Assembly (NCBI RefSeq): GCF_007747995.1
Contig: NZ_CP036276.1
Span: 2,905,001-2,969,000, forward strand
Length of the DNA stretch: 64,000 nucleotides
From: Symmachiella dynata
GTDB lineage: Bacteria > Planctomycetota > Planctomycetia > Planctomycetales > Planctomycetaceae
Direction: 5' to 3'
The position numbers were made by a program, and so were the translations under genes. This document shows positions 1-64,000 of the stretch, piece by piece (the first letter of the stretch is position 1; each line of letters begins with the position of its first letter). The notes beneath the pieces are model-generated. The model did no database searches. It was not told the origin of the DNA and saw only the letters and a program-made list of their open reading frames with translations.

Positions 1-269
1 GGGGCCACATAGCTGAAGTCGCGCAGAGTAGCTGTCCCGGCGGGAATCAAGGAGCGCGCGGTTGTTAAATCGGCGGGGAGTGATTTTTCGGCGCCGCCCG
101 CTTCGTAGCCGTGAATGATGCGATTGTTGAAGTCGTTGACATCCAGGATCGGCAGGTCGACAGAAATATAAGGAGCGTCAACCAGGGTGCCGTAGGAATT
201 GTTATTTTGCGGATCGCGTTCACTCGCCTCGTTCATGTTGGCGGTGGCGGTTTCGTCGACGGTCGCCAT
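1..269 (-). CDS. 2-oxoacid:ferredoxin oxidoreductase, second subunit (N-terminal fragment)
   Basis: An open frame starts with ATG at 269 and runs leftwards off the window without a stop. The first ~89 residues include a low-complexity N-terminus rich in T, A and N, then a segment ending in a TARSLIPAGTATLRDFSYVA stretch. I associate that stretch with the region just before the [4Fe-4S] ferredoxin and thiamine-diphosphate part of planctomycetal pyruvate:ferredoxin oxidoreductases; this recollection is not verified. It lies 106 bp downstream of the alpha/gamma subunit gene on the same strand, which supports a two-gene enzyme. The iron-sulfur and TPP motifs themselves lie outside the window, so the call is by context and N-terminus only. 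Confidence 0.6.
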   Translation of the reverse strand, partial: MATVDETATANMNEASERDPQNNNSYGTLVDAPYISVDLPILDVNDFNNRIIHGYEAGGAEKSLPADLTTARSLIPAGTATLRDFSYVA

Positions 270-375
270 GTGATTTCCCTTTCCTCCCCGAATCACGAGG
301 AGATTCAGACGGTTGGTTTGTTCGTGGAAGACAAGTCCGTTGCACTGAGACTGCAAATGCCGAAGTCACCGAACG

Positions 376-2367
376 TCAGGGGTGGCCGTTGTTGATGATG
401 TCCCGCGGGACCTCATTCATCTCGCTGTAGCCGCGTTTGACACAGGTCAGGTTGTCTTGCACGACTTGCTCGCCGCGTTTACCGAAATATTTTCGCAGGG
501 CCTTTTCGACACCGGCGTAAACTTCGTCATCGGACATGGCGGCGTCTTGAGAAAACGGGGTCAGCTTGAGAAACGCCCCCAGCAGCACGATGCCCTGCAT
601 CCGCATTTCCAAGTCGGCGACGGATGCCACATCGCGGGCAATGCTGACCATATCCAGGAAATTCAGTCGCAACTGCTTTTCGCGAATGGTCTGTTGGTGA
701 TGAGGCGGAACGCGTTTCCAGACCTCCGCGGGATCGGAATAAGGGCTTTGCATCACGATGGCTCCGCCATCCACCATGCCGGTGAGCGGGTTGCCGCTGA
801 TAAGCGCGTTGGAATCGTTGAGCACAACCAGATCGACGTAAGCCAATTCACTATGGGAAAAAATATGCGAATCGGCGATCGTCAGATAATAGGTCGTCGG
901 CAGGCCTTTCTTTTCCGAGCCGTATTTCGGGTACGCCTGGACGTCCTTGCCGAAGACCTGTCCGCCGATGGTGGCGATCACTTTGTTGGTGGTCACCGAG
1001 CCGAACCCGCCGACCGAGTGCCCCCGCATGGAGAAGGCACCTGGGGGACGCAAATCGGGGTCTTCTTTGATCTCTAACGACGTGGAGTGTTTGATGCCGA
1101 CGGAGAAGAAATCTTGGGAGTCGGTCATCATGTTGTCGAAGATGGCGATGATGTCGCCCGGACGCACATCGCGGCTGCCGAGTCCAGCGGCTCCGTGGTA
1201 GATTTTGGGGATGCGGTCGATCTTCTCCACACCATTTTGCCCGGTCATCGCATCACAAAACGCCGCTTTGATTTCGCGGGTCAGGTGGTTCCCGGTCGTG
1301 GAGAGTGGATCATCCATCCGCTCAATCACCGTAAACGCCTTGCAATGTTCCAGTGCTTCGACAATCTGCCGGGACGGGAAGGGGCGGAAGCAATAGATAT
1401 TCAGGCAGCCCGCTTTGATCCCTTTTTCGTCGCGGAGGTAATCGATCGTGATCTGGGCGGTCTCCATATAAGACCCGATGCCGACCAGAATGTACTCGGC
1501 ATCTTCGCAGCGATAGCCGTCGACGAAGTCATATTTCCGCCCGGTATTGCGGTAGAACTCTTCAAAGGCTTCTTCCAAGGCCGGTTCGACTTGGTCGTAA
1601 TACCAACGCTGCGCCAATTTGCCTTTCATGTAGGAGTCTTGGTTTTGGACGACGCCCGACATCAGCGGATTGTCGGTGTCCATCAGATTCATCAGTTTGT
1701 CTTCCGGCTTGCCGATGAATTCCTTCATGAATTCTTCTTCGGGTAGCCGGACCGATTCGACGGTGTGCGTGGTCAAAAAACCATCCTGCACATTCAAAAA
1801 CGGCGTGACGGAGGCTTCCGCGGCGCGGCGGCTGATGAGACACAAATCGCCCGCTTCCTGCGCGTTGCGGCCAAACAAGATGCCCCAGCCGCAATCGGCA
1901 ACGCTCATCACGTCGTCGTGCCCGGCATGGACATTGAGGCTGTGGCTGGTCAGTGCGCGGGCCCCGATGTTGAAGACCACCGGCAGGCGTTTGCCGGAGA
2001 TGGTGTAAAGCACCTCCTTCATCAGCACGAGGCCTTGCCCGGAGGTAAAGTTGGTCACGCGGCCGCCGGCGACGGCAAAGCCTTCGCAGAATGTGGCAGC
2101 GGAGTGTTCGCTTTCCGGCTCGACAAAGACCAACTGGTCACCCCACATGTTGGGGATGCCGTTCATCATGGCCGCGTTGAAGCCGCTGCCCATGGTCGTG
2201 GAGCTGGTGATCGGAAAGGCTCCCGATCCTTGGGAGATTTTAGTTTCAACCCAGACGACCGCTTCGGCACCGTCGCACGTCGTCGGAATTCCTGGATATT
2301 GGAATTTCGACTCGTGGTGTTCTTCATCCGGGGTTCCGGTCGTACGATCTAACGCATCCGTAGCCAT
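376..2367 (-). CDS. 2-oxoacid (pyruvate):ferredoxin oxidoreductase alpha-gamma subunit
   Basis: About 663 aa. The first ~250 residues look like the pyrimidine-binding domain of POR enzymes (SSTTMGSGFNAAMMNG; FTSGQGLVLMKEVLYTISGK). A transketolase C-terminal-like domain II follows (YILVGIGSYMETAQ; CFRPFPSRQIVEALEHCK). The C-terminal ~200 residues match the gamma domain (SMRGHSVGGFGSVTTNKV; FSHSELAYVDLVVLND). The family oxidises a 2-oxoacid to acyl-CoA with reduced ferredoxin. Domain order is alpha then gamma, with the iron-sulfur/TPP part apparently on the next gene. I prefer the ATG at 2367 because GGGAAGGGA lies about 10 nt upstream on the minus strand; the ATG at 2388 has no clear ribosome-binding site. 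Substrate is inferred, pyruvate being most likely. Confidence 0.85.
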   Translation of the reverse strand: MATDALDRTTGTPDEEHHESKFQYPGIPTTCDGAEAVVWVETKISQGSGAFPITSSTTMGSGFNAAMMNGIPNMWGDQLVFVEPESEHSAATFCEGFAVAGGRVTNFTSGQGLVLMKEVLYTISGKRLPVVFNIGARALTSHSLNVHAGHDDVMSVADCGWGILFGRNAQEAGDLCLISRRAAEASVTPFLNVQDGFLTTHTVESVRLPEEEFMKEFIGKPEDKLMNLMDTDNPLMSGVVQNQDSYMKGKLAQRWYYDQVEPALEEAFEEFYRNTGRKYDFVDGYRCEDAEYILVGIGSYMETAQITIDYLRDEKGIKAGCLNIYCFRPFPSRQIVEALEHCKAFTVIERMDDPLSTTGNHLTREIKAAFCDAMTGQNGVEKIDRIPKIYHGAAGLGSRDVRPGDIIAIFDNMMTDSQDFFSVGIKHSTSLEIKEDPDLRPPGAFSMRGHSVGGFGSVTTNKVIATIGGQVFGKDVQAYPKYGSEKKGLPTTYYLTIADSHIFSHSELAYVDLVVLNDSNALISGNPLTGMVDGGAIVMQSPYSDPAEVWKRVPPHHQQTIREKQLRLNFLDMVSIARDVASVADLEMRMQGIVLLGAFLKLTPFSQDAAMSDDEVYAGVEKALRKYFGKRGEQVVQDNLTCVKRGYSEMNEVPRDIINNGHP

Positions 2368-2853
2368 ATATGCCACATCCCTTCCCATGAATGAATCATC
2401 CGGAGATGCATTGCTTCACGTGAAGCGCGGCTTGCCGGATTTTGTCACATCAATCGATGCCAAGTTTGCTCTGAAATAAAAATCCTTCTGTGTCTTCAAA
2501 CAGCTCGTCGTGGTGAGTGTCTTATGTTGAATCGCTGTTGTATAAATTCGGCAACAGGTTTTTGTCAGTCCTGTCGCAACGATGGAATCTCAATTCGTCA
2601 TTGTAGCTAAAGCCAGGCTGGCTGGCGAGTCTTTCTTCGCGGGGCCATGAAAAACGCTGCCTGCAACGTCAAGTATTGTGTCGCTGGAAACCATCGTTGA
2701 CCGGTTGATTCCGCAACCCGACCGGCATTGTTTATAATAACGGAAGTCGTTGTTTGGACAATATGTGAGGTTGTCCGGACCGGAATGCCGTACTCCTTTC
2801 AAGCACTATTTTCGCGGGTGCGTCGGTCGATGCGTAATACGATCCCGGGAATC
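2368..2853. other. Intergenic region with a 14-bp palindrome
   Basis: This divergent gap holds a perfect palindrome GCTTCACGTGAAGC at 2413-2426, about 46 bp upstream of the preferred oxidoreductase start; it could be an operator. A TATAAT hexamer sits at 2733-2738 without a well-spaced -35. I see no convincing small gene. Confidence 0.4.
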
Positions 2854-3777
2854 ATGGATCGGCTAGACACTGACAAACCGTTGCTGCTCGACGGAGCATT
2901 GGCTACGGAATTACAGCAGCGAGGGTATGACATCAGCGGGCCGCTTTGGTCCGCACGGATTTTGTTGGACGATCCCCAATCCATCCGGCAATTGCATTTG
3001 GATTACTTAAGGGCCGGCGCCGATTGCTTAATCACGGCGACCTATCAAGCGACGTTCCCGGGACTCTTGGAAGCCGGTTTGAATTCGCAGCAAGCGGCAG
3101 AGGTGTTAAATCGCGCGGTTCGTATGGCGGTCGAAGCACGGCAATTATTGGTGGACGATCCACTGCGCAGCTCCGACCGCCCGGCTCCTATAATCGCGGC
3201 TTCGATCGGTCCGTATGGAGCGTATCGACATGATGGCTCGGAGTACACCGGCGATTACGGATTGGGCCTGACACAACTTGCCGATTTTCATCGCGAGCGA
3301 ATTCACCAATTGGCCGTCAGTGATGCGGACCTGTTGGCCTGCGAAACCATTCCATCGTTGCTGGAAGCCCAAGCTCTGGTGAAGGTACTGGCTGAGGTGC
3401 CGTCGACACCGGTGTGGTTGAGTTTTTCGTGCCGGGATGGACAGCACATCTGTCACGGCGAACGCATTGCGGACTGTGGGCAATTGCTGAATGAGGTACC
3501 GCAGGTGGTCGGGATCGGCATCAACTGTACGGCTCCGCAATTCGTAGAGCCGTTGATCGAGAATTTGCGTGCGCAGACCGAAAAGCCGATCGTGGTTTAT
3601 CCCAATTCGGGGGAAACTTGGGATGGGGGCAGCCGCAGTTGGACTGGCACGGCAAGCTGCGAGGATTTCGTGCAAGCGGCCCAGCGTTGGCGTGCGGCCG
3701 GGGCGCGTCTTATCGGCGGGTGTTGTCGCACGGGGCCGGAGCACATTCGAGCGTTGGCAACGGCGTTTCCGCGTTGA
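2854..3777 (+). CDS. Homocysteine S-methyltransferase family protein
   Basis: About 307 aa from ATG 2854; further in-frame starts exist at 2830 and 2728, but homology-like sequence begins at LLLDGALATELQQRG. The zinc-thiolate ligands of the homocysteine methyltransferase barrel are present: Cys in GIGINCTAP and the Cys pair in LIGGCCRTGPEH near the C-terminus. The family moves a methyl group from S-methylmethionine, SAM or a similar donor to homocysteine in the cytoplasm. The compact single-domain size fits the MmuM-like branch, not cobalamin-dependent MetH. The donor cannot be told from sequence. The gene stands alone on the plus strand before a small membrane protein. Confidence 0.85.
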   Translation: MDRLDTDKPLLLDGALATELQQRGYDISGPLWSARILLDDPQSIRQLHLDYLRAGADCLITATYQATFPGLLEAGLNSQQAAEVLNRAVRMAVEARQLLVDDPLRSSDRPAPIIAASIGPYGAYRHDGSEYTGDYGLGLTQLADFHRERIHQLAVSDADLLACETIPSLLEAQALVKVLAEVPSTPVWLSFSCRDGQHICHGERIADCGQLLNEVPQVVGIGINCTAPQFVEPLIENLRAQTEKPIVVYPNSGETWDGGSRSWTGTASCEDFVQAAQRWRAAGARLIGGCCRTGPEHIRALATAFPR

Positions 3778-3925
3778 GGCGATTCTACCGGCCGAGGCAA
3801 CGCGTGCGGTGAAATCCGAAGTTTGCGGCGACTGATGCTTGCTCGAAGTGTGCCGGCAGGGTATGTAAAGGGGATTGTCACAGGTTTGCTTGAATAGACG
3901 CACCATTTCCTGCGGAGATTCCTTG

Positions 3926-4336
3926 ATGTATTACCATATCTCGCACGTGAATTATTTGGCCGTGCTGGTGGCCACCCTCGCCAGTTTCATGTTGGGCGGG
4001 TGGTGGTATTCGGCGTCCGGCTTTGGTCGCTCGTGGTTAGCGGCGATCGGCAAGTCGAAGAATGAACTGGGCAGCCCGGCGGTGGCGATGTCCCTGACGT
4101 TTGTGAGCACCTTTTTCACAGCGATTATCTTGGCGATGCTGATCAACGCCTTGGGCGATCCGAGTTTGTTTCGAGGGGCTCGCTTAGGATTCATCTTGGG
4201 GGTCGGCATCGTGGCGACTTCGATGTTTTCCGATTACTTGTTCAGTGGCAACTCGCTGGAGTTGTTTTTGATTCAAGCCGGTTATCGCGTCGTGTTGCTG
4301 ACCATCATGGGGGGCATCATCGGCGTTTGGGGTTAA
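3926..4336 (+). CDS. DUF1761-like small membrane protein
   Basis: About 136 aa. ATG 3926 is preferred over upstream in-frame codons because GGAG lies about 8 nt before it. Four hydrophobic segments are visible: one near residues 8-30 containing FMLGGWWYS, one around 55-78, one around 88-110 and one at the C-terminus. The early GGWWYS with a following GxSW and KS pattern is typical of DUF1761 proteins, whose function is unknown. It ends 18 bp before holA and may be cotranscribed with it. No catalytic motif is visible. Confidence 0.6.
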   Translation: MYYHISHVNYLAVLVATLASFMLGGWWYSASGFGRSWLAAIGKSKNELGSPAVAMSLTFVSTFFTAIILAMLINALGDPSLFRGARLGFILGVGIVATSMFSDYLFSGNSLELFLIQAGYRVVLLTIMGGIIGVWG

Positions 4337-4354
4337 TACGCCGCGAGAATAATT

Positions 4355-5362
4355 ATGGATGCGATTGAATACCTCAAATCTCCGGCCAAGCAGGATCACG
4401 GAACCGCTGTCGCTATTTATGGAGCGGAGCAATATCTGAAGTCGGCGGCGCTCAAGGTGGTTGCGGATCAGATTTTGGGGCGTGAAGACGAAGATGCACT
4501 CCCCACCCGTTTTACCGGCAAGGATGCCGAATTGGTGCGGGTGTTGGACGAACTGCGCACGGTGTCGATGTGGAGCGATTGCCGGTTGGTGATCGTCGAT
4601 AATGCGGACGATTTCGTCTCAAAGTATCGCGCGGGTTTGGAAAAGTATCTTGATAAACCGGCGAAAAAATCGGTGCTGGTTTTGGATCTCAAATCCTGGC
4701 CCAAGAATACCAAGCTGGCCAAGAAAGTCGCCAAGGTCGGATTGGACATCAATTGTGCGTCGCTCAAACCGGCGCAAGTCCCGCGGTGGATTGCCGCACA
4801 CGCGCGGCAGAAGTATGGCAAGACCATTGACGGCCCAGCGGCGCAGATCTTGGTCGAACTGGCCGGAACCAGCTTGGCGCAGTTGGACACCGAGTTGGAC
4901 AAACTGTCGACGTATGTCGGTGAGACTGAAAAAATTGACGCCGAAGCGGTGCGGATTCTGGTTGGAGGCTGGCGTGCCGAGACGACCTGGGCCATGTTGG
5001 ACGCCGTTCGCGACGGTCAGGTCGGACAGGCGATCGGATTGTTGGATAAACTATTGGCTGCTGGGGAAGCTCCCATGAAATTGTTGGGGGGCATCAATTT
5101 TACCTACCGCCGCATCGCCAAAGCGACGGAGATTTCCCGGCATGGGATGCCGTTGGCCGATGCGCTCAAATCGGCGGGAATGCAACCCTTTGTTGTGGGG
5201 AAGATCGTTTCCTATATGCGGAGAATCGGCCGCCCCCGGGCGGAGCAGATCTACGGTTGGTTGGCTGATGCGGATATGGACCTCAAGGGAAGCAGCTCCT
5301 TGTCTGATCGGGCGGTGCTGGAGTTGTTGCTGTTGCGGTTAGGTGGCCGCGCGGGCACCTGA
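4355..5362 (+). CDS. holA: DNA polymerase III delta subunit
   Basis: 335 aa, the usual length for HolA. The N-terminal part begins YGAEQYLKSAALKVVADQIL, matching the degenerate AAA+ domain that pulls open the beta clamp. The central part (PRWIAAHARQKYGKTIDGPA; LVELAGTSLAQLDTELDKL) and the C-terminal collar-like part (NFTYRRIAKATEI; DMDLKGSSSLSDRAVLELLLLRL) fit the delta-subunit pattern. In the clamp loader, delta binds and opens the beta ring for the replicative polymerase. It follows the small membrane protein by 18 bp. No oddity seen. Confidence 0.85.
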   Translation: MDAIEYLKSPAKQDHGTAVAIYGAEQYLKSAALKVVADQILGREDEDALPTRFTGKDAELVRVLDELRTVSMWSDCRLVIVDNADDFVSKYRAGLEKYLDKPAKKSVLVLDLKSWPKNTKLAKKVAKVGLDINCASLKPAQVPRWIAAHARQKYGKTIDGPAAQILVELAGTSLAQLDTELDKLSTYVGETEKIDAEAVRILVGGWRAETTWAMLDAVRDGQVGQAIGLLDKLLAAGEAPMKLLGGINFTYRRIAKATEISRHGMPLADALKSAGMQPFVVGKIVSYMRRIGRPRAEQIYGWLADADMDLKGSSSLSDRAVLELLLLRLGGRAGT

Positions 5363-5498
5363 GTGTACTGAATAGGGCGGGGAGAGGGCATTCCCGGATA
5401 ACGATCGGATCGATCCTCGCCGTCGCGTTGACGATCGCTGTTCAGTGATTTATCTTGGCACCGACGTTAAACGAACTTAAACGAAATGGAATCGCGTT

Positions 5499-6581
5499 GT
5501 GAATGAAACCGCCTGTCATGCTTGGCATGTTGCTGCCGGAGGCCGTATGGTCGACTTTGCGGGCTGGGATATGCCCGTGCAGTATTCGACGATTATCGAT
5601 GAACATAACGCCGTCCGGCAAGCAGCCGGGTTGTTCGACATTGCGCATATGGGGCGCATCTATTTTCGCGGACCCGACGCGGCTGTGGTGCTGGATTCGA
5701 TCGTCACCAACGACGTGATTTCCATGGAAGTCGGTCAGGTGCGTTACGCGTTGGTGACCAATGACGCGGGCGGAATTCTTGACGATGTGCTGGTCTATCG
5801 ATTTCCGGATTTCTATCTACTCGTAGTCAATGCTTCGAATCGCGAAAAAATAGTGAGTTGGATCGAAAACTTTCGCGAAGACTTTGACGTTGAGGTAGAC
5901 GACGCAACGCTACAGCAATTCATGCTGGCGATCCAAGGCCCGCTGGCCGAAGAGATTCTCTCTCCACACGTGGAAGTCGATCTTACCGAAATAGGCTACT
6001 ACAGTGCGGTCGAAACGTCAGTGTTGGGGCATCCCGGATTGGTCAGCCGCACTGGTTATACCGGCGAAGATGGGTTCGAGGTGATTGTCAGCAATGAACA
6101 GGCAGTGGAATTGTGGGAAAAGTTAATTGCTGACGGTAAAGAGCGGGGTTTGCTTCCCGCGGGACTGGGGTGCCGTGATACATTGCGTTTAGAAGCGGCT
6201 ATGCCGTTGTATGGGCATGAGCTGAATGAACAGATCGATCCCTATACCGCGGGTTTGGGATTCGCCGTGAAACTGGATGCGGGTGATTTTATCGGCCAAC
6301 CGGCTGTGGCTGTCGCCAAAGAAAAAAAGGACCGTCGTAAACGCGTCGGCCTAGAACTGGAAGGCCGCCGCATTGCCCGCGAAGGTGCCGAATTAATTTT
6401 ACGGGACGCAACCATCGGAGAAGTCACCTCCGGTACGTTCTCGCCCACGCTGCAAAAATCGATCGCCATGGGCTACATCGACCAGGAGCAGTCAGCCGTC
6501 GGTACGGTGCTGGAAGTCGACATCCGCGGAAAACGGGCATTGGCGACCGTCGTCCCCTTGCCGTTTTACAAGCGTTCCTAA
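5499..6581 (+). CDS. gcvT: Aminomethyltransferase, glycine cleavage T protein
   Basis: 360 aa, normal for GcvT. It starts at GTG 5499, in line with the conserved N-terminus HVAAGGRMVDFAGWDMPVQY. Further family blocks are FDIAHMGRI, DAGGILDDVLVYR, RTGYTGEDGFEV, GCRDTLRLEAAMPLYGHEL and the C-terminal TSGTFSPTLQKSIAMGYI. The enzyme moves the methylene group from aminomethylated H protein to tetrahydrofolate, releasing ammonia. The rest of the glycine cleavage genes are not in the window, and I see no tandem glycine riboswitch in the 136 bp upstream. Confidence 0.92.
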   Translation: MNETACHAWHVAAGGRMVDFAGWDMPVQYSTIIDEHNAVRQAAGLFDIAHMGRIYFRGPDAAVVLDSIVTNDVISMEVGQVRYALVTNDAGGILDDVLVYRFPDFYLLVVNASNREKIVSWIENFREDFDVEVDDATLQQFMLAIQGPLAEEILSPHVEVDLTEIGYYSAVETSVLGHPGLVSRTGYTGEDGFEVIVSNEQAVELWEKLIADGKERGLLPAGLGCRDTLRLEAAMPLYGHELNEQIDPYTAGLGFAVKLDAGDFIGQPAVAVAKEKKDRRKRVGLELEGRRIAREGAELILRDATIGEVTSGTFSPTLQKSIAMGYIDQEQSAVGTVLEVDIRGKRALATVVPLPFYKRS

Positions 6582-6618
6582 TCGTTCTGGAGCAATTAGC
6601 AAACAACGGCGACCGACA

Positions 6619-7665
6619 TCAGACGGAAGTCACTTCTGCGTCTTCATCGGCCAGGACATCCGTGGTCACATCGGCGACGAAATCGTTCACCCCCTCGTTT
6701 TTGGCGATTTGGGGCGGAGCAGCGCCGACATTCATGCCGACACCGGGGGACTTAACCATCGCGGGTAGCATGTCCCACGTTGCGCTCAGGTAAGTGTTGT
6801 AGCGTGGGAATTTGACATCAGGATTTTCGTCGATGTACTTCTCCATTTGGTCTCCCAATGCATTGTGCGCCAATCGCGGATGACGATGGTGGGGGCCGTG
6901 AATGAAGATGTCGAAGTTGGCGAACGTGCAGAATTTTGTGACCCAAGTGGAACCAAGCACAGTCCGTGTTCCCAACATGGGGTCGTAACTGGACATTCCC
7001 AAGTGTTCGGTCAATTTGCGGCTGCTTTGAAAAATGCCGGCGATAAAGTGTGGAATTCCCCAGACCCGGAAAAAGGCAGGCCAAGCGCTGTAGTACGTTA
7101 ACAGGGCGATGATCGTTCCCCAAACCAGGACGATTCCGGCGAATTCGTAGCGGATGGTCCGCCTCATTTTTGGATTCTTGAGCGGTGAATCTTTGTGAAA
7201 AAACAAACGGCAGTAAATTGCGGGGCTGGTAAACATACCGGCAATGAGATCCACCCACACGAAACAGCGACGGAAAGCCAGAGAGGCATTGGGGTCAGAA
7301 TAGGGCCACAATTCCCAATCGGTCGGTTTGTTCAGATAGGCGTGGTGTCGAATGTGACTTTCGCGATAAATGGTGTAAGGCGTGAACATCGCTGTGCCTA
7401 AGAAACGCCCCAGCCAGATACTCACTGTGCGGGATTGGCAGAGTGTCTGGTGTGCCGTTTCGTGAAAGCAACTTGTCCAGCAGAACAAGAAATAGGCAGT
7501 AAACACAGTCCAAAATGAATAGACGAGCCAATTGTCGGCTGGCCACCGAATTGCCAAGCACCAAATGCCGGCAGCGGCGGCGGGAAGACAAATCAAATGG
7601 ACAATGGAGTTTTTGTCCCTCAGTGCTTTGGATTCATCGGCGGTAAACTCAGTCGTTGTAGACAC
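6619..7665 (-). CDS. Membrane fatty acid desaturase-like protein
   Basis: 348 aa, starting at GTG 7665 with AGGAG about 10 nt upstream. It has the histidine boxes of membrane di-iron desaturases and hydroxylases: HETAHQT, HIRHHAY and HGPHHRHP. Hydrophobic segments surround them (ICLPAAAAGIWCLAIRW; FWTVFTAYFLFCWTSC). The family inserts double bonds or hydroxyl groups into lipid-linked substrates in the membrane using oxygen. The acidic C-terminal tail (VADVTTDVLADEDAEVTSV) is unlike the core and probably unstructured. Regiospecificity and substrate cannot be inferred; a carotenoid or other lipid oxygenase role is also possible. Confidence 0.75.
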   Translation of the reverse strand: MSTTTEFTADESKALRDKNSIVHLICLPAAAAGIWCLAIRWPADNWLVYSFWTVFTAYFLFCWTSCFHETAHQTLCQSRTVSIWLGRFLGTAMFTPYTIYRESHIRHHAYLNKPTDWELWPYSDPNASLAFRRCFVWVDLIAGMFTSPAIYCRLFFHKDSPLKNPKMRRTIRYEFAGIVLVWGTIIALLTYYSAWPAFFRVWGIPHFIAGIFQSSRKLTEHLGMSSYDPMLGTRTVLGSTWVTKFCTFANFDIFIHGPHHRHPRLAHNALGDQMEKYIDENPDVKFPRYNTYLSATWDMLPAMVKSPGVGMNVGAAPPQIAKNEGVNDFVADVTTDVLADEDAEVTSV

Positions 7666-8319
7666 TTGGTGTGAACTCCTGTCGGCAAAGTGTTGCCCAA
7701 TTTAATGACTCCGCGTCATCTCTCTCTGGTTCGCGGTCAATCACCGGCTACATCTGCTTCCCTGCGTTCATTTCTCGTCCTCGAGTTTTTTCAGCCTGTC
7801 ACGACCAGGCCATTTCGGGGGTGCTCAGCTTGTGGTTTCCTTTCAGCTGAATCTGAGTGCTTTCACCCCCCTCCTCATATGTTAAACTCCCGATGCATGA
7901 AGATCGAGTGATACAGGCCGCAACCCCAGTGCAGAACAAAAAAATTGCCAATGTCGCTGCCTGATTTTGGACCTCGAATCGCTGCGTCTGAGCAGCCATT
8001 TTCAAGCAATGGACCGCTGCGATACTTTCACCGCGAGTCTGCACGACTTGGGGCTTTGCACATTTCCAATTCATCGGTGATCGTCACAATTGGAAGAGTT
8101 TCCGTAGATTGCTGGATCGTGTGAAAGTTGCCTGGATTTGCGTGATGAGAAAACGCGCAGCTTGGGGCCAAACTTCTCGAATTCTCGAACCGATATTGAT
8201 AACCTAAACGGTCCCCAGCGAGCGATGGTAATCCGCGAGGGGATTTTCTTGCGGTTTCCTTCGTTGGGGGAGGCCAACATCATGAAGACTCTAAAATTGG
8301 CGACCTGAAAGAACATTCC
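7666..8319. other. Intergenic region, no gene recognised
   Basis: About 650 bp between the divergent desaturase and the next small gene. Open frames here are short and lack plausible composition or a ribosome-binding site. I see no tRNA, terminator or clear repeat. Confidence 0.4.
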
Positions 8320-8610
8320 ATGCCTGAACGCTCCAAATATCAGCAAAAAGTCATTAAACGGTTTTACGACAATCGTGAGCAAATCGATCAACAGCGTTTG
8401 AGCGAGCTGGTCACGAATCTTTTTCTGGCGGAAGGCAAAAAGAAACTCGCGACTTTGTGGGAAAAGGCCAGCGAAACAATGTTGCGATTGGGGGTTCCCC
8501 AAAGCCGCGTCGATCACGTTGTGGCTCAGGCGGACCCGGCCATGTTGGCTGAAGTGGTGAAAGAGGTTGAAGGGGGAATGCATCATCCTCGACCTAAGAC
8601 AAACAAATGA
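8320..8610 (+). CDS. Small conserved-looking protein, function unknown
   Basis: 96 aa, helical and charged, starting MPERSKYQQKVIKRFYDNRE. There is no signal peptide or membrane segment. The sequence looks real: balanced composition, two predicted amphipathic helices (RLSELVTNLFLAEG; KKKLATLWEKASETMLRLGV) and a polar tail. I do not recognise a domain. It is followed by an inverted repeat, CGCAGTGAA at 8612-8620 with TTCACTGCG at 8627-8635, without a T run, which might protect or end the transcript. A regulatory or structural role would be speculation. Confidence 0.55.
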   Translation: MPERSKYQQKVIKRFYDNREQIDQQRLSELVTNLFLAEGKKKLATLWEKASETMLRLGVPQSRVDHVVAQADPAMLAEVVKEVEGGMHHPRPKTNK

Positions 8611-8794
8611 CCGCAGTGAATTATTGTTCACTGCGAAAGTTTCTCCGGGCATGAAGGTGCGGCGCTCCGCAGGCAAATGAATGTTCGTTCATGACCTGCG
8701 GCACCCATGACCCAGCTGCACGTCTGGCGTCGACGGAGCTGTTGCATGATTCGCTGTTACCCTTTTTTTGCACCGTTCAACTAGAAGCAGCACG

Positions 8795-9238
8795 ATGAGC
8801 AATTCGCGAAGCAGAAAAAAGTCAGGCCGTTCCAATTCCCGTTCGCCGGTTGAAATGGCGATTATTTGGGGCGGGATTCTCATTCTCGTCGGCTTGGCGT
8901 TCTATGAGTTTAGGGCCCGGTCAACCTACAACAGCAATTACCAAGCAGTCATGGATGCGTTTCAGGCTGCCGAAGAGAGTGGCGAATCGTTGACAGACGA
9001 AGAGGTGGCCAAACTCGTGACGGGCCATTCCAGTCATGAAAAAAATAACAAAATCGGCCCAAACAAATTGTTGGCCGAGCGGATGGACCGGTACGAATTC
9101 AAGGGGCTGATCCAGAACCGAGAGATCTACGTCTACTACGGTTCGCATGGGGAAGACGGCATCGTGGACGATGTTTTTTATGTCGGCGAACAACCAGCCG
9201 CCGAAGGCGATGCACCGGCGGATGATTCGGCAAACTAA
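8795..9238 (+). CDS. Small single-pass membrane protein, function unknown
   Basis: About 147 aa from ATG 8795; an in-frame ATG at 8768 would add nine residues, but a purine-rich AGAAGCAG lies before 8795. The N-terminus is basic and serine-rich (SRSRKKSGRSNSRS), followed by one membrane helix (AIIWGGILILVGLAFYEF) and a soluble domain of about 95 residues containing AAEESGESLTDEEVAKLV and FKGLIQNREIYVYYGSHGEDG. The basic head suggests an N-in, C-out topology. No known family was recognised. It ends about 110 bp before a convergent MFS gene. Confidence 0.55.
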   Translation: MSNSRSRKKSGRSNSRSPVEMAIIWGGILILVGLAFYEFRARSTYNSNYQAVMDAFQAAEESGESLTDEEVAKLVTGHSSHEKNNKIGPNKLLAERMDRYEFKGLIQNREIYVYYGSHGEDGIVDDVFYVGEQPAAEGDAPADDSAN

Positions 9239-9347
9239 CGTTCTACGCATAGAACGGTAGCGATATGTCGATGGCCGGCAGCAGATGGTGCTGAAGAAAC
9301 TTGCCGCCAAACCGCTTGATTCGCTGCGAAAGATGCTGTGCGCTGGC

Positions 9348-10670
9348 TTAAGCGGACCGGCAAACTGAGGTGGCCGGTTCTCCACAGGGGGTTTTTGCAG
9401 TTGCAGCCGGCGCGGCAATTGGATCGGCTCCGGTTGGATAAGGGGCGGCTGCGTTCTGTTCGTCGGCAACGACTTCGCCCTCTGGCTCGGTCGACAAGAA
9501 GTAAACCGCGCCAAATGCCAAGGTCATGATACCGGTTGCTGTGAACATTGTCGCGAAGCCAAACTCGTCGATGATCATTCCCAACACGGGGGCAGCGATG
9601 AAGATGCCCACTTCGGTGAATCCTAAAATCAACGTCGTCCCGGTGCCGCGATTGGCGAGCGGGAAACAACCCGAACCGACGGAGACGACCACTGGAAACA
9701 ACAGGGCGTGTCCCACACCGCAAACGGCGGCTGGCAACAAAAAATGCCATTCTTTACTGACGAGCAACAACAGCAACTGTCCGCTGCCCAAAGCGGCCAT
9801 GCCGATCAAGATCACGCGTCGCAACCCGATCAGTTCCATCCAGCGAGCGGCCAAGACACGGCAGGTGAATGCGCATCCGGCGTAGGCTAAGAAAAACGTG
9901 CCGATGCCTGCCAATCCCAAATGCGTGGCGTAGCGTGTGAGAAACACCGTGGGAATCGTCAACGCTGCTCCCAGCACCACAGCAATCAGTAGGATTTGAC
10001 CGGGCCAGTATTGAATCAACAACCGGTGTGCAGCGATGCTTTGCGCGGGTTGGCTATGGCGATCATTTTGAGTGAGGCGGTAGACAATCAAGAAATACGC
10101 AGTTGACAATGCGGCGGCTGTCCCAAACAAAGCGGAGAACTGCGGCCAACCGGAGGGCAGGGTGGTGAAGACCAGGTCTCCCAGCAAGGGGCCAATAATC
10201 ATGCCCACGAACCCGCTGCTTCCCAGGCTGGCAATGACTTCCGTCCGGCGGTGAGCGGGCACGATGCCTTGGACGTAAACAATCGAGCAGGAAAACATGC
10301 AAGCCATACTGACGGCGAACAAAATTCGCACGGGATAGATGGTCCAACTCAGTTGATCCGGAGCCAAAAACAACAAGCTACTGATCGCCAAGCATACCGA
10401 GGACGCCCGCCAAAGCAGCCGCGTGCCGTAATGGTCGATGGCTTGCCCGATTCCGAAGCGACAAATAACAGCCGCCAACATGCCGGCACCGACAATCGTT
10501 CCAGCGGTACCTTCATCGCCTCCTAAAAATGCGACAAACTCGGCAAATCGGAACGTCAGCGCATTGGCGGTCACCAACAACACATTGGAGACGTAACAGG
10601 TCCAGAATGTTCGATTGTAGATTGTAGGGGGAGGGTCGGGATGTAATTCAGCTGTCGTATCGGTGTTCAT
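9348..10670 (-). CDS. Major facilitator superfamily transporter
   Basis: About 440 aa. The ATG at 10670 (MNTDTTAELHPDPPP) is preferred to an upstream in-frame codon because the extra stretch reads as non-coding. The sequence is almost wholly hydrophobic with roughly twelve membrane segments. The loop between TM2 and TM3 carries the MFS signature region (RFGIGQAIDHYGTRLLWR), and the second half repeats the pattern (RVLAARWMELIGLRRVILIG). Later segments contain RGTGTTLILGFTEVGIF. Substrate is unknown. The C-terminal tail is rich in Ala, Pro and Thr. It is 245 bp downstream of pntB on the same strand, so not clearly in that operon. Confidence 0.8.
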   Translation of the reverse strand: MNTDTTAELHPDPPPTIYNRTFWTCYVSNVLLVTANALTFRFAEFVAFLGGDEGTAGTIVGAGMLAAVICRFGIGQAIDHYGTRLLWRASSVCLAISSLLFLAPDQLSWTIYPVRILFAVSMACMFSCSIVYVQGIVPAHRRTEVIASLGSSGFVGMIIGPLLGDLVFTTLPSGWPQFSALFGTAAALSTAYFLIVYRLTQNDRHSQPAQSIAAHRLLIQYWPGQILLIAVVLGAALTIPTVFLTRYATHLGLAGIGTFFLAYAGCAFTCRVLAARWMELIGLRRVILIGMAALGSGQLLLLLVSKEWHFLLPAAVCGVGHALLFPVVVSVGSGCFPLANRGTGTTLILGFTEVGIFIAAPVLGMIIDEFGFATMFTATGIMTLAFGAVYFLSTEPEGEVVADEQNAAAPYPTGADPIAAPAATAKTPCGEPATSVCRSA

Positions 10671-10914
10671 TTTTCGGGCGCGATCATCGCGCCGTAGGCT
10701 TTCCAGGCAAGAATTCGAGCGAAAATCAGCTGTGCGTACACAACGATCCAGGGCGCTCGGTAGGAAGGTGAGGGCCGTTATGTACCAGCCCTGACCAATC
10801 TTACGCATGACGACGGAACAAGAAAAGTGGAATCAGCTAAGTTTTTCGCTGCGCGCTCCGCGCGACGTGGCGGTTTTGCTCGAAAAAGCGGGAGAAATGG
10901 CAAAAACGCAAATA

Positions 10915-12312
10915 TCACCCCTCTTCAATCGCCGCAACGAGATCCTGGACCGCTTGTCGGCCATCTCCAAAGAGCATCAGCGTGTTTTCAGCGGCAAACA
11001 GCGGGTTGGGGATTCCGGCGAATCCGGGGCTGAGGCTACGTTTGATGACGACCACCGTGCGGGCCTTGTCGACATCAATGATGGGCATGCCCGCAATGGG
11101 CGAGCTGGGATCAGTGCGGGCCGATGGATTGACGACGTCATTGGCTCCGATCACGATCGCCATGTCGACCTGCGCCAGCGTGGGATTGATTTTCTGCATT
11201 TCCAGCATTTGGTCGTAGCGAATATTCGCTTCGGCCAACAGAACATTCATGTGGCCCGGCATACGTCCGGCAACGGGGTGGATGCCGAATTCGACGGTGA
11301 TCCCACGCGACTCCAGCAGATCGGAGAGGTCGCGGACAGCGTGCTGCGCTTGCGCGACCGCCATGCCATAGCCCGGCACGATGACCACCCGCCGCGCGGT
11401 ATCCAGCATCATCGCCACTTCGTCGGCGCTGGTCGATTTGGTGGTCGCATACAATCCCGCGTCATCTCGTGAAGCAGACCCTTCCGTTCCAAATGAGGTG
11501 AACAATACGCTCACCAGCGTGCGATTCATGGCGCGACACATAATCTGCGTCAAAATCAAACCCGACGCACCGACCAAGGCCCCGGTGATGATCAAGATAT
11601 TATTCTGCAGCACAAATCCCGTCGCAGCCGCAGCCAAGCCGGAGAGCGAATTCAACAACGCCACGACAACCGGCATATCGGCGCCCCCGATCCGCACTAC
11701 CAGCGAGACGCCCAGGATCGAAGCGACCAAGACCACCAGCCAGTAGGCCAAAACTGGTTGCGTCCCATTAATACACCAAGCGGCGGGAAGGAGTAACAGC
11801 AGGGCGAGCAAGGCATTCAGCCATTGCCCCAGGGGGAATTTCAGGCGGTCCAGAAAATCCAATTCGCTGAACTTGCCAATGGCGACCAGCGACCCCCAAA
11901 ACGTCACCGCGCCAATGATTCCTGAGGCGACCAACGCCACCAACGTTTGTGTGGCAACGACTTCTGACTCCGTGTCGCGGACAGCTTCGGCGCCGGCTAC
12001 GAATACCGAAGCGATTCCGCCGAAGCCGTTGAAGGTCGCCACCAATTGCGGGACGACCTTCATGTCGATCTTTACGGCTAAAATTCCGCCGATCACAGCA
12101 CCGATGGCAATGCCGGCAAAAATCAGTTTCGGGTCGACGATATCGCGATGCAGCAACGTCGCCACCACAGCGATCAGCATGCCCACGCCACCGAAATAGT
12201 TTCCCCGCACCGCAGTCCGCGGGTGTGTCAGCCCCTTGAGTCCCACGATAAAAAAGATCGCGGCAATCAAATATGCAAAATTAATAAAAGCATCCAGCGC
12301 TTCGTTCGACAC
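10915..12312 (-). CDS. pntB: NAD(P) transhydrogenase beta subunit
   Basis: 465 aa, typical for PntB. The N-terminal ~270 residues form multiple membrane segments that carry the proton channel. The C-terminal domain III binds NADP(H): IVPGYGMAVAQAQHAVRDL, GIHPVAGRMPGHMNVLLAEANI, VIGANDVVNPSARTDP and VVVIKRSLSPGFAGIPNPLF are all characteristic. With PntAA and PntAB it couples hydride transfer between NADH and NADP+ to proton flow across the inner membrane. The start lies 4 bp after the PntAB stop, so the three genes form one operon. Confidence 0.95.
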   Translation of the reverse strand: MSNEALDAFINFAYLIAAIFFIVGLKGLTHPRTAVRGNYFGGVGMLIAVVATLLHRDIVDPKLIFAGIAIGAVIGGILAVKIDMKVVPQLVATFNGFGGIASVFVAGAEAVRDTESEVVATQTLVALVASGIIGAVTFWGSLVAIGKFSELDFLDRLKFPLGQWLNALLALLLLLPAAWCINGTQPVLAYWLVVLVASILGVSLVVRIGGADMPVVVALLNSLSGLAAAATGFVLQNNILIITGALVGASGLILTQIMCRAMNRTLVSVLFTSFGTEGSASRDDAGLYATTKSTSADEVAMMLDTARRVVIVPGYGMAVAQAQHAVRDLSDLLESRGITVEFGIHPVAGRMPGHMNVLLAEANIRYDQMLEMQKINPTLAQVDMAIVIGANDVVNPSARTDPSSPIAGMPIIDVDKARTVVVIKRSLSPGFAGIPNPLFAAENTLMLFGDGRQAVQDLVAAIEEG

Positions 12313-12316
12313 GTTC

Positions 12317-12598
12317 TCAATCCTTTTTCCGGAACATGGCCAGCATACGGTGCGTTACAAAAAAACCACCCACAACATTCACGGTGGCCAGGATGACGGC
12401 TATGAATCCGAGCACCGTAGCGGTCGTCGATTTTTCGGATCCGGCAGCAATCACCGCTCCGGTGAGAATGATTCCCGAAATCGCATTCGAACCAGACATC
12501 AACGGGGTGTGCAATGTCGCGGGGATTTTGGTGATGACCTCAAATCCAACAAACGACGCTAACGCGAAAATCGTCAGGCCGATGACCAGTATTTCCAT
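12317..12598 (-). CDS. pntAB: NAD(P) transhydrogenase alpha subunit, membrane part
   Basis: 93 aa with three hydrophobic stretches: VIGLTIFALASFVGFEVI, a second with TPLMSGSNAISGIILTGA, and a third with VLGFIAVILATVNVVGGFFVTHRML. This matches the C-terminal membrane portion of PntA as a separate polypeptide, the split arrangement seen in many bacteria. TPLMSGSNAISG is the family hallmark. It sits between pntAA (14 bp gap) and pntB (4 bp gap) in the same direction. Confidence 0.93.
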   Translation of the reverse strand: MEILVIGLTIFALASFVGFEVITKIPATLHTPLMSGSNAISGIILTGAVIAAGSEKSTTATVLGFIAVILATVNVVGGFFVTHRMLAMFRKKD

Positions 12599-12612
12599 GT
12601 GTGATTCTCTCC

Positions 12613-13806
12613 CTATTTGGATTCCAGGGGCGCAAGGCCAAGTCGTTCCCGCATGCGGGGGTGGATGACTTGGCCATCGCGACAGACGAGTGTCTCTCGA
12701 ATCACTTCGTCTTCGAGATTGATTTCTAATTGGCCCTCCTCATTGAGAAGCGCCTGCAAAAAACTGGCGACGTTGTTGGCAAACATTTGACTCGCATGAT
12801 ACGGAATCAAGGACGGCAAATTTGTTTCGCCAATAATCGTGACTCCTCCATGCGTGGTTGTTTCTCCCGGTTTCGTCAGAGCGCAGTTACCACCCCGTTC
12901 AGCAGCGAGGTCCACGATGACTGAACCGGCCGCCATGGCTTCGACCATTTCGGGAGTAATCAGTACCGGAGCTTTGGCGCCGGGAACCACTGCCGTGGAA
13001 ATCACGACATCACTTTCCGCAACGACGCGGTGCATGAGCTCTTGCTGTTTACGATAGAATTCTTCGTCTTTCTCGCGTGCGTAGCCTCCAGACTCGGCTG
13101 CTTCGCCCGACTCCAACGGCAATTCGACGAATTGAGCGCCGAGGCTTTCCACTTCTTCTCGGACAGCGGGGCGTAGGTCGTAGCCACTGACAACGGCCCC
13201 TAAGCGGCGCGTCGTGGCGATTGCCTGAAGTCCTGCGACTCCCGCACCAATGACCAGCACGCGCGCCGGTGTGATCGTTCCGGCAGCCGTCATCATCATC
13301 GGAAACATCCGGGGCAGCGCCGCCGCAGCCAACAACCCAGCTTTGTAGCCGGCGATCGTCGCCATCGAGGAGAGGATGTCCATCGACTGCGCGCGGGTGA
13401 TGCGCGGCAAGAATTCCAAAGCGAAGCAGCTCACGCCTCGTTCAGCCAAACGGGCAATCGATTTCGGATCAGAGAGCGGATCGTAAGCACCGATCAGGAC
13501 CTGACCGGGGCGCAGGAGCTCCAAATCTGCATCGAGGAACTGCGGATTTCCTCCACCACCGCGCACCTGCAGGAGCACATCAGCCGCGGCAAACACGGCG
13601 GCGCGATCTTGTTCGACGGATGCATCTTGAGCGGCGTATTGCTCATCCGGATATCCGGCCGCCTGACCGGCACCCGCTTCGACAACGGTTTGCAATCCTG
13701 ACTTGGCAAACGTCTTGACCGCCGCAGGCACAATAGCGACACGCTGTTCACCAGGGAAACTTTCTCGCACAGCTCCAACGGTTAGACCTGAACCTTGTGC
13801 TAACAT
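12613..13806 (-). CDS. pntAA: NAD(P) transhydrogenase alpha subunit, soluble part
   Basis: 397 aa from ATG 13806 (MLAQGSGLTVGAVRESFPGEQRVA). A TTG seven codons upstream is in frame, but GAGAGGA precedes the ATG at fair spacing. It has the AlaDH/PNT N-terminal domain (RESFPGEQRVAIVPAAVKTF) and the NAD-binding domain (VLVIGAGVAGLQAIATTRRLGA; VISTAVVPGAKAPVLIT). It supplies the NAD(H)-binding domain I of the proton-pumping transhydrogenase. It heads the pntAA-pntAB-pntB operon, divergent from guaA. Confidence 0.95.
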   Translation of the reverse strand: MLAQGSGLTVGAVRESFPGEQRVAIVPAAVKTFAKSGLQTVVEAGAGQAAGYPDEQYAAQDASVEQDRAAVFAAADVLLQVRGGGGNPQFLDADLELLRPGQVLIGAYDPLSDPKSIARLAERGVSCFALEFLPRITRAQSMDILSSMATIAGYKAGLLAAAALPRMFPMMMTAAGTITPARVLVIGAGVAGLQAIATTRRLGAVVSGYDLRPAVREEVESLGAQFVELPLESGEAAESGGYAREKDEEFYRKQQELMHRVVAESDVVISTAVVPGAKAPVLITPEMVEAMAAGSVIVDLAAERGGNCALTKPGETTTHGGVTIIGETNLPSLIPYHASQMFANNVASFLQALLNEEGQLEINLEDEVIRETLVCRDGQVIHPRMRERLGLAPLESK

Positions 13807-14173
13807 GATCTGAAGGTGTCCTCTCAATCGCAGCAGAGCGTCGTGGCATCCATTTGCCGTATGCTAACGTCGAGAGGCAGCCAGGGAAACCTTATCGGTT
13901 GGGCGCACAAAGAGCGTTCCCCATTCGGGCGGCGGCTTTTTGTGCTCTCCCCCCTCCTAAGTGTCCCAGAGTTCCTGGGCCATCAATGAAACCTGGACCG
14001 TCATTGAAAAAAGAGCCCAAAAGGCACAATACGACCGCCTGAGTTCGTGAAAACCGCTCGGCGGACCTTCTTCGGCGCATGACCAATTGATTTCCGACTC
14101 ATCACCTGCAAAAATGTGGGGTTTTCCCCTTTTCGCTCTCACCGGCATTGCCAAGGATTTAGCGGGACACAGG
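13807..14173. other. Divergent intergenic region between pntAA and guaA
   Basis: About 370 bp that should hold promoters for both directions. I see no clear hexamer pair, riboswitch or small gene. Open frames on either strand read as out-of-frame noise. Confidence 0.35.
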
Positions 14174-15766
<1,593 letters not shown>

Positions 15767-15800
15767 TCAGAGTGGCCGGTGGCGAGTGGCCGGTGACCAG

Positions 15801-15826
15801 TCCCAAACCGACGGCTTCGCCGTCGT
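15801..15826. repeat. Dispersed palindromic repeat, copy 1
   Basis: Core GACGGCTTCGCCGTC preceded by TCCCAAACC. The same unit recurs at 37594-37619, in inverted orientation with one change at 37685-37710, and at 41197-41222. It can fold into a short GC-rich hairpin. It lies between guaA and the next gene, just after a second degenerate repeat (GTGGCCGGTG-type units, 15770-15797). Confidence 0.8.
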
Positions 15827-15871
15827 AAGCAGCGCCGCCTGAAAATAGCAGCGGCAATTTTGTAATCTGCC

Positions 15872-16465
15872 ATGGAATATTTGTTAGACGAATTACTCTC
15901 CGGAACGCGCGAGGTCGTTTGGTCGTCGACCGATGATCAATTTGTGGTGGACATCCACGAGCGGCCCGCTGGTTTGTTGTGCGGGGCGTTCAATCCGCTG
16001 CATGACGGTCATCGCGAATTGCGGAACGTGTCGCAGCAATTGTTGAGAGACGCCGTCGGTTACGAGATATCCATTCACAACGTGGAGAAATCGTCTCTAC
16101 CCCAGGAAGAGATACTCGCCCGCAGCCGGCAGTTCGAAAAGGCTGTCCTAGCAATTACGGCAGCCCCCACGTTTGTGCAAAAAGCATCCTTGCTGCCCGA
16201 AACCACGTTCGTCGTCGGCATCGACACAGCTGTGCGAATTATCGATCCTCGGTTTTATGAGGCGAGCACAACCCAGATGCACAACGCTCTGTCGACGATC
16301 CGCGACCAGGGCTGTCAATTTCTGGTCGCGGGCCGCATCGTCGGCGACAAATTCGCCACGCTCAGCGATATCGAGCTACCGACAGCATTTGCAGATTTGT
16401 TCGCGGAGATCGCCGAAACCGATTTTCGCAGTGATCTTTCTTCGACCGGCCTGCGGAAAAATTGA
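15872..16465 (+). CDS. Cytidylyltransferase-like (nucleotidyltransferase fold) protein
   Basis: 197 aa. It has the nucleotide-binding HxGH-type motif in LCGAFNPLHDGHREL and, at the C-terminus, an SSTGLRK motif equivalent to the ISSTxxR signature of this superfamily. Both are seen in NadD, CoaD and related adenylyl- and cytidylyltransferases. About 40 residues precede the first motif, unlike NadD, which starts right at it. The substrate is unknown; it also resembles stand-alone proteins whose relatives can be fused to CinA-like domains. It lies downstream of guaA in the same direction, separated by repeats. Confidence 0.65.
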   Translation: MEYLLDELLSGTREVVWSSTDDQFVVDIHERPAGLLCGAFNPLHDGHRELRNVSQQLLRDAVGYEISIHNVEKSSLPQEEILARSRQFEKAVLAITAAPTFVQKASLLPETTFVVGIDTAVRIIDPRFYEASTTQMHNALSTIRDQGCQFLVAGRIVGDKFATLSDIELPTAFADLFAEIAETDFRSDLSSTGLRKN

Positions 16466-16690
16466 CGGGAACCCGTTGCCCGACTGTTGTGTCTCAGCAT
16501 GGGACCTACGGACAACCGGTTTTTCGGATAAAAGGAGATGGTTGACCGCTAAAGGCTGAGCCTGGAATTCTAGGGATTAAGAATTGGTCCCGTAGTGTTG
16601 AAGCGTCCGTCTCAAGTCGATAATATCCACACTCTTCCGACCAGACGGTGCCCCAGTGCACCCGCGATTTGGTCGGGAAAATCTAATTTT

Positions 16691-16764
16691 GGCGGTGTAG
16701 CTCAGTTGGTTAGAGCAGCGGAATCATAATCCGCGTGTCGGGGGTTCGAGTCCCTCCACCGCTA
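16691..16764 (+). tRNA. tRNA with CAU anticodon (probably elongator tRNA-Met)
   Basis: A full cloverleaf is visible. The acceptor stem GGCGGTG pairs with CACCGCT (first pair G-U) with discriminator A at 16764. The D arm contains GCTCAGTTGGTTAGAGC. The anticodon stem is GCGGA/TCCGC with loop ATCATAA, giving anticodon CAU. The T arm is GGGGGTTCGAGTCCCTC. CCA is not encoded. The pattern fits elongator Met; a lysidine-modified tRNA-Ile cannot be excluded by eye. Confidence 0.92.
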
Positions 16765-16801
16765 TTTTTTTGCACTGTCCAATTCAACTGTTCGGTCATT
16801 G

Positions 16802-16840
16802 CGCCTCAGTTGGCAATTATTGCCACTGGGGCGTTTTTTT
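16802..16840 (+). terminator. Rho-independent terminator after the tRNA
   Basis: The hairpin CGCCTCAG...CTGGGGCG extends inward through TGGCAA/TTGCCA with a TTA loop and is followed by seven T residues at 16834-16840. It begins 38 bp after the tRNA and would end its transcript. Confidence 0.85.
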
Positions 16841-17304
16841 GTGCGCTGGGTGCGGGGGTGGGGGATACAAACAGCTGTGTTGGGGGGTTGAGTTTGCTCT
16901 TGGAATTGAATGTCCGCTGTTGTGCGCAGCAAGTTTGCGAACTTTGATGCGGCGGAGGCTGTCTCAAATAGATTGTTGGTTTTTTCGTTGGGGCGTCTGT
17001 TTGTGTCCATCAACGATTTTGAGACAAGTCAATTGAGCACAATACGATGCGGCTTGATGGGTGTTTCAGCGGGTCGGAACTGAAATTCTTTTCAATTCTT
17101 GCACGGGACGGACGTTTGGCGTCTTGTCTGGTCCTGCATATGAGGATAAGATACGTGCAAATAGATGTTGTGTCAATTGTTAGCTAGCTTACTAAGTGCC
17201 TGGGCCAGTATCCATGGCTGTCGTCTCAGCAGGCCACCGGTATCGAGGGCTGGGGCGAATTGTGACTCTGTAGGTCGTTTTTCAATCACGAGGACAGTAG
17301 TACA
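16841..17304. other. Intergenic region upstream of the RND operon
   Basis: About 460 bp without a gene. An imperfect inverted repeat TTAGCTAGCTTACTAA at 17180-17195 (12 of 16 positions symmetric) lies about 110 bp before the efflux adaptor and could be a repressor site, but no regulator gene is adjacent. Confidence 0.35.
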
Positions 17305-18714
17305 TTGAAAATCCAAACTCAATGCCCGTCAATCCAATTTGTCGGACTTTTGGCCCTCTGCGCAGTGGCTGTGGGGTGCAATCAGGGAGGGGCGGAGCCT
17401 CAGCAACGCCCTATACCGACGATGACTGTCGCTCAGCCCGTACGCAAACAGATAGTCGAGTGGGACGCCTATATGGGACGCCTCGAAGCGGTCGACTTCG
17501 TTGAGGTTCGCGCTCGTGTCAGCGGCTATCTGGAGACGATTCACTTTGATGAAGGGCAAGTCGTTAACGAAGGCGATTTGCTGTTTGTCATTGACCCACG
17601 TCCTTATCAGGCGGAGTTGAATCGAGCTTTGGCTGCTTTGCGTCAGGCGGAATCGGGATTGCAACAGTCGCGGGCTCAATTGACGGTCGCGAAGGCATTG
17701 AAGCTGCAAGCCGACGCGCGGCTGCAACTGGCCCTTGCCCGTGTTCAGCGGACGCGACAATTGAAATCGCAAAATGCGATTACACAAGCTGACCTGGACC
17801 AGGATGAGTCGGCGTATCTTGAGGCAGAAGCGGATGTGGAAGGGGCCAAGGCGGGGATTACTTCTGCGGAAGCTGCGATCGCGACCGAAATGGCAACTGT
17901 CGAGTCGGTGAAGGCGGAAGTTGAGACAGCGGAATTGAATCTCGAATACACGCGAATTCGCGCACCGGTCAGCGGACGGATCAGCCATGAGAATGTCACA
18001 GAAGGTAATCTTGTCAGCGGGGGGACCGCGACGTCGACTTTGTTGACGACCATTGCTTCGGTCGATCCGATCTATTGCACCTTCGATGCCAACGAGCAAG
18101 AAGTGTTGAAGTATGTCCGGTTGGATCAGGCGGGGACGCGTGCAAGTTCCCGCGAGGCCAAGAATCCGGTGTATCTGGGGCTGGTCGACGAAACCGCTTT
18201 TCCGCATCTCGGGCATATGGACTTTGTTGATAATCGTTTCGATACGAATTCAGCGACCATGCGGGCACGGTGCGTCTTTCCCAATGACGATTTCGTTTTA
18301 GTGCCGGGAATGTTCGCGCGGATTCGTATTCCCGGCAGTGCATCGTACGAAGCTGTGCTCATTCCAGATTCGGCGATTGGTACCGATCAGGCCTCGCAAT
18401 TTGTTTATGTCGTCATCGATGGCGTGATTGAGCGACGGGGGGTCAAGCTGGGCCCGATTGTCGATGGGCTGCGTGTTGTCCGCGAGGGGCTCAGTGGAGG
18501 CGAGTCGCTCGTGATCGAAGGTTTGCTGCAAGCTCGGCCGGAAATGGCAGTCAAAACCAAAGCGGGGGAAATCAAGGTTATTGAGGATGGATTGCCGGAC
18601 CAATATGAGCCGCTTCCCCCGGAGCAGTGGATTTCCCCCTCGCCAGACCCCTTGCCGGCGTCTGAGGTTTCGCGCCTCAATCGGCAAGCGGACCAAGGAG
18701 GCAACTCGCAGTGA
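17305..18714 (+). CDS. RND efflux periplasmic adaptor (AcrA/MexA type lipoprotein)
   Basis: 469 aa from TTG 17305, with GAGG upstream. The N-terminus is a lipoprotein signal ending LLALCAVAVGC, so it should be anchored by lipidated Cys. The lipoyl-like domain shows VRARVSGYLETIHFDEGQVVNEGDLLFVIDPRPY. A long helical hairpin follows (residues ~95-200, RALAALRQAESGLQQSRAQL and further Ala/Glu/Gln-rich helix), then the second lipoyl half TRIRAPVSGRISHENVTEGN and the beta-barrel. It links the inner-membrane pump to an outer-membrane channel. It overlaps the pump gene by 4 bp. No outer-membrane factor is adjacent. Confidence 0.92.
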   Translation: MKIQTQCPSIQFVGLLALCAVAVGCNQGGAEPQQRPIPTMTVAQPVRKQIVEWDAYMGRLEAVDFVEVRARVSGYLETIHFDEGQVVNEGDLLFVIDPRPYQAELNRALAALRQAESGLQQSRAQLTVAKALKLQADARLQLALARVQRTRQLKSQNAITQADLDQDESAYLEAEADVEGAKAGITSAEAAIATEMATVESVKAEVETAELNLEYTRIRAPVSGRISHENVTEGNLVSGGTATSTLLTTIASVDPIYCTFDANEQEVLKYVRLDQAGTRASSREAKNPVYLGLVDETAFPHLGHMDFVDNRFDTNSATMRARCVFPNDDFVLVPGMFARIRIPGSASYEAVLIPDSAIGTDQASQFVYVVIDGVIERRGVKLGPIVDGLRVVREGLSGGESLVIEGLLQARPEMAVKTKAGEIKVIEDGLPDQYEPLPPEQWISPSPDPLPASEVSRLNRQADQGGNSQ

Positions 18715-21700
18715 AATTTCCGCACTTCTTTATTGAACGACCTATTTTCGCCACGGTGCTTTCGTTCTTGATTTTGCTGGTGGGGGGAATCACCTATTTC
18801 TCGCTGCCGGTCTCGCAATATCCCAACGTCGTTCCGCCAACAATCGTGGTCCGCGCCAGTTTTCCCGGCGCGACTCCGCAGGTGATTGCCGACACGGTTG
18901 CCACACCGATCGAACAGGAAATGAATGGCGTCGACGACATGCTTTATATGGAGTCGTCCTCCAGCGCCGACGGCACCATGCAGTTGACTGTCACGTTTAA
19001 ACTCGGCACGGATCTGGATGATGCGCAGGTTTTAGTACAGAACCGTGTGGCGGTTGCTGAAGCGCGACTCCCCGAAGCGGTGCGGCAAATTGGTGTGACG
19101 ACGCGGAAGCAGATTCCCGACATGCTAATGGTGGTGCACCTGACTTCGCCGGATGAGAGCCGCGACAATTTGTACATCAGCAACTTTGCCTTTCTGCAGA
19201 TTCGTGATGCGTTGATGCGGCTGGACGGGGTGGGTGATATTCGTATCGCCGGCGGTAATGAATATGCGATGCGCGTCTGGTTGGATATCGAGAAGATGAC
19301 GCATGTCGATCTGACGGCCGGCGATGTTGTGGAGGCGATTCGTCAACAGAATGTGCAGGTGGCAGCCGGGGTCCTCGGACAGCCTCCCACCAGCGAGACC
19401 GGTGCATTTCAGTTAAACGTCACGACTCAGGGGCGTCTGAAGGAGACAGAGGAATTTGGCCAGATCATCGTCAAGCGGGGTGAGAATGGTCGTGTGACGC
19501 GATTGAGTGATGTCGCTCGTATTGAGCTTGGCGCCCAGGATTATTCTCGGTTGAGTTATCTGAACGGAAAGCCTGCCGTTGCCGTGCTCGTTTACCAGCG
19601 TCCCGGCACGAATGCTGTCGATACGGCTGAGGAAGTGAAGCAGACGATGGCCAATCTGCAGAAAGACTTTCCCCAAGGGATTGGCTACGAGATTGCATAC
19701 AACCCCACGGAGTTTGTGGAAGAGTCCATCAATGAAGTGTTCGTCACATTATTGATCACCACGGCATTGGTGGTGCTGACTGTGTTTGTGTTTTTGCACC
19801 ACTGGCGGCCGACAATTATTCCCGTCGTCGCCATTCCGATTTCATTGATCGGCACCTTTGCGGCCATGCAGTCGTTGGGGGTGACGCTCAATACTCTTTC
19901 GCTGTTTGGTCTGGTGTTGGCAATCGGAATCGTTGTGGATGATGCGATCGTGGTGGTCGAGAACGTTGAGCGGCTGATTGGTGAGGGTCTGTCACCGCGC
20001 GAAGCGGCACACAAGGCGATGGACGAAGTCGGTTCGGCACTCATTGCAACCACACTGGTGTTGATTGCCGTGTTTGTTCCAACCGTGTTTGTTTCCAGTA
20101 TCAGCGGACAGTTTTACCAGCAGTTTGCGCTGACGATTTCGATATCGACGGCGATCTCGACGTTTGTTTCACTGACGTTGACTCCGGCTCTTTGTGCCTT
20201 ATTGCTGAAACCAAGGAACCAAGATCAGGAGTCCGCGGCTGGTATTGATGCGAAGCCCCGCTCTGGATTCTCGCGGGGAATTTCTCGACTCTTGTCGGGA
20301 CCGTCACGGTGGTTCAATCGTGGTTTTGATTTCACAAGCAATGCATACGCCGGCATGGTGTCGCGGCTGATCCGTGTTTCCGTATTTTCTTTGCTCGTGT
20401 ATGCCTTATTGCTGGGATGTACGTGGTATAGCTTCGGGATGGTGCCGACGGGATTCATTCCGCAGCAGGATCAAGGCTATTTGATTGTCAGCATTCGACT
20501 TCCCGACGGGGCCTCCTTGGCACGGACAGACGAAGTCACAAAACGCGTGGCGGCAATTGGCAGTCAGATGGATGGGGTGGCCCATGCCGTGGGAATTGTG
20601 GGGCTGTCGGGCTCGACGTTTACGATCAGTCCCAACGCGGCGGTGACATTTCTTCCTTTGGAGGATGCCAAAGAGCGCGCCGCACGCGGGCGGGGCGCCG
20701 AAACGATTGCTGCCGATATGCGGATGGCCGTGAGTGAGATTAACGAGGCCGAAGTGTTCGTCATACCGCCTCCACCGGTTCGTGGAATCGGCCGTGGCGG
20801 TGGTTTTAAAATGTACGTACAGGATCAGAGCGGCGCCGGCCTCGACGCGCTGAGTCAAGTCACTGACCAGATGGTTGATGATGCGAATCAACAGCCGGGA
20901 CTCGTCCAGGTGTTTTCCAACTTTCGTCTCAGCGTTCCGCAAATTTACGCCGATGTCGATCGGACGAAGGCGCAGATGTTGGACATCCCGATGAGCAATG
21001 TCTTCGAAGCTTTGCAGGTTTACCTTGGATCGGCGTACGTCAACGATTTTAATTTGCTGGGGCGGACGTATCGCGTGACCGCGCAAGCGGAGCCGGAATT
21101 CCGGGACGAACCGAGTGACATTTTGCGATTGCGCACGCGCAGCGCCCAAGGAACCAGTATCGCGCTCGGCTCGGTTGTGGAGGTCAAACGGACCGTCGGG
21201 CCGGACCGTCTGGTTCGTTTCAATTTGTATCCCTCGGCCGACATCAATGGGGCGACACTGCCCGGATTTAGCACCGGACAATCGCTGGAAACCATGGAGC
21301 GATTGGCCGATCAGGACCTGCCGCCGGGGTTTGGCTATGCTTGGACTGAACTGTCCTATCAAGAAAAACAGGCCGGCAATACGGTACTGTTTCTCTTCCC
21401 GCTGGCGGTGCTGTTCGCATTTCTGACCTTGGCGGCGCAGTACGAAAGTTGGTTGTTGCCACTGGCCATCATTTTGATTGTTCCACTGTGTTTGCTGTTT
21501 GCGATTCTCGGTATTTGGATGCGGGGGATGGACAACAACATTTTGACGCAAATCGGTTTTATCGTTCTCGTGGGACTGGCTTGTAAGAACGCGATTTTGA
21601 TCGTCGAGTTTGCTAAGGCTGAGGAAGATGCCGGTAAAGATCGGTTTCAAGCTGCTATCGATGCCTGTCGGATGCGGTTACGCCCCATTCTGATGACGGC

Positions 21701-21875
21701 ATTTTCATTCATCCTCGGGGTGATTCCCCTGCTGATTGCCACCGGTGCCGGATTTGAAATGCGACGTGTCCTCGGGACAGCCGTGTTCAGCGGCATGTTG
21801 GGGGTCACAATCTTCGGGCTGTTTTTGACGCCAGTGTTCTATGTCGTGCTCCGGCGATTCGCTAAGTCTAAGTGA
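18711..21875 (+). CDS. RND efflux pump, HAE1 family (AcrB/MexB type)
   Basis: 1054 aa, full length for AcrB-like pumps, starting at GTG 18711 within the adaptor stop. Family features include FFIERPIFATVLSFLILLVGG, LPVSQYPNVVPPTIVV, the TM4 proton-relay region with two Asp residues in GIVVDDAIVVVENVER, and the second-half GFIVLVGLACKNAILIVEFAK with Lys in the relay position. It exports amphiphilic compounds by proton antiport. A Gly/Pro-rich stretch PPPPVRGIGRGGGFKMYVQD is the usual repeat-2 porter start. Substrates cannot be predicted. Confidence 0.95.
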   Translation: MKFPHFFIERPIFATVLSFLILLVGGITYFSLPVSQYPNVVPPTIVVRASFPGATPQVIADTVATPIEQEMNGVDDMLYMESSSSADGTMQLTVTFKLGTDLDDAQVLVQNRVAVAEARLPEAVRQIGVTTRKQIPDMLMVVHLTSPDESRDNLYISNFAFLQIRDALMRLDGVGDIRIAGGNEYAMRVWLDIEKMTHVDLTAGDVVEAIRQQNVQVAAGVLGQPPTSETGAFQLNVTTQGRLKETEEFGQIIVKRGENGRVTRLSDVARIELGAQDYSRLSYLNGKPAVAVLVYQRPGTNAVDTAEEVKQTMANLQKDFPQGIGYEIAYNPTEFVEESINEVFVTLLITTALVVLTVFVFLHHWRPTIIPVVAIPISLIGTFAAMQSLGVTLNTLSLFGLVLAIGIVVDDAIVVVENVERLIGEGLSPREAAHKAMDEVGSALIATTLVLIAVFVPTVFVSSISGQFYQQFALTISISTAISTFVSLTLTPALCALLLKPRNQDQESAAGIDAKPRSGFSRGISRLLSGPSRWFNRGFDFTSNAYAGMVSRLIRVSVFSLLVYALLLGCTWYSFGMVPTGFIPQQDQGYLIVSIRLPDGASLARTDEVTKRVAAIGSQMDGVAHAVGIVGLSGSTFTISPNAAVTFLPLEDAKERAARGRGAETIAADMRMAVSEINEAEVFVIPPPPVRGIGRGGGFKMYVQDQSGAGLDALSQVTDQMVDDANQQPGLVQVFSNFRLSVPQIYADVDRTKAQMLDIPMSNVFEALQVYLGSAYVNDFNLLGRTYRVTAQAEPEFRDEPSDILRLRTRSAQGTSIALGSVVEVKRTVGPDRLVRFNLYPSADINGATLPGFSTGQSLETMERLADQDLPPGFGYAWTELSYQEKQAGNTVLFLFPLAVLFAFLTLAAQYESWLLPLAIILIVPLCLLFAILGIWMRGMDNNILTQIGFIVLVGLACKNAILIVEFAKAEEDAGKDRFQAAIDACRMRLRPILMTAFSFILGVIPLLIATGAGFEMRRVLGTAVFSGMLGVTIFGLFLTPVFYVVLRRFAKSK

Positions 21876-21945
21876 CATTTTGCGATGTTGTCATCGGACC
21901 ACGATTCCCGAATCGGCCTGGTGGAAGGAACGTCCAAAATTATGC

Positions 21946-21972
21946 GGCACAAGTAAAGCTTTAGCTTGTGCC
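21946..21972. repeat. Near-perfect palindrome GGCACAAG...CTTGTGCC
   Basis: 27 bp, arms GGCACAAG and CTTGTGCC around a core containing AAAGCTTT. It begins 70 bp after the RND pump stop. No T run follows, so it is more like a dispersed palindromic element than a terminator. Confidence 0.7.
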
Positions 21973-22046
21973 CCGAATAAAGATAGTTCATGAGAGACGC
22001 GATGGATCCAGCGCGGCTAGGCCGTGACTAAGATATTAAAAATAAT

Positions 22047-22144
22047 TAGCCACAGAGGCCACAGAGTTCACAGAGACTCTCTGCAATGTTGCAATCATCG
22101 CAGTATTAAATATTTCTCGGTGATCTCTGTGAACTCTGTGGCTA
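22047..22144. repeat. Imperfect inverted repeat with CTCTGTGAACTCTGTGG units
   Basis: The left arm 22047-22078 and right arm 22121-22144 are complementary except for a 9-nt insert in the left arm; both contain ACAGAGTTCACAGAGA or its complement. A decayed relative (CTCTGTGTTCAATCTGTGGC) lies at 55353-55372. It looks like a mobile, non-coding repeat family. Confidence 0.7.
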
Positions 22145-22477
22145 GTCCTTTATCTGCGAGGCCAATTGGTCACAGAAGCTTGCTTTGACAAACAGCTATG
22201 CCTTGTGTGACGTGTCTGTCGTGAAATCTGAAATCGATTTCGTGTCTTTTGTTGCTTTCGTGGTTTCTTTTTAGGAAATGTCAATCTGCGCAACAGACGA
22301 AACTATGAAACGTTCGTCGCACGAATCAAGACAGAGGATATTCGCTAAGACTTGTGATGCTGAGGTTGGTTTCTGGTCGCGATTGCCATAGGCATATCAG
22401 GCTTCCCGCAGGTTTCTGGATGTCTTATCCTGTAGGTTGTCAGGACAGAGCGCTAGGAACGACCAGAGGAACATCCA

Positions 22478-24967
22478 GTGACAGAATCGGATTCGGCTCG
22501 AGAACGAGATGTGACTGCAACAGGAATTCTCCGTGAGTTTCAGGACGATTGGGAAGCCGGCTTGCGGCCCAATCTGGAAGACTATGCGTCGCGTGCGCCT
22601 GAGGATGTTCGCCAAGAAGTGCTTGCGGAACTGATTAACGCCGATCTGCGGCGGCGCAGGAGCCTGGGGGAGAATCCTTCGCCCACCGATTACATCCAGC
22701 GATTTCCAGCAGATCAACCGACCATCACCGCCGCCTTTAGTGCGATTGACGATACGATCGTCACCGAGGGGTCGAAACGGGAACCCGATTTGGGAAGTAC
22801 CGAAGTCGATATTGCTGTCGGCGAAAAGTTGGGGAAGTACGAAATTCGCTCGGTCCTGGGGATCGGCGGGATGGGAGTTGTCTTCGGCGCCTACGATACG
22901 GTGATTCGTCGCGAGGTGGCCATCAAGCTGTTGAGTTCGAAGCACTCCACCAATGAGAATGCGTTGTCGCGACTGTTGCAAGAAGCGCAGACGGCCGGAG
23001 CGATGCATCATCCGAATATTGTCGGCATCTATGACGTATTGGAGGTCGAAGGTGCTTATTACGTCGTCATGGAAAAAGTCCCAGGCGATGATCTCAGCGA
23101 GGTGCTCAAAAAGTCGACGCGCGGATTCCTGGACTGGAAATTGGCAACGCGAATCGCCATGGATTGTTGCGATGCCTTAACCGCTGCACATGCCCAAGGC
23201 CTGATTCATCGCGACATCAAACCGCAAAATATTATGCTCACCGTCGAGTCGACGGTGAAGTTGTTGGACTTTGGTTTGGCGAAATCCGACCAGGACTCCG
23301 AGAAGGCCCTTACGCAGCATGGGACGATACTGGGCACGCCTGATTTTATGAGTCCCGAACAGTGCAGTGCCCGTGAGATCAATTCGCTGTCGGATATTTA
23401 TTCGCTGGGCGCGACGTATTATGACCTGCTCACCGGGCATGCGCCGTTTACAGAAAGTGGCACGCAATTGCAGGTGATGTTCGCGCATTGCAATCAACCC
23501 GTGCCAAGCGTTAGCGAAAAACATCCGGAAGTTCCGGCCGGTTGTGATCGGATCATCCAGCGGGCGATGGCCAAACGGCCAGAGGATCGTTATCAATCGG
23601 CGGCGGAGATGCGCAAGGACTTGGCGGCTCTGCTTTCCAAAGAAGAACCGCCCCCGCCCGTTGCGGCTCCTGCAGTAACTGCGGCAAAACACTTTCCGTG
23701 GAAGATCGCCGCTGGTGGGGCGGTGGTTGTTGCTGCGTTGGCTATTCTTTTCGCGTTGAGCGGTTTATTCAATGACCGATCGAATGACGGACTACAGACG
23801 GAGAACGGCAACGCTTTCGCTGGAAAAGCCAATCAAAACGTCCCGATCTTTCGAGGTGTCACGGCCGATACGATTCGTTTGGGAACGACGACCGCCTTCA
23901 ATGGGCCCAACGAAGAACTGGGCCGAAATATGGTCATCGGGATGAAGAGCTACTTCGATAGCGTCAACGACGCGGGAGGAGTGCACGGTCGCCGGATCGA
24001 ACTCACCGTGCTCGATGACCGGTATGATCCCGATAAAGCGCTGGAAAACATGAAGCAGCTTTTCGAAGATCGTAAGGTCTTTGCTGTGATTGGAAACGTC
24101 GGCACGCCCACGGCCAATGTGACGTCGGTTTTTGCCAGCAAGAATGGGCATCTGTTTTTCGCACCGCTTACCGGCGCCAGTTTGCTGCGCGAAGATCCGC
24201 CGGACCGGTATATCTTCAACTATCGCGCCAGTTACCAAGACGAGACAGCGGCGCTGGTCAAGTATTTTGTCGAATCGCTCCGTATCGCACCGGAACAGAT
24301 CGCTGTATTCGCGCAGAATGATGCGTTTGGCGACGACGGATTTGCGGGCGTGGCCCGTGCTGTGAAGCCGTATGACATCGAAGTCGATCAACTGTTGCGT
24401 GTTGGTTATGACCGCAATCAGTTTAACATCGACGAAGCAGTTTCTACGATAGTTGATGACAAAAACGACATCCGTGCGATCGTCATGGTCTCGACGTACA
24501 AGGTGGCAGCCCGGTTCGTCAAACGGGTGAAGGCTGTGAAACCGGACATGGTGTTCGGTGCGGTCTCCTTTGTCGGCAGCCGCGCTTTTGCCGAGGAATT
24601 TCGTGAAAACGGACCGGCGGACGGGGAAGGGGTCATCGTGACACAGGTCGTTCCGCCGTTTATGTCCAATGCGACCGGGGTGTTGGAATATCGCCGGCTG
24701 TTGCAAAAATATAACCCCGAATATGAACCGGGGTTCGTCTCGCTGGAAGGATTTATTGCCGCAAGAATCTTCACCGAAGGCCTGCGTCTGGCGGGTCCAG
24801 ATTTGAACACGGAAACATTGATCGATGCATTGCACCGAATCAACGATCTCGACATCGGGATTGGCCCGATGCTGACCTTCAGTCCCTCACGGCACCAGGC
24901 ATCAGATCGCGTCTGGGGAACTCGACTCACGAAAGAGGGTGAGTTTGAATCGTTCGATTTGGAATAG
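22478..24967 (+). CDS. Receptor-type Ser/Thr protein kinase with periplasmic amino-acid-binding-like domain
   Basis: 829 aa from GTG 22478 (AGAGGA upstream). Residues ~1-100 form an N-terminal region of the type often preceding planctomycetal kinases. Residues ~118-388 are a Hanks-type kinase: GIGGMGVVFG, VAIKLL with the ATP-binding Lys at about 150, HRDIKPQN, DFGLA and GTPDFMSPEQ; all catalytic residues are present. A Pro/Ala linker leads to one membrane helix (about 408-431). From about 460 to the end it reads as a type I periplasmic binding protein of the leucine/branched-chain amino acid family (TIRLGTTTAFNGPNEELG; MKSYFDSVNDAGGVHGRRI; AVFAQNDAFGDDGFAG). Inferred role: ligand binding outside controls phosphorylation inside. 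Confidence 0.9.
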   Translation: MTESDSARERDVTATGILREFQDDWEAGLRPNLEDYASRAPEDVRQEVLAELINADLRRRRSLGENPSPTDYIQRFPADQPTITAAFSAIDDTIVTEGSKREPDLGSTEVDIAVGEKLGKYEIRSVLGIGGMGVVFGAYDTVIRREVAIKLLSSKHSTNENALSRLLQEAQTAGAMHHPNIVGIYDVLEVEGAYYVVMEKVPGDDLSEVLKKSTRGFLDWKLATRIAMDCCDALTAAHAQGLIHRDIKPQNIMLTVESTVKLLDFGLAKSDQDSEKALTQHGTILGTPDFMSPEQCSAREINSLSDIYSLGATYYDLLTGHAPFTESGTQLQVMFAHCNQPVPSVSEKHPEVPAGCDRIIQRAMAKRPEDRYQSAAEMRKDLAALLSKEEPPPPVAAPAVTAAKHFPWKIAAGGAVVVAALAILFALSGLFNDRSNDGLQTENGNAFAGKANQNVPIFRGVTADTIRLGTTTAFNGPNEELGRNMVIGMKSYFDSVNDAGGVHGRRIELTVLDDRYDPDKALENMKQLFEDRKVFAVIGNVGTPTANVTSVFASKNGHLFFAPLTGASLLREDPPDRYIFNYRASYQDETAALVKYFVESLRIAPEQIAVFAQNDAFGDDGFAGVARAVKPYDIEVDQLLRVGYDRNQFNIDEAVSTIVDDKNDIRAIVMVSTYKVAARFVKRVKAVKPDMVFGAVSFVGSRAFAEEFRENGPADGEGVIVTQVVPPFMSNATGVLEYRRLLQKYNPEYEPGFVSLEGFIAARIFTEGLRLAGPDLNTETLIDALHRINDLDIGIGPMLTFSPSRHQASDRVWGTRLTKEGEFESFDLE

Positions 24968-25181
24968 GACTACGGCTGCTTGTTGAGATTTCACATTCGA
25001 AGCAATTTGAGATTTGTGAATTCGCGGTGATGGTTTTCGTTTTGATAAGGGAATCGAAACCTGTCAGCTGACATGAATCGGCCGTTTCAGACTTTCTCGC
25101 GGAACATTTTAGCCTCGTCGGTGTTCACAAAGTATCACCATCACTGGACGAAGGTTCCCCCCAACTTAATTCAGGAGAAGT

Positions 25182-25904
25182 ATGATGTCGTCACTTTGGA
25201 AACCGACGCGCCGCGGCATGTTGAGTACGTTGGCGTTCGGTGCGGTATCGTTTTCTGTACCGGGCCTGTTTGCTGAAGAATTGGCGGTCACGGCCAAAAT
25301 GGGCGAAGGCCCGTTTTATCCGGACAAAATGCCATTGGATACCGACAACGACCTGTTGGTGGTCAACGATGCGATCACGCCGGCGATCGGTGATATCACT
25401 CATCTGTCGGGCCGCGTTCTCACTGCCAGCGGCTCGCCGATTCGCAATGCGTTTGTGGAAATCTGGCAGGTCGATCACAACGGCGTCTACATCCATACCG
25501 ATTCGGCGGGGGCCGGGAATCGGGACACGAATTTTCAAGGTTACGGACGGTTTTTGACCGATGCGAAGGGGCAGTATTATTTCCGCACTGTCAAACCGGT
25601 TCCCTATCCCGGACGGACGCCGCACATTCACTTTGGCGTTAGTAAAAACGGCCGGCGGATTTTTACCACGCAGATGCTCATCAAAGGCGAAAAGCAGAAC
25701 GAACGTGACGGCCTGTTTCGCAGAATCGATCAACAGGCCCGCGACACAGTGCTGGTCGATTTCAAACCGATTCCCGATTCGAAAATCGGCGAACTGGCCG
25801 CCAACTTCGACATCATTCTGGGAGTGACCGCCGAAGAGCTAGAAGACGGCAGTTTGAAAGCAGGTATCGGGAAGCCTCAATACCGCGGTCGGCGTGGTCG
25901 TTAG
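25182..25904 (+). CDS. Exported intradiol ring-cleavage dioxygenase-like protein
   Basis: 240 aa, start ATGATG at 25182 with AGGAGAAG upstream. The N-terminus WKPTRRGMLSTLAFGAVSFS resembles a twin-arginine signal, implying export of a folded metalloprotein. The core matches the protocatechuate/catechol 1,2-dioxygenase fold: HLSGRVLTASGSPIRNAFVEIWQ, then the non-haem iron ligands (Tyr in the YGRFLTD or YYFRTVKPVPYP region, His-x-His in TPHIHF). The enzymes cleave catechols between the hydroxyls using O2. An exported form is unusual compared with cytoplasmic aromatic degradation enzymes. True substrate unknown. The neighbours are not aromatic-degradation genes. Confidence 0.75.
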   Translation: MMSSLWKPTRRGMLSTLAFGAVSFSVPGLFAEELAVTAKMGEGPFYPDKMPLDTDNDLLVVNDAITPAIGDITHLSGRVLTASGSPIRNAFVEIWQVDHNGVYIHTDSAGAGNRDTNFQGYGRFLTDAKGQYYFRTVKPVPYPGRTPHIHFGVSKNGRRIFTTQMLIKGEKQNERDGLFRRIDQQARDTVLVDFKPIPDSKIGELAANFDIILGVTAEELEDGSLKAGIGKPQYRGRRGR

Positions 25905-26052
25905 GACGTTGCGGCTTGACCGATCTCCGTTGATGTAAGACACTTTGTTGGCATATCCCTATGAAACGCTGATCATGGACAAGACAGCCATGCAGTCGCG
26001 CCGATTCATGGCTGACAAAGTTGTCGTCGCTCACTTGACGGAGGAATTGCTA

Positions 26053-27678
26053 ATGCGTTCACGTCATATTCTCAGTCGGGGAATATTTGCTGCGGCACTT
26101 TGGACCGTTTGCATTCCGTCATTGTCCGCAGCAGAGGCGGCGGAACGTCGGCCCTTTGTGGGTGTCATGACGATTTCCAGTTTGAATGACGTCCAGGACG
26201 ACCTACATTACGTCTTCGAGTCTGCTGGAATACCTGAAAAAGCGCGAACTATTCAGGCCATGGCGAATTTGATGACCGCTGGTTTCGGCAGCGCCGGAAT
26301 CGACTCCACAAAACCGCTTGGGTGGGCAATTGTAGACCGGCAGGCAGACTACGCACCGTTTGGGTTTGTTCCAATTGAAGACGAAGAACAATTCCTCAAA
26401 CTGGTCCGCGTGTATGTGCCCTACGTCAAGGTGACACACGCCGGGCAAAAAGAACCTCCTCCCAACGACGAATTTGTCGTTCATTTTCAAGACGGATACG
26501 CGTTTATCTACTACGGTAAAAAAGCCGCTGTCCGCTTTGCATCGCCTAAAGATTTTATACCCGAAGATGCGAAATTATTTGACTTTTCGGTGTCGGTCCA
26601 AGTTGATCAAATTGATGACGAACATTTCGTGGAGACGTTTGAGGCTATCTATGCGGATTTGCAGGCACGAATCCCCGATCTGCCGAAATTATCCGACGAC
26701 GAACTTCCTGAGCAGATTGTCGCCCAAGCGGGAAACCTGTTCGTTGGGTTTCGCATTTCTCAGGAGGACCGTGGCACTGTATTAGAAATGAGACTCGCGC
26801 CTAAGGCGGAAAAATCATTCGAACAATTCCAGCCCGTTGAGATTTCAAACATTGAATTCTCAACAAATGCCTATTGGGGCGCATTGTTAAATCTCCTCGA
26901 TGACGTTCCGGAATTGAGGGAATTGGCAGGAAATATGGCTCCAGTCGAGCAGAAAATACTGTTTCAGTTGCAACCGACGGCGAAACAAATTCGCCTGCGA
27001 GTAAAGATTGGAAAAGCCTACCCAAGAATCGTTGCGCATGCTTACAGTTCCACATTTAGTGATATGATGCCTTTCGGCATGCCGCCAAAAACACTCATAT
27101 TACTCGGATATTTAATCGGCGGACCACCGTCAATTGAGCCCGCATTCGATGAAGCGACGGGCTTGTCACTGAAACAAAGTTCTCGGAAACTGTTATTGGT
27201 TTGCCAGGCAAAGGACACAGTAAAGACTGACGACAACACTCTGGCGGCAACCTTACAACAGTCCGTCCGCGATCAGCTGAAGTCGCGTGACATCACCACA
27301 AGCAAAATCAGCAAGTCAAAGACTCCTGACTTGCAAACCACATCCGCCAAAGATCTAGCAACCTTGGGAAAGTCTGAGGAAGCTGGGTTTGTGATATCAT
27401 TACTGATCAAGAAATTCACGCTCGTCGAGGATGGCTCGTCAGATCTTTACCGCTGTCGGGCAACTGTCGACGTCAGCGTGATTCGCGTTGGAAATGGAGA
27501 ATCGATTTTTGAGCGTGAGGTCAACATTCATTTCCCACTGCGCGGGCCAGTGTCGAATAAAAAGCTCCCGCTCAAGCGATTTCGGGAATTATCGATAAAA
27601 GACCTTTCGCAGCAAATCGGGTACATTTTCTACGAACGCTATGCGGGCGATTATGATGCCCCGACTGAATTAGAGTAA
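26053..27678 (+). CDS. Exported protein of unknown function
   Basis: About 541 aa from ATG 26053 (GGAGGAA 8 nt upstream); the frame is open back to 25945, but a signal peptide begins here (ILSRGIFAAALWTVCIPSLSAAEA). The mature part is a soluble mixed alpha/beta sequence without repeats, Cys pairs or membrane segments. The first ~250 residues (DRQADYAPFGFVPIEDEEQF) and a C-terminal region (VISLLIKKFTLVEDGSSDLY) look like separate domains. I recognise no family. It lies between the dioxygenase-like protein and the sulfatase, all three exported and in the same direction. Confidence 0.6.
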   Translation: MRSRHILSRGIFAAALWTVCIPSLSAAEAAERRPFVGVMTISSLNDVQDDLHYVFESAGIPEKARTIQAMANLMTAGFGSAGIDSTKPLGWAIVDRQADYAPFGFVPIEDEEQFLKLVRVYVPYVKVTHAGQKEPPPNDEFVVHFQDGYAFIYYGKKAAVRFASPKDFIPEDAKLFDFSVSVQVDQIDDEHFVETFEAIYADLQARIPDLPKLSDDELPEQIVAQAGNLFVGFRISQEDRGTVLEMRLAPKAEKSFEQFQPVEISNIEFSTNAYWGALLNLLDDVPELRELAGNMAPVEQKILFQLQPTAKQIRLRVKIGKAYPRIVAHAYSSTFSDMMPFGMPPKTLILLGYLIGGPPSIEPAFDEATGLSLKQSSRKLLLVCQAKDTVKTDDNTLAATLQQSVRDQLKSRDITTSKISKSKTPDLQTTSAKDLATLGKSEEAGFVISLLIKKFTLVEDGSSDLYRCRATVDVSVIRVGNGESIFEREVNIHFPLRGPVSNKKLPLKRFRELSIKDLSQQIGYIFYERYAGDYDAPTELE

Positions 27679-27748
27679 CAGCGAGAAACCACGACAATTG
27701 CAAAATCAAGTTTGCCCCTTCCAAGTTTGACAACCAGATGGTGAAGAC

Positions 27749-30106
27749 ATGACTCGCTTCAAAACGCCCGTCGTATTTGCGGTTTTCCTGTCGCTGGCGA
27801 TTGTGAGCACAATGCCCACAACCTCCTATTCCCAAGAAGTCCTGCCGCGCCCCGAAGAGGCCTTCAAAGGCAAAATTGGGTTGACCTATAAAGATTCCGA
27901 AGCGGTCAAACCGAAATTGAAGGTGCCGGCGACGTTCGGTCTGGAGAATCCGCCGAACATTCTCATCGTGCTGATCGACGATTGCGGTTACGGGCAGATG
28001 GGAACATTTGGCGGGGCCATTCCGACTCCTACGCTGGATCGTGTCGCCCAAAATGGCTTGCGTTACACGCGGTTTCACACCACCGCACTCTGCTCACCGA
28101 CCCGGGCTGCGTTGCTCACTGGGCGGAACCACCATTCCGTCGGAACGGGCGTGATCGGTGAAGCGGGCACGGGATTTCCCGGCTATTCAGGAATCATTCC
28201 GGCCTCGACGGCAACGTTTGCCGAGGTCATTCGCGAATACGGTTATGCCAATGCCTGGTTCGGTAAAAATCACAACGTTCCGGACTGGGAAACCAGCCTC
28301 GTCGGCCCCTTTGACCGCTGGGCCAGCGGACTGGGCTTTGACTATTTTTATGGCTTTGTCGGTGGCGATACCGATCAGTTTCACCCCGCGCTTGTGGAAA
28401 ATAAAAAACGGATTGAACCGCCTAAAACCAACGAGGATGGTTCACCCTATCACTTCACGACCGACATCGCCGATCATGCCATTCGCATGATGCGGGCCAC
28501 CAAAGCGGTCGCGCCGCAGCGACCCTTTCTGGTCTATTTTTCCACCGGCGCAACTCACGCACCGCACCAAGTTCCCCCGGAGTGGATTGCGAAATTCAAA
28601 GGACAGTTCGATGACGGTTGGGATGCGTATCGTGAAAAAACATTCGCGCGCCAAAAACAACTCGGCGTGATCCCCCAAAACACGAAACTCACTCCGCGGC
28701 CCGATTCGCTTGCTGCTTGGGATTCAGTTCCGGAGGACGAACGCAAGATCTATGCCCGCATGATGGAAGTCTTCGCCGGCTTCACCGCACATACCGATCA
28801 CGAGGTGGGACGCGTTGTCGACGCCATCGAAGAGTTGGGCGAGTTGGACAACACGTTAATCCTCTACATCGCCGGCGACAATGGTTCGAGCGCCGAAGGG
28901 GGGCTGAATGGTCTGCTGAACGAAATGACCTTCTTTAACGCGATCCCCGAACCGCTGGAGATGAAACTCGCCTCACTCGACACGCTCGGCAGCGAAAAAC
29001 ATTACAACCACTTCCCGGCCGCATGGGCTTGGGCCATGGATACGCCGTTTCAATGGACCAAACAAATCGCCAGCCACTTCGGCGGCACCCGCAATGGCAT
29101 GGCCATCTCTTGGCCCAAAGGGATCAAAGCCCGTGGGGAAATTCGTGATCAATTCCATCACGTCATCGACATCGCCCCCACAATTCTCGAAATCATCGGC
29201 GTCGAAGCGCCGGCGCAGTTCAACGGCATCGCCCAAAAGCCGATCGAAGGCGTCAGCATGGTCTATACGTTCGATGACGCCGATGCCAAGGACCGTCGTA
29301 CGACGCAATACTTCGAAATGCTGGGCAATCAGGGGATCTATCACAACGGCTGGATGGCCAGTGCCATTCGCGGTGTCCCTTGGTTCAGCGAAAATGAGCC
29401 GGGCGATTTGCTCAACATGCCTTGGGAGCTTTATCACATCGACGAGGATTACAGCCAAGCGAACAATCTGGTGAAGCAACATCCTGAAAAGCTCGCTGAG
29501 CTGGTCAAACAATTCTTTGCCGAGGCGGCCAAGTACAATGTGTTGCCGTTGGACGATCGCAAGACCGAACGGCTAAACGTTGAGAATCGCCCCAGTCTGA
29601 CGGCCGGCCGCAAGAGCTTTACCTATCCGAACCTGCTCCGCTTGCCCGAAGGGGCCGCTCCGGACCTGAAGCACCGTAACCACACGATCATTGCCAAAGC
29701 CACGATTCCGGACGGGGGAGCCGACGGCATGCTGTTCACACAGGGCGGGCGTTTTGCCGGTTATGGTTTCTATATTTTGGATGGCAAATTGATCTACGAC
29801 TACAACCTTGTCGGCGTCGATCAATATACGATCAAGTCGAAGGAAAATGTGCCGACCGGTGATGTGACCTTAAGAGTCGTCTACAAGTCGGATGCCAACA
29901 AGCCCTTCGCCGGCGCCACCGTGACGTTATTCGCCAACGACAAACAGCTCGCAGAAGGTCGTGTCGAAAAGAGCATTCCCAACCGCGTGACACTGGACGA
30001 AACGATGGATTTCGGCTTCGACACCGGCACTCCCGTCGCCGACGACTACGAGTTGCCCTTTAAGTTTGCTGGTAAACTGAAATCGGTGACGATTGAACTT
30101 GAATGA
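27749..30106 (+). CDS. Secreted type I sulfatase (arylsulfatase family)
   Basis: 785 aa with signal peptide (PVVFAVFLSLAIVSTMPTTSYS). Metal-binding Asp pair in ILIVLIDDCGYG; the formylglycine motif CSPTRAALLTGR has Cys at about 115, the anaerobic/aerobic-maturase-compatible C-x-P-x-R type. Further active-site pieces are GKNHNVPDWE and YIAGDNGSSAEGG. Such enzymes hydrolyse sulfate esters, in planctomycetes usually on marine or plant polysaccharides; maturation of the Cys needs a separate enzyme not found here. A C-terminal domain of about 170 residues (ATIPDGGADGMLFTQGGRFAG) is longer than in the shortest sulfatases and may bind ligand. Confidence 0.92.
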   Translation: MTRFKTPVVFAVFLSLAIVSTMPTTSYSQEVLPRPEEAFKGKIGLTYKDSEAVKPKLKVPATFGLENPPNILIVLIDDCGYGQMGTFGGAIPTPTLDRVAQNGLRYTRFHTTALCSPTRAALLTGRNHHSVGTGVIGEAGTGFPGYSGIIPASTATFAEVIREYGYANAWFGKNHNVPDWETSLVGPFDRWASGLGFDYFYGFVGGDTDQFHPALVENKKRIEPPKTNEDGSPYHFTTDIADHAIRMMRATKAVAPQRPFLVYFSTGATHAPHQVPPEWIAKFKGQFDDGWDAYREKTFARQKQLGVIPQNTKLTPRPDSLAAWDSVPEDERKIYARMMEVFAGFTAHTDHEVGRVVDAIEELGELDNTLILYIAGDNGSSAEGGLNGLLNEMTFFNAIPEPLEMKLASLDTLGSEKHYNHFPAAWAWAMDTPFQWTKQIASHFGGTRNGMAISWPKGIKARGEIRDQFHHVIDIAPTILEIIGVEAPAQFNGIAQKPIEGVSMVYTFDDADAKDRRTTQYFEMLGNQGIYHNGWMASAIRGVPWFSENEPGDLLNMPWELYHIDEDYSQANNLVKQHPEKLAELVKQFFAEAAKYNVLPLDDRKTERLNVENRPSLTAGRKSFTYPNLLRLPEGAAPDLKHRNHTIIAKATIPDGGADGMLFTQGGRFAGYGFYILDGKLIYDYNLVGVDQYTIKSKENVPTGDVTLRVVYKSDANKPFAGATVTLFANDKQLAEGRVEKSIPNRVTLDETMDFGFDTGTPVADDYELPFKFAGKLKSVTIELE

Positions 30107-30154
30107 AGGAATTCGAGAATTCACGATCATTCGGAATCCCAATTGGCCAGTGGA

Positions 30155-31084
30155 TCAAGACCGGCTCGCCACCCACAGAAAATTCTTGTCAACAATTTCC
30201 TGTTCCCCGTTCCAGCGGTAGGCACACAAAATTCCATCCTTAGCGACGCTGTAGTCGACGCAGGCGACGTTTGTCGCCAGGCGGGTGGGGTGGTCGGACC
30301 ATAGCCAGTAGTGGCCCAAAAAGACGGGCGGCGCATCGGCGGCGTAGATGGCGCGAGTGTCGACCATGGACTCCGACAGCGGTGTGTCGGGAGCCAGTGG
30401 AGCAGGGGGGAGGGCGTAATCGCGGAGGCTTTTGCCTTCGGGCGATTCAAACCACCGCACGCGGACATTGGTGCGGAGGTTGCCGTCCTTGTCCCGGTAG
30501 GTGATCCCCTCGGGCAGGGGAAATTCTTTGCCCTTGAGCACGTCGTCGACGGCTAGATAGAGGTCCGAGCCTTGGTTGGTCGCCTCGACCATGAAGTCGG
30601 TTGTGACTCCGCCATATTGCTTGAGCGCCGCAGTGATTGTTTCTTGATGGCTGGGTTGCCAGCAGGCGTGCACGACATTGATTCCCTCCAGCGCCAGCCA
30701 CATCGGCAGCGTCCGAAACCAATCGATGGCACTGGCCAGTTCGTCGGTGGATAATTGCGTCCAAGTGGCTGCGAACTGGCCGTTGTTTTTTTCGGTGTGC
30801 TCACGCAAATACCGGTGATTCTCTGTGGGATGCAGAGTGCTCCAGGCAATCGCGTTGAATTCGTGATTGCCCATCACCGCCCGAGCACTGCCGGCTTCCA
30901 CCATCGGTCGGACAATCTGCAGCACTTCACGAATCTGTGGACCGCGGTCGATGAAGTCACCAACGAAGACCGCCGTCCGCAGTGGATGTGCGTAATACCC
31001 ACTCTGGCGATCATACCCCAGGTTGCCCAGAAGTTCGCTCAATTCGTCCGCATGCCCGTGAATGTCGCCGATGATGTCGTACAT
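30155..31084 (-). CDS. Calcineurin-like metallophosphoesterase (diadenosine tetraphosphatase-like)
   Basis: 309 aa from ATG 31084 (MYDIIGDIHGHADELSELLG); the frame is open further upstream, but that extension has no recognisable protein character. Metal-binding motifs are GDIHGH, FVGDFIDRGP and VMGNHEFNAI, with His in VVHACWQPSH and LGHYW. This pattern fits the symmetrical Ap4A hydrolase/PrpE branch of phosphoprotein phosphatase-type enzymes. Substrate specificity is uncertain: Ap4A or protein phosphate are both possible. It is convergent with the sulfatase gene, 48 bp apart. Confidence 0.85.
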   Translation of the reverse strand: MYDIIGDIHGHADELSELLGNLGYDRQSGYYAHPLRTAVFVGDFIDRGPQIREVLQIVRPMVEAGSARAVMGNHEFNAIAWSTLHPTENHRYLREHTEKNNGQFAATWTQLSTDELASAIDWFRTLPMWLALEGINVVHACWQPSHQETITAALKQYGGVTTDFMVEATNQGSDLYLAVDDVLKGKEFPLPEGITYRDKDGNLRTNVRVRWFESPEGKSLRDYALPPAPLAPDTPLSESMVDTRAIYAADAPPVFLGHYWLWSDHPTRLATNVACVDYSVAKDGILCAYRWNGEQEIVDKNFLWVASRS

Positions 31085-31454
31085 GATGCAATCGCATTTC
31101 CCGAGATTCGAAGTCTGTTTTTCACGTCCCGCAGGTGAAGGGACGCCCCAAATTGTCGCTAAGCTGATCGTAGACTTTCGGCGAACCTCCTGCAAATACC
31201 TCTCCAGGAAGGCCTTTTTTTGCGGTTGTCGAATGCGGAGCGAGTACCATGTCAGTCGGGGGAACGTTATAATCCGCCCGCGGACGAGCACATCAAATCG
31301 GTCGATTTCGCTGGCACAATTCTTCAAGGGGAGGGATATTGCGATGCGGAATCTTCCAGGAATATTCGACCGCTCGGGCAATTCATGACAACGATCGCGG
31401 TTCCCGCGCCGTCGCAGTATGCACCTTGAAATGGGCACTTAGGAATATAGAAAA

Positions 31455-32798
31455 ATGTGGATGCAGGATGTCATAGAGATTCTCATCGCGATTGCGCTGG
31501 TGCTACTCAACGGATTTTTTGTGGCAGCTGAGTTTGCGTTGGTGAAAGTTCGTGGCGGACAGGTAGACGAGTTGGTGCGAGCCGGGCGGCCCTTTGCGCG
31601 TACGGGGCAATGGCTGGTGGAACGCATGGAAGGGGCACTTTCGGCCTGCCAGTTGGGGATCACCATGGCATCGCTGGCCTTGGGTTGGGTGGGGGAACCG
31701 GCCTTCGCACACTTGTTGCGGCCCCTGCTGGAAACATTGGGGATGCACTCAGAAGCCGTACTGCACACGACCGCGTTTGTGATTGCCTTTAGCGTGATCA
31801 CTTCGTTGCACTTGGTCATCGGCGAACAGGCGCCGAAGATCTTCGCCATTCGTCGCGCGGACCAAGTGTTGTTGTGGTGTGCGTTGCCGTTGAAGTGGTT
31901 CTATTTGCTGACTTACCCCATGATGGTGGCGCTGAACGTCTCGACGGCGTTTTTGCTCAAACAAGTTGGGCTAGAAGGAGAGTCAGAGCACGATGCTCCG
32001 CATAGTGAGGATGAACTTCGCGCACTGTTGCGGCAATCGCATGTGAGCGGACATCTCAGCCGGTCAGAACACCGATTGTTACACGCGGTGTTCGAATTCG
32101 ACGACATGGTCTGCCGACGGATCATGGTGCCGCGCGTCGAGGTGGAGTTCTTTGGGATCAACGATCCTCCTCGGCAATGTATCGAGTTGGCTCGCCGCAC
32201 AAAGCACACGCGTTACCCCATTTGCAATAACTCGCTGGATGAAGTGCTGGGTGTGATCCATGTCAAAGATTTAGTCGGGCTGGAAGTCAACGATGCGTTT
32301 GACTGGAACACGATTATGCGTCCACCGCGCAAAGTGCCAGAGAACATGCCGATCAGCAAGTTGCTGCGGCATTTTCAAGCGACGCACCAGTTGATGGCGT
32401 TTGTCGTCGACGAATATGGCACGGTGATCGGCATTGTCACGTTGGAGAACGTGTTGGAACAGATCATCGGTGAAGTCGACGATGAATTCGACAATGCGGA
32501 ACCGAATATCGTCTCTCAAGGAGCCAATGAATGGTTGGTTTTGGGGACGACACCGGTCGATGAGATCAGCCGCTATTTCAAAATTGCCCTCGACGTGACC
32601 GACGCCGATACGTTTTCCGGGGTCCTGGTGAATAGCGCTCAACGATTGCTTTCCGTGGGCGACCGGATTGAATTGGGTGAATATATCGTCGATGTGGTGG
32701 AAGTTCGCGACGACCGGGCAGCGCTGGTCCGTGTGACGCGCCCTTCGGTTGAGAATTCCGGGCCGCCGGAAGATTCCTCGCAGAGCCCTGATCCATAA
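31455..32798 (+). CDS. CNNM/CorC (UPF0053, hemolysin C-like) membrane protein
   Basis: 447 aa. The N-terminal DUF21 transmembrane domain (residues ~1-190) has VLLNGFFVAAEFALVKVR and CQLGITMASLALGWVGEPA. Two CBS motifs follow (MVCRRIMVPRVEVEFF; MRPPRKVPENMPISKLLRHF), with FVVDEYGTVIGIVTLENVLEQIIGEVDDEFD and a C-terminal CorC/HlyC domain. Family members are linked to Mg2+ (or Na+/Mg2+) transport. CorA comes next in the same direction, 107 bp on, which supports a role in divalent-ion balance. ATP binding by the CBS pair is known in relatives. Confidence 0.88.
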   Translation: MWMQDVIEILIAIALVLLNGFFVAAEFALVKVRGGQVDELVRAGRPFARTGQWLVERMEGALSACQLGITMASLALGWVGEPAFAHLLRPLLETLGMHSEAVLHTTAFVIAFSVITSLHLVIGEQAPKIFAIRRADQVLLWCALPLKWFYLLTYPMMVALNVSTAFLLKQVGLEGESEHDAPHSEDELRALLRQSHVSGHLSRSEHRLLHAVFEFDDMVCRRIMVPRVEVEFFGINDPPRQCIELARRTKHTRYPICNNSLDEVLGVIHVKDLVGLEVNDAFDWNTIMRPPRKVPENMPISKLLRHFQATHQLMAFVVDEYGTVIGIVTLENVLEQIIGEVDDEFDNAEPNIVSQGANEWLVLGTTPVDEISRYFKIALDVTDADTFSGVLVNSAQRLLSVGDRIELGEYIVDVVEVRDDRAALVRVTRPSVENSGPPEDSSQSPDP

Positions 32799-32904
32799 GC
32801 CGAGGCAAGTTGATTGCTCTTGAATGGAAATCGGCTTGTGGAATAACCAGTAAGGCGATTCGGCTAGACAATTCACCCGGGCCAGTTGATGGAGAACGGT
32901 CGGT

Positions 32905-34029
32905 ATGTGGTTGAATGCATTGGGGGGCAAGTCATTGTTCAAGAAAAGGCATCCCGATGTCGGTGCGCGACCGGGGACATTGGTGATCAGCGAAGACGCG
33001 TCGCAGCCGAAAATTCATGTGATGCATTTTACGCCCGAGGAGTTGAAGGAAGAAGACGTCACCGATACCGAACAACTCCGCGCGGCATACGACCCGAACA
33101 CGACCACTTGGGTCGACGTGCAAGGCTTTGGCGACGAAAAGATGATCCGCAGGATCGCCGAAAAGTTTGCCATTCATCCGCTGGCCATCGAAGACATTAT
33201 TAATGTCCCACAGCGTCCCAAAGCAGAAACGTATGACGATCAGATCTTGATCATCGTTCGGATGGTGAATTCGATAGGGCAGGCTGAGATTGACATCGAG
33301 CAAGTTAGTATTGTCCTTGGAAAAAACTATGTCCTGACGTTTCAGGAACGCTACGGCGATGTTCTTGATCCGGTCCGTCGACGTATCCGTAGCGGCAAGG
33401 GACGGATTCGTACCGAAGGACCCGACTATGTCGCCTACGCGATTTTTGACACGATTGTCGATGCCTACTATCCCGTTTTGGAGGAGATCGGCAACTATTT
33501 AGAAGACTTAGAAATCACGGTGGTCGAGAATCCCACCCCGCGATTGCTCAAATATCTGAATCAAGTCAAGAACCGCCTAATCAATCTCCGCCGTGCCATT
33601 TGGCCGCAGCGACAAGTCGCCAATTCACTGGCCCGCGACGAGCATCCGCTGATTGATCCCAATGTGCGCATTTACCTCCGCGATACATACGACCATTGCG
33701 TGCAGTCGGCCGAAGTGGTGGAGATGTATCGCGAGATGGTCACCGGTCTAATGAATATGTATCTCGCATCGGTTGCCAATCGTCAAAATGAAGTCATGAA
33801 GGTGTTGACGATTACGGCTGCGATTTTCATTCCATTGACATTCATGGCGGGCATTTACGGCATGAACTTCGAATACATGCCCGAATTGCATGTCCCCTGG
33901 GCCTATCCCTTGATATGGACTACCATGATACTCATGGCCGGAGGCATGCTCTTCTACTTCTACCGCAAGGGCTGGATTTGGAATCGCGATGACGACGAGG
34001 ACTTTCCGGGAAAGGACGGCGGACCGTGA
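32905..34029 (+). CDS. corA: CorA-type magnesium/cobalt channel
   Basis: 374 aa. A large cytoplasmic alpha/beta domain (HPLAIEDIINVPQRPKAETYDD) and long stalk helix are followed by two C-terminal membrane helices: the first ends in the signature YGMNFEYMPEL and the second is PLIWTTMILMAGGMLFYFYRKGW. GMN is the selectivity element of CorA pentamers. The charged tail DDDEDFPGKDGG is short. Next to the CNNM/CorC-like gene it suggests a small divalent-ion locus. Confidence 0.92.
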   Translation: MWLNALGGKSLFKKRHPDVGARPGTLVISEDASQPKIHVMHFTPEELKEEDVTDTEQLRAAYDPNTTTWVDVQGFGDEKMIRRIAEKFAIHPLAIEDIINVPQRPKAETYDDQILIIVRMVNSIGQAEIDIEQVSIVLGKNYVLTFQERYGDVLDPVRRRIRSGKGRIRTEGPDYVAYAIFDTIVDAYYPVLEEIGNYLEDLEITVVENPTPRLLKYLNQVKNRLINLRRAIWPQRQVANSLARDEHPLIDPNVRIYLRDTYDHCVQSAEVVEMYREMVTGLMNMYLASVANRQNEVMKVLTITAAIFIPLTFMAGIYGMNFEYMPELHVPWAYPLIWTTMILMAGGMLFYFYRKGWIWNRDDDEDFPGKDGGP

Positions 34030-34093
34030 TGCGGGTGGGTGAGACGTTTCACCGCCAAACGGGAAGTGAATTCCGACATCCAGGAGCAAATCG

Positions 34094-35185
34094 ATGATCG
34101 ATGGCAAACGCCAATTTCGCATTCTGTTCTGGGCGTTTGTGTCGATGTGGTTGCTCTCTTCCACGATCGCGTTTGCTCAACCGGGTGAGGAACGCGTCCT
34201 CCGAATCGGCACAAAAGAAGCAGCCCCCTTTTCGATTCTCAACGAAGATGGAACCTGGAGCGGAATCAGTATCGAACTGTGGCGCGGCGTCGCTAACCAG
34301 ATGGGGCTTCGCTACGAATTCGAAAACCTGCCGCTGGATGAAATCCTTGCCGGAGTGGAATCGGGAGAACTCGACGCGGGCGTCGCGGCGATTACCATCA
34401 CGCACGAACGTGAGCAATACCTCGATTTTTCGCATTCTTACTTCAATTCCGGACTGGGCATTGCCGTTCCGCAGCGTCAAACGGCCAATTGGTCCGCCGT
34501 GGTGAAGCGAATCTTTTCCATGGTGTTCTTGAAGATCGTGCTGACAATCTTTCTCGTGTTACTGGCGATGGGCACGCTGGTGTATCTCTTTGAACGACGA
34601 CGAAACCGGGGAGATTTCGGAGGCAGCGTCTTGAGAGGGTTATCGAGCGGCATTTGGTGGGCCGCGGTCACCATGACCACCGTTGGTTATGGCGACAAGG
34701 TTCCCAAGTCTCCGGGAGGACGAGCGATTGCCGTATTGTGGATGTACACGGCGATCATCATTATCTCGATTTTTACCGCATCGGTGACATCAATACTCAC
34801 GTTATCACAACTTGAGTCGAACGTGCGTGGTCCACGCGACTTGCACAATGTCCGTTTGGCGACCGTGTCTGATTCGACCAGTGCCAAATATTTGCGGCGT
34901 CAGGGAATTGCTTTCAAGGAGTTTCCGACAGTTGATGAATGCCTGGCGAGTCTCGAACGAAACCAATTCGACGCGGTGGTTTATGACGCACCGATTTTGC
35001 GTTATGTTGTTCACAACGAACATCCGGGCCTCATTCAAGTCTTACCGGCGACGTTTGATAAACAAGATTACGCGATTGCGATTCCTCCCGAAAGTCCGTT
35101 TCGCGAATCGCTCAATCAATCCATCTTGCAGGTGATCACGACACCGCAATGGGATGAGACGTTGCGGCGATATTTGGGCGACTGA
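34094..35185 (+). CDS. Prokaryotic ionotropic glutamate receptor-like channel with K+ filter
   Basis: 363 aa with signal peptide (residues ~1-28, ending TIAFAQP). A ligand-binding lobe S1 (about 34-128; LRIGTKEAAPFSILNEDG, GISIELWRGVANQMGL) precedes the channel: TM1 about 145-166, a re-entrant pore with TTVGYGDKVP at 195-204, and TM2 about 211-236. Lobe S2 follows to the C-terminus. This is the GluR0 layout: a solute-binding domain split by a K+ channel pore. The ligand is probably an amino acid, by family. The paralogue immediately downstream has the same plan but a different filter. Confidence 0.9.
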   Translation: MIDGKRQFRILFWAFVSMWLLSSTIAFAQPGEERVLRIGTKEAAPFSILNEDGTWSGISIELWRGVANQMGLRYEFENLPLDEILAGVESGELDAGVAAITITHEREQYLDFSHSYFNSGLGIAVPQRQTANWSAVVKRIFSMVFLKIVLTIFLVLLAMGTLVYLFERRRNRGDFGGSVLRGLSSGIWWAAVTMTTVGYGDKVPKSPGGRAIAVLWMYTAIIIISIFTASVTSILTLSQLESNVRGPRDLHNVRLATVSDSTSAKYLRRQGIAFKEFPTVDECLASLERNQFDAVVYDAPILRYVVHNEHPGLIQVLPATFDKQDYAIAIPPESPFRESLNQSILQVITTPQWDETLRRYLGD

Positions 35186-35243
35186 CATGCTGTGGATGAT
35201 GTTGTTGTGAGAGTTTTACGATACGACAGGGAGCCGTAATACA

Positions 35244-36329
35244 TTGGCGACTTCAACTTTACTCTTGGTTTTACTCGCACTGGGGCAAGTCGACCCAGCA
35301 CAGACGCAGGACGGCGGTGCGACCGAAACAAAACCGCTCGTGGTAGCGACGAAGGAAAGCCCGCCGTTTTCGTTTCGTGATGCGGACGGGCAGTGGACGG
35401 GCATCAGCGTGGAATTGTGGCGGCATATGGCCGATGAACTGGGCCTGAAATATGAATTCCGCGAAATGCCCTTGGACCAGATGTTTGAGGGGTTGGAAAA
35501 GGGGAACGTTGACGTCGCCGTTGCCGCCATCAGTGTCACAGCCGACCGCCACAAACGCGTGGATTTCTGCCATCCCTATTTCACCACCGGCTTAGGAGTC
35601 GCGGTTGACGCTGAGCACTCTTCGGGCGGTTGGAGAGTCCTTCGCCGGATCATCTCGACACGATTGCTGACGATTGTCAGCATCATGATCGGCATCGTTT
35701 TAGTCTGCGGCATCTTGTTCTGGTTCTTTGAACGCCAATCCAACGAACAGATGTTCGGTGGGAAACGCCGCAAGGGGATCGGGATGGGGATGTGGTGGTC
35801 CACGATCGTATTGCTGGGACACAAGGGGGTATTCCCGGTCAGCGTTTCCGGACGAATTCTGGCTTGCGGTGCGATGCTGGCCAGTATTTTGCTGTTCTCG
35901 ATCCTGACCGGCGTGATTACATCGGCACTAACGATCGGACATATGGACGTGGGGATTTCACATCCGGGAGATTTGCGACGCATCAAAACGATTACGGTCG
36001 AACCGAGCACGAGCGCCGACTTTTTGCGAGGCAAACGTATCCCATTTCGCAGTTATCCAACGATCGCCGAGGCAGCGCAAGCGCTCGCCGGGGTCCGCTC
36101 AGAAGCGCTGGTTTATGACGAAGCGCAATTGAGGTATCTAGCGAATTCCGAGTACTACGGACGGATCCACGTCCTGTCCGTCTCATTCCACACTCAAGAT
36201 TACGCCATCGCCCTAAAACCCGGCAGTCCATTGCGCAAGCCGCTCAATCAGTCGCTGCTGAATTACCGAGCCAGCGAAGGGTGGAACGAATTGGTGTATC
36301 GCTATCTGGGCGAAGATGTTGTGGATTGA
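35244..36329 (+). CDS. Glutamate receptor-like protein with a divergent pore filter
   Basis: 361 aa from TTG 35244 (CAGGGAG upstream). It shares the layout of the preceding gene: short signal peptide, S1 lobe (VVATKESPPFSFRDADGQ; GISVELWRHMADELGL), TM1 about 142-163, pore region and TM2, then S2 (FHTQDYAIALKPGSPLRKPLNQSLL). Where the neighbour has TTVGYGDKVP this protein has VLLGHKGVFP at 189-198, so no canonical K+ filter remains. It may be a non-selective channel, a subunit mixed with its neighbour, or a non-conducting receptor. The two genes are 58 bp apart and are probably an old tandem duplication. Confidence 0.85.
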   Translation: MATSTLLLVLLALGQVDPAQTQDGGATETKPLVVATKESPPFSFRDADGQWTGISVELWRHMADELGLKYEFREMPLDQMFEGLEKGNVDVAVAAISVTADRHKRVDFCHPYFTTGLGVAVDAEHSSGGWRVLRRIISTRLLTIVSIMIGIVLVCGILFWFFERQSNEQMFGGKRRKGIGMGMWWSTIVLLGHKGVFPVSVSGRILACGAMLASILLFSILTGVITSALTIGHMDVGISHPGDLRRIKTITVEPSTSADFLRGKRIPFRSYPTIAEAAQALAGVRSEALVYDEAQLRYLANSEYYGRIHVLSVSFHTQDYAIALKPGSPLRKPLNQSLLNYRASEGWNELVYRYLGEDVVD

Positions 36330-36380
36330 TGATCCACGCCCCCGCCCGATGAAAGTTCACCGAGCCTCCAGATAGGAAAA

Positions 36381-37574
36381 CTACCGCAACGAACGATTCA
36401 ACCGCGTGCGGTGGTATTCAGCACGCTCAGCGGAGGTCATCGATGCAAAGTCGCGCGCGGTGGCATCCGTGGACGCCGGGGCAGCGGTGCTGGTTGCTGT
36501 CGTAGACGCTGTGGTGGATGTCGGCAAGCTAATGGTTGTCCCATTGCCGGCATAACTCATCACGGCGGTTTGCAGCGTTAGGTCTTCTTCCAGCGATCGA
36601 TTGGGGCGGATGCTCAGTTTTTCCAGCACCGCGTGATAGGCATGGACCGCTTCTTCGGGGCCGATGTCGCCGTTGACGATCAGCCGTAGGAATTGCACGA
36701 AGGCGAGTTGGCATTCGGCGTTGTTGATTTTGCGACCGAATAGGGCGATCCGTGCTCCGTATTTTTGCGCTTCGGCAATCAGCTTAAACGCATCGAGCGT
36801 CGTGCCCGCACTGCCGCCCAGCACACCGACGATTAAATGCGGATCGTAGGTGACCAATTCCTCCATCGCCTGCGGGCCGTGGTACACCATCTTTAAAAAG
36901 ATGGGTCGGCCAGCCGTGGCGACGCCGGCCAACGTGCGGGCAATCAGATCGTTGATAAACCCGGCTTGCAATTCGGGGGCGACGGCGCCGGGGACGTTAG
37001 GATCGAAGATCTCCAGAAAATGCCGAAACCCCTTCCGCTCCGCTTCTTCGCGAAACAGTTTGTATTGCTCCAGGGTGTGCAGGTCCAATTCCAGGTCGTT
37101 GTTGAATGTGACAGAGAATAACCCCAAGTCCGCTCCGCGCGAGCGTTCTTCGGTCTTGCAGTCGAGATGTCCGCATTGAATGTGATCCAGCGAGGCGGAA
37201 CGAAACGGATGCGCGGGTTCCTGATACACTGCGCCCCCACGCACCACATGCACATCGGTTGTGTCGTTCGCGCGGGCGGCGGGGGTGATGGCGGAGTTAT
37301 CGAACAGCCGTTCGTTGATCGTCAGGGCTTCGCTGGTACTGGCCGACATGAGCATGATGTCGACGACGCCCTGGTGAATGATTTCACGGATCTGCTGACG
37401 GTATTCGGCCAACGTTTTGAATCGCACTTCACCATCGTGCCGCTCAGGAGATTTTCCCGGTGCACCGATGCCGAACGCCATATCCGCATCCTTGGCGTCG
37501 GCGATGATGAAATCTTTGCATCCCGACGGATCAGCATGGATAGCAGCGAGTTTTTGATCCAGCGATTTTTGCAT
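36381..37574 (-). CDS. TIM-barrel, class I aldolase-like protein of the BMC operon
   Basis: 397 aa from ATG 37574; the frame is open upstream, but that part overlaps repeats and the neighbouring gene. The body looks like a DhnA/LacD-type barrel: GVVDIMLMSASTSEALTINERL, FSVTFNNDLELDLHTLEQYK, FLEIFDPNV, and GRPIFLKMVYHGPQAM, whose Lys sits where class I aldolases carry the Schiff-base Lys, then VGVLGGSAGTT. After about residue 345 a Ser/Thr/Ala-only linker leads to a C-terminal helix (SMTSAERAEYHRTRLNRSL). It is the last gene of the BMC operon. I infer a sugar-phosphate aldolase-like role; the exact reaction is unknown. Confidence 0.65.
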   Translation of the reverse strand: MQKSLDQKLAAIHADPSGCKDFIIADAKDADMAFGIGAPGKSPERHDGEVRFKTLAEYRQQIREIIHQGVVDIMLMSASTSEALTINERLFDNSAITPAARANDTTDVHVVRGGAVYQEPAHPFRSASLDHIQCGHLDCKTEERSRGADLGLFSVTFNNDLELDLHTLEQYKLFREEAERKGFRHFLEIFDPNVPGAVAPELQAGFINDLIARTLAGVATAGRPIFLKMVYHGPQAMEELVTYDPHLIVGVLGGSAGTTLDAFKLIAEAQKYGARIALFGRKINNAECQLAFVQFLRLIVNGDIGPEEAVHAYHAVLEKLSIRPNRSLEEDLTLQTAVMSYAGNGTTISLPTSTTASTTATSTAAPASTDATARDFASMTSAERAEYHRTRLNRSLR

Positions 37575-37593
37575 GATAGCAGAGTTTTTCTTA

Positions 37594-37619
37594 TCCCAAG
37601 CCGACGGCTTCGCCGTCGT
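37594..37619. repeat. Dispersed palindromic repeat, copy 2
   Basis: Same core GACGGCTTCGCCGTC with TCCCAAGCC before it. It forms an inverted pair with the copy at 37685-37710 in the gap between the dehydrogenase and the last gene of the BMC operon. Confidence 0.8.
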
Positions 37620-37684
37620 TAGGGGCGGTGTTTTTAATGACGTGCGATCACATTGGGAAATTGATCCGCAGGTGAACGTCGTGT

Positions 37685-37710
37685 GCGACGGCGGAGCCGT
37701 CGGTTTGGGA
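37685..37710. repeat. Dispersed palindromic repeat, copy 3 (inverted)
   Basis: Core GACGGCGGAGCCGTC followed by GGTTTGGGA, the reverse complement of the family with one loop change. With copy 2 it could make a roughly 115-nt long stem or two separate hairpins. Confidence 0.8.
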
Positions 37711-37720
37711 TGATGGGGGA

Positions 37721-38653
37721 TTATGATCCAGCGAGGACTTTGTCGATCGTTTCGCGAAGTACACGGGCGGAGTTGGCCAAGCCGGTCCGTTCTTTGGGCC
37801 ACAGATCCAATTCGACATGCCCGAGCACGCCCTCGCGGCCGACGACGGTCGGTACGGAAATACAGACATCACGCAACCCATAGGCTCCGGACTGTAGCGA
37901 GGAGACCGGCAAGATGCGGCGTTGGTCCAGGGCGATGGAGTGCACGACTTCGGTGATTGCCAAGCCGACGGCGAATCCGGCGCCACCCTTTTTCTTGATC
38001 ACTTCCGCTCCGCTGCCCCGCGTCCGTTTCTCGACGTCGCTGACCAGGGAAGGGGAGTAACCGGGCCATTTGTCCAACGGCAGACCGGCGACCTGTGCGG
38101 CGGACCAAATCGGCACCATGCTGTCGCCATGTTCGCCGAAGATCAACGTCGAGACTTGCGTCGCAGGCACGTCCAGCCGATCAGCCAACATGCTCCGCAA
38201 GCGGATGGTATCGAGTTGCGTGCCCAGGCCGATTACTTTTTCCGGCGGCAAGGACAACTCGCGCGTGGTTAAATAGGTGAGCACGTCCACAGGGTTGGAA
38301 ACCACGAAGACAATTGCACCGGGTTTGGTGCCAACGTTGCGCAGGTCGGCCAGAATGTTGCGGAACAGAGCCACGTTGCGATTGATCAAATCGAGTCGGC
38401 TTTCGTCCGGTTTGCGTCGTAATCCGGCGGTGATGATGATCACGTCGGCATCGGCGCTGCCTTCGGGGCCGGCGGCATAGATCTTTTGGTCGGCCGATAC
38501 GCAGCTTCCGTGCAACAGGTCCAAGGCTTGCCCCCCAACCAGGTCGGCGTTGACATCCACCAGAGCAATTTCACGAACGATGCCCCCGCACTGCAACGCG
38601 AATGCCGCACAAGACCCTACCAAACCGCCGCCACCGACAATGCTGACTTTCAT
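37721..38653 (-). CDS. Lactate/malate dehydrogenase-family enzyme of the BMC operon
   Basis: 310 aa from ATG 38653. The Rossmann motif is VSIVGGGGLVGSCAAFALQ, with Asp in ALVDVN suggesting NAD. Family catalytic features are VIIITAGLRRKPDESR (substrate-binding Arg region), VVSNPVDVLTYLT, and the proton-relay His in IFGEHGDSMVPIWS. The active-site loop RRKPDESR resembles malate-type sequences as much as lactate-type ones, so the substrate is unsettled. In the operon it may recycle the NADH made by the aldehyde dehydrogenase. No encapsulation peptide is visible. Confidence 0.85.
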   Translation of the reverse strand: MKVSIVGGGGLVGSCAAFALQCGGIVREIALVDVNADLVGGQALDLLHGSCVSADQKIYAAGPEGSADADVIIITAGLRRKPDESRLDLINRNVALFRNILADLRNVGTKPGAIVFVVSNPVDVLTYLTTRELSLPPEKVIGLGTQLDTIRLRSMLADRLDVPATQVSTLIFGEHGDSMVPIWSAAQVAGLPLDKWPGYSPSLVSDVEKRTRGSGAEVIKKKGGAGFAVGLAITEVVHSIALDQRRILPVSSLQSGAYGLRDVCISVPTVVGREGVLGHVELDLWPKERTGLANSARVLRETIDKVLAGS

Positions 38654-38735
38654 GATGCTATTACTCACAAGTATTTCTTGAAGGGCCGGTTGTTTACGGC
38701 CGGGATGTTTTTCTGGGAGACCTGCGGTCTTGTTG

Positions 38736-38833
38736 GGTGCGGGGTCGGGAGACCCGCGCACAACTTTACAGGGAGACCTTTGCACAACTCGGTGCGGGGT
38801 CTGGAGACCCGCGCACAACTTTACAGGGAGACC
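38736..38833. repeat. Two 43-bp direct repeats between dehydrogenase and aldolase genes
   Basis: 38736-38778 and 38791-38833 are identical apart from one base (GTCGGGAG versus GTCTGGAG), with period 55. A shorter copy, TGGGAGACCTGCGG, lies at 38714-38727 and another tail, GGGAGACCCGCGCAC, at 38826-38840. Each unit contains the inverted pair GGGTC/GACCC. It fills the 199-bp gap in the BMC operon. Confidence 0.85.
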
Positions 38834-38852
38834 CGCGCACTAATTGCTGAGT

Positions 38853-39761
38853 CTATTTCTTGTCGATCGCGGCCATGACTTCGCTGGTGATGGCTTTGAC
38901 TAGGGCTTCGATGTCGCCGCCGTCTGAACCGTTGTGTCCACCGCCGTTTGTTGTGGAACCCGAGTTGCTTTTCAAGTAACCCGGGAAGGCCGGCGGAGGA
39001 TTGAACGCGCGGGTTTCTGGAAGTTTTTCTTCATAACCTTTGCGAAACGCGCTGTTGCCGCACAGGTCGCAATCTTCGGCGTGGAAACGGGGGTCGTCGA
39101 AGCCGAGTTTTTTCTTCAGGTCCAACAGTTCGCGGCTTTCCCGTTCGTCGAGGTAGCTCACTGGGCCGAGTTGTTTAGCGAGCAACAAAATTCGGCAATA
39201 GGCATCGACGATTTCGGTCTTCCAGTACGCCTTCTCCAGGTCGACGTCGAAGCTGACCGTGCCGTGGTTGTTGAGGATGATCGTGTTGGTTCCCTGGCCC
39301 AAAAATGGCAAGACCGTATCCGCGAATTCTTGGCCACCGGGTGTTTCATACGGCGCCATCGGGACTTCGCCCAGAAAGACTTCGATCTCCGGTAGAATAC
39401 ATTGCGGAATCGGCTCACGGGCGACGGCGAAGGCGGTGGCGTGCGGGGGATGGCAGTGCACGACCGATTTGACATCGGGACGGGCTTTCATGATTGCCAG
39501 ATGCAACAGGATTTCGCTGGTCCGTTTGCGGGTCCCGGCAATCTGGTTGCCATCAAGGTCGACCGCACAGATGTCCTCGGGAGTCATGAACCCCTTGCAG
39601 ATCATGGTAGGCGAGCAGAGCACAGCGTTTTCGCCGACGCGGATCGAGATATTGCCATCGTTGGCGGCGGCAAAGCCTTTTTCATAAATCCGTCGCCCAA
39701 TCTCGCAGATTTGCTCTTTGAGTTTGCGGTCGTTGACACCGGAGTTCCATTGGTTTTGCAT
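38853..39761 (-). CDS. Class II (zinc) aldolase with C-terminal encapsulation-type helix
   Basis: 302 aa. Residues ~10-235 are a FucA/RhaD-type class II aldolase: AAANDGNISIRV, the zinc-ligand His residues in VHCHPPHATAF (about 102-107) and in NNHGTVS (about 166), and Glu in LPEIEVFLG. A Gly/Asn/Ser linker (about 265-282) then leads to DIEALVKAITSEVMAAIDKK at 283-302, an amphipathic helix of the kind that recruits cargo to BMC shells. In the family it splits L-fuculose-1-P or L-rhamnulose-1-P into DHAP and L-lactaldehyde. A CxxC (about 231-234) precedes the linker. Confidence 0.9.
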   Translation of the reverse strand: MQNQWNSGVNDRKLKEQICEIGRRIYEKGFAAANDGNISIRVGENAVLCSPTMICKGFMTPEDICAVDLDGNQIAGTRKRTSEILLHLAIMKARPDVKSVVHCHPPHATAFAVAREPIPQCILPEIEVFLGEVPMAPYETPGGQEFADTVLPFLGQGTNTIILNNHGTVSFDVDLEKAYWKTEIVDAYCRILLLAKQLGPVSYLDERESRELLDLKKKLGFDDPRFHAEDCDLCGNSAFRKGYEEKLPETRAFNPPPAFPGYLKSNSGSTTNGGGHNGSDGGDIEALVKAITSEVMAAIDKK

Positions 39762-39830
39762 GGTGGGTATTTCCTATCGGATGTTGGTTATCGATTGTTT
39801 TCAGGTGTCATGCCAAGCATGACCTACGGG

Positions 39831-40109
39831 TTAGATATTGATCGTGTCTAAGATGGCAGTGTTATAGGCGTCGATCGGTTTGTCGCCGGGGTGGAACGGT
39901 GCGGCGGCTTCGGCTCCTTCGCTGACGGCGATGCGGCTTCCCTCAGCGGCACCGCGTTCATCGAAGACCACAAACGGTTCGCCGCGGCCCGCTTTGTCGC
40001 CGCGAATCCCTTCCAACGACAGCGATGTCGCCACCAACCACGTGGCGCCGGTGAGTTCGGGGTGACATTTCGACAAGGTCACTTTGCCGATCACATCCGC
40101 AATTCGCAT
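39831..40109 (-). CDS. BMC-P (EutN/CcmL) shell pentamer protein, third copy
   Basis: 92 aa from ATG 40109 (MRIADVIGKVTLSKCHPELTG); a frame extension to 40184 lies inside an intergenic hairpin and is not believed. The start of the domain (IGKVTLSKCHPELTGATWLVA) and the FVVFDERGAAEGSRIAVSEG segment are typical. Pentamers cap the vertices of the BMC shell. It sits between the RpiB-like gene and the aldolase. Confidence 0.88.
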   Translation of the reverse strand: MRIADVIGKVTLSKCHPELTGATWLVATSLSLEGIRGDKAGRGEPFVVFDERGAAEGSRIAVSEGAEAAAPFHPGDKPIDAYNTAILDTINI

Positions 40110-40140
40110 GGCTGGTTCCTCAATGGTTTTGTGATTTCGT

Positions 40141-40216
40141 GTAGGACTGGTTCCCGCCTGTCGTCGTAAAACATCGACGATCAACGATGCCGGCGGCAGG
40201 CGGGAGCCTACCCTAC
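40141..40216. repeat. Inverted repeat in the BMC operon
   Basis: Left arm 40141-40160 (contains CCCGCCTG) and right arm 40197-40216 (contains CAGGCGGG) pair over about 15 of 20 positions, and the loop holds TCGTCG/CGACGA. It lies between the RpiB-like gene and the following BMC-P gene. Confidence 0.7.
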
Positions 40217-40238
40217 GTGTTGCTGCTTTGAATACGGG

Positions 40239-40913
40239 TTACCACAGGCGGCTGGTTGTTTCCCAATTTGCCGGTGGTTGCGGATTTTGTTTGCTAAAAC
40301 GTTGTAACAGTGTCTTCATTGCGAACATGCCGATGTTGGCAGGATCGAGGGCGATCACATTGGCCCCCATTTCATTCATGGCTGTGGCGACATCTTCGCT
40401 GTGGTTGACAACGGTGGCCCGGATTTTGGGAGAGCGATTCGCTAAACAAGCTGCTAAACGAGGCTGCCCGCTGACGATCGCCACACCGGCGTATTCTCCA
40501 CGACTCACCGCCGAAACGGCCAACCGTGCTGCGCTGGCCGGACTTTCCAGCAAGTCTAGCTTCCAATCGCTGCCCAGTTGTTCCATGGCACGCATCACTT
40601 GGGGACCGGCGGTGACCACAGCCGCTAAAAACGTTGCGGACGTCACAGTCGAAGCTGTCGTCACACGTGTCCAGGTTAAGCCTTGCTCACGAATCAGGTC
40701 CCGCGCCGAGGGAGTCAGGATCGCTTTTTCAGAGATTTGAAACCGCCGGTCGCCGTTGATTTGTTCCTTGAGCAGATCCGCCGTGATGATCGATTCCGAC
40801 AGATAGGTCACACGTGCCGCCGTCTCGGCAGGACGCATTTCGATCGGGGCCGCTAGGTGTTTTTTCACCACCGCAGCAACAATCTGTTCGAGAGTCTGTT
40901 GGTCCGTATGCAT
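40239..40913 (-). CDS. RpiB-like protein of the BMC operon, probably encapsulated
   Basis: 224 aa. ATG 40913 overlaps the TGA of the BMC-P gene by one base, so translation is coupled. Residues ~1-22 (MHTDQQTLEQIVAAVVKKHL) form an amphipathic helix like known encapsulation peptides. A middle block has AILTPSARDLIREQGL. Residues ~122-205 follow the RpiB/LacA pattern (AVSRGEYAGVAIVSGQPRLA; KIRATVVNHSEDVATAMNEM; GANVIALDPANIG). Where RpiB has the catalytic Cys and CGTGIG anion loop this protein has VSGQPRLA, so isomerase activity is doubtful. The function within the compartment is unknown. Confidence 0.65.
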   Translation of the reverse strand: MHTDQQTLEQIVAAVVKKHLAAPIEMRPAETAARVTYLSESIITADLLKEQINGDRRFQISEKAILTPSARDLIREQGLTWTRVTTASTVTSATFLAAVVTAGPQVMRAMEQLGSDWKLDLLESPASAARLAVSAVSRGEYAGVAIVSGQPRLAACLANRSPKIRATVVNHSEDVATAMNEMGANVIALDPANIGMFAMKTLLQRFSKQNPQPPANWETTSRLW

Positions 40914-41167
40914 CAGTCCGGAAGTCCAATCACCGCCCAGCGGACTGGGCATGTTTCATATCCGACGAGATCACGAATGGACTTTCCATCGCTACTCAAA
41001 ATCACTTGATCGCCTCGCCCGCTTCCCAGTGGGTCAATCGCTAGTTGCGGTTCCCCATCCGGTCCGCCGGCGGCGTCCAACATTTGGACGACAGCCAGTC
41101 GCCAACCCGCCAGTGATTCATGTTTGACCGTGGCAGTGGCAGTGCCCACGACTTGTGCCAGGTTCAT
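40913..41167 (-). CDS. BMC-P (EutN/CcmL) shell pentamer protein, second copy
   Basis: 84 aa, short for the family but complete: MNLAQVVGTATATVKHESLAGWRLAVVQ, then a DPLGSGRGDQVILSSDG segment and a C-terminal AVIGLPD strand. Its stop overlaps the start of the RpiB-like gene, which suggests the two are made in fixed ratio. As a vertex protein it would close the shell. Confidence 0.88.
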   Translation of the reverse strand: MNLAQVVGTATATVKHESLAGWRLAVVQMLDAAGGPDGEPQLAIDPLGSGRGDQVILSSDGKSIRDLVGYETCPVRWAVIGLPD

Positions 41168-41196
41168 CTGTTGTTCATCCGCGGCAAAAACTTGTT

Positions 41197-41222
41197 TCCC
41201 AAACCGACGGCTTCGCCGTCGT
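41197..41222. repeat. Dispersed palindromic repeat, copy 4
   Basis: Core GACGGCTTCGCCGTC preceded by TCCCAAACC, as in copy 1. It lies in the 75-bp gap between the aldehyde dehydrogenase and BMC-P genes. Confidence 0.8.
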
Positions 41223-41242
41223 ACTCTGCGACCCCATCACCA

Positions 41243-42664
41243 TTAAATAATCCGCAAGTCATCGACCAACGCACAGCGGCGTTGGCGTGTGAATGTCAAC
41301 GGGCTGGTCACCCCTTCGCCGGTCGGCGTGGCGATGCTGAATGACAAGTAGCCTTCGCCTCCCAGTCCCAATCCTGCGGAACTCGGCCCGTTTTTAACGA
41401 ACAATGTTGTGTCCATTTCCCGGCCCATCGTGGTCATATTCCGCACGTCACGGGTATGAATGATGCTCGTGTGCCGAAAGTTGTGTTCGTATTCTTTGGC
41501 CAGTTCAATCCCGTGCATCGCATTGCGGCACCGCACAAATGGGACAAAGGGCATCATCTGTTCTTCGGGGACGAAAGGATTGCTTTCATCGGTTTCGCCG
41601 TACAACAGATCCGTTCCAGCCGGAACCTGAACGCCAATCAACTCGGCCAAGACCGACGCATCTTTGCCGACCAGATCGCGGTTGAGCGTGTGGTGATCCG
41701 AGCCGTCTTTGGGCGGATCAAAGGCCAGTTTCGTCAGTTGGTCGATCTGTTGGCAGTTCAATTGATACCCGCCGTGACGCGGCATGGCGGAGAGGAGTTC
41801 GTCAAAGATCGATTCCACGGCGAAGACTTCTTTTTCACCGATGCACAGCAGATTGTTGTCAAAGGCTCCGCCGGTGATGATCGAGCGGGCGGCGTTGTCG
41901 ATGTCGGCCGTTTCGTCGACGACGACGGGCGGATTCCCCGGTCCGGCCACAATTGCTCGCTTGCTACTGGCCATCGCGGCGCGGGCTACGAATGGTCCAC
42001 CGGTTACGCAGATGAGTCGTACGCCGCGATGCGCGAAGATTTCGTTGGCGGTTTCGATCGTCGGGTTCTCGATGATCGTGACCAGATTCTCTAAACCGGT
42101 CGCTTCATAAATTGCCCGATTGATCCGCCGCGCCCCTTCGCAGGCAATCAGCCGTCCCGCGGGATGCGGATTGCAGACCAACGTATTGCCGCCGGCGATC
42201 ATCGAAATCGCATTGCTGGCCAGCGTCGGCAGCGAGTGTGTGACGGGGGTGATCTTGCCGATCACGCCAAACGGGGCATATTCGGTGACGGTCAACCCGT
42301 GATCGCCGCTGAGGGCGTCGCACTTGAGAAACTCGACGCCCGGCACGAGTTCGATAATTTGTAGCTTTTGAATCTTGTGATCCAACCGGCCGATCCCGGT
42401 TTCTTCAAGTTCCAATCGCCCCAATTCTTCCGCTTGGGCCGTGCAAAGTTGCTTGATGCACTGCACGATTTTAACACGATCGGACACCGGTCGCTGGCTG
42501 AGCGCTTTGAAACCATCGCCCGCAGCGGCGACGGCATCGTCGACGGTTTGGAAGACGCCCCAATCGCCATTGCGATGCGTTCCGTTCGTAGTCCGCCCGC
42601 CGTTTCCGAGTTGGGCCAGGACTTCTTGCACGACTTGCCGGATTGCTTGTTCGGTGGCTTGCAT
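41243..42664 (-). CDS. CoA-acylating aldehyde dehydrogenase (PduP/EutE-like)
   Basis: 473 aa. The first 20 residues ([20 protein letters not shown]) form an amphipathic encapsulation helix, followed by a Gly/Asn/Thr linker. The catalytic part has [49 protein letters not shown] and the active-site Cys in [11 protein letters not shown]. The family oxidises an aldehyde to acyl-CoA with NAD+; here lactaldehyde to lactyl-CoA is inferred from the aldolase and PduL. Toxic aldehyde handling explains its location inside the shell. Upstream by 80 bp is the membrane-protein gene. Confidence 0.93.
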
Positions 42665-42744
42665 GATTGGAATTCTCTTTAGAAGTTAGCTTTATGATTC
42701 AGTGACTTATCAGCCAGGCGGCTGCCTAGCCGATCTTTGGGCTC

Positions 42745-43287
42745 TTAAAATCTCCGCATTTGTTCGATGGCGACGATTTCGCCTTCAACCCAGTTTTGAA
42801 TGCGTGATGCGGTTGGAATTGATGTCAATAACAGCAGGATAAAGGCGCCACCAATCACCAAATTGACAGGATGGCCTTCTGTGAAGTAGGCAAATAAATT
42901 CAGGAATATCGCGCCTTCCAAAATGGCGGCTGCGATAATCGAACTGTATTGGTAAACGCCATACAACTGTTGAAACACGACAGAGTCGGATTCGGATTGG
43001 TCGTCAGCGAATGGCTCCAGTGGTCCCTCAGGAAATAAATCGGCGATCCGCGTCCTTTGTTTCGAAGCCAGAAAGTTTGGGGCAAAAATCCAAGCGACAA
43101 ACATCGCTGCTGCATCCACGACAGCAATTATCGAAAGAACACCCAACTCCTGTTGTTGGTTCACACCGGCCACCAGCAAATACGCCAGAAACCCGCTTGG
43201 AACAATCGCGAGATTGACGTAAATGATCTGCAACGTGCGAGCGGCCTGCGCTGCTGACCGAACGAGTTGTGGTGATTGCGATGCCAT
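42745..43287 (-). CDS. Unexpected multi-pass membrane protein inside the BMC operon
   Basis: 180 aa with about four membrane helices: ~20-42 (TLQIIYVNLAIVPSGFLAYLL), ~50-70 (LGVLSIIAVVDAAAMFVAWIF), ~112-132 (SSIIAAAILEGAIFLNLFAYF) and ~140-160 (LVIGGAFILLLLTSI). A charged loop sits between the pairs. The start is 13 bp after the BMC-P stop, so it belongs to the operon. I recognise no family and know no BMC component like it. It may be a transporter subunit, a membrane tether, or an unrelated planctomycetal gene carried along. Confidence 0.7.
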   Translation of the reverse strand: MASQSPQLVRSAAQAARTLQIIYVNLAIVPSGFLAYLLVAGVNQQQELGVLSIIAVVDAAAMFVAWIFAPNFLASKQRTRIADLFPEGPLEPFADDQSESDSVVFQQLYGVYQYSSIIAAAILEGAIFLNLFAYFTEGHPVNLVIGGAFILLLLTSIPTASRIQNWVEGEIVAIEQMRRF

Positions 43288-43300
43288 TCGTTCGCTTCTG

Positions 43301-43612
43301 CTAGTTTCCTGCCTTGAACACCGACTTGGATTTCACATGCACCTGATCCACGATGCCGATGATTGCCGCGTCGATGGGGAGTGTTTTGGTTTGCGGGGTG
43401 AAACGGGCGCTGGAACCTTGTACGCAGAGCACCACTTCGCCTTCGCCGGCTCCCACTGTGTCGACCACGACAAACGTGCGGCCGGTTGGTTTGAGGGAGC
43501 TTTGATCCTTTTCGTCGACACGCAACGGCTCGACGATCAGCAGCTTTTGGCCGACCATTTCAGCGACCTTCTGCGTCGAAACCACGCTGCCGGTAATGCG
43601 TGCCAAAAACAT
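43301..43612 (-). CDS. BMC-P (EutN/CcmL) shell pentamer protein, first copy
   Basis: 103 aa, the most canonical of the three: MFLARITGSVVSTQKVAEMVGQ, then LLIVEPL, FVVVDTVGAGEGEVVLCVQG and AAIIGIVDQVHV. AAGGA precedes the ATG. It caps shell vertices. A GC-rich palindrome (core CCGGCGAAGCCGAGG) lies between it and ackA. Confidence 0.93.
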   Translation of the reverse strand: MFLARITGSVVSTQKVAEMVGQKLLIVEPLRVDEKDQSSLKPTGRTFVVVDTVGAGEGEVVLCVQGSSARFTPQTKTLPIDAAIIGIVDQVHVKSKSVFKAGN

Positions 43613-43689
43613 GGCGTGTCCTTGTTGTGTTTGTTTACCGTTTTGTCAGTTACCCCCCGGCGAAGCCGAGGGCTGAGAGAAAATGTTAA

Positions 43690-44871
43690 TTAGGAAATCG
43701 CTTTGGCCGCTTGGCGGGCGACGATGATTTCTTCGTTGGTCTGCAGTACCCAAACCTCCGTCGCACTGCCGGCTGTTGAGATCTTTGTTTCTCCGTCCAC
43801 CTGTTGATTCAATTCCGTATCCAACTCAATTCCGGCCCAGGCCATGTTGTCGCAGACCTGTTGGCGAATCAGTTGGCTGTTTTCACCGATGCCGCCGGTA
43901 AAGACGATCGCATCGGCTCCGCCGAGTACCGCCAAATAGGCACCGACGTATTGGCGAATCGCAGCGACGAAGACGTCGAGCGCCAATTGCGCTCCTGCAT
44001 GCCCTTCGGCAGCTGCTTCCTCCAAGTCCCGCACATCTCCGCTCAAGCCACTCACGCCCAACAAGCCGCTCTTGTTGGCCAAATCCTCTAACAACTCTGC
44101 TAAACTTTTTCCCGTCGCTCGCATCAACACCGGCAAAGCAAAGGGATCGAAATCGCCAACCCGATTGTTGTGTGGCAAGCCCGATTGCGGACTCATGCCC
44201 AAACTGTTGGCCAACGAGACGCCGTCCTTGGCTGCACAGAGCGAATTGCTGCCGCCCAAGTGGCAGGAGATGACCCGCAGGTCGTCCCGGCCCAGGATTT
44301 CAGCAATCCGCGTGGTGATGTAACGATGGCTGGCACCGTGAAATCCCCATCGTTGAACTTGGTAATCTGTTCGCCAAGCCGCTGGAACCGCATAGCTGCG
44401 ATTGGCCAGCGGAATCGTATCGTGGAAGCCTGTTTCCAATGCCGCCACGAGCGGAATTTCCGGACATGCCTCGCGCAATTGCCGCATGGCTTTGACATAC
44501 GGGGGATTGTGCGCGGGTGCGATATCCGACAACTCCTCCATTGCCGCTAACAACTCCTCATTCACAACACGGACACCGCTTAGCCGGCCAGCGAAAACCG
44601 TCTTAAACCCAATGACCGCCACTTCACTCACCGCGCCTAAGCAACCATGCTCCGCGTCGGTCAACTGCTCTAAGCAGATTTTGACCGCTGCGGCGTGATC
44701 CGGAATGTGCCGCGTGGCGGTGTCGGAGTAATCTCCGATTTCCACTTGGCACGAACTCTCCGCCGAACCGATCCGATCAATCCCGCCCCGCGCAAGTTGC
44801 ACATCGGACGACAAGTCAAACAACCGGTACTTAAAACTCGTAGAGCCGAGATTGGCGACGAGGACTTTCAT
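43690..44871 (-). CDS. ackA: Acetate kinase-family enzyme (acyl-phosphate to ATP step)
   Basis: 393 aa, full length. Family motifs are [16 protein letters not shown] at the N-terminus, [59 protein letters not shown] and the C-terminal [14 protein letters not shown]. The enzyme makes ATP from an acyl-phosphate. In this operon it should convert lactyl-phosphate from PduL to lactate. No encapsulation peptide is visible, so it may act outside the shell. A degenerate CTGGCCAC-type repeat lies in the 164-bp gap upstream. Confidence 0.93.
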
Positions 44872-45035
44872 GGACTCGAATCCGTTCGTTTTGGTTAGTG
44901 GCTAGTGGTCAGAGGTTATGATCGGCAGCGACGGATGGCTTGAACCATCGCGACGCAAGTCACGTCAAATGGTAAACAAGGTATCGCTAGCGAAACTGGC
45001 CACTGGCCACCGGCCACTGACCACTCGCGCCAGCC

Positions 45036-45305
45036 TTAGACGAACATTTTCATGACGGCTGCTTCGGGGCGGGCGATGACGTGGGCGCTGACGAGTTCTC
45101 CCGAGCGTCCTGCGACATCGGCACCGGCGTCCACAGCGGCCCGCACGGAACCCACGTCACCTTGGACGACGGTCGTAATGTAGGCACCACCGATTTGAAT
45201 TTGCTTGACCAACGTCACGTTGGCCGCCTTGAGCATGGCATCCGTTGCCTCAATTTGGGCCACCAGTCCCTTGGTTTCGATCAACCCGATTGCTTCTCCA
45301 CTCAT
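45036..45305 (-). CDS. BMC-H shell hexamer protein, second copy
   Basis: 89 aa from ATG 45305 (MSGEAIGLIETKG); an in-frame TTG at 45326 is possible. The BMC fold is clear: AIGLIETKGLVAQIEATDAML, AANVTLVKQIQIGGAYITTVVQGDVGSVRAAVDAG and a C-terminal VSAHVIARPE. The pore-loop sequence QIGGA differs from the KVGSG of its neighbour, so the two hexamers should have different pores. No BMC-T trimer gene is present in the locus. Confidence 0.95.
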   Translation of the reverse strand: MSGEAIGLIETKGLVAQIEATDAMLKAANVTLVKQIQIGGAYITTVVQGDVGSVRAAVDAGADVAGRSGELVSAHVIARPEAAVMKMFV

Positions 45306-45375
45306 GGTCTTCACTTGTCCTAACAAAATTTTGTGATTGAATCCGCCGCATCATGCATAGATGCCGAGGCGGAGA

Positions 45376-45669
45376 TTATTTGGTTGCTTTAGCTGAAGGG
45401 AGAATTCCCGTCAGTTCTTCGTGCGGTCGCGGAATGACTTGCACGCTGACGACTTCACCGATTTTGCTGGCAGCACTGGCACCGGCATCGACGGCGGCTT
45501 TGACCGCGGCCACATCGCCAACGGCGAACACCGTCACCAAACCACTCCCGACTTTTTCCCAGCCCGCCAACTCAACGTTGGCCGCTTTGAGCATCGCATC
45601 CGATGCCTCGATCAGGGCGATCAACCCCCGCGTTTCGATCATGCCTAAGGCTTCCATCGCTTTCGCCAT
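45376..45669 (-). CDS. BMC-H shell hexamer protein, first copy
   Basis: 97 aa from ATG 45669 ([15 protein letters not shown]), chosen because GAGGAG lies 9 nt upstream; the frame opens 15 codons earlier. The domain shows [45 protein letters not shown] and [19 protein letters not shown] is the usual pore element. The short tail after PRPHEEL varies in the family. It probably forms most of the shell facets. Confidence 0.95.
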
Positions 45670-45794
45670 CTCTTTCATCTCCTCGTGTTGTGAGACTAAG
45701 TGCTGCGGATCCAATGATCCGCGGTTTGAAAAACAATTAAAAACATCCGCTTCAGTGTCTGTATTGGGGAGCGAATTTCATCGCCATGTTCTCA

Positions 45795-46499
45795 TCAATG
45801 CTTGCAGGCGCAGTCGCTCGATTTTGCATGCGGGACGATTAATTCGACTTTGGTGGCCCGATCGAGCGAGACGGCGTTGCCTTCGTCGGTGTCGAGGTGG
45901 ACCTCCAACTTCACATCGTCGCTGGCACGCACCAACAAATCTTCCAAGGTCGTCGTGCAGCCTTCGGACTCGATCCGCAAATGCAACCGGTCGCCATCGG
46001 CGACGCCGTAGTAGGCCAAATCGGCTGGACCCATGTGGACGTGCCGTTCTGCACGAATCACACCCGCGGTCAATTCAACAACCCCTTTGGGGCCAACGAG
46101 CACGCAGCCGGTCGTATCGTGGTGATCGCCGCTGCAGCGGACGGGCAGGTCGATGCCCAATGAAATGCCATCGGTAAACGCCAATTCGACTTGCGACGCA
46201 TTGCGGGTCGGTCCCAAGACCCGCACGTCCGGCAGCATCCGTCGGCGAGGGCCGACAACCGCCACGGTTTGTGTCGCGGCGTAATAACCGTCCTGATACA
46301 AATCGCGCATCGGTTCCAATTTGGCGCCTGGGCCGAACAACACCTCCACGTGCTCGTCGGTCAAATGCACGTGCCGGGCGGAGATATTCACCACCAGCGG
46401 ATTGGGCTGCGCGGATTTGTCACCCAGTCGCGCGAGCAGGATATCTCGCACGACGTGTTCGATTTGTGTTCTGCTAAATCCGTTGCTCAGTTGCGTCAT
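45795..46499 (-). CDS. pduL: PduL-type phosphotransacylase
   Basis: 234 aa. Residues ~8-26 ([19 protein letters not shown]) are an amphipathic encapsulation-type helix, then a linker. The two PduL half-domains show [20 protein letters not shown] with zinc-binding His residues, [22 protein letters not shown], and [23 protein letters not shown]. The enzyme makes acyl-phosphate and free CoA from acyl-CoA, recycling CoA inside the shell. A C-terminal CACKH tail is unusual. It is 39 bp after the regulator gene. Confidence 0.93.
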
Positions 46500-46538
46500 A
46501 GAAGAATCAACCTGTTGTAATATGATTTCGCCGGTCCA

Positions 46539-47309
46539 TTACGACTCGGCAATCGTGACTTCGACACCGGCGTCGGCAAAAATTGTCCGCCATTGATCCG
46601 TAATTCCCGCATCGACCACAACGCGGTCGACTTGCTCCAGAGGAGCCAAGTGGGCCAATGCACGATGGCCCAGTTTTCCGCTATCCGTGACGACCACGAC
46701 TTCTTCGGCCACTTCCATCATGCGTCGTTCGGTTTCGACCAGCAGGGTGTTGCTGTTGAACAACCCGATTTCAGTCACGCCTCCCACGCTGATAATCAAC
46801 CGCCGCACATGAATCTGCGCCAACGACGCCATCGCCACCGGCCCGAGCGCCACACCTGTTTTCGGGTACAAATACCCGCCGATTGCCACCAGTTCGATAT
46901 CTGGCTCGTTGGCCAACAAATTGAGAATAGGCAGTGAGTTTGTGACCACTTGCAGCGATTTGCCAATCAAGTGCCGGGCGACTTCATAGGTCGTCGTCCC
47001 GCCGTCGAGCAAAATCGCCTCCCCTTCTTCAATCATGGCCGCCACGGTTTTGGCGACCGCCTGTTTTTCTGAGAGGGCCCGAGTGCCTCTTTCAGCTAAA
47101 TCCGCTAATGAATCACCGACATATGCCGCTCCGCCACGCGTGCGGCGGATATGACCGGATCGGTCAAGATGCTCCAGATCCCGTCGAATCGTGGATTCAC
47201 TGACACCGGTCTGCTCGACAAGGTCTTGTAGAGACGCAAATCCAATATTTTCAACAGTTTGCAGTATTCTGTGCCGTCGTTCGTCCAATAACATATTCTC
47301 GAAATCCAT
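46539..47309 (-). CDS. DeoR-family transcriptional regulator of the BMC operon
   Basis: 256 aa. The N-terminal helix-turn-helix is typical ([54 protein letters not shown]). The sensor domain follows the phosphosugar-binding pattern of the family ([32 protein letters not shown]-like block; [12 protein letters not shown]). Such regulators usually repress and are released by a phosphorylated sugar. As first gene it likely controls its own operon; a promoter and direct repeats lie upstream. Confidence 0.92.
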
Positions 47310-47334
47310 TCAGAGTAACGCGTTCCCCACACCA

Positions 47335-47363
47335 TTATTGCGTCACGATCTTTCATTATCAAC
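47335..47363 (-). promoter_or_regulatory. Sigma-70-like promoter of the BMC operon
   Basis: On the minus strand, TTGATA (47363-47358) and AATAAT (47340-47335) are separated by exactly 17 bp, each one base from consensus. Transcription would start roughly 20 bp before the regulator ATG at 47309. Confidence 0.7.
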
Positions 47364-47370
47364 CATAAAC

Positions 47371-47409
47371 TGTCATGAAGGACGCGCAATTGTGAACTAT
47401 TGTGACAGG
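47371..47409. promoter_or_regulatory. Candidate operator upstream of the BMC promoter
   Basis: Two ATTGTGA direct repeats at 47390-47396 and 47400-47406 are spaced one helical turn apart, and CTGTCA (47371-47376) mirrors TGACAG (47404-47409). It is a plausible DeoR-family or activator site just upstream of the -35. Confidence 0.4.
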
Positions 47410-47552
47410 TAGTCCTCCAAAACCAGTCATGCCATATGTGCAGAGACGTGGTATTCACGCAACATGGGGCATGACGGTGAATTGCTGGCGCAAGGTGAGC
47501 GCAAGCTTGAAGGGGCAGGGGAGGCTCGGAAATTTAGCGTTTCAACCCGCGT

Positions 47553-48233
47553 CTAGGCGGGTGAATCGAGTGCGTCCGCCGCAGGCAGAATGCGGACGCG
47601 GCGGCCGTCGACTTCCAGTCGACCGGCGGCAAAAAGGCGAATCGCTTCGGGATACGCTTCGCTTTCGGCCTCAAAGACCCGGGCAGCTAGGGTCTGCGGA
47701 GTGTCATCGTCTAGCACCGGTACGGGGCGCTGCAAGATAATTGGTCCGTTGTCATAGATGTTGTCAGAGAAATGGACCGTGCAGCCACTCACCTTGGCTC
47801 CGCGGGCCAATACGGCTTCGTGAACGTTGCCGCCATAAAAGCCGGTGCCGCAAAACGCCGGAATCAGCGCCGGGTGGATATTCATCACCCGTAGCGCAAA
47901 GTCCTCGGGGATTTCGAGCAGCGAAAGATAGCCCGCCAAAACCACCAAGTCGACTTCAGCATCGCGACAGGCGTCAAAAACAGCAGTGCTGAATGCTGAG
48001 GTCTCCTCGAAATCCTTCCGCGAGATCACACGGCAGTCCAATCCAGCTGCTTGCGCCTTGGTGACCCCGCCGCAATTGGCGCGACTGGCAATCACCAGTG
48101 GAACTTCGGCGTCGAGTTGACCGGCAACCTTGTGTTCCAGCAGATTGGTGAGAGTCGTCCCGCCACCGGAGAGTAAGACAGCCAACCGAATAGGGCGGTT
48201 CAGTGGCAGTGCAACGGGGCGAACGACAGGCAT
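47553..48233 (-). CDS. purN: Phosphoribosylglycinamide formyltransferase
   Basis: 226 aa from ATG 48233 (MPVVRPVALPLNRPIRLAVLLSGGGTTLTNLLE). Catalytic residues are seen: Asn and His in MNIHPALIPAFCGTGFYG, and Asp in FSDNIYDNGPIILQ. It transfers a formyl group from 10-formyl-THF to GAR in purine synthesis. The start is 7 bp after the stop of the preceding membrane-protein gene, so they are likely cotranscribed. Confidence 0.92.
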   Translation of the reverse strand: MPVVRPVALPLNRPIRLAVLLSGGGTTLTNLLEHKVAGQLDAEVPLVIASRANCGGVTKAQAAGLDCRVISRKDFEETSAFSTAVFDACRDAEVDLVVLAGYLSLLEIPEDFALRVMNIHPALIPAFCGTGFYGGNVHEAVLARGAKVSGCTVHFSDNIYDNGPIILQRPVPVLDDDTPQTLAARVFEAESEAYPEAIRLFAAGRLEVDGRRVRILPAADALDSPA

Positions 48234-48240
48234 GATTCCA

Positions 48241-49116
48241 TTAGCTTTCGGGTGGGGAAAACGGGGTGGCATCGTCAGTCATTTTCCGCAGACGTTCCTG
48301 CCGGATGCGACGATCCTTTGCGGAGATTCTCCAAAGGAACGCGATCAGAATCAAGAGTGCGACTGTGGCGACGACACTTCCCCAGAAAGGTGAGATGACC
48401 GGAGCGGGTTCTTGGCGGGGAAACCATTCGATCCGCTGCGCGATGAGCAACGGCGCAATCCGGACCGCGTCTTGCGCGTCGTAGGCATAGAGTTTGAAGA
48501 AATAGCCGGTGACAGCGACTTCCTCCAGCACGTCTCCACCCCGGGGCATTCCGGGGGGCACCTCGCGGCAGACAATGATATAAGGGTGCGTACGCGAGTC
48601 CTCGGTGAACAGATAAGCTTGAAACGCGACCCCCAAATCGACGTCACCATCGATGATCGGCATCTCTTCCACTCGGCGAACATGCCCCTGCAGCGGGACG
48701 AGTTGGCCGCGATAAGCTTGCGGGTTCTTGAGCATGTCCGCGTACAAAGAAAACCGATAACGCGGACCGTTCGGGTCTTTGTCGAGTGCGAGTTTCTGAT
48801 TGTCGTAAAACTGCTGTTCAAAATTTGCCAAGTTTTTTTCGGCGACGGCCTGCTGCTGTTTGTAATCCCCGGCAGCGACGTAATCCAAAAGTTGAAAGTA
48901 GGCGTCACGTTCATCATCGCCGATTCCGCGCGTCTTGTCCTGCACGCTGCTAAGTTCCGGGAGACCCTCGGGAGCATCTTCAGCTCCGGCCAAATGCACC
49001 GAAGTGAGGCCAGGGGCGAGCGAAATCAGCATGGCCAGCAGCGCGACGATCCCTGTGGCAGGGTAGGGCGGCCAATGGCGGGGAATTTCAAGGAGTTTTG
49101 AGACAGGGTTCGCCAT
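48241..49116 (-). CDS. Membrane-anchored protein of unknown function
   Basis: About 291 aa from ATG 49116; a TTG at 49140 is also in frame. A hydrophobic segment near residues 18-38 (TGIVALLAMLISLAPGLTSVHL) is a signal or anchor, and a second helix lies near 250 (FWGSVVATVALLILIAFLWRIS) before a basic cytoplasmic tail. The region between contains LSSVQDKTRGIGDDERDAYFQLLDY and YRGQLVPLQGHVRRVEEMP, the latter reminiscent of OB-fold-like tRNA/nucleic-acid or heme-chaperone proteins, but unproven. It pairs with purN in one transcript. Confidence 0.6.
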   Translation of the reverse strand: MANPVSKLLEIPRHWPPYPATGIVALLAMLISLAPGLTSVHLAGAEDAPEGLPELSSVQDKTRGIGDDERDAYFQLLDYVAAGDYKQQQAVAEKNLANFEQQFYDNQKLALDKDPNGPRYRFSLYADMLKNPQAYRGQLVPLQGHVRRVEEMPIIDGDVDLGVAFQAYLFTEDSRTHPYIIVCREVPPGMPRGGDVLEEVAVTGYFFKLYAYDAQDAVRIAPLLIAQRIEWFPRQEPAPVISPFWGSVVATVALLILIAFLWRISAKDRRIRQERLRKMTDDATPFSPPES

Positions 49117-49312
49117 ATTGAAATTTGAGAGGTTTTGCAAAGATTTCGCTGAGATGAGAAGCGATTATTCGTCGAGGCATCCTCGATGCTACAGGGCCAG
49201 TTTCGCAGTTTCGGGGACGGATGTCGATGCGAGCCGCTGTTTGCTGGAGCAATTGGTTCTCAGAAACGGCTTGTTTCTCAGGGGGCGTCAGGAGGGGCTA
49301 TTTGAGAGGCCG

Positions 49313-49340
49313 TTGACACGTTCTGTGGTTTACCTATAAT
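49313..49340 (+). promoter_or_regulatory. Strong sigma-70 promoter upstream of thioredoxin
   Basis: TTGACA at 49313-49318 and TATAAT at 49335-49340 are both perfect consensus, with a 16-bp spacer. The expected start near 49347 leaves a leader of about 170 nt before the thioredoxin ATG. The rest of the 400-bp gap (49117-49518) shows no gene; the thioredoxin frame is open back to 49375, but that extension lacks a ribosome-binding site. Confidence 0.85.
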
Positions 49341-49518
49341 TCCCGCAACTTTTGAAACAGATTTTCGAACGTCAATGCCCGTGGGCGCGAACCGGGTTGC
49401 GACAGACTTACCGATGCCCGTACAGGCAGATGGTTTTGCATGTTGTGGCGGCGTTTGCCGTGTGCGACTGACGGACCACATCTCATTATCGATCAGACGG
49501 ACTTTGAGGACGCCCCCC

Positions 49519-49848
49519 ATGGCTGAAAATGTTGTTGAGTTTACTGATGGAAATTTCCAATCGGAAGTTCTCGAATCGGACGTGCCGGTACTGGTGGACT
49601 TTTGGGCCCCTTGGTGTGGGCCTTGCAAAATGATTGCCCCCACGATCGACGAGTTGGCGAATGACTATGCCGGCCGCGTGAAGATCGGGAAAGTCAACAC
49701 CGACGAAAACCAAGCGACTCCCACGAATTATCAGATTCAAGGAATCCCCACGATTCTGTTGTTCAAAGGGGGCGAAGTCGTTGACAAGTTTGTCGGCGTG
49801 GCCAACAAAGCCAAGTTCTCCGCCGCTTTGGATACGCACCTGAGCTGA
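49519..49848 (+). CDS. trxA: Thioredoxin
   Basis: 109 aa from ATG 49519, with TGAGGA upstream. Canonical features are VLVDFWAPWCGPCKMIAPTIDEL with the WCGPC redox pair, KVNTDENQATPTNYQIQGIPTILLFKGGE with the cis-Pro, and length 109. It reduces disulfides in cytoplasmic proteins. A perfect promoter lies 180 bp upstream. Confidence 0.95.
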   Translation: MAENVVEFTDGNFQSEVLESDVPVLVDFWAPWCGPCKMIAPTIDELANDYAGRVKIGKVNTDENQATPTNYQIQGIPTILLFKGGEVVDKFVGVANKAKFSAALDTHLS

Positions 49849-49922
49849 CCCCCGCGGCGATGGGACCGCTGCAGGTCGTGTCGCCTGGGTTTTTCAATGC
49901 TTCCAGGGAAAGGATTCCCGGA

Positions 49923-51452
49923 ATGAGCGAAGACGTCACAAGCAGTTCGCCGCCAGCACAAACACCGAGCGATGGCGATCCGCAACGCCTCGGTGAACAT
50001 CGTGTGGACGGTCCGCATGCGCTCCGTTCCTCCGCGTCTCCCAGCACCATAGCTGCAATGGCTCCGGCAGCCGCGTCACAGGCTCCGGCAGCCGTGTCAG
50101 AGGCCTCGGTTGCTTCTTCAGAGGCACCAGCTGCTGAGTCGCAGTCGGCCACTGTTGATGTTGATCAATACGCCGGCCAGCAGGTTGAGGCGAATTCGGC
50201 GGCGGAAGCGGCCAGCGGTGTGGGACTGTTGCGCGAAGAGCGGACGCTGTTGCAGGCCAGCCAAATCGCTGAGCGTCTGAGGACGCAATTCTCCGAAATG
50301 GACCGCCGCGAACAACGGCTGAATGGTCAATTGGCCTTGTTGGACCAAGAGCGCCGCAGTGTGCGGTTGTGGGTCAGCCAATTCGAGGAAGAGGCCGAAG
50401 AACGTGACGCTCGACTGCATCAACAGGAAGCGGACTGCACCGAACGGCTGCAGCAATGCGCCAAGCTCGAGCACGAATTGGAGCAGCAACGGCAAGAACT
50501 GGTTCGATCTCAAGGCGAATTAGCGGCGCAACGCACCGAACAGACAGCTGAACTCGAACGGGAACAAACGCTGCTGCAAAACCGAGTTCGCTTTCAAGAA
50601 GAGCATCTCAAGAAGGCGCGGCACGAGCTGGAGAGTCATCAAGAGGAATTTCGTCGCGAACAGCAACAGGCTGTTCAGGACCGGCAGCGGACGGCGGAAA
50701 GCCTGCGGATTCAACGGGTCCAAGCCGTCCGGTTTCGCGAATTGTTGGACCAGCGAGAGAAATCACTGGTCCGTGAACGTGAGCTGATCCAAAAACATCG
50801 ACTGGCCAGTCAAGACAAGAATGACGCGGACCGTGAGCGGTTGCTCAACGAACGTCAAGCTTGGGACCGGGACCAAGAAACGCAGCAATCGGAGCTGCGC
50901 CGCCAGCAAAACATGCTCAAGTTGCACGCCGAAAACCTCGAAGCCCGGCGGCTACGACTCGACCGGTTGCGGGCCGAGTTAGAAGACACGCATCGCAAGA
51001 CGTTGGAAATGCGGCTGTCGGTCGAAGAGGCTTGGGCGCAACTCGCTCAATCCACCGGGCCGGATGTCGCCAAGCAGCGAGTCGACGAAGCGCAAGCCGC
51101 ATTGGCTGAGCATTACAAACAATCCCGTGAGGACCTCATCCAACACCGCCAAGAGTTGGAGCGGGCGCAAACGCAGTACCAGAAACAACGGGATGAATTC
51201 CGTGAAGAGCGACAGGCTCTCGCCGAATGGGTCACCGAACGGACGGCGCAATTGCAGCAGCGCGAGCAACGGGCTGCGGAGGCGGAACAGACGCTCGAAA
51301 GCCGTGAGCAATCCTGGCACCTAAAGCAGCAGCAATGGAACCAGGAAAAGGCACAGGCCGAGGCGGTCATACGGGATTTGCTCAAACAAATCTCCGACCA
51401 GGAATGCGCGGAAACTGCGCCCACGGTTCGCGCAGCTGACCCCGAAGGTTAA
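49923..51452 (+). CDS. Long coiled-coil protein, Gln/Glu/Arg-rich
   Basis: 509 aa from ATG 49923 (AAAGGA about 10 nt upstream); an in-frame ATG at 49860 is possible. The first ~95 residues are Ala/Ser/Pro-rich with repeated SEAP-like units (ASQAPAAVSEASVASSEAPA) and look disordered. From about 100 to 495 there is continuous heptad-type coiled coil (MDRREQRLNGQLALLDQERR; LLQNRVRFQEEHLKKARHEL). No membrane segment or enzyme motif. It may be a filament-like scaffold; function unknown. It follows thioredoxin by 75 bp. Confidence 0.65.
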   Translation: MSEDVTSSSPPAQTPSDGDPQRLGEHRVDGPHALRSSASPSTIAAMAPAAASQAPAAVSEASVASSEAPAAESQSATVDVDQYAGQQVEANSAAEAASGVGLLREERTLLQASQIAERLRTQFSEMDRREQRLNGQLALLDQERRSVRLWVSQFEEEAEERDARLHQQEADCTERLQQCAKLEHELEQQRQELVRSQGELAAQRTEQTAELEREQTLLQNRVRFQEEHLKKARHELESHQEEFRREQQQAVQDRQRTAESLRIQRVQAVRFRELLDQREKSLVRERELIQKHRLASQDKNDADRERLLNERQAWDRDQETQQSELRRQQNMLKLHAENLEARRLRLDRLRAELEDTHRKTLEMRLSVEEAWAQLAQSTGPDVAKQRVDEAQAALAEHYKQSREDLIQHRQELERAQTQYQKQRDEFREERQALAEWVTERTAQLQQREQRAAEAEQTLESREQSWHLKQQQWNQEKAQAEAVIRDLLKQISDQECAETAPTVRAADPEG

Positions 51453-51767
51453 GCGGTTCGGCGGGATCGTGCACAGAACGAATTCCCGGTGCGTTCGCTT
51501 TTATCTGCGGATTCGGTGAAACCGGCATGCTCAACCATCGCTACTCAGGGTGGTCCCGTTTGATGGGAAACTGCCCGCGAAGCGGCGGAAAATGTTGCCA
51601 GGTGACGAATCCCCCGCTACGCTAGCGTTAGAGTCTGGGGACTTACCGGCTGAGGGGACCCTTCCAACCGGTCCTCCCAACTCCCCACAGCGCACGGATC
51701 GTTTCACGATCAGCGTCCCACAATGCGGTCATGAACCGCGATCAGGACTGGACGGAGAACCAAGTTA

Positions 51768-52703
51768 ATGTCACGCGGATGCATTCGATTGACGATTCTG
51801 TCGACGTTCCTGCTCAGCTCAGGACTCCTCGCCGTTCTGGCCATTCCCGCTGCAGGCCAAGATGGCGACCAGCCGGCCCAAAAAACGCCGCAGTCCGCGC
51901 CTGGTGTGGTCACAATCAAACGCGCGCAGGTCAAACTAATTGACCAAGTGGAGTTAGCCTCAGCCCGCGAAGGGATTCTAAAATTTGTCGAGCCGCGTGA
52001 AGGGGACATAGTACACGCGGACCAAGTCGTAGCCGGACTGAAGGACGAAGTGGCGCGGGCGGAGTACGACACGGCCAAGGCACAGGCTGAAAACGATATC
52101 GAAGTCCGTTACGCCACCAAAGCGTATGAGTTTGCTAAAAAGGATCTCGAAAAAAGCGAAGAAGCCAATAAACAAACTCGGAGGGCATTCGCAGACATCG
52201 ATATTCAAGAGAAAAAACTGGCTGCCGACAAAGCCGAATTGCAAATCGAACAGGCGAAATGGCAGTTTGACGTCAACAAGAGAAAAGCGGATGCTGCCAA
52301 GGCTGTGCTTGAAGAATTCTCCGTCGTGGCTCCCTTTGACGGCATGGTGACGGATGTTAAAAAGTCCAAAGGCGAAGCGGTCCGCGCGGGTGATGTTATC
52401 CTGGAAATCACCAGCACGCGACGCCTGAAAGTTGAAGGCATGCTGCACTACAAGGATGCTTGGCAAATCAAACAGGGCATGCCGGTCACTGTCACGCTTG
52501 ATGTCGACGAGGATATTCTGCCAGCCAAACAGAATGTGTTTAAGGGACGCATCAAATTCGTAGCCCTAGAAGTCGACAGTGTCGCCAAAGATGTGCTGAT
52601 CACCGCTGAAGTGGAGAATGCTGATGGCATCATGCGCGCCGGTTTGGAAGCGACCATGACAATCGACATACGTAGCGCCGATAAACGCGAAGCGGCTCGT
52701 TGA
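51768..52703 (+). CDS. HlyD/adaptor-like exported protein
   Basis: 311 aa with signal peptide (TILSTFLLSSGLLAVLAIPAAGQ). A split lipoyl-like domain is seen: ASAREGILKFVEPREGDIVHADQVVAGL and FSVVAPFDGMVTDVKKSKGEAVRAGDVI, separated by a charged helical hairpin (about 100-185). A beta-barrel domain follows. The layout is a shortened periplasmic adaptor of the RND/HlyD type. No pump gene is adjacent, so its partner is unknown. Confidence 0.8.
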   Translation: MSRGCIRLTILSTFLLSSGLLAVLAIPAAGQDGDQPAQKTPQSAPGVVTIKRAQVKLIDQVELASAREGILKFVEPREGDIVHADQVVAGLKDEVARAEYDTAKAQAENDIEVRYATKAYEFAKKDLEKSEEANKQTRRAFADIDIQEKKLAADKAELQIEQAKWQFDVNKRKADAAKAVLEEFSVVAPFDGMVTDVKKSKGEAVRAGDVILEITSTRRLKVEGMLHYKDAWQIKQGMPVTVTLDVDEDILPAKQNVFKGRIKFVALEVDSVAKDVLITAEVENADGIMRAGLEATMTIDIRSADKREAAR

Positions 52704-53055
52704 TCTGACGGCCCCATTCGGGGTGGACGACTTCACTTGAACGGCTATCGATTTCTGAATCGCTTTGATGGGGAGAATGGCGCGGAATTTGATCCGCCGT
52801 CTACGTCGCTCGGGACATAGAAGAAAGTGTCGAGTGGCCGAGTCCGCAAAAGGGCTTTGCCCATCAGCAGTTATTGCACAAGTGGCAAACAAACTTGTGG
52901 GAAATCGAGACTGATTTTGCGCGAACCCGTCTTGACCCTGTGTGTCCCATCTGCAACGATACTTCTATCGGGTCGTGGAAACGCACACGACGGACTATCC
53001 ACCCGTGACGTGGTCGGGGCTGGCGCACCGGTCGAAGCGGGAAGTTCTGTTGGGG
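52704..53055. other. Region upstream of a candidate small RNA
   Basis: About 350 bp without a convincing protein gene. TTGACC at 52931-52936 could be a -35, but the spacing to GATACT downstream is 20 bp, so promoter assignment is weak. Small GC-rich inverted repeats (GTCGTG/CACGAC around 52974-52993) occur. Confidence 0.35.
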
Positions 53056-53070
53056 AAAGGAGGTGGTCTA

Positions 53071-53115
53071 GTGGAATATGTTTGTTGTAATAGCCAGCGA
53101 GGTGGTTCCGCCTAG
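53071..53115 (+). CDS. Possible 14-residue peptide ORF in the candidate RNA
   Basis: GTG 53071 to TAG 53113-53115 encodes [14 protein letters not shown]. It sits 7 nt after AAAGGAGG, the best ribosome-binding site I can see in the window. Its stop codon lies inside the CTAGAC arm of stem A, so translation would disturb the fold. The vicinal Cys pair at positions 5-6 could bind metal or act as a Cys-codon sensor. A coding role is unproven. Confidence 0.35.
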
Positions 53116-53200
53116 ACGACAGCCGGCGGGCTGTCGAAGTTGATGGCAGCCACCGACTCGTAAGGATCAACATTGATCCGTATTTACGAGAAACAACAGA

Positions 53201-53237
53201 GGCCCGGTTCTCGATGTGAGAGCCGGGCCTTTTTTTT
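53201..53237 (+). terminator. Strong rho-independent terminator
   Basis: GGCCCGGTTCTC (53201-53212) pairs with GAGAGCCGGGCC (53218-53229), 12 pairs including one G-U, with loop GATGT, followed by eight T residues at 53230-53237. Confidence 0.92.
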
Positions 53238-53241
53238 ATTA

Positions 53242-53328
53242 GTAGGCAGTAGGCAGTGGGCAGTGGGCAGTGGGCAGTGGGCAGTGGGCAGTGGGCAGTG
53301 GGCAGTAGGCAGTGGGCAGTGGGCAGTG
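53242..53328. repeat. Heptamer tandem repeat (GGGCAGT)
   Basis: About 12 copies of a 7-bp unit GGGCAGT, with three copies reading AGGCAGT. It lies directly between the terminator and the stop of the convergent gene. Confidence 0.95.
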
Positions 53329-53339
53329 ACGGGGCTGTT

Positions 53340-54605
53340 TTAGTTGAACCAGATGGCGAAGCCGAAGAATTCTCCGCGGAAGACGCGCATGAGTCTTTGC
53401 CAGACGCGGGGGTCGGTGAGGGGGCCGTCTTCTAGGTACGGGTCGGCTGCGGTTCCCGATATCCAGAGGACAAGATCGAACTGTCGTGGCTCGGTGAAGA
53501 CGGGCCGTAGGTTGATTCCGCGGGCTTGCGATGCCTGGTCGCCTCGCCAAAAGGGAATCAACCGCTTGCCTTGGAGGAGCAACTCCATTTCGTCTAAGAA
53601 CTCGTGCCAGGCGTCGATCATCTCTTGCCGCACACGGACGTTGGGCAACACGCCGGTCTGATTCGGATTGGGCAACCATTCATGATCGTCGTCGTTTTCG
53701 GCCAGAATGCGTTTCCACGACTGGCGACTTTGTTCGATCATTGCTTCGAGATGCTCGAGCGCATTCGTCATGCGTTCCGGGGCGACAACCTGAAAATTGA
53801 TCAGGTGAATAAATGCAACGATGTCGAAAAGACCGTTATTGATCCACCCGGTTTGCGGCTTACTTTCTTCGGTCAAATACACATAGGGCGTTTTGTTGTT
53901 GGAGATCAACAGGTGTCCCGCTCGTTCAAAAAGCTCGTGACCATCGTACGCCAATGCGATGTCGCAAAATGCCGACAACAAATGGCAATACCCCCGCAGC
54001 CAATGCACATCCCCGCCGTCGAAGGCAATCAGGAATTTTTCGCCAGCGGCTTGGTCTCCGCCGCGAGTGACGGTTGCTAGCAGTTTCCAAAGAGCTTCGT
54101 TTTGGTCGGCGTTTCCGTCGGAATTCAAGTCCAAACGAATGCGGCCGAAATGTAGCGGCAGTTTGACATCGGTGGTGTCGACTTTCGCCAGCGTCGCCTC
54201 GGCGACTGTTAGCTTGGCCAGAAAGGTCTCCAGGATCTTGCCCCCCGCCTCGTAGGTCATTTCCTCGGGATGGGGATTCTTGGGAATTGGTAAACGCAGC
54301 AGCGGGATCTGTCCCGCAACGAACCGCGACGTCCGCAATCCGTAGCGATGGTACGATTGTCCCAGATGTTCGATCGCCTGCAGAAACTGCACGACTCCCA
54401 GGCTGAAGCGTGCCTGTTGGTCGTCTGGTTGTTGGGCGATCAATTTTTCCAAGGCCGCCGCTGCTTCGGCCAACTCCCCTTTCTCTAGGTAGCTCTCCAC
54501 CACCGGTGGCTGCGGGGCCTCGTTCGCGGCCACGGCGTAATTGGCCGCTGGATGTAACAACAAGAACGCGGGCATGATCAATAAACAACAGTGGCGGACT
54601 TTCAT
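53340..54605 (-). CDS. Exported TPR-like protein of unknown function
   Basis: 421 aa from ATG 54605 with signal peptide ([24 protein letters not shown]). A single tetratricopeptide-like pair is visible at about 40-80 ([32 protein letters not shown]). A Ca2+-loop-like motif [15 protein letters not shown], resembling a dockerin/EF-hand pattern, lies near residue 165. The rest ([42 protein letters not shown]) is unassigned. The function is unknown. Confidence 0.6.
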
Positions 54606-54788
54606 CGGTCGGTTCCCCATTCATTGCGGCGGCGGAAGTGCGCGCAGCAGCGAGCAGCGTAAATCCTCGGGTGCTTCGGATTCCGCTATTCGGTTGCCGC
54701 AGGCGAAGTTTCTCACTCAGACGCGACCGTTTGTCGTATATCACGCCGGTTCACAAGAATTTTCTGAAAAACCTATGGAACTCCGAAT

Positions 54789-55319
54789 TCACGCCATAAC
54801 CTGCAAAATTCCACGACAGAAATCGGGCAAGTCGTCCGGTTTACGACTGCAGACGAAATGCCGATCGACGACGACGGGTGAGTCTTCCCAAAGGGCACCG
54901 GCGTTGATGAGGTCGTCTTTAATACCGGGCGAGCCGGTGACGTGGACTCCCTTGTAGACACCAGCTGAGATGGGAATCCAACCGCCATGACAAACAGCGG
55001 CGACCAGTTTGCCAGCGCTATCGAAATCACGGACCAGCTGGAGCACCTTAGGATCGCGGCGAAGCTTATCCGGCATGAAGCCACCCGGGACGACCAACCC
55101 ATCAAAGTCGGCCGCGTCCATGTCGTCGATTTTCGCATCGGAGACGCACGGGTAGCCGTTCTTTCCCGCATACGTTGCACCAGCCTTCGGCCCGGCGACG
55201 GTGACGGTAGCCCCGGCTTCGATGAGTCGCAATTTGGGGTACCACAATTCGAGGTCTTCATAAATATCGCCAACGAAGATGAGAATCCGTTTGTTGGCGA
55301 GCGGTTGTGTGTTGGGCAT
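54789..55319 (-). CDS. DJ-1/PfpI-family protein
   Basis: 176 aa. The fold is clear: ILIFVGDIYEDLELWYPKLRLIEAG with the conserved Glu, FDGLVVPGGFMPDKLRRDPKV, and the nucleophile-elbow Cys in VAAVCHGGWIPISAG, then VTGSPGIKDDLINAGALW. Members are annotated as intracellular proteases, glyoxalase III-like or deglycase enzymes; which applies is not decidable here. The gene stands between two unrelated minus-strand genes. A decayed CTCTGTG repeat lies just upstream. Confidence 0.88.
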   Translation of the reverse strand: MPNTQPLANKRILIFVGDIYEDLELWYPKLRLIEAGATVTVAGPKAGATYAGKNGYPCVSDAKIDDMDAADFDGLVVPGGFMPDKLRRDPKVLQLVRDFDSAGKLVAAVCHGGWIPISAGVYKGVHVTGSPGIKDDLINAGALWEDSPVVVDRHFVCSRKPDDLPDFCRGILQVMA

Positions 55320-55429
55320 TTAGGGGCTCCTATTGGATTAAATCTGTGTTTTCTCTGTGTTCAATCTGTGGCTAGTTGGAGCCATGATCTACGGGACAGT
55401 CGACAATTCGCCATTCCAATTAAAAAAGA

Positions 55430-57505
55430 TCAACTCCACATCGAACGGCTTTGCCGGCGGATCATTTCCGACGTAATGTGCGGCTGCATTTCGACCTGCT
55501 CATCCGCTGCCGGGGCGGCGATGCCGGTCCGTTCGTGGAAGCGTTTGCGGATGCCCTTGGGCAAAAATCGCGTGAGCTGCGACATAGAATGTCTGCCGAA
55601 GCCGCGTCCGGGCATATAGTCGTTCAGCGGGAAGCAAACATACAACGAGTTTTTAGCCCGGGTGAGTGCGACGTAAAACAACCGCAGTTCCTCTTCGATC
55701 TCCGCCTCGTTCTTGGTCGCCATGTCGGAAGGGATTTTTCCGTCAGCCGCATGCAGGACATACACAGCGTCCCATTCCAGGCCTTTGGCGGAATGGATCG
55801 TACTGAGCACCAGATAGTCGTCGTCCAGCGTGGGCGGTCCGGCGAGGTCCTGCGTCGAAGCCGGGGGATCGAGCGTGATTTCTGTCAGAAACGTTGCCCG
55901 GTCGGGAAATCGATTGGCGAGTTGTTCGAGTTGCTCCAGGTCCCGTAGCCGCGCATCGGCGTGATCGTATTTACGCTGCAACAGGTCTCCATAGAATTCA
56001 AAAACACAGTGCACTTGATGCGGCAGGTCCTGCAGCTTCGGCCCGTTGAGGTTGCGCATCAGTTCCACGAACTTAGCCCAGTAATCCTTGGCGGCCGCCG
56101 GTGGATCGAACTCTTCCCAGACGCGAAAATCGCCGCCTGCGTCGTTGAGCAGCAACATCAAATCCCGCGTCCGTTTGGGGCCGATGCCGGGTAGCAACAA
56201 TAAGACGCGAACTCCCGACACAAAATCGCGGGGGTTTTCCGCCAGCCGCATATAAGCCATCAAGTCTTTGACATGCGCCGTTTCCACAAATTTCAAGCCG
56301 CCGTATTTATGAAACGGTATATTGCGGCGGGCCAGTTCGAGTTCCAGAGTCATGCTGTGCTGCGATGCGCGGAATAACACCGCTTGTTTGCGCAGGTCGA
56401 CACCCTTTTCGCGATGCGCCAAGATTTCGGAGATCACAAATTCGGTCTGCTCATCCTCATCCTGGCAATGCACCAAGACCGGGGGTTCGCCTTGCGTTTG
56501 TTCCGACCACAGCTTCTTTTCATGCCGCTGTTGGGCTTGGCCGATCACTTCGTTGGTGACATCCAGAATCGGTTGTGTACTGCGGTAGTTTTGCTCCAGC
56601 GGAATGACACGGGTGTTGGCGTATGTTTCGGGAAAGTCCAGGATATTGCGGACCGTGGCTGCCCGGAATGAATAGATCGATTGCGCGTCATCACCGACGA
56701 CCGTCACACCTTGCCCGTCGGGCCGTAGCAATTGCAGGATTTCCGCCTGCAGCAGATTGGTGTCTTGATATTCATCGACGAGCACGCAATCAAAGCGGCT
56801 GCGGATCGCCGTGCCGGCTGCCGGGTCGCTGAGTAATCCGTGCCAGAACAACAGCAGATCGTCGTAGTCGAGCACGGCGTTGTGTTCTTTGCGATCAACA
56901 AATGCGGCGAATAACCGGCGAAGGTCGTCTGCGTATTGCACACACCAGGGGAACGAGTTCGTCAGCACATCTTGCAAGCTGCGACGTGAATTAACGCAGC
57001 GGCTATAAATGTCGATGCAAGTGCTTTTGCGGGGGAACCGGGTCTCGGCCGATGCGAGATCCAATTCCGTACGGAGGACGTTGATCAAATCCTCGGAGTC
57101 ACTGCGGTCGTGGACGGTGAATTCCGGTTCTAAACCGATCGAGCGACCATGCATCCGTAGCAGTCGTGCTGCGACCGCGTGAAAAGTGCCGCCCCAGAGT
57201 TGTTTTCCGCTGTACTTGCCAACCCGCGCGCCGCGTTTTTCGGAGAGATGATTCAATTGCCGCAAAATGCCGTCCACGCGGCGGACCATTTCGCCGGCGG
57301 CGCGGCGGGTGAAAGTCAGCAGCAAAATCCGCGCCGGATTCACGCCATCGGCGATCAGATGCGCCACCCGGTGGGCCAGGGTGGTGGTCTTGCCCGTTCC
57401 GGCACCGGCGACAATCAACAACGGATCACGGCCATGCACGGCGGCGCTGCGTTGTTGCTCGTTGAGTGTACTTAAGATTTCGTCGATGACCGGCGTCGGT
57501 TCCAT
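55430..57505 (-). CDS. UvrD/PcrA-type superfamily 1 DNA helicase
   Basis: 691 aa from ATG 57505. Helicase motifs are in order: Q-motif region LNEQQRSAAVHG, Walker A GAGTGKTTTLAHRV, TFTRRAAGEMVRRV, DEYQDTN, VVGDDAQSIYSFRAA, LEQNYRSTQPILDV, STIHSAKGLEWDAVYV and YVALTRAKNSLYV. It unwinds DNA 3' to 5' in repair or replication restart. It is shorter than typical UvrD (about 720 aa) because the C-terminal tail is reduced. Which of UvrD, PcrA or Rep it represents is not decided. Confidence 0.92.
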   Translation of the reverse strand: MEPTPVIDEILSTLNEQQRSAAVHGRDPLLIVAGAGTGKTTTLAHRVAHLIADGVNPARILLLTFTRRAAGEMVRRVDGILRQLNHLSEKRGARVGKYSGKQLWGGTFHAVAARLLRMHGRSIGLEPEFTVHDRSDSEDLINVLRTELDLASAETRFPRKSTCIDIYSRCVNSRRSLQDVLTNSFPWCVQYADDLRRLFAAFVDRKEHNAVLDYDDLLLFWHGLLSDPAAGTAIRSRFDCVLVDEYQDTNLLQAEILQLLRPDGQGVTVVGDDAQSIYSFRAATVRNILDFPETYANTRVIPLEQNYRSTQPILDVTNEVIGQAQQRHEKKLWSEQTQGEPPVLVHCQDEDEQTEFVISEILAHREKGVDLRKQAVLFRASQHSMTLELELARRNIPFHKYGGLKFVETAHVKDLMAYMRLAENPRDFVSGVRVLLLLPGIGPKRTRDLMLLLNDAGGDFRVWEEFDPPAAAKDYWAKFVELMRNLNGPKLQDLPHQVHCVFEFYGDLLQRKYDHADARLRDLEQLEQLANRFPDRATFLTEITLDPPASTQDLAGPPTLDDDYLVLSTIHSAKGLEWDAVYVLHAADGKIPSDMATKNEAEIEEELRLFYVALTRAKNSLYVCFPLNDYMPGRGFGRHSMSQLTRFLPKGIRKRFHERTGIAAPAADEQVEMQPHITSEMIRRQSRSMWS

Positions 57506-57615
57506 CGTGCTGCTGTGCTCCCTTCCCTGCGAGACGGTTCATCCGCCGCGGCTTGTAGGGCTATGATGACCGATGCGGTGGATGATGGGAAGCGCAGCAC
57601 GGTGGAATTCCACCT

Positions 57616-57641
57616 CGTTCCCAAGCTCCCGCTTGGGAACG
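57616..57641. repeat. Palindrome CGTTCCCAAGC...GCTTGGGAACG
   Basis: Perfect 11-bp arms with a TCCC loop, upstream of the insertion element. A related hairpin (GGTTCCCAAAC/GTTTGGGAACC) is at 59200-59225. Confidence 0.8.
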
Positions 57642-57664
57642 CACCTAACAGCTTGTTAAAAAAA

Positions 57665-57693
57665 GGGTGCCACGGGCGGCTTGTCCGCCAGTG
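57665..57693. repeat. Left arm of a palindromic repeat interrupted by the IS
   Basis: This 29-bp arm (GGGTGCCAC...CCAGTG) is complementary, with about five mismatches, to the arm made of 57715-57730 plus 59070-59082, which the insertion element has split. Confidence 0.7.
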
Positions 57694-57721
57694 TAGAACG
57701 TGTGACCTGTGAAACACTGCT

Positions 57722-57730
57722 GGACAAGCC
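57722..57730. repeat. Target-site duplication, left copy
   Basis: GGACAAGCC directly before the left inverted repeat; identical to 59061-59069 after the right end. Nine-bp duplications are normal for IS4-group elements. Confidence 0.9.
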
Positions 57731-59060
57731 CACAACTGTCCGGTTTAATTCTTCGGTTCTTGTCGTAACTCTCTATGAAATTCAACACTTTCGGCAATTT
57801 TCAGGCGCGCACGACTTCAACTCACGGGGGTGATGTCGCCATCCTTTTTGTTCTCTCTGGCAAAAAGGAGCCGCGTAATGTTCGAAGGTCAGATGGTGTT
57901 TCCACAACTGTTGGCGTTTCTCCCGCGACGGATATTGGACAATTGCGTGCGACGCTATCACGGCAACAAACGTGTTCGTGCGTTGTCGTGTCGCGATCAG
58001 TTTTTGGCCATGATGTTTGCGCAATTGACCGCGCGGGAAAGTTTGCGCGATATCGAAATCTGCCTCACCGCCGTACAGTCGAAACTGTTTCATGCCGGGT
58101 TTCGCGGGCCCATCAAACGCAGCACGTTGGCCGATGCCAATCGCCTCAGAGATTGGCGGATCTGGCAGGACTTGGGATTGGCTTTGATCGACCGGGCGCG
58201 ACAACTGTACGCCGCCGACCCGTTGCCCAGCGAGTTGCAAACCGCTGCCTACGCGTTGGACGCCACGGTTCTCAATCTTTCGCTGACGTTGTTTCCTTGG
58301 GCTCCTTCGCAGCGCGACAAAGCGGCGATCAAACTGCACACGCTGCTCGACCTGCGAGGCAATATCCCCTGTTTTTTGCGGATTTCGGGCACAAGAACTC
58401 GCGACTGCGCGATGCTCGACGAAGTGCCCGTCGAAGCCGGATCGCTGTACGTGATGGATCGCGACTACAACGATTACGGCCGTTTGCACCGGCTTCATCA
58501 AGCGGGAGCGTTCTTCCTGGTGCGGGCCAAAAGCAATCTCACCTACCGCCGCCAGAGATCGCAAACCGTGGATCGCACGACGGGATTGCGGAGCGATCAA
58601 ATCATTCTGCTCAAAGACCGCCGAACGTTTCGGAAGTATCCCGACCGCCTGCGTCGCATCACATTTTTCAATGCCGAGACGCGCCGCCGTTTTGTTTTCA
58701 TTGGCAATCATTTTTTGCTTTCGGCAGCCGACCTGGTGGAGTTGTATTGGCGGCGTTGGGACATCGAACTGTTTTTCAAATGGGTCAAACAACATCTGCG
58801 AATCAAACACTTTGTGGGCAATACTCCCAACGCAGTGCGGACACAAATCTGGATTGCAGTGAGCACTTATGTGCTCGTCGCCATCCTCCGCCGAGAATTG
58901 CGGATCGAACGGACGATGTCCGAAATCTTACAGATTCTGAGCGTCACAATTTTCGAGAAAACCCCTATAAAAACAGTGTTAAACGAGATTCAGTTTCAAT
59001 CCCAGGTACGGCAAAACCATAAACAGTTATCATTGTTCGACTTATAACCGGACAGTTGTG
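57731..59060 (+). mobile_element. Complete IS4-family insertion sequence
   Basis: 1330 bp bounded by perfect 15-bp inverted repeats: CACAACTGTCCGGTT at 57731-57745 and its complement at 59046-59060. A 9-bp direct duplication flanks it. It carries one intact transposase and no passenger gene. Perfect ends, duplication and open frame point to a recent insertion. Confidence 0.93.
57878..59047 (+). CDS. IS4-family DDE transposase
   Basis: 389 aa from ATG 57878, chosen for AAAAAGGAG 7 nt upstream; an in-frame start at 57830 is less likely. The N-terminal DUF4372-like domain has FPQLLAFLPRRILDNCVRRY and SCRDQFLAMMFAQLTARESLRDIE. The catalytic triad is Asp in YALDATVLNLSL, Asp in SLYVMDRDYNDYG and Glu in YWRRWDIELFFKWVKQHL (the Y-2-R-3-E-6-K signature). 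The stop overlaps the right inverted repeat. No frameshift or internal stop. Confidence 0.95.
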   Translation: MFEGQMVFPQLLAFLPRRILDNCVRRYHGNKRVRALSCRDQFLAMMFAQLTARESLRDIEICLTAVQSKLFHAGFRGPIKRSTLADANRLRDWRIWQDLGLALIDRARQLYAADPLPSELQTAAYALDATVLNLSLTLFPWAPSQRDKAAIKLHTLLDLRGNIPCFLRISGTRTRDCAMLDEVPVEAGSLYVMDRDYNDYGRLHRLHQAGAFFLVRAKSNLTYRRQRSQTVDRTTGLRSDQIILLKDRRTFRKYPDRLRRITFFNAETRRRFVFIGNHFLLSAADLVELYWRRWDIELFFKWVKQHLRIKHFVGNTPNAVRTQIWIAVSTYVLVAILRRELRIERTMSEILQILSVTIFEKTPIKTVLNEIQFQSQVRQNHKQLSLFDL

Positions 59061-59069
59061 GGACAAGCC
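59061..59069. repeat. Target-site duplication, right copy
   Basis: GGACAAGCC, identical to 57722-57730. Confidence 0.9.
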
Positions 59070-59173
59070 AGCAGTGGCACCCAACATCTTGGATGCTATT
59101 GGTTTTTCAACGGGCACCTAAGCGAAACTCTGTTTCGCTCGTCCACGTAACAACAGACCATCTCATGGTAGCG

Positions 59174-59225
59174 TCTCGAAGCGGAGCTTCGAGAAATTGG
59201 GTTCCCAAACTGGAGTTTGGGAACC
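59174..59225. repeat. Two adjacent hairpins before coaB
   Basis: TCTCGAAGC/GCTTCGAGA at 59174-59194 and GGTTCCCAAAC/GTTTGGGAACC at 59200-59225, both with a GGA- or TGGA-type loop. They belong to the same kind of intergenic palindromes as 57616-57641. Confidence 0.8.
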
Positions 59226-59290
59226 AGGGTATGGAAAGATTACCGCTGTGGGCGTACTATGGCCGTGTCGACTTGAAAACCTCAATTGCT

Positions 59291-59914
59291 ATGAAAATCC
59301 TCATCACTGCCGGCCCCACGCGGGAATACCTGGATGACGTCCGCTTTCTGTCGAATGCCAGCAGCGGGCGGATGGGGTATGCCATTGCGCAAGCGGCAAT
59401 TGACGCCGGACATGAGGTGGTGCTGGTCAGCGGACCAGTGGCCTTGCCGGTTCCGGCGGGGTGTGAGTTAGTTTCGGTCGAAGGAACGCGAGACATGTAC
59501 GACGCTTGTCTCGCTCGATTTGCCGAATGCGACGGGGTGATCGCTGCCGCGGCGGTTTGTGATTATGGGCCGCGGGAACGGACCTCAGGAAAACGGATCA
59601 AAACCGGCCAATCGATTACGATCGAGTTGGTGGAAATGCCCGACATCATTGCCGAACTGGGACGGCAAAAGGGGCCTCGCTGGTCGGTCGGGTTTGCGCT
59701 CGAAGCTCAAGATCCTCACCGGCGGGCTGTCGAGAAACTGCACAAGAAAAATTGCGACGCGATCGTGCTCAACCGCACGACGGCCATCGGAGCGGACGAC
59801 AATTCCATCGAATTGATCGATTCCACTGATACAACCGTCGCAAAATGGACGGGCAGAAAAATCGACATCGCTCACCGCCTGATCGCATGGATCGCCGCCA
59901 CTCTTGCTGACTGA
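59291..59914 (+). CDS. coaB: Phosphopantothenate-cysteine ligase
   Basis: 207 aa from ATG 59291 (MKILITAGPTREYLDDVRFLSNASSG); the frame extends upstream through repeats and is not believed. The family blocks are ITAGPTREYLDDVR, SNASSGRMGYAIAQAA, AAAVCDYGPRE, KIKT-like KRIKTGQ, VGFALE and the nucleotide-binding NRTTAIGADDNSIELI. It joins phosphopantothenate and cysteine for CoA synthesis. It is a stand-alone CoaB; the decarboxylase CoaC, fused in many bacteria, is not in the window. Confidence 0.9.
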   Translation: MKILITAGPTREYLDDVRFLSNASSGRMGYAIAQAAIDAGHEVVLVSGPVALPVPAGCELVSVEGTRDMYDACLARFAECDGVIAAAAVCDYGPRERTSGKRIKTGQSITIELVEMPDIIAELGRQKGPRWSVGFALEAQDPHRRAVEKLHKKNCDAIVLNRTTAIGADDNSIELIDSTDTTVAKWTGRKIDIAHRLIAWIAATLAD

Positions 59915-60171
59915 GCGGACGGCTCAGTGCCGGAGCCTCTTACCCAATCGCTGCTGTCGGTCAGGACGTTGCTCGAATACCACACCGTATGTTGCGTTTT
60001 GGCAACATGCGGCAGTTGGTGTGATAGGCTTTCCATGAGTGGACATGCGCCTCCATTTTCAGGGGGACGCGAATTGTCCATGGCTCGTGATGTTGGCGAA
60101 TTCACAATGTCCCGGCGGAATTGCCGCAGGTGACGTTTACTTTCGATCCTACAGAACAAACGAAGCGTCCG

Positions 60172-62520
60172 ATGAATTTTTCACGATTGAGAACCGACCT
60201 GACGGCCCTGGTGATGCTAGCGGCCACTGTCTTTGCGGCACTCAGCCTCGTCAGCTATGACCCGGCCGATGCCCCGGGGCAGAACGTCTATCCGCCCCAC
60301 GAACATGCCAGCAATATCTGTGGCATCGCGGGAGCCCATTTGGCCCATATGCTCTTTAGCGTCATGGGGCTGTCTGCTTATGTGCTGGTGGTCGGGTTGG
60401 TGGTGCTGGATGTGCGTTTGCTTGCGCGACGTCCTTTTTCGGATCCGTACGTCCGTGCGACAGGTTTTGGATTGATCCTGCTGTCTCTGTCGGTCACTTT
60501 TCGCACGATCAGCATTGGCTTGGGGAATGTTCCGGCCGTCGGGAGCGGTGGTTATTTGGGGGCATGGGGATACACGTTGTTGGACCGGCGGTTTTCCACG
60601 GGCGGGACAATGATCTTTGTGGCCACCGGGATGGCAGCCGGTTTAATCTTGGTCTGTGACGGGTTGATCCTGCGACTGGTGTCGCTGCTGAAATCGGGAC
60701 CGGGCAAAGTTTGGGGCCGATTGAATCTCGTTTCCCGCTTCTCCAGCAGCAAGAAATTCGCAAATCGAATTGCCGAACCGTTTCGGCGTCGTGGAATGGA
60801 GACGGACGAGGATTGGGAAGAGCAGTTGGAAAACCATGCGGCGGCCACCGCCGTAGAGGACGAAGCGAGCGTCGAAGATCCCTTTACGGACGAAGCCGAT
60901 GAAGATGAGGAAAAGCCGCGTAAACCGATTCGCATCAACCCGCCCGTTTCAGCGGTCGGTGATCGCGATCGGCTGATGGTCAAGCTCGATGCCAATGCGG
61001 ACTCGGTCGAAGAGGTCGCGTTGCCCGAGACGAGCCTGTTGGAGAACGCGGACGAATTTCCGTTTGAATATCTTTCGGAAAAGGCCCGCAAAGCGGCAGC
61101 CGTGTTGGAGCGGACGTTTCAGGAATTCGGACTGAATGTCCGCGTTTCGGAAATCGACACCGGGCCGGTGATTACGCAGTTTGAGTTGGAACTGGAAAAA
61201 GGGCTGCGGCTGAACAAGATTACCTCGTTGGCCGATGATCTGGCGGTAGCGCTGCGCGTCCCGGCGGTTCGTGTCGTCGCGCCGATTCCGGGCAAAAACA
61301 CGGTCGGCGTCGAGGTCCCCAACGACAAACAAGTCATGGTACGGTTGCGAGAACTGATCGAGTCCTCGCCCGAGCAAACGGAAAAACATCGTATTCCGAT
61401 CTTCCTGGGCAAGGATGTCAGCGGACGTCCGCTGGCAGTCGATTTGACAAAAATGCCTCACTTGTTGATCGCCGGACGGACCGGGACCGGTAAGAGTGTT
61501 TGCCTGAATACATTGATCCTGTCGATGCTGATGACCCGCAGCCCGGCGGAGGTCAAGATGTTGATGATCGATCCTAAGATGGTCGAACTCAGCCCGTACA
61601 AACGGGTGCCGCACTTGATGCATCCAGTGATCACCGACATGAAAAAGGCCGAAGCGATTTTGGCTTGGGCCGTCGACAAGATGGAAGAACGCTACGACCT
61701 GTTGGCTCGTTGCGGCGTGCGGCATTTGGATAGCTACAATAAACTTGGCAAGGAGGAAGTGCTCAACCGGATCGGCGAAGATCCCGAATCGGAAGAAGCG
61801 CGGAACATTCCCGACAAAATGCCCTACATCGTGATCATCGCGGACGAAATGGCCGACATGATGATGACCTCTGGTAAAGACGTGGAAGGACACATTATCC
61901 GCCTGGCGCAAAAATCGCGGGCAGTCGGTATCCACCTCGTCTTGGCGACGCAAAAACCGACTGTGGATGTCATCACCGGTTTGATTAAGTCGAACTTGCC
62001 CGCCCGGATTTCATTCCAAGTGGCCAGCAAGACCGACAGCCGCGTCGTGTTGGATGAAATGGGGGCCGAACGATTGTTGGGCAACGGCGACATGCTGTAT
62101 CTCGCACCCGGGACGAGCAAAGTCACCCGGGCACAGGGGACGTTTGTGTCCGACGATGAAGTGAATAACGTCATTGAATTCTTCAGTGACCAAGAGCCAC
62201 AATACAGCCAGGAATTGGCGCAGATCAGCACCTCAGGCGGTGGCGCTGCTGGCGGCATCGAAGCGATGCGCAAGCGTGACGATCTGTACGAATCGGCAAT
62301 CGACGTCGTCATTCGCGAAGGCCGCGGTAGCGTCTCGTTGTTACAGCGGGCACTGGGCATCGGCTACGGACGGGGTGCGCGGCTGATCGACTACATGGCC
62401 GAAGACGGCATCGTTGGCGACTACAACGGCAGCCAAGCCCGCGAGGTGCTCTACACCCCGGAACAATGGCGGGCAATCGTCGAAGGGGTTGAGGAAGACG
62501 AATACGCGATGGCGGAGTGA
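60172..62520 (+). CDS. ftsK: FtsK/SpoIIIE DNA translocase
   Basis: 782 aa from ATG 60172; an alternative TTG at 60121 is in frame. The N-terminal ~180 residues hold four membrane helices (LVMLAATVFAALSLVSY; ALTG-like AHMLFSVMGLSAYVLVVG). An acidic linker (about 220-290; EDPFTDEADEDEEKPRK) leads to the motor: GRTGTGKSVCLNTLIL (Walker A), YIVIIADEMADMMM (Walker B) and LATQKPTVDVITGLIKSN. The C-terminal gamma domain (ESAIDVVIREGRGSVSLLQR; IGYGRGARLIDYMAEDGIVG) recognises KOPS-like sites. It pumps chromosome ends through the division septum. The linker is short compared with E. coli FtsK. Confidence 0.94.
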   Translation: MNFSRLRTDLTALVMLAATVFAALSLVSYDPADAPGQNVYPPHEHASNICGIAGAHLAHMLFSVMGLSAYVLVVGLVVLDVRLLARRPFSDPYVRATGFGLILLSLSVTFRTISIGLGNVPAVGSGGYLGAWGYTLLDRRFSTGGTMIFVATGMAAGLILVCDGLILRLVSLLKSGPGKVWGRLNLVSRFSSSKKFANRIAEPFRRRGMETDEDWEEQLENHAAATAVEDEASVEDPFTDEADEDEEKPRKPIRINPPVSAVGDRDRLMVKLDANADSVEEVALPETSLLENADEFPFEYLSEKARKAAAVLERTFQEFGLNVRVSEIDTGPVITQFELELEKGLRLNKITSLADDLAVALRVPAVRVVAPIPGKNTVGVEVPNDKQVMVRLRELIESSPEQTEKHRIPIFLGKDVSGRPLAVDLTKMPHLLIAGRTGTGKSVCLNTLILSMLMTRSPAEVKMLMIDPKMVELSPYKRVPHLMHPVITDMKKAEAILAWAVDKMEERYDLLARCGVRHLDSYNKLGKEEVLNRIGEDPESEEARNIPDKMPYIVIIADEMADMMMTSGKDVEGHIIRLAQKSRAVGIHLVLATQKPTVDVITGLIKSNLPARISFQVASKTDSRVVLDEMGAERLLGNGDMLYLAPGTSKVTRAQGTFVSDDEVNNVIEFFSDQEPQYSQELAQISTSGGGAAGGIEAMRKRDDLYESAIDVVIREGRGSVSLLQRALGIGYGRGARLIDYMAEDGIVGDYNGSQAREVLYTPEQWRAIVEGVEEDEYAMAE

Positions 62521-63074
62521 ACGGCGCATAAGCGGGCTTACTACACGCCGCCCCCGGGAACAGTGCGAGAGTGGGCCAAGTCCGAACTGAAGGTCGCCAT
62601 CACGATCGATCTCGCCCGACGGTTGCTCAGGGGGTATTCACTGCGGTTCGTTCTAATGCTACACAGTTCACTGTGAACGGCAGGGGGCTATGCGGGCGGT
62701 TATCGCACGTCTGACGTCGATGTGCCTCAAACGGTCTCTATTCGGGCAACCAGCGTCTGTTGCAAGGTGAATCCGGGACCTGGAAGATGATAGGGCACCA
62801 CGCAGGCTTATTGCCGTTTCTGAAGAAGTGATTCTTGCGGCAATAACTGGAAATTGGATGTTATCTCGAAACGCTGACGCCCCGAAGTTTGGTCATTCGA
62901 CAGGTTCGTCTTGACTAAATCCCAACTTTCGAGAGAATTCCGCTCCGAATTGTCCTGTCAGTGATTTTGCGTGCGGAGAAAAGGATTTCATCCCGCGCGG
63001 TCAAATTGCCGATAGTGTTATTCGCAAATTCCCCACCACCCCGTTCCAGCTGAAATCGACACAAGGAGCAGTCA
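62521..63074. other. Intergenic region, no gene recognised
   Basis: About 550 bp. Small inverted repeats occur (for example TTCACTGTGAA near 62670), but no protein gene, tRNA or terminator is evident. TTGACT at 62911-62916 has no good -10. Confidence 0.35.
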
Positions 63075-63353
63075 GTGCCCGAAGACCAAAACCTCGAAAT
63101 GGATTTCGAAGAAATTGAAGGCGAAGAAGAGTACGAAGAGATCTCCGGCGAAGAAGTCGATCGCGTCGTGGAGTCCTTGGAACAACTGATCGCCTCGGTT
63201 GACAGTGAAAACGTCAAGGCTTACCTCGACGATGCTCTGAACAACATCTATTACCTCATCCATGACGAGGATGAAGAAATGGACGATGCGGAAATCGAAG
63301 CCGATGCCCAAATCGACGACGAATTGGACGATACGTTCTCCGAAGCCGCCTAA
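63075..63353 (+). CDS. Small acidic protein of unknown function
   Basis: 92 aa from GTG 63075; AAGGAG lies about 7 nt upstream and fixes the start. It is very rich in Glu and Asp at both ends (MDFEEIEGEEEYEEISGEE; DEEMDDAEIEADAQIDDELD) around a helical core VVESLEQLIASVDSENVKAYL. No known domain. It ends just before a strong terminator, so it is a monocistronic gene. Possible roles (chaperone-like, DNA mimic) are speculation. Confidence 0.7.
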   Translation: MPEDQNLEMDFEEIEGEEEYEEISGEEVDRVVESLEQLIASVDSENVKAYLDDALNNIYYLIHDEDEEMDDAEIEADAQIDDELDDTFSEAA

Positions 63354-63401
63354 GCATCGAAGCGTCAATTGCGAGTCATGACTCGCATCCCAAAACAGAA
63401 A

Positions 63402-63436
63402 CAGCCGCCCCGATTCCTCAGGGCGGCTGTTTTTTT
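63402..63436 (+). terminator. Rho-independent terminator
   Basis: CAGCCGCCC (63402-63410) pairs with GGGCGGCTG (63421-63429) and is followed by seven T residues. A palindrome GCGAGTCATGACTCGC sits just before it at 63371-63386. Confidence 0.92.
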
Positions 63437-63651
63437 GTAACTGAGTACCAATCCGCATGTTCCGTAGAATCGTTGGAATCCCTTCAGCGTAAGTGGATGA
63501 GAGGCCGATAAAATAAACGAATGCATTCGAGTCGATGCGAAAGTCATCCGAACAATTTTGTCGGATTGGAACAGATCGAATAGCCTTCGCGCGTTATTGG
63601 AAATAAGGCATTCAGGTAGAGGTCCAACGGATCGTTGGGCCCGAAAGTGCT

Positions 63652-64000
63652 ATGAAGTTTTTCCGCCTATTCATGTTGCTGTTGATACTGCGACCCTGCC
63701 CAGCGTGTCTGGCCCATGAGGTTGTCGTAGAGATTGCAACGCCGCAGGCGGTAGAAACGTTGTCTGCCAATGCAATCCAAGTTGATTGCAATTGCCCGTG
63801 TCCTCATCGTCAAGGGCACGATCATGCACCGCAGCAATCACCCGCTCAACATACGTGTCCTTGTTGCTTCAATAATTATTGGGCCGCACGGGTCACTTCA
63901 ACGCTCAGTCTACCGCGCAATGGCGCAGATGAGGGGACCTTGCTGGGTTTTCAGGAAGTCGATATCACTCAATCGACTTTTCGAAAAGCAATTGAAACGA
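63652..64000 (+). CDS. Exported Cys/His-rich protein (N-terminal fragment)
   Basis: ATG 63652 opens a frame that runs through the right edge (116 codons seen). It has a signal peptide (FFRLFMLLLILRPCPACLA) and then a Cys/His-rich stretch: CNCPCPHRQGHDHA and CPCCFNNYW. Such patterns suggest metal binding, as in small proteins near heavy-metal efflux genes, but the neighbours to the right are not visible. Function unknown. Confidence 0.6.
   Translation, partial: MKFFRLFMLLLILRPCPACLAHEVVVEIATPQAVETLSANAIQVDCNCPCPHRQGHDHAPQQSPAQHTCPCCFNNYWAARVTSTLSLPRNGADEGTLLGFQEVDITQSTFRKAIET

Follow-up and report, generated by a model that had tools for sequence, protein, structure and literature searches.

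Small mRNAs with an extended Shine-Dalgarno (SD) sequence were reportedly described by Hahn and colleagues in 2017, as rreB in the Bradyrhizobiaceae and rreR in the Rhodobacter/Roseobacter group. The rreB RNA is said to be a 165-nt Bradyrhizobium mRNA having a 17-nt SD, a GTG start and a 14-amino-acid ORF, and to sediment with 30S, whereas the ORF of rreR, found in Rhodobacter relatives, reportedly encodes 18 amino acids. To our knowledge, these extended-SD small mRNAs of Alphaproteobacteria were described without a known function. A tiny ORF and a regulatory RNA are also combined in rnTrpL / peTrpL of Sinorhizobium, a dual-function attenuator sRNA for which both the RNA and the peptide act in trans (PMC7298713, PMC10117765).

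A planctomycete RNA, for which rreB and rreR are the closest known kind, was found in Symmachiella dynata within a 64,000-nucleotide stretch of DNA that was analysed as a whole (the window). Sequence comparison indicates that a genuine stand-alone small RNA gene of about 271 nt lies at approximately 52967-53237 on the plus strand, laid out 5' to 3' as promoter-like boxes, 5' hairpins, extended SD, GTG-initiated 14-codon ORF, alternative hairpins and terminator. An earlier note on this DNA had begun the element at 53056; the stretch 53056-53237 proved to be the 3' two thirds of the gene, and the conserved portion begins about 90 nt further 5', with hairpins and a promoter-like element. This putative promoter (52932-52960, +), read from the sequence, consists of TTGACC (52932-52937), a 17-nt spacer and AACGAT (52955-52960); a TTG is positioned 38-46 nt 5' of hairpin H1 in nearly all of 74 members examined, and a strict sigma-70 scan returned no site at the element. 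Hairpin H1 (52972-52991, +) has the arms GTCGTG and CACGAC around the loop GAAACGCA, conserved as NNACGCR, and its stem retains at least 5 pairs in 75 of 86 members through dozens of different, compensated arm sequences. A second 5' hairpin (53013-53033, +), with CTGGC in the loop and followed by GAAGCGGG, also has compensated arm variation in relatives, as judged by inspection.

Toward the 3' end, the 13-pair stem that had been remarked upon is present at 53157-53190 (stem D, +; CTCGTAAGGATC...GATCC...TTACGAG) in both the MFE and centroid structures, and the strong terminator is also in place, as a predicted intrinsic terminator at 53198-53237 (+) that is the gene's own. A terminator was predicted in 68 of 84 members, compared with 12 of 84 on the opposite strand and 19 of 420 shuffles. 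The folding z-score is -5.5, with 0 of 200 shuffles equally stable. No same-strand gene follows the RNA, as had been stated, the next gene being convergent (53340-54620, minus strand). Directly 3' of the terminator is a tandem array of the 7-base unit AGTGGGC (12.6 copies, 53241-53328), the unit being scarce or absent in the close relatives L002 and L003. A DDE transposase with DUF4372 is encoded at 57830-59047 (+).

The SD had been described as a 10-nt complement of the 16S 3' end; this segment, AAAGGAGGTG, is present at 53056-53065 as the sole exact copy within the window, but the length given was too short. The extended SD, GGAAAGGAGGTGGTCTAG (53054-53071, +), forms 16 contiguous pairs (2 of them G.U) with the mature 16S tail CTGGATCACCTCCTTT, and 18 when two precursor bases are included. 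An rRNA was not found in the window's own genome, and the tail was therefore taken from relatives, in which the 16S terminus reads ...CGGCTGGATCACCTCCTTTCTAAGG, and CTGGATCACCTCCTTT is followed by CTAA. Within the whole 7.77 Mb genome there is a single occurrence of AAAGGAGGTGRTCYAG, and the contiguous pairs with the 16S tail number 12-20 in 83 of 86 members and 16-20 in 50 of 86. The motif GGATCA(CC), which matches a portion of the 16S tail exactly, was also observed in the stem D region (53157-53190) and in relatives; 24 of 86 members have GGATCA 3' of the ORF, versus 2 for the reversed motif, and such a tail match might base-pair with the SD of the same RNA.

The 14-codon ORF was located, as reported, at 53071-53115 (+), with a GTG start, 14 residues and the stop TAG. 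An ORF is present in 86 of 86 members; in two of these (L020 and L259) the script chose an out-of-frame start, and in-frame ORFs exist in both. The start codon is GTG in 67 members, TTG in 17 and ATG in 2, usually 5 nt past the GGTG of the SD. Most ORFs have 12-16 codons and the length differences between them preserve the frame; comparative evidence of this kind indicates that the tiny ORF is real. The pair of Cys codons that had been singled out in it is not conserved. The conserved part is Gln-Arg-Gly-Gly (QRGG) near the peptide end, kept by way of synonymous changes (CGA, AGA, CGG and AGG; CAG and CAA; GGT and GGC), and residues of the N-terminal half are free to vary. Values of pN/pS are 0.29 for the QRGG codons and 0.15 for RGG, versus 0.73 for codons on the N-terminal side, and owing to overlapping RNA constraint and shared ancestry these are not clean dN/dS. 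Together, the substitutions argue for selection on the amino acids of the QRGG end. In one member (L011), Gly-Gly is retained by way of other codons and the RNA partner strand is altered to match; outside the class, mostly Arg-rich peptide ends remain. A Cys-responsive leader was considered and set aside, several members being without Cys, as was the T-box resemblance of AGGTGGTTCCGCC, a run of in-frame codons that has no gene downstream.

Covariation, which the earlier note had proposed as a check, was found for three helices (P1, S1:S2 and S2:S3). The stem said to hold the stop codon is present in the MFE structure but, by inspection, is not kept in relatives; kept instead is the pairing of the last ORF codons with a downstream CCACC. 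This helix, P1, joins GGTGG (53101-53105, +), within the Arg-Gly-Gly codons of the ORF, to CCACC (53150-53154, +) and was evaluated by covariation and by a permuted duplex test. Paired cells amount to 96.4%, and 5 double changes were counted against 0.3 expected. In each of two sets the ORF end was duplexed with matched and with permuted downstream strands: for 17 divergent phylum members, whose sequences differ, the matched strand gave the better pairing, to an extent reached in 0 of 2000 permutations, and the same matched-versus-permuted preference was seen in 79 class members. In the folding model, the probability of P1 is approximately 0 for the window's own sequence.

Two competing stems had also been proposed, and their strands are present at 53118-53124 (S1), 53129-53135 (S2) and 53145-53151 (S3). 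The S1:S2 hairpin, GACAGCC-GGCG-GGCTGTC (53118-53135, +), has a near-invariant CGRCGG loop and is 91.3% paired, with 50 double-change cells versus 19.0 +/- 3.3. The alternative S2:S3 hairpin, GGCTGTC...GGCAGCC (53129-53151, +), shares S2 and excludes S1:S2; it is 91.2% paired, with 17 double-change cells versus 5.7 +/- 2.2 (reached by 2 of 500 shuffles) in an alignment that had not been fitted to S2:S3, and since S1 resembles S3, part of this support could stem from conservation of S1:S2. Partition-function folding, which gives equilibrium in-silico values, yielded mean probabilities for the free RNA of 0.53 for S1:S2 and 0.21 for S2:S3. With the stop codon covered by an in-silico ribosome, the means became 0.00 and 0.56, respectively; S1 is covered by construction in this calculation, so that the loss of S1:S2 is no finding and the gain of S2:S3 is a prediction. 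Upon stop-codon occupancy, S2:S3 stands above S1:S2 and rises in 72 of 86 members and fails to do so in 14, and in the window's own RNA S1:S2 goes from 0.99 to 0.00 and S2:S3 from 0.01 to 0.94.

The gene is present in one copy in its own genome. Blastn detected it in 32 of 59 relatives. Of 398 genomes of the class, 281 were matched by a covariance model, each of them once with the exception of one genome. In a sample of the phylum, the first covariance model matched 40 of 246 genomes, and a second, with divergent members included, matched 89 of 244, one per genome, 53 of these being outside the class; the out-of-class matches are weak (26-51 bits) and the second model was trained partly on them. 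Those out-of-class members that were read by eye retain the extended SD, the tiny ORF and the terminator, and in most cases a hairpin of the CGRCGG type. The conservation in relatives that the earlier note had asked after thus extends across the class and phylum, and a copy number nearly fixed at one per genome suggests a core role. Across the 20 loci compared, the flanking genes show no conservation. A mobile copy was rejected, the gene being at a single locus with no plasmid match, and so was tmRNA, for which a separate gene exists elsewhere in the genome (163 bits) and no Rfam match was obtained at the locus. Searches of Rfam gave only sub-threshold matches for the small RNA, and those to Pxr, sau-5971 and miRNA were dropped as mostly reflecting the terminator. 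With no Rfam family matched, a well-supported new family could be curated.

Conservation, covariation, peptide selection, non-conserved neighbours and an own terminator all lend support, at the level of sequence, to the earlier suggestion of a stand-alone dual-function sRNA or translation-responsive element. The RNA appears to be translation-linked by design, and the gene probably reports ribosome or translation status. The specific reading preferred here, with a confidence slightly better than even, is that of an extended-SD small mRNA in which a ribosome at the ORF end is predicted to refold the hairpins, giving an RNA state that would report ribosome availability or translation. The comparison on which this reading is based comprises one copy per genome, a long 16S-tail match, a non-ATG start, a selected peptide end, and exclusive hairpins whose controlling strands overlap the ORF or lie right next to it. 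In the proposed sequence of events, the long SD would grip 30S subunits, and initiation from the non-ATG codon would be slow. With no ribosome at the ORF end (state A), the ORF end would be paired with CCACC and S1:S2 would be closed; a ribosome at the stop codon would melt the ORF-end helix and cover S1, whereupon S2 would re-pair with S3 (state B), and the state B fold may alter RNA stability or the strand shown to a partner. The net effect would be the conversion of ribosome availability, or of ORF translation, into an RNA state.

Counting against such a switch is the strong translation that usually goes with a perfect SD; a plain peptide gene therefore has to be reckoned with. The sole product of the small mRNA would then be the peptide ending QRGGxA, and the 3' hairpins would merely protect the transcript. 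Amino-acid selection on QRGG, seen with synonymous substitutions in its Arg, Gly and Gln codons, and a perfect SD at regular spacing, are what such a gene should have; an N-terminal half that varies freely, mostly just Arg-rich ends left outside the class, GTG or TTG starts in 84 of 86 members, and the conservation of two exclusive hairpins are not, and the account is considered unlikely. The hairpins might alternatively serve a trans-acting base-pairing sRNA, its seed being the CGRCGGG region, free in state B, and the ORF gating exposure of this seed to target mRNAs. A near-invariant CGRCGG loop, a stand-alone gene with a terminator and a hairpin switch would all accommodate this role, but the loop could be kept for hairpin stability alone, and a seed function is judged quite improbable.

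The extent of the 16S-tail match also brings to mind a ribosome decoy or storage RNA that titrates 30S subunits or the anti-SD, with the ORF incidental. Both the 16-20 contiguous pairs in 50 of 86 members and the downstream tail mimic GGATCACC in about 24 of 86 would be expected of a decoy, which would however have no need of a selected reading frame and QRGG end; this role is very unlikely. The leader ORF, exclusive stems and terminator look attenuator-like, as if the RNA were a transcription attenuator or riboswitch leader of a downstream gene, yet the downstream gene is not conserved, the next gene is often on the opposite strand, as here, and no Rfam riboswitch was matched, leaving this explanation scarcely credible. 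Attenuation of a neighbour gene was in addition rejected on the grounds that neighbours are not conserved, an RND/HlyD neighbourhood being present in few loci and not systematically. The preferred reading of ribosome-driven refolding can be broadened to that of a phylum-wide, single-copy housekeeping RNA sensing free ribosomes, a branch of an ancient bacterial class of RNAs with a tiny ORF and complementarity to the 16S tail (Planctomycetota, Alphaproteobacteria, Myxococcota and Krumholzibacteriota) that would turn ribosome occupancy into an RNA signal in trans; in this broad form the proposal is conceivable though doubtful.

The distribution of related RNAs was surveyed by a scan of GTDB for the exact 18-mer AAAGGAGGTGATCCAGTG. 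At least 80 readable loci were obtained, and an ORF of at most 30 codons comes next in 78 of the 80 matches listed; as a control, ordinary AGGAGG sites in these loci precede equally short ORFs in 8 of 31 cases. The loci among the matches listed are mainly from Alphaproteobacteria, and also from Phycisphaerae, Krumholzibacteriia and Myxococcota-type genomes. Three recurrent peptide types were observed in loci L109-L188 (VSRxxLExxVGT, VSHC and CHLAGIAR), together with a Myxococcota type, VDIDCTYTAGEVVHF. In Rhodobacterales loci (L109-L181), but not in planctomycetes, the small RNA is often 60-170 nt past three conserved, clustered genes (F4-F2-F1). Two kinds of locus, L138 (VSYLKRCHLAGIAR, 14 aa) and L170-type (VSRVILERRVGTACGGVF, 18 aa), fit the reported descriptions of rreB and rreR, and by inspection no peptide homology of the planctomycete ORF to VSYLKRCHLAGIAR or VSRVILERRVGTACGGVF is evident. 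Pairing of the ORF end, strong in the planctomycete RNA, is lacking from the VSHC group and borderline in Rhodobacterales, and is not supported as a trait of the alphaproteobacterial RNAs in general.

Among other known RNAs, rnTrpL / peTrpL shares with the planctomycete RNA its small size, a 14-aa ORF, alternative hairpins and a terminator, but is a trpE leader with a leaderless ORF (PMC7298713, PMC10117765). The planctomycete RNA lacks a downstream gene, and its SD is extreme. The Caulobacter sRNA CC2171 (Rfam RF01867) has in common the GAAAGGAGGUGAUCCAGUG start region, a tiny ORF readable in the consensus, and a terminator; the planctomycete RNA gave a weak, full-length alignment to RF01867 at 28.3 bits, below the gathering score of 75, and the likeness lies mostly in the SD and terminator. 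No description of the planctomycete branch, of its conserved exclusive hairpins, or of the QRGG peptide end was found in the RNA family libraries or literature searched.

In summary, the planctomycete RNA and rreB/rreR are alike in being stand-alone small mRNAs with SD:16S complementarity of at least 16 nt before the sORF (16 or 18 pairs here), a GTG start, an ORF of 14 or 18 codons (14 here), a terminator of their own and conservation within a clade. The planctomycete RNA differs in its phylum, its QRGG end, its extra 5' hairpins and its CGRCGG hairpin. The extended-SD small mRNA is thus a kind already known, of which the planctomycete version is a new branch, separate because neither peptide nor RNA fold is shared with rreB/rreR. 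Its presence throughout a phylum suggests that the kind is widespread, and, having a peptide end under selection and covarying, exclusive hairpins linked to the ORF, it provides the kind to which rreB and rreR belong with a testable mechanism, that of translation-driven refolding.
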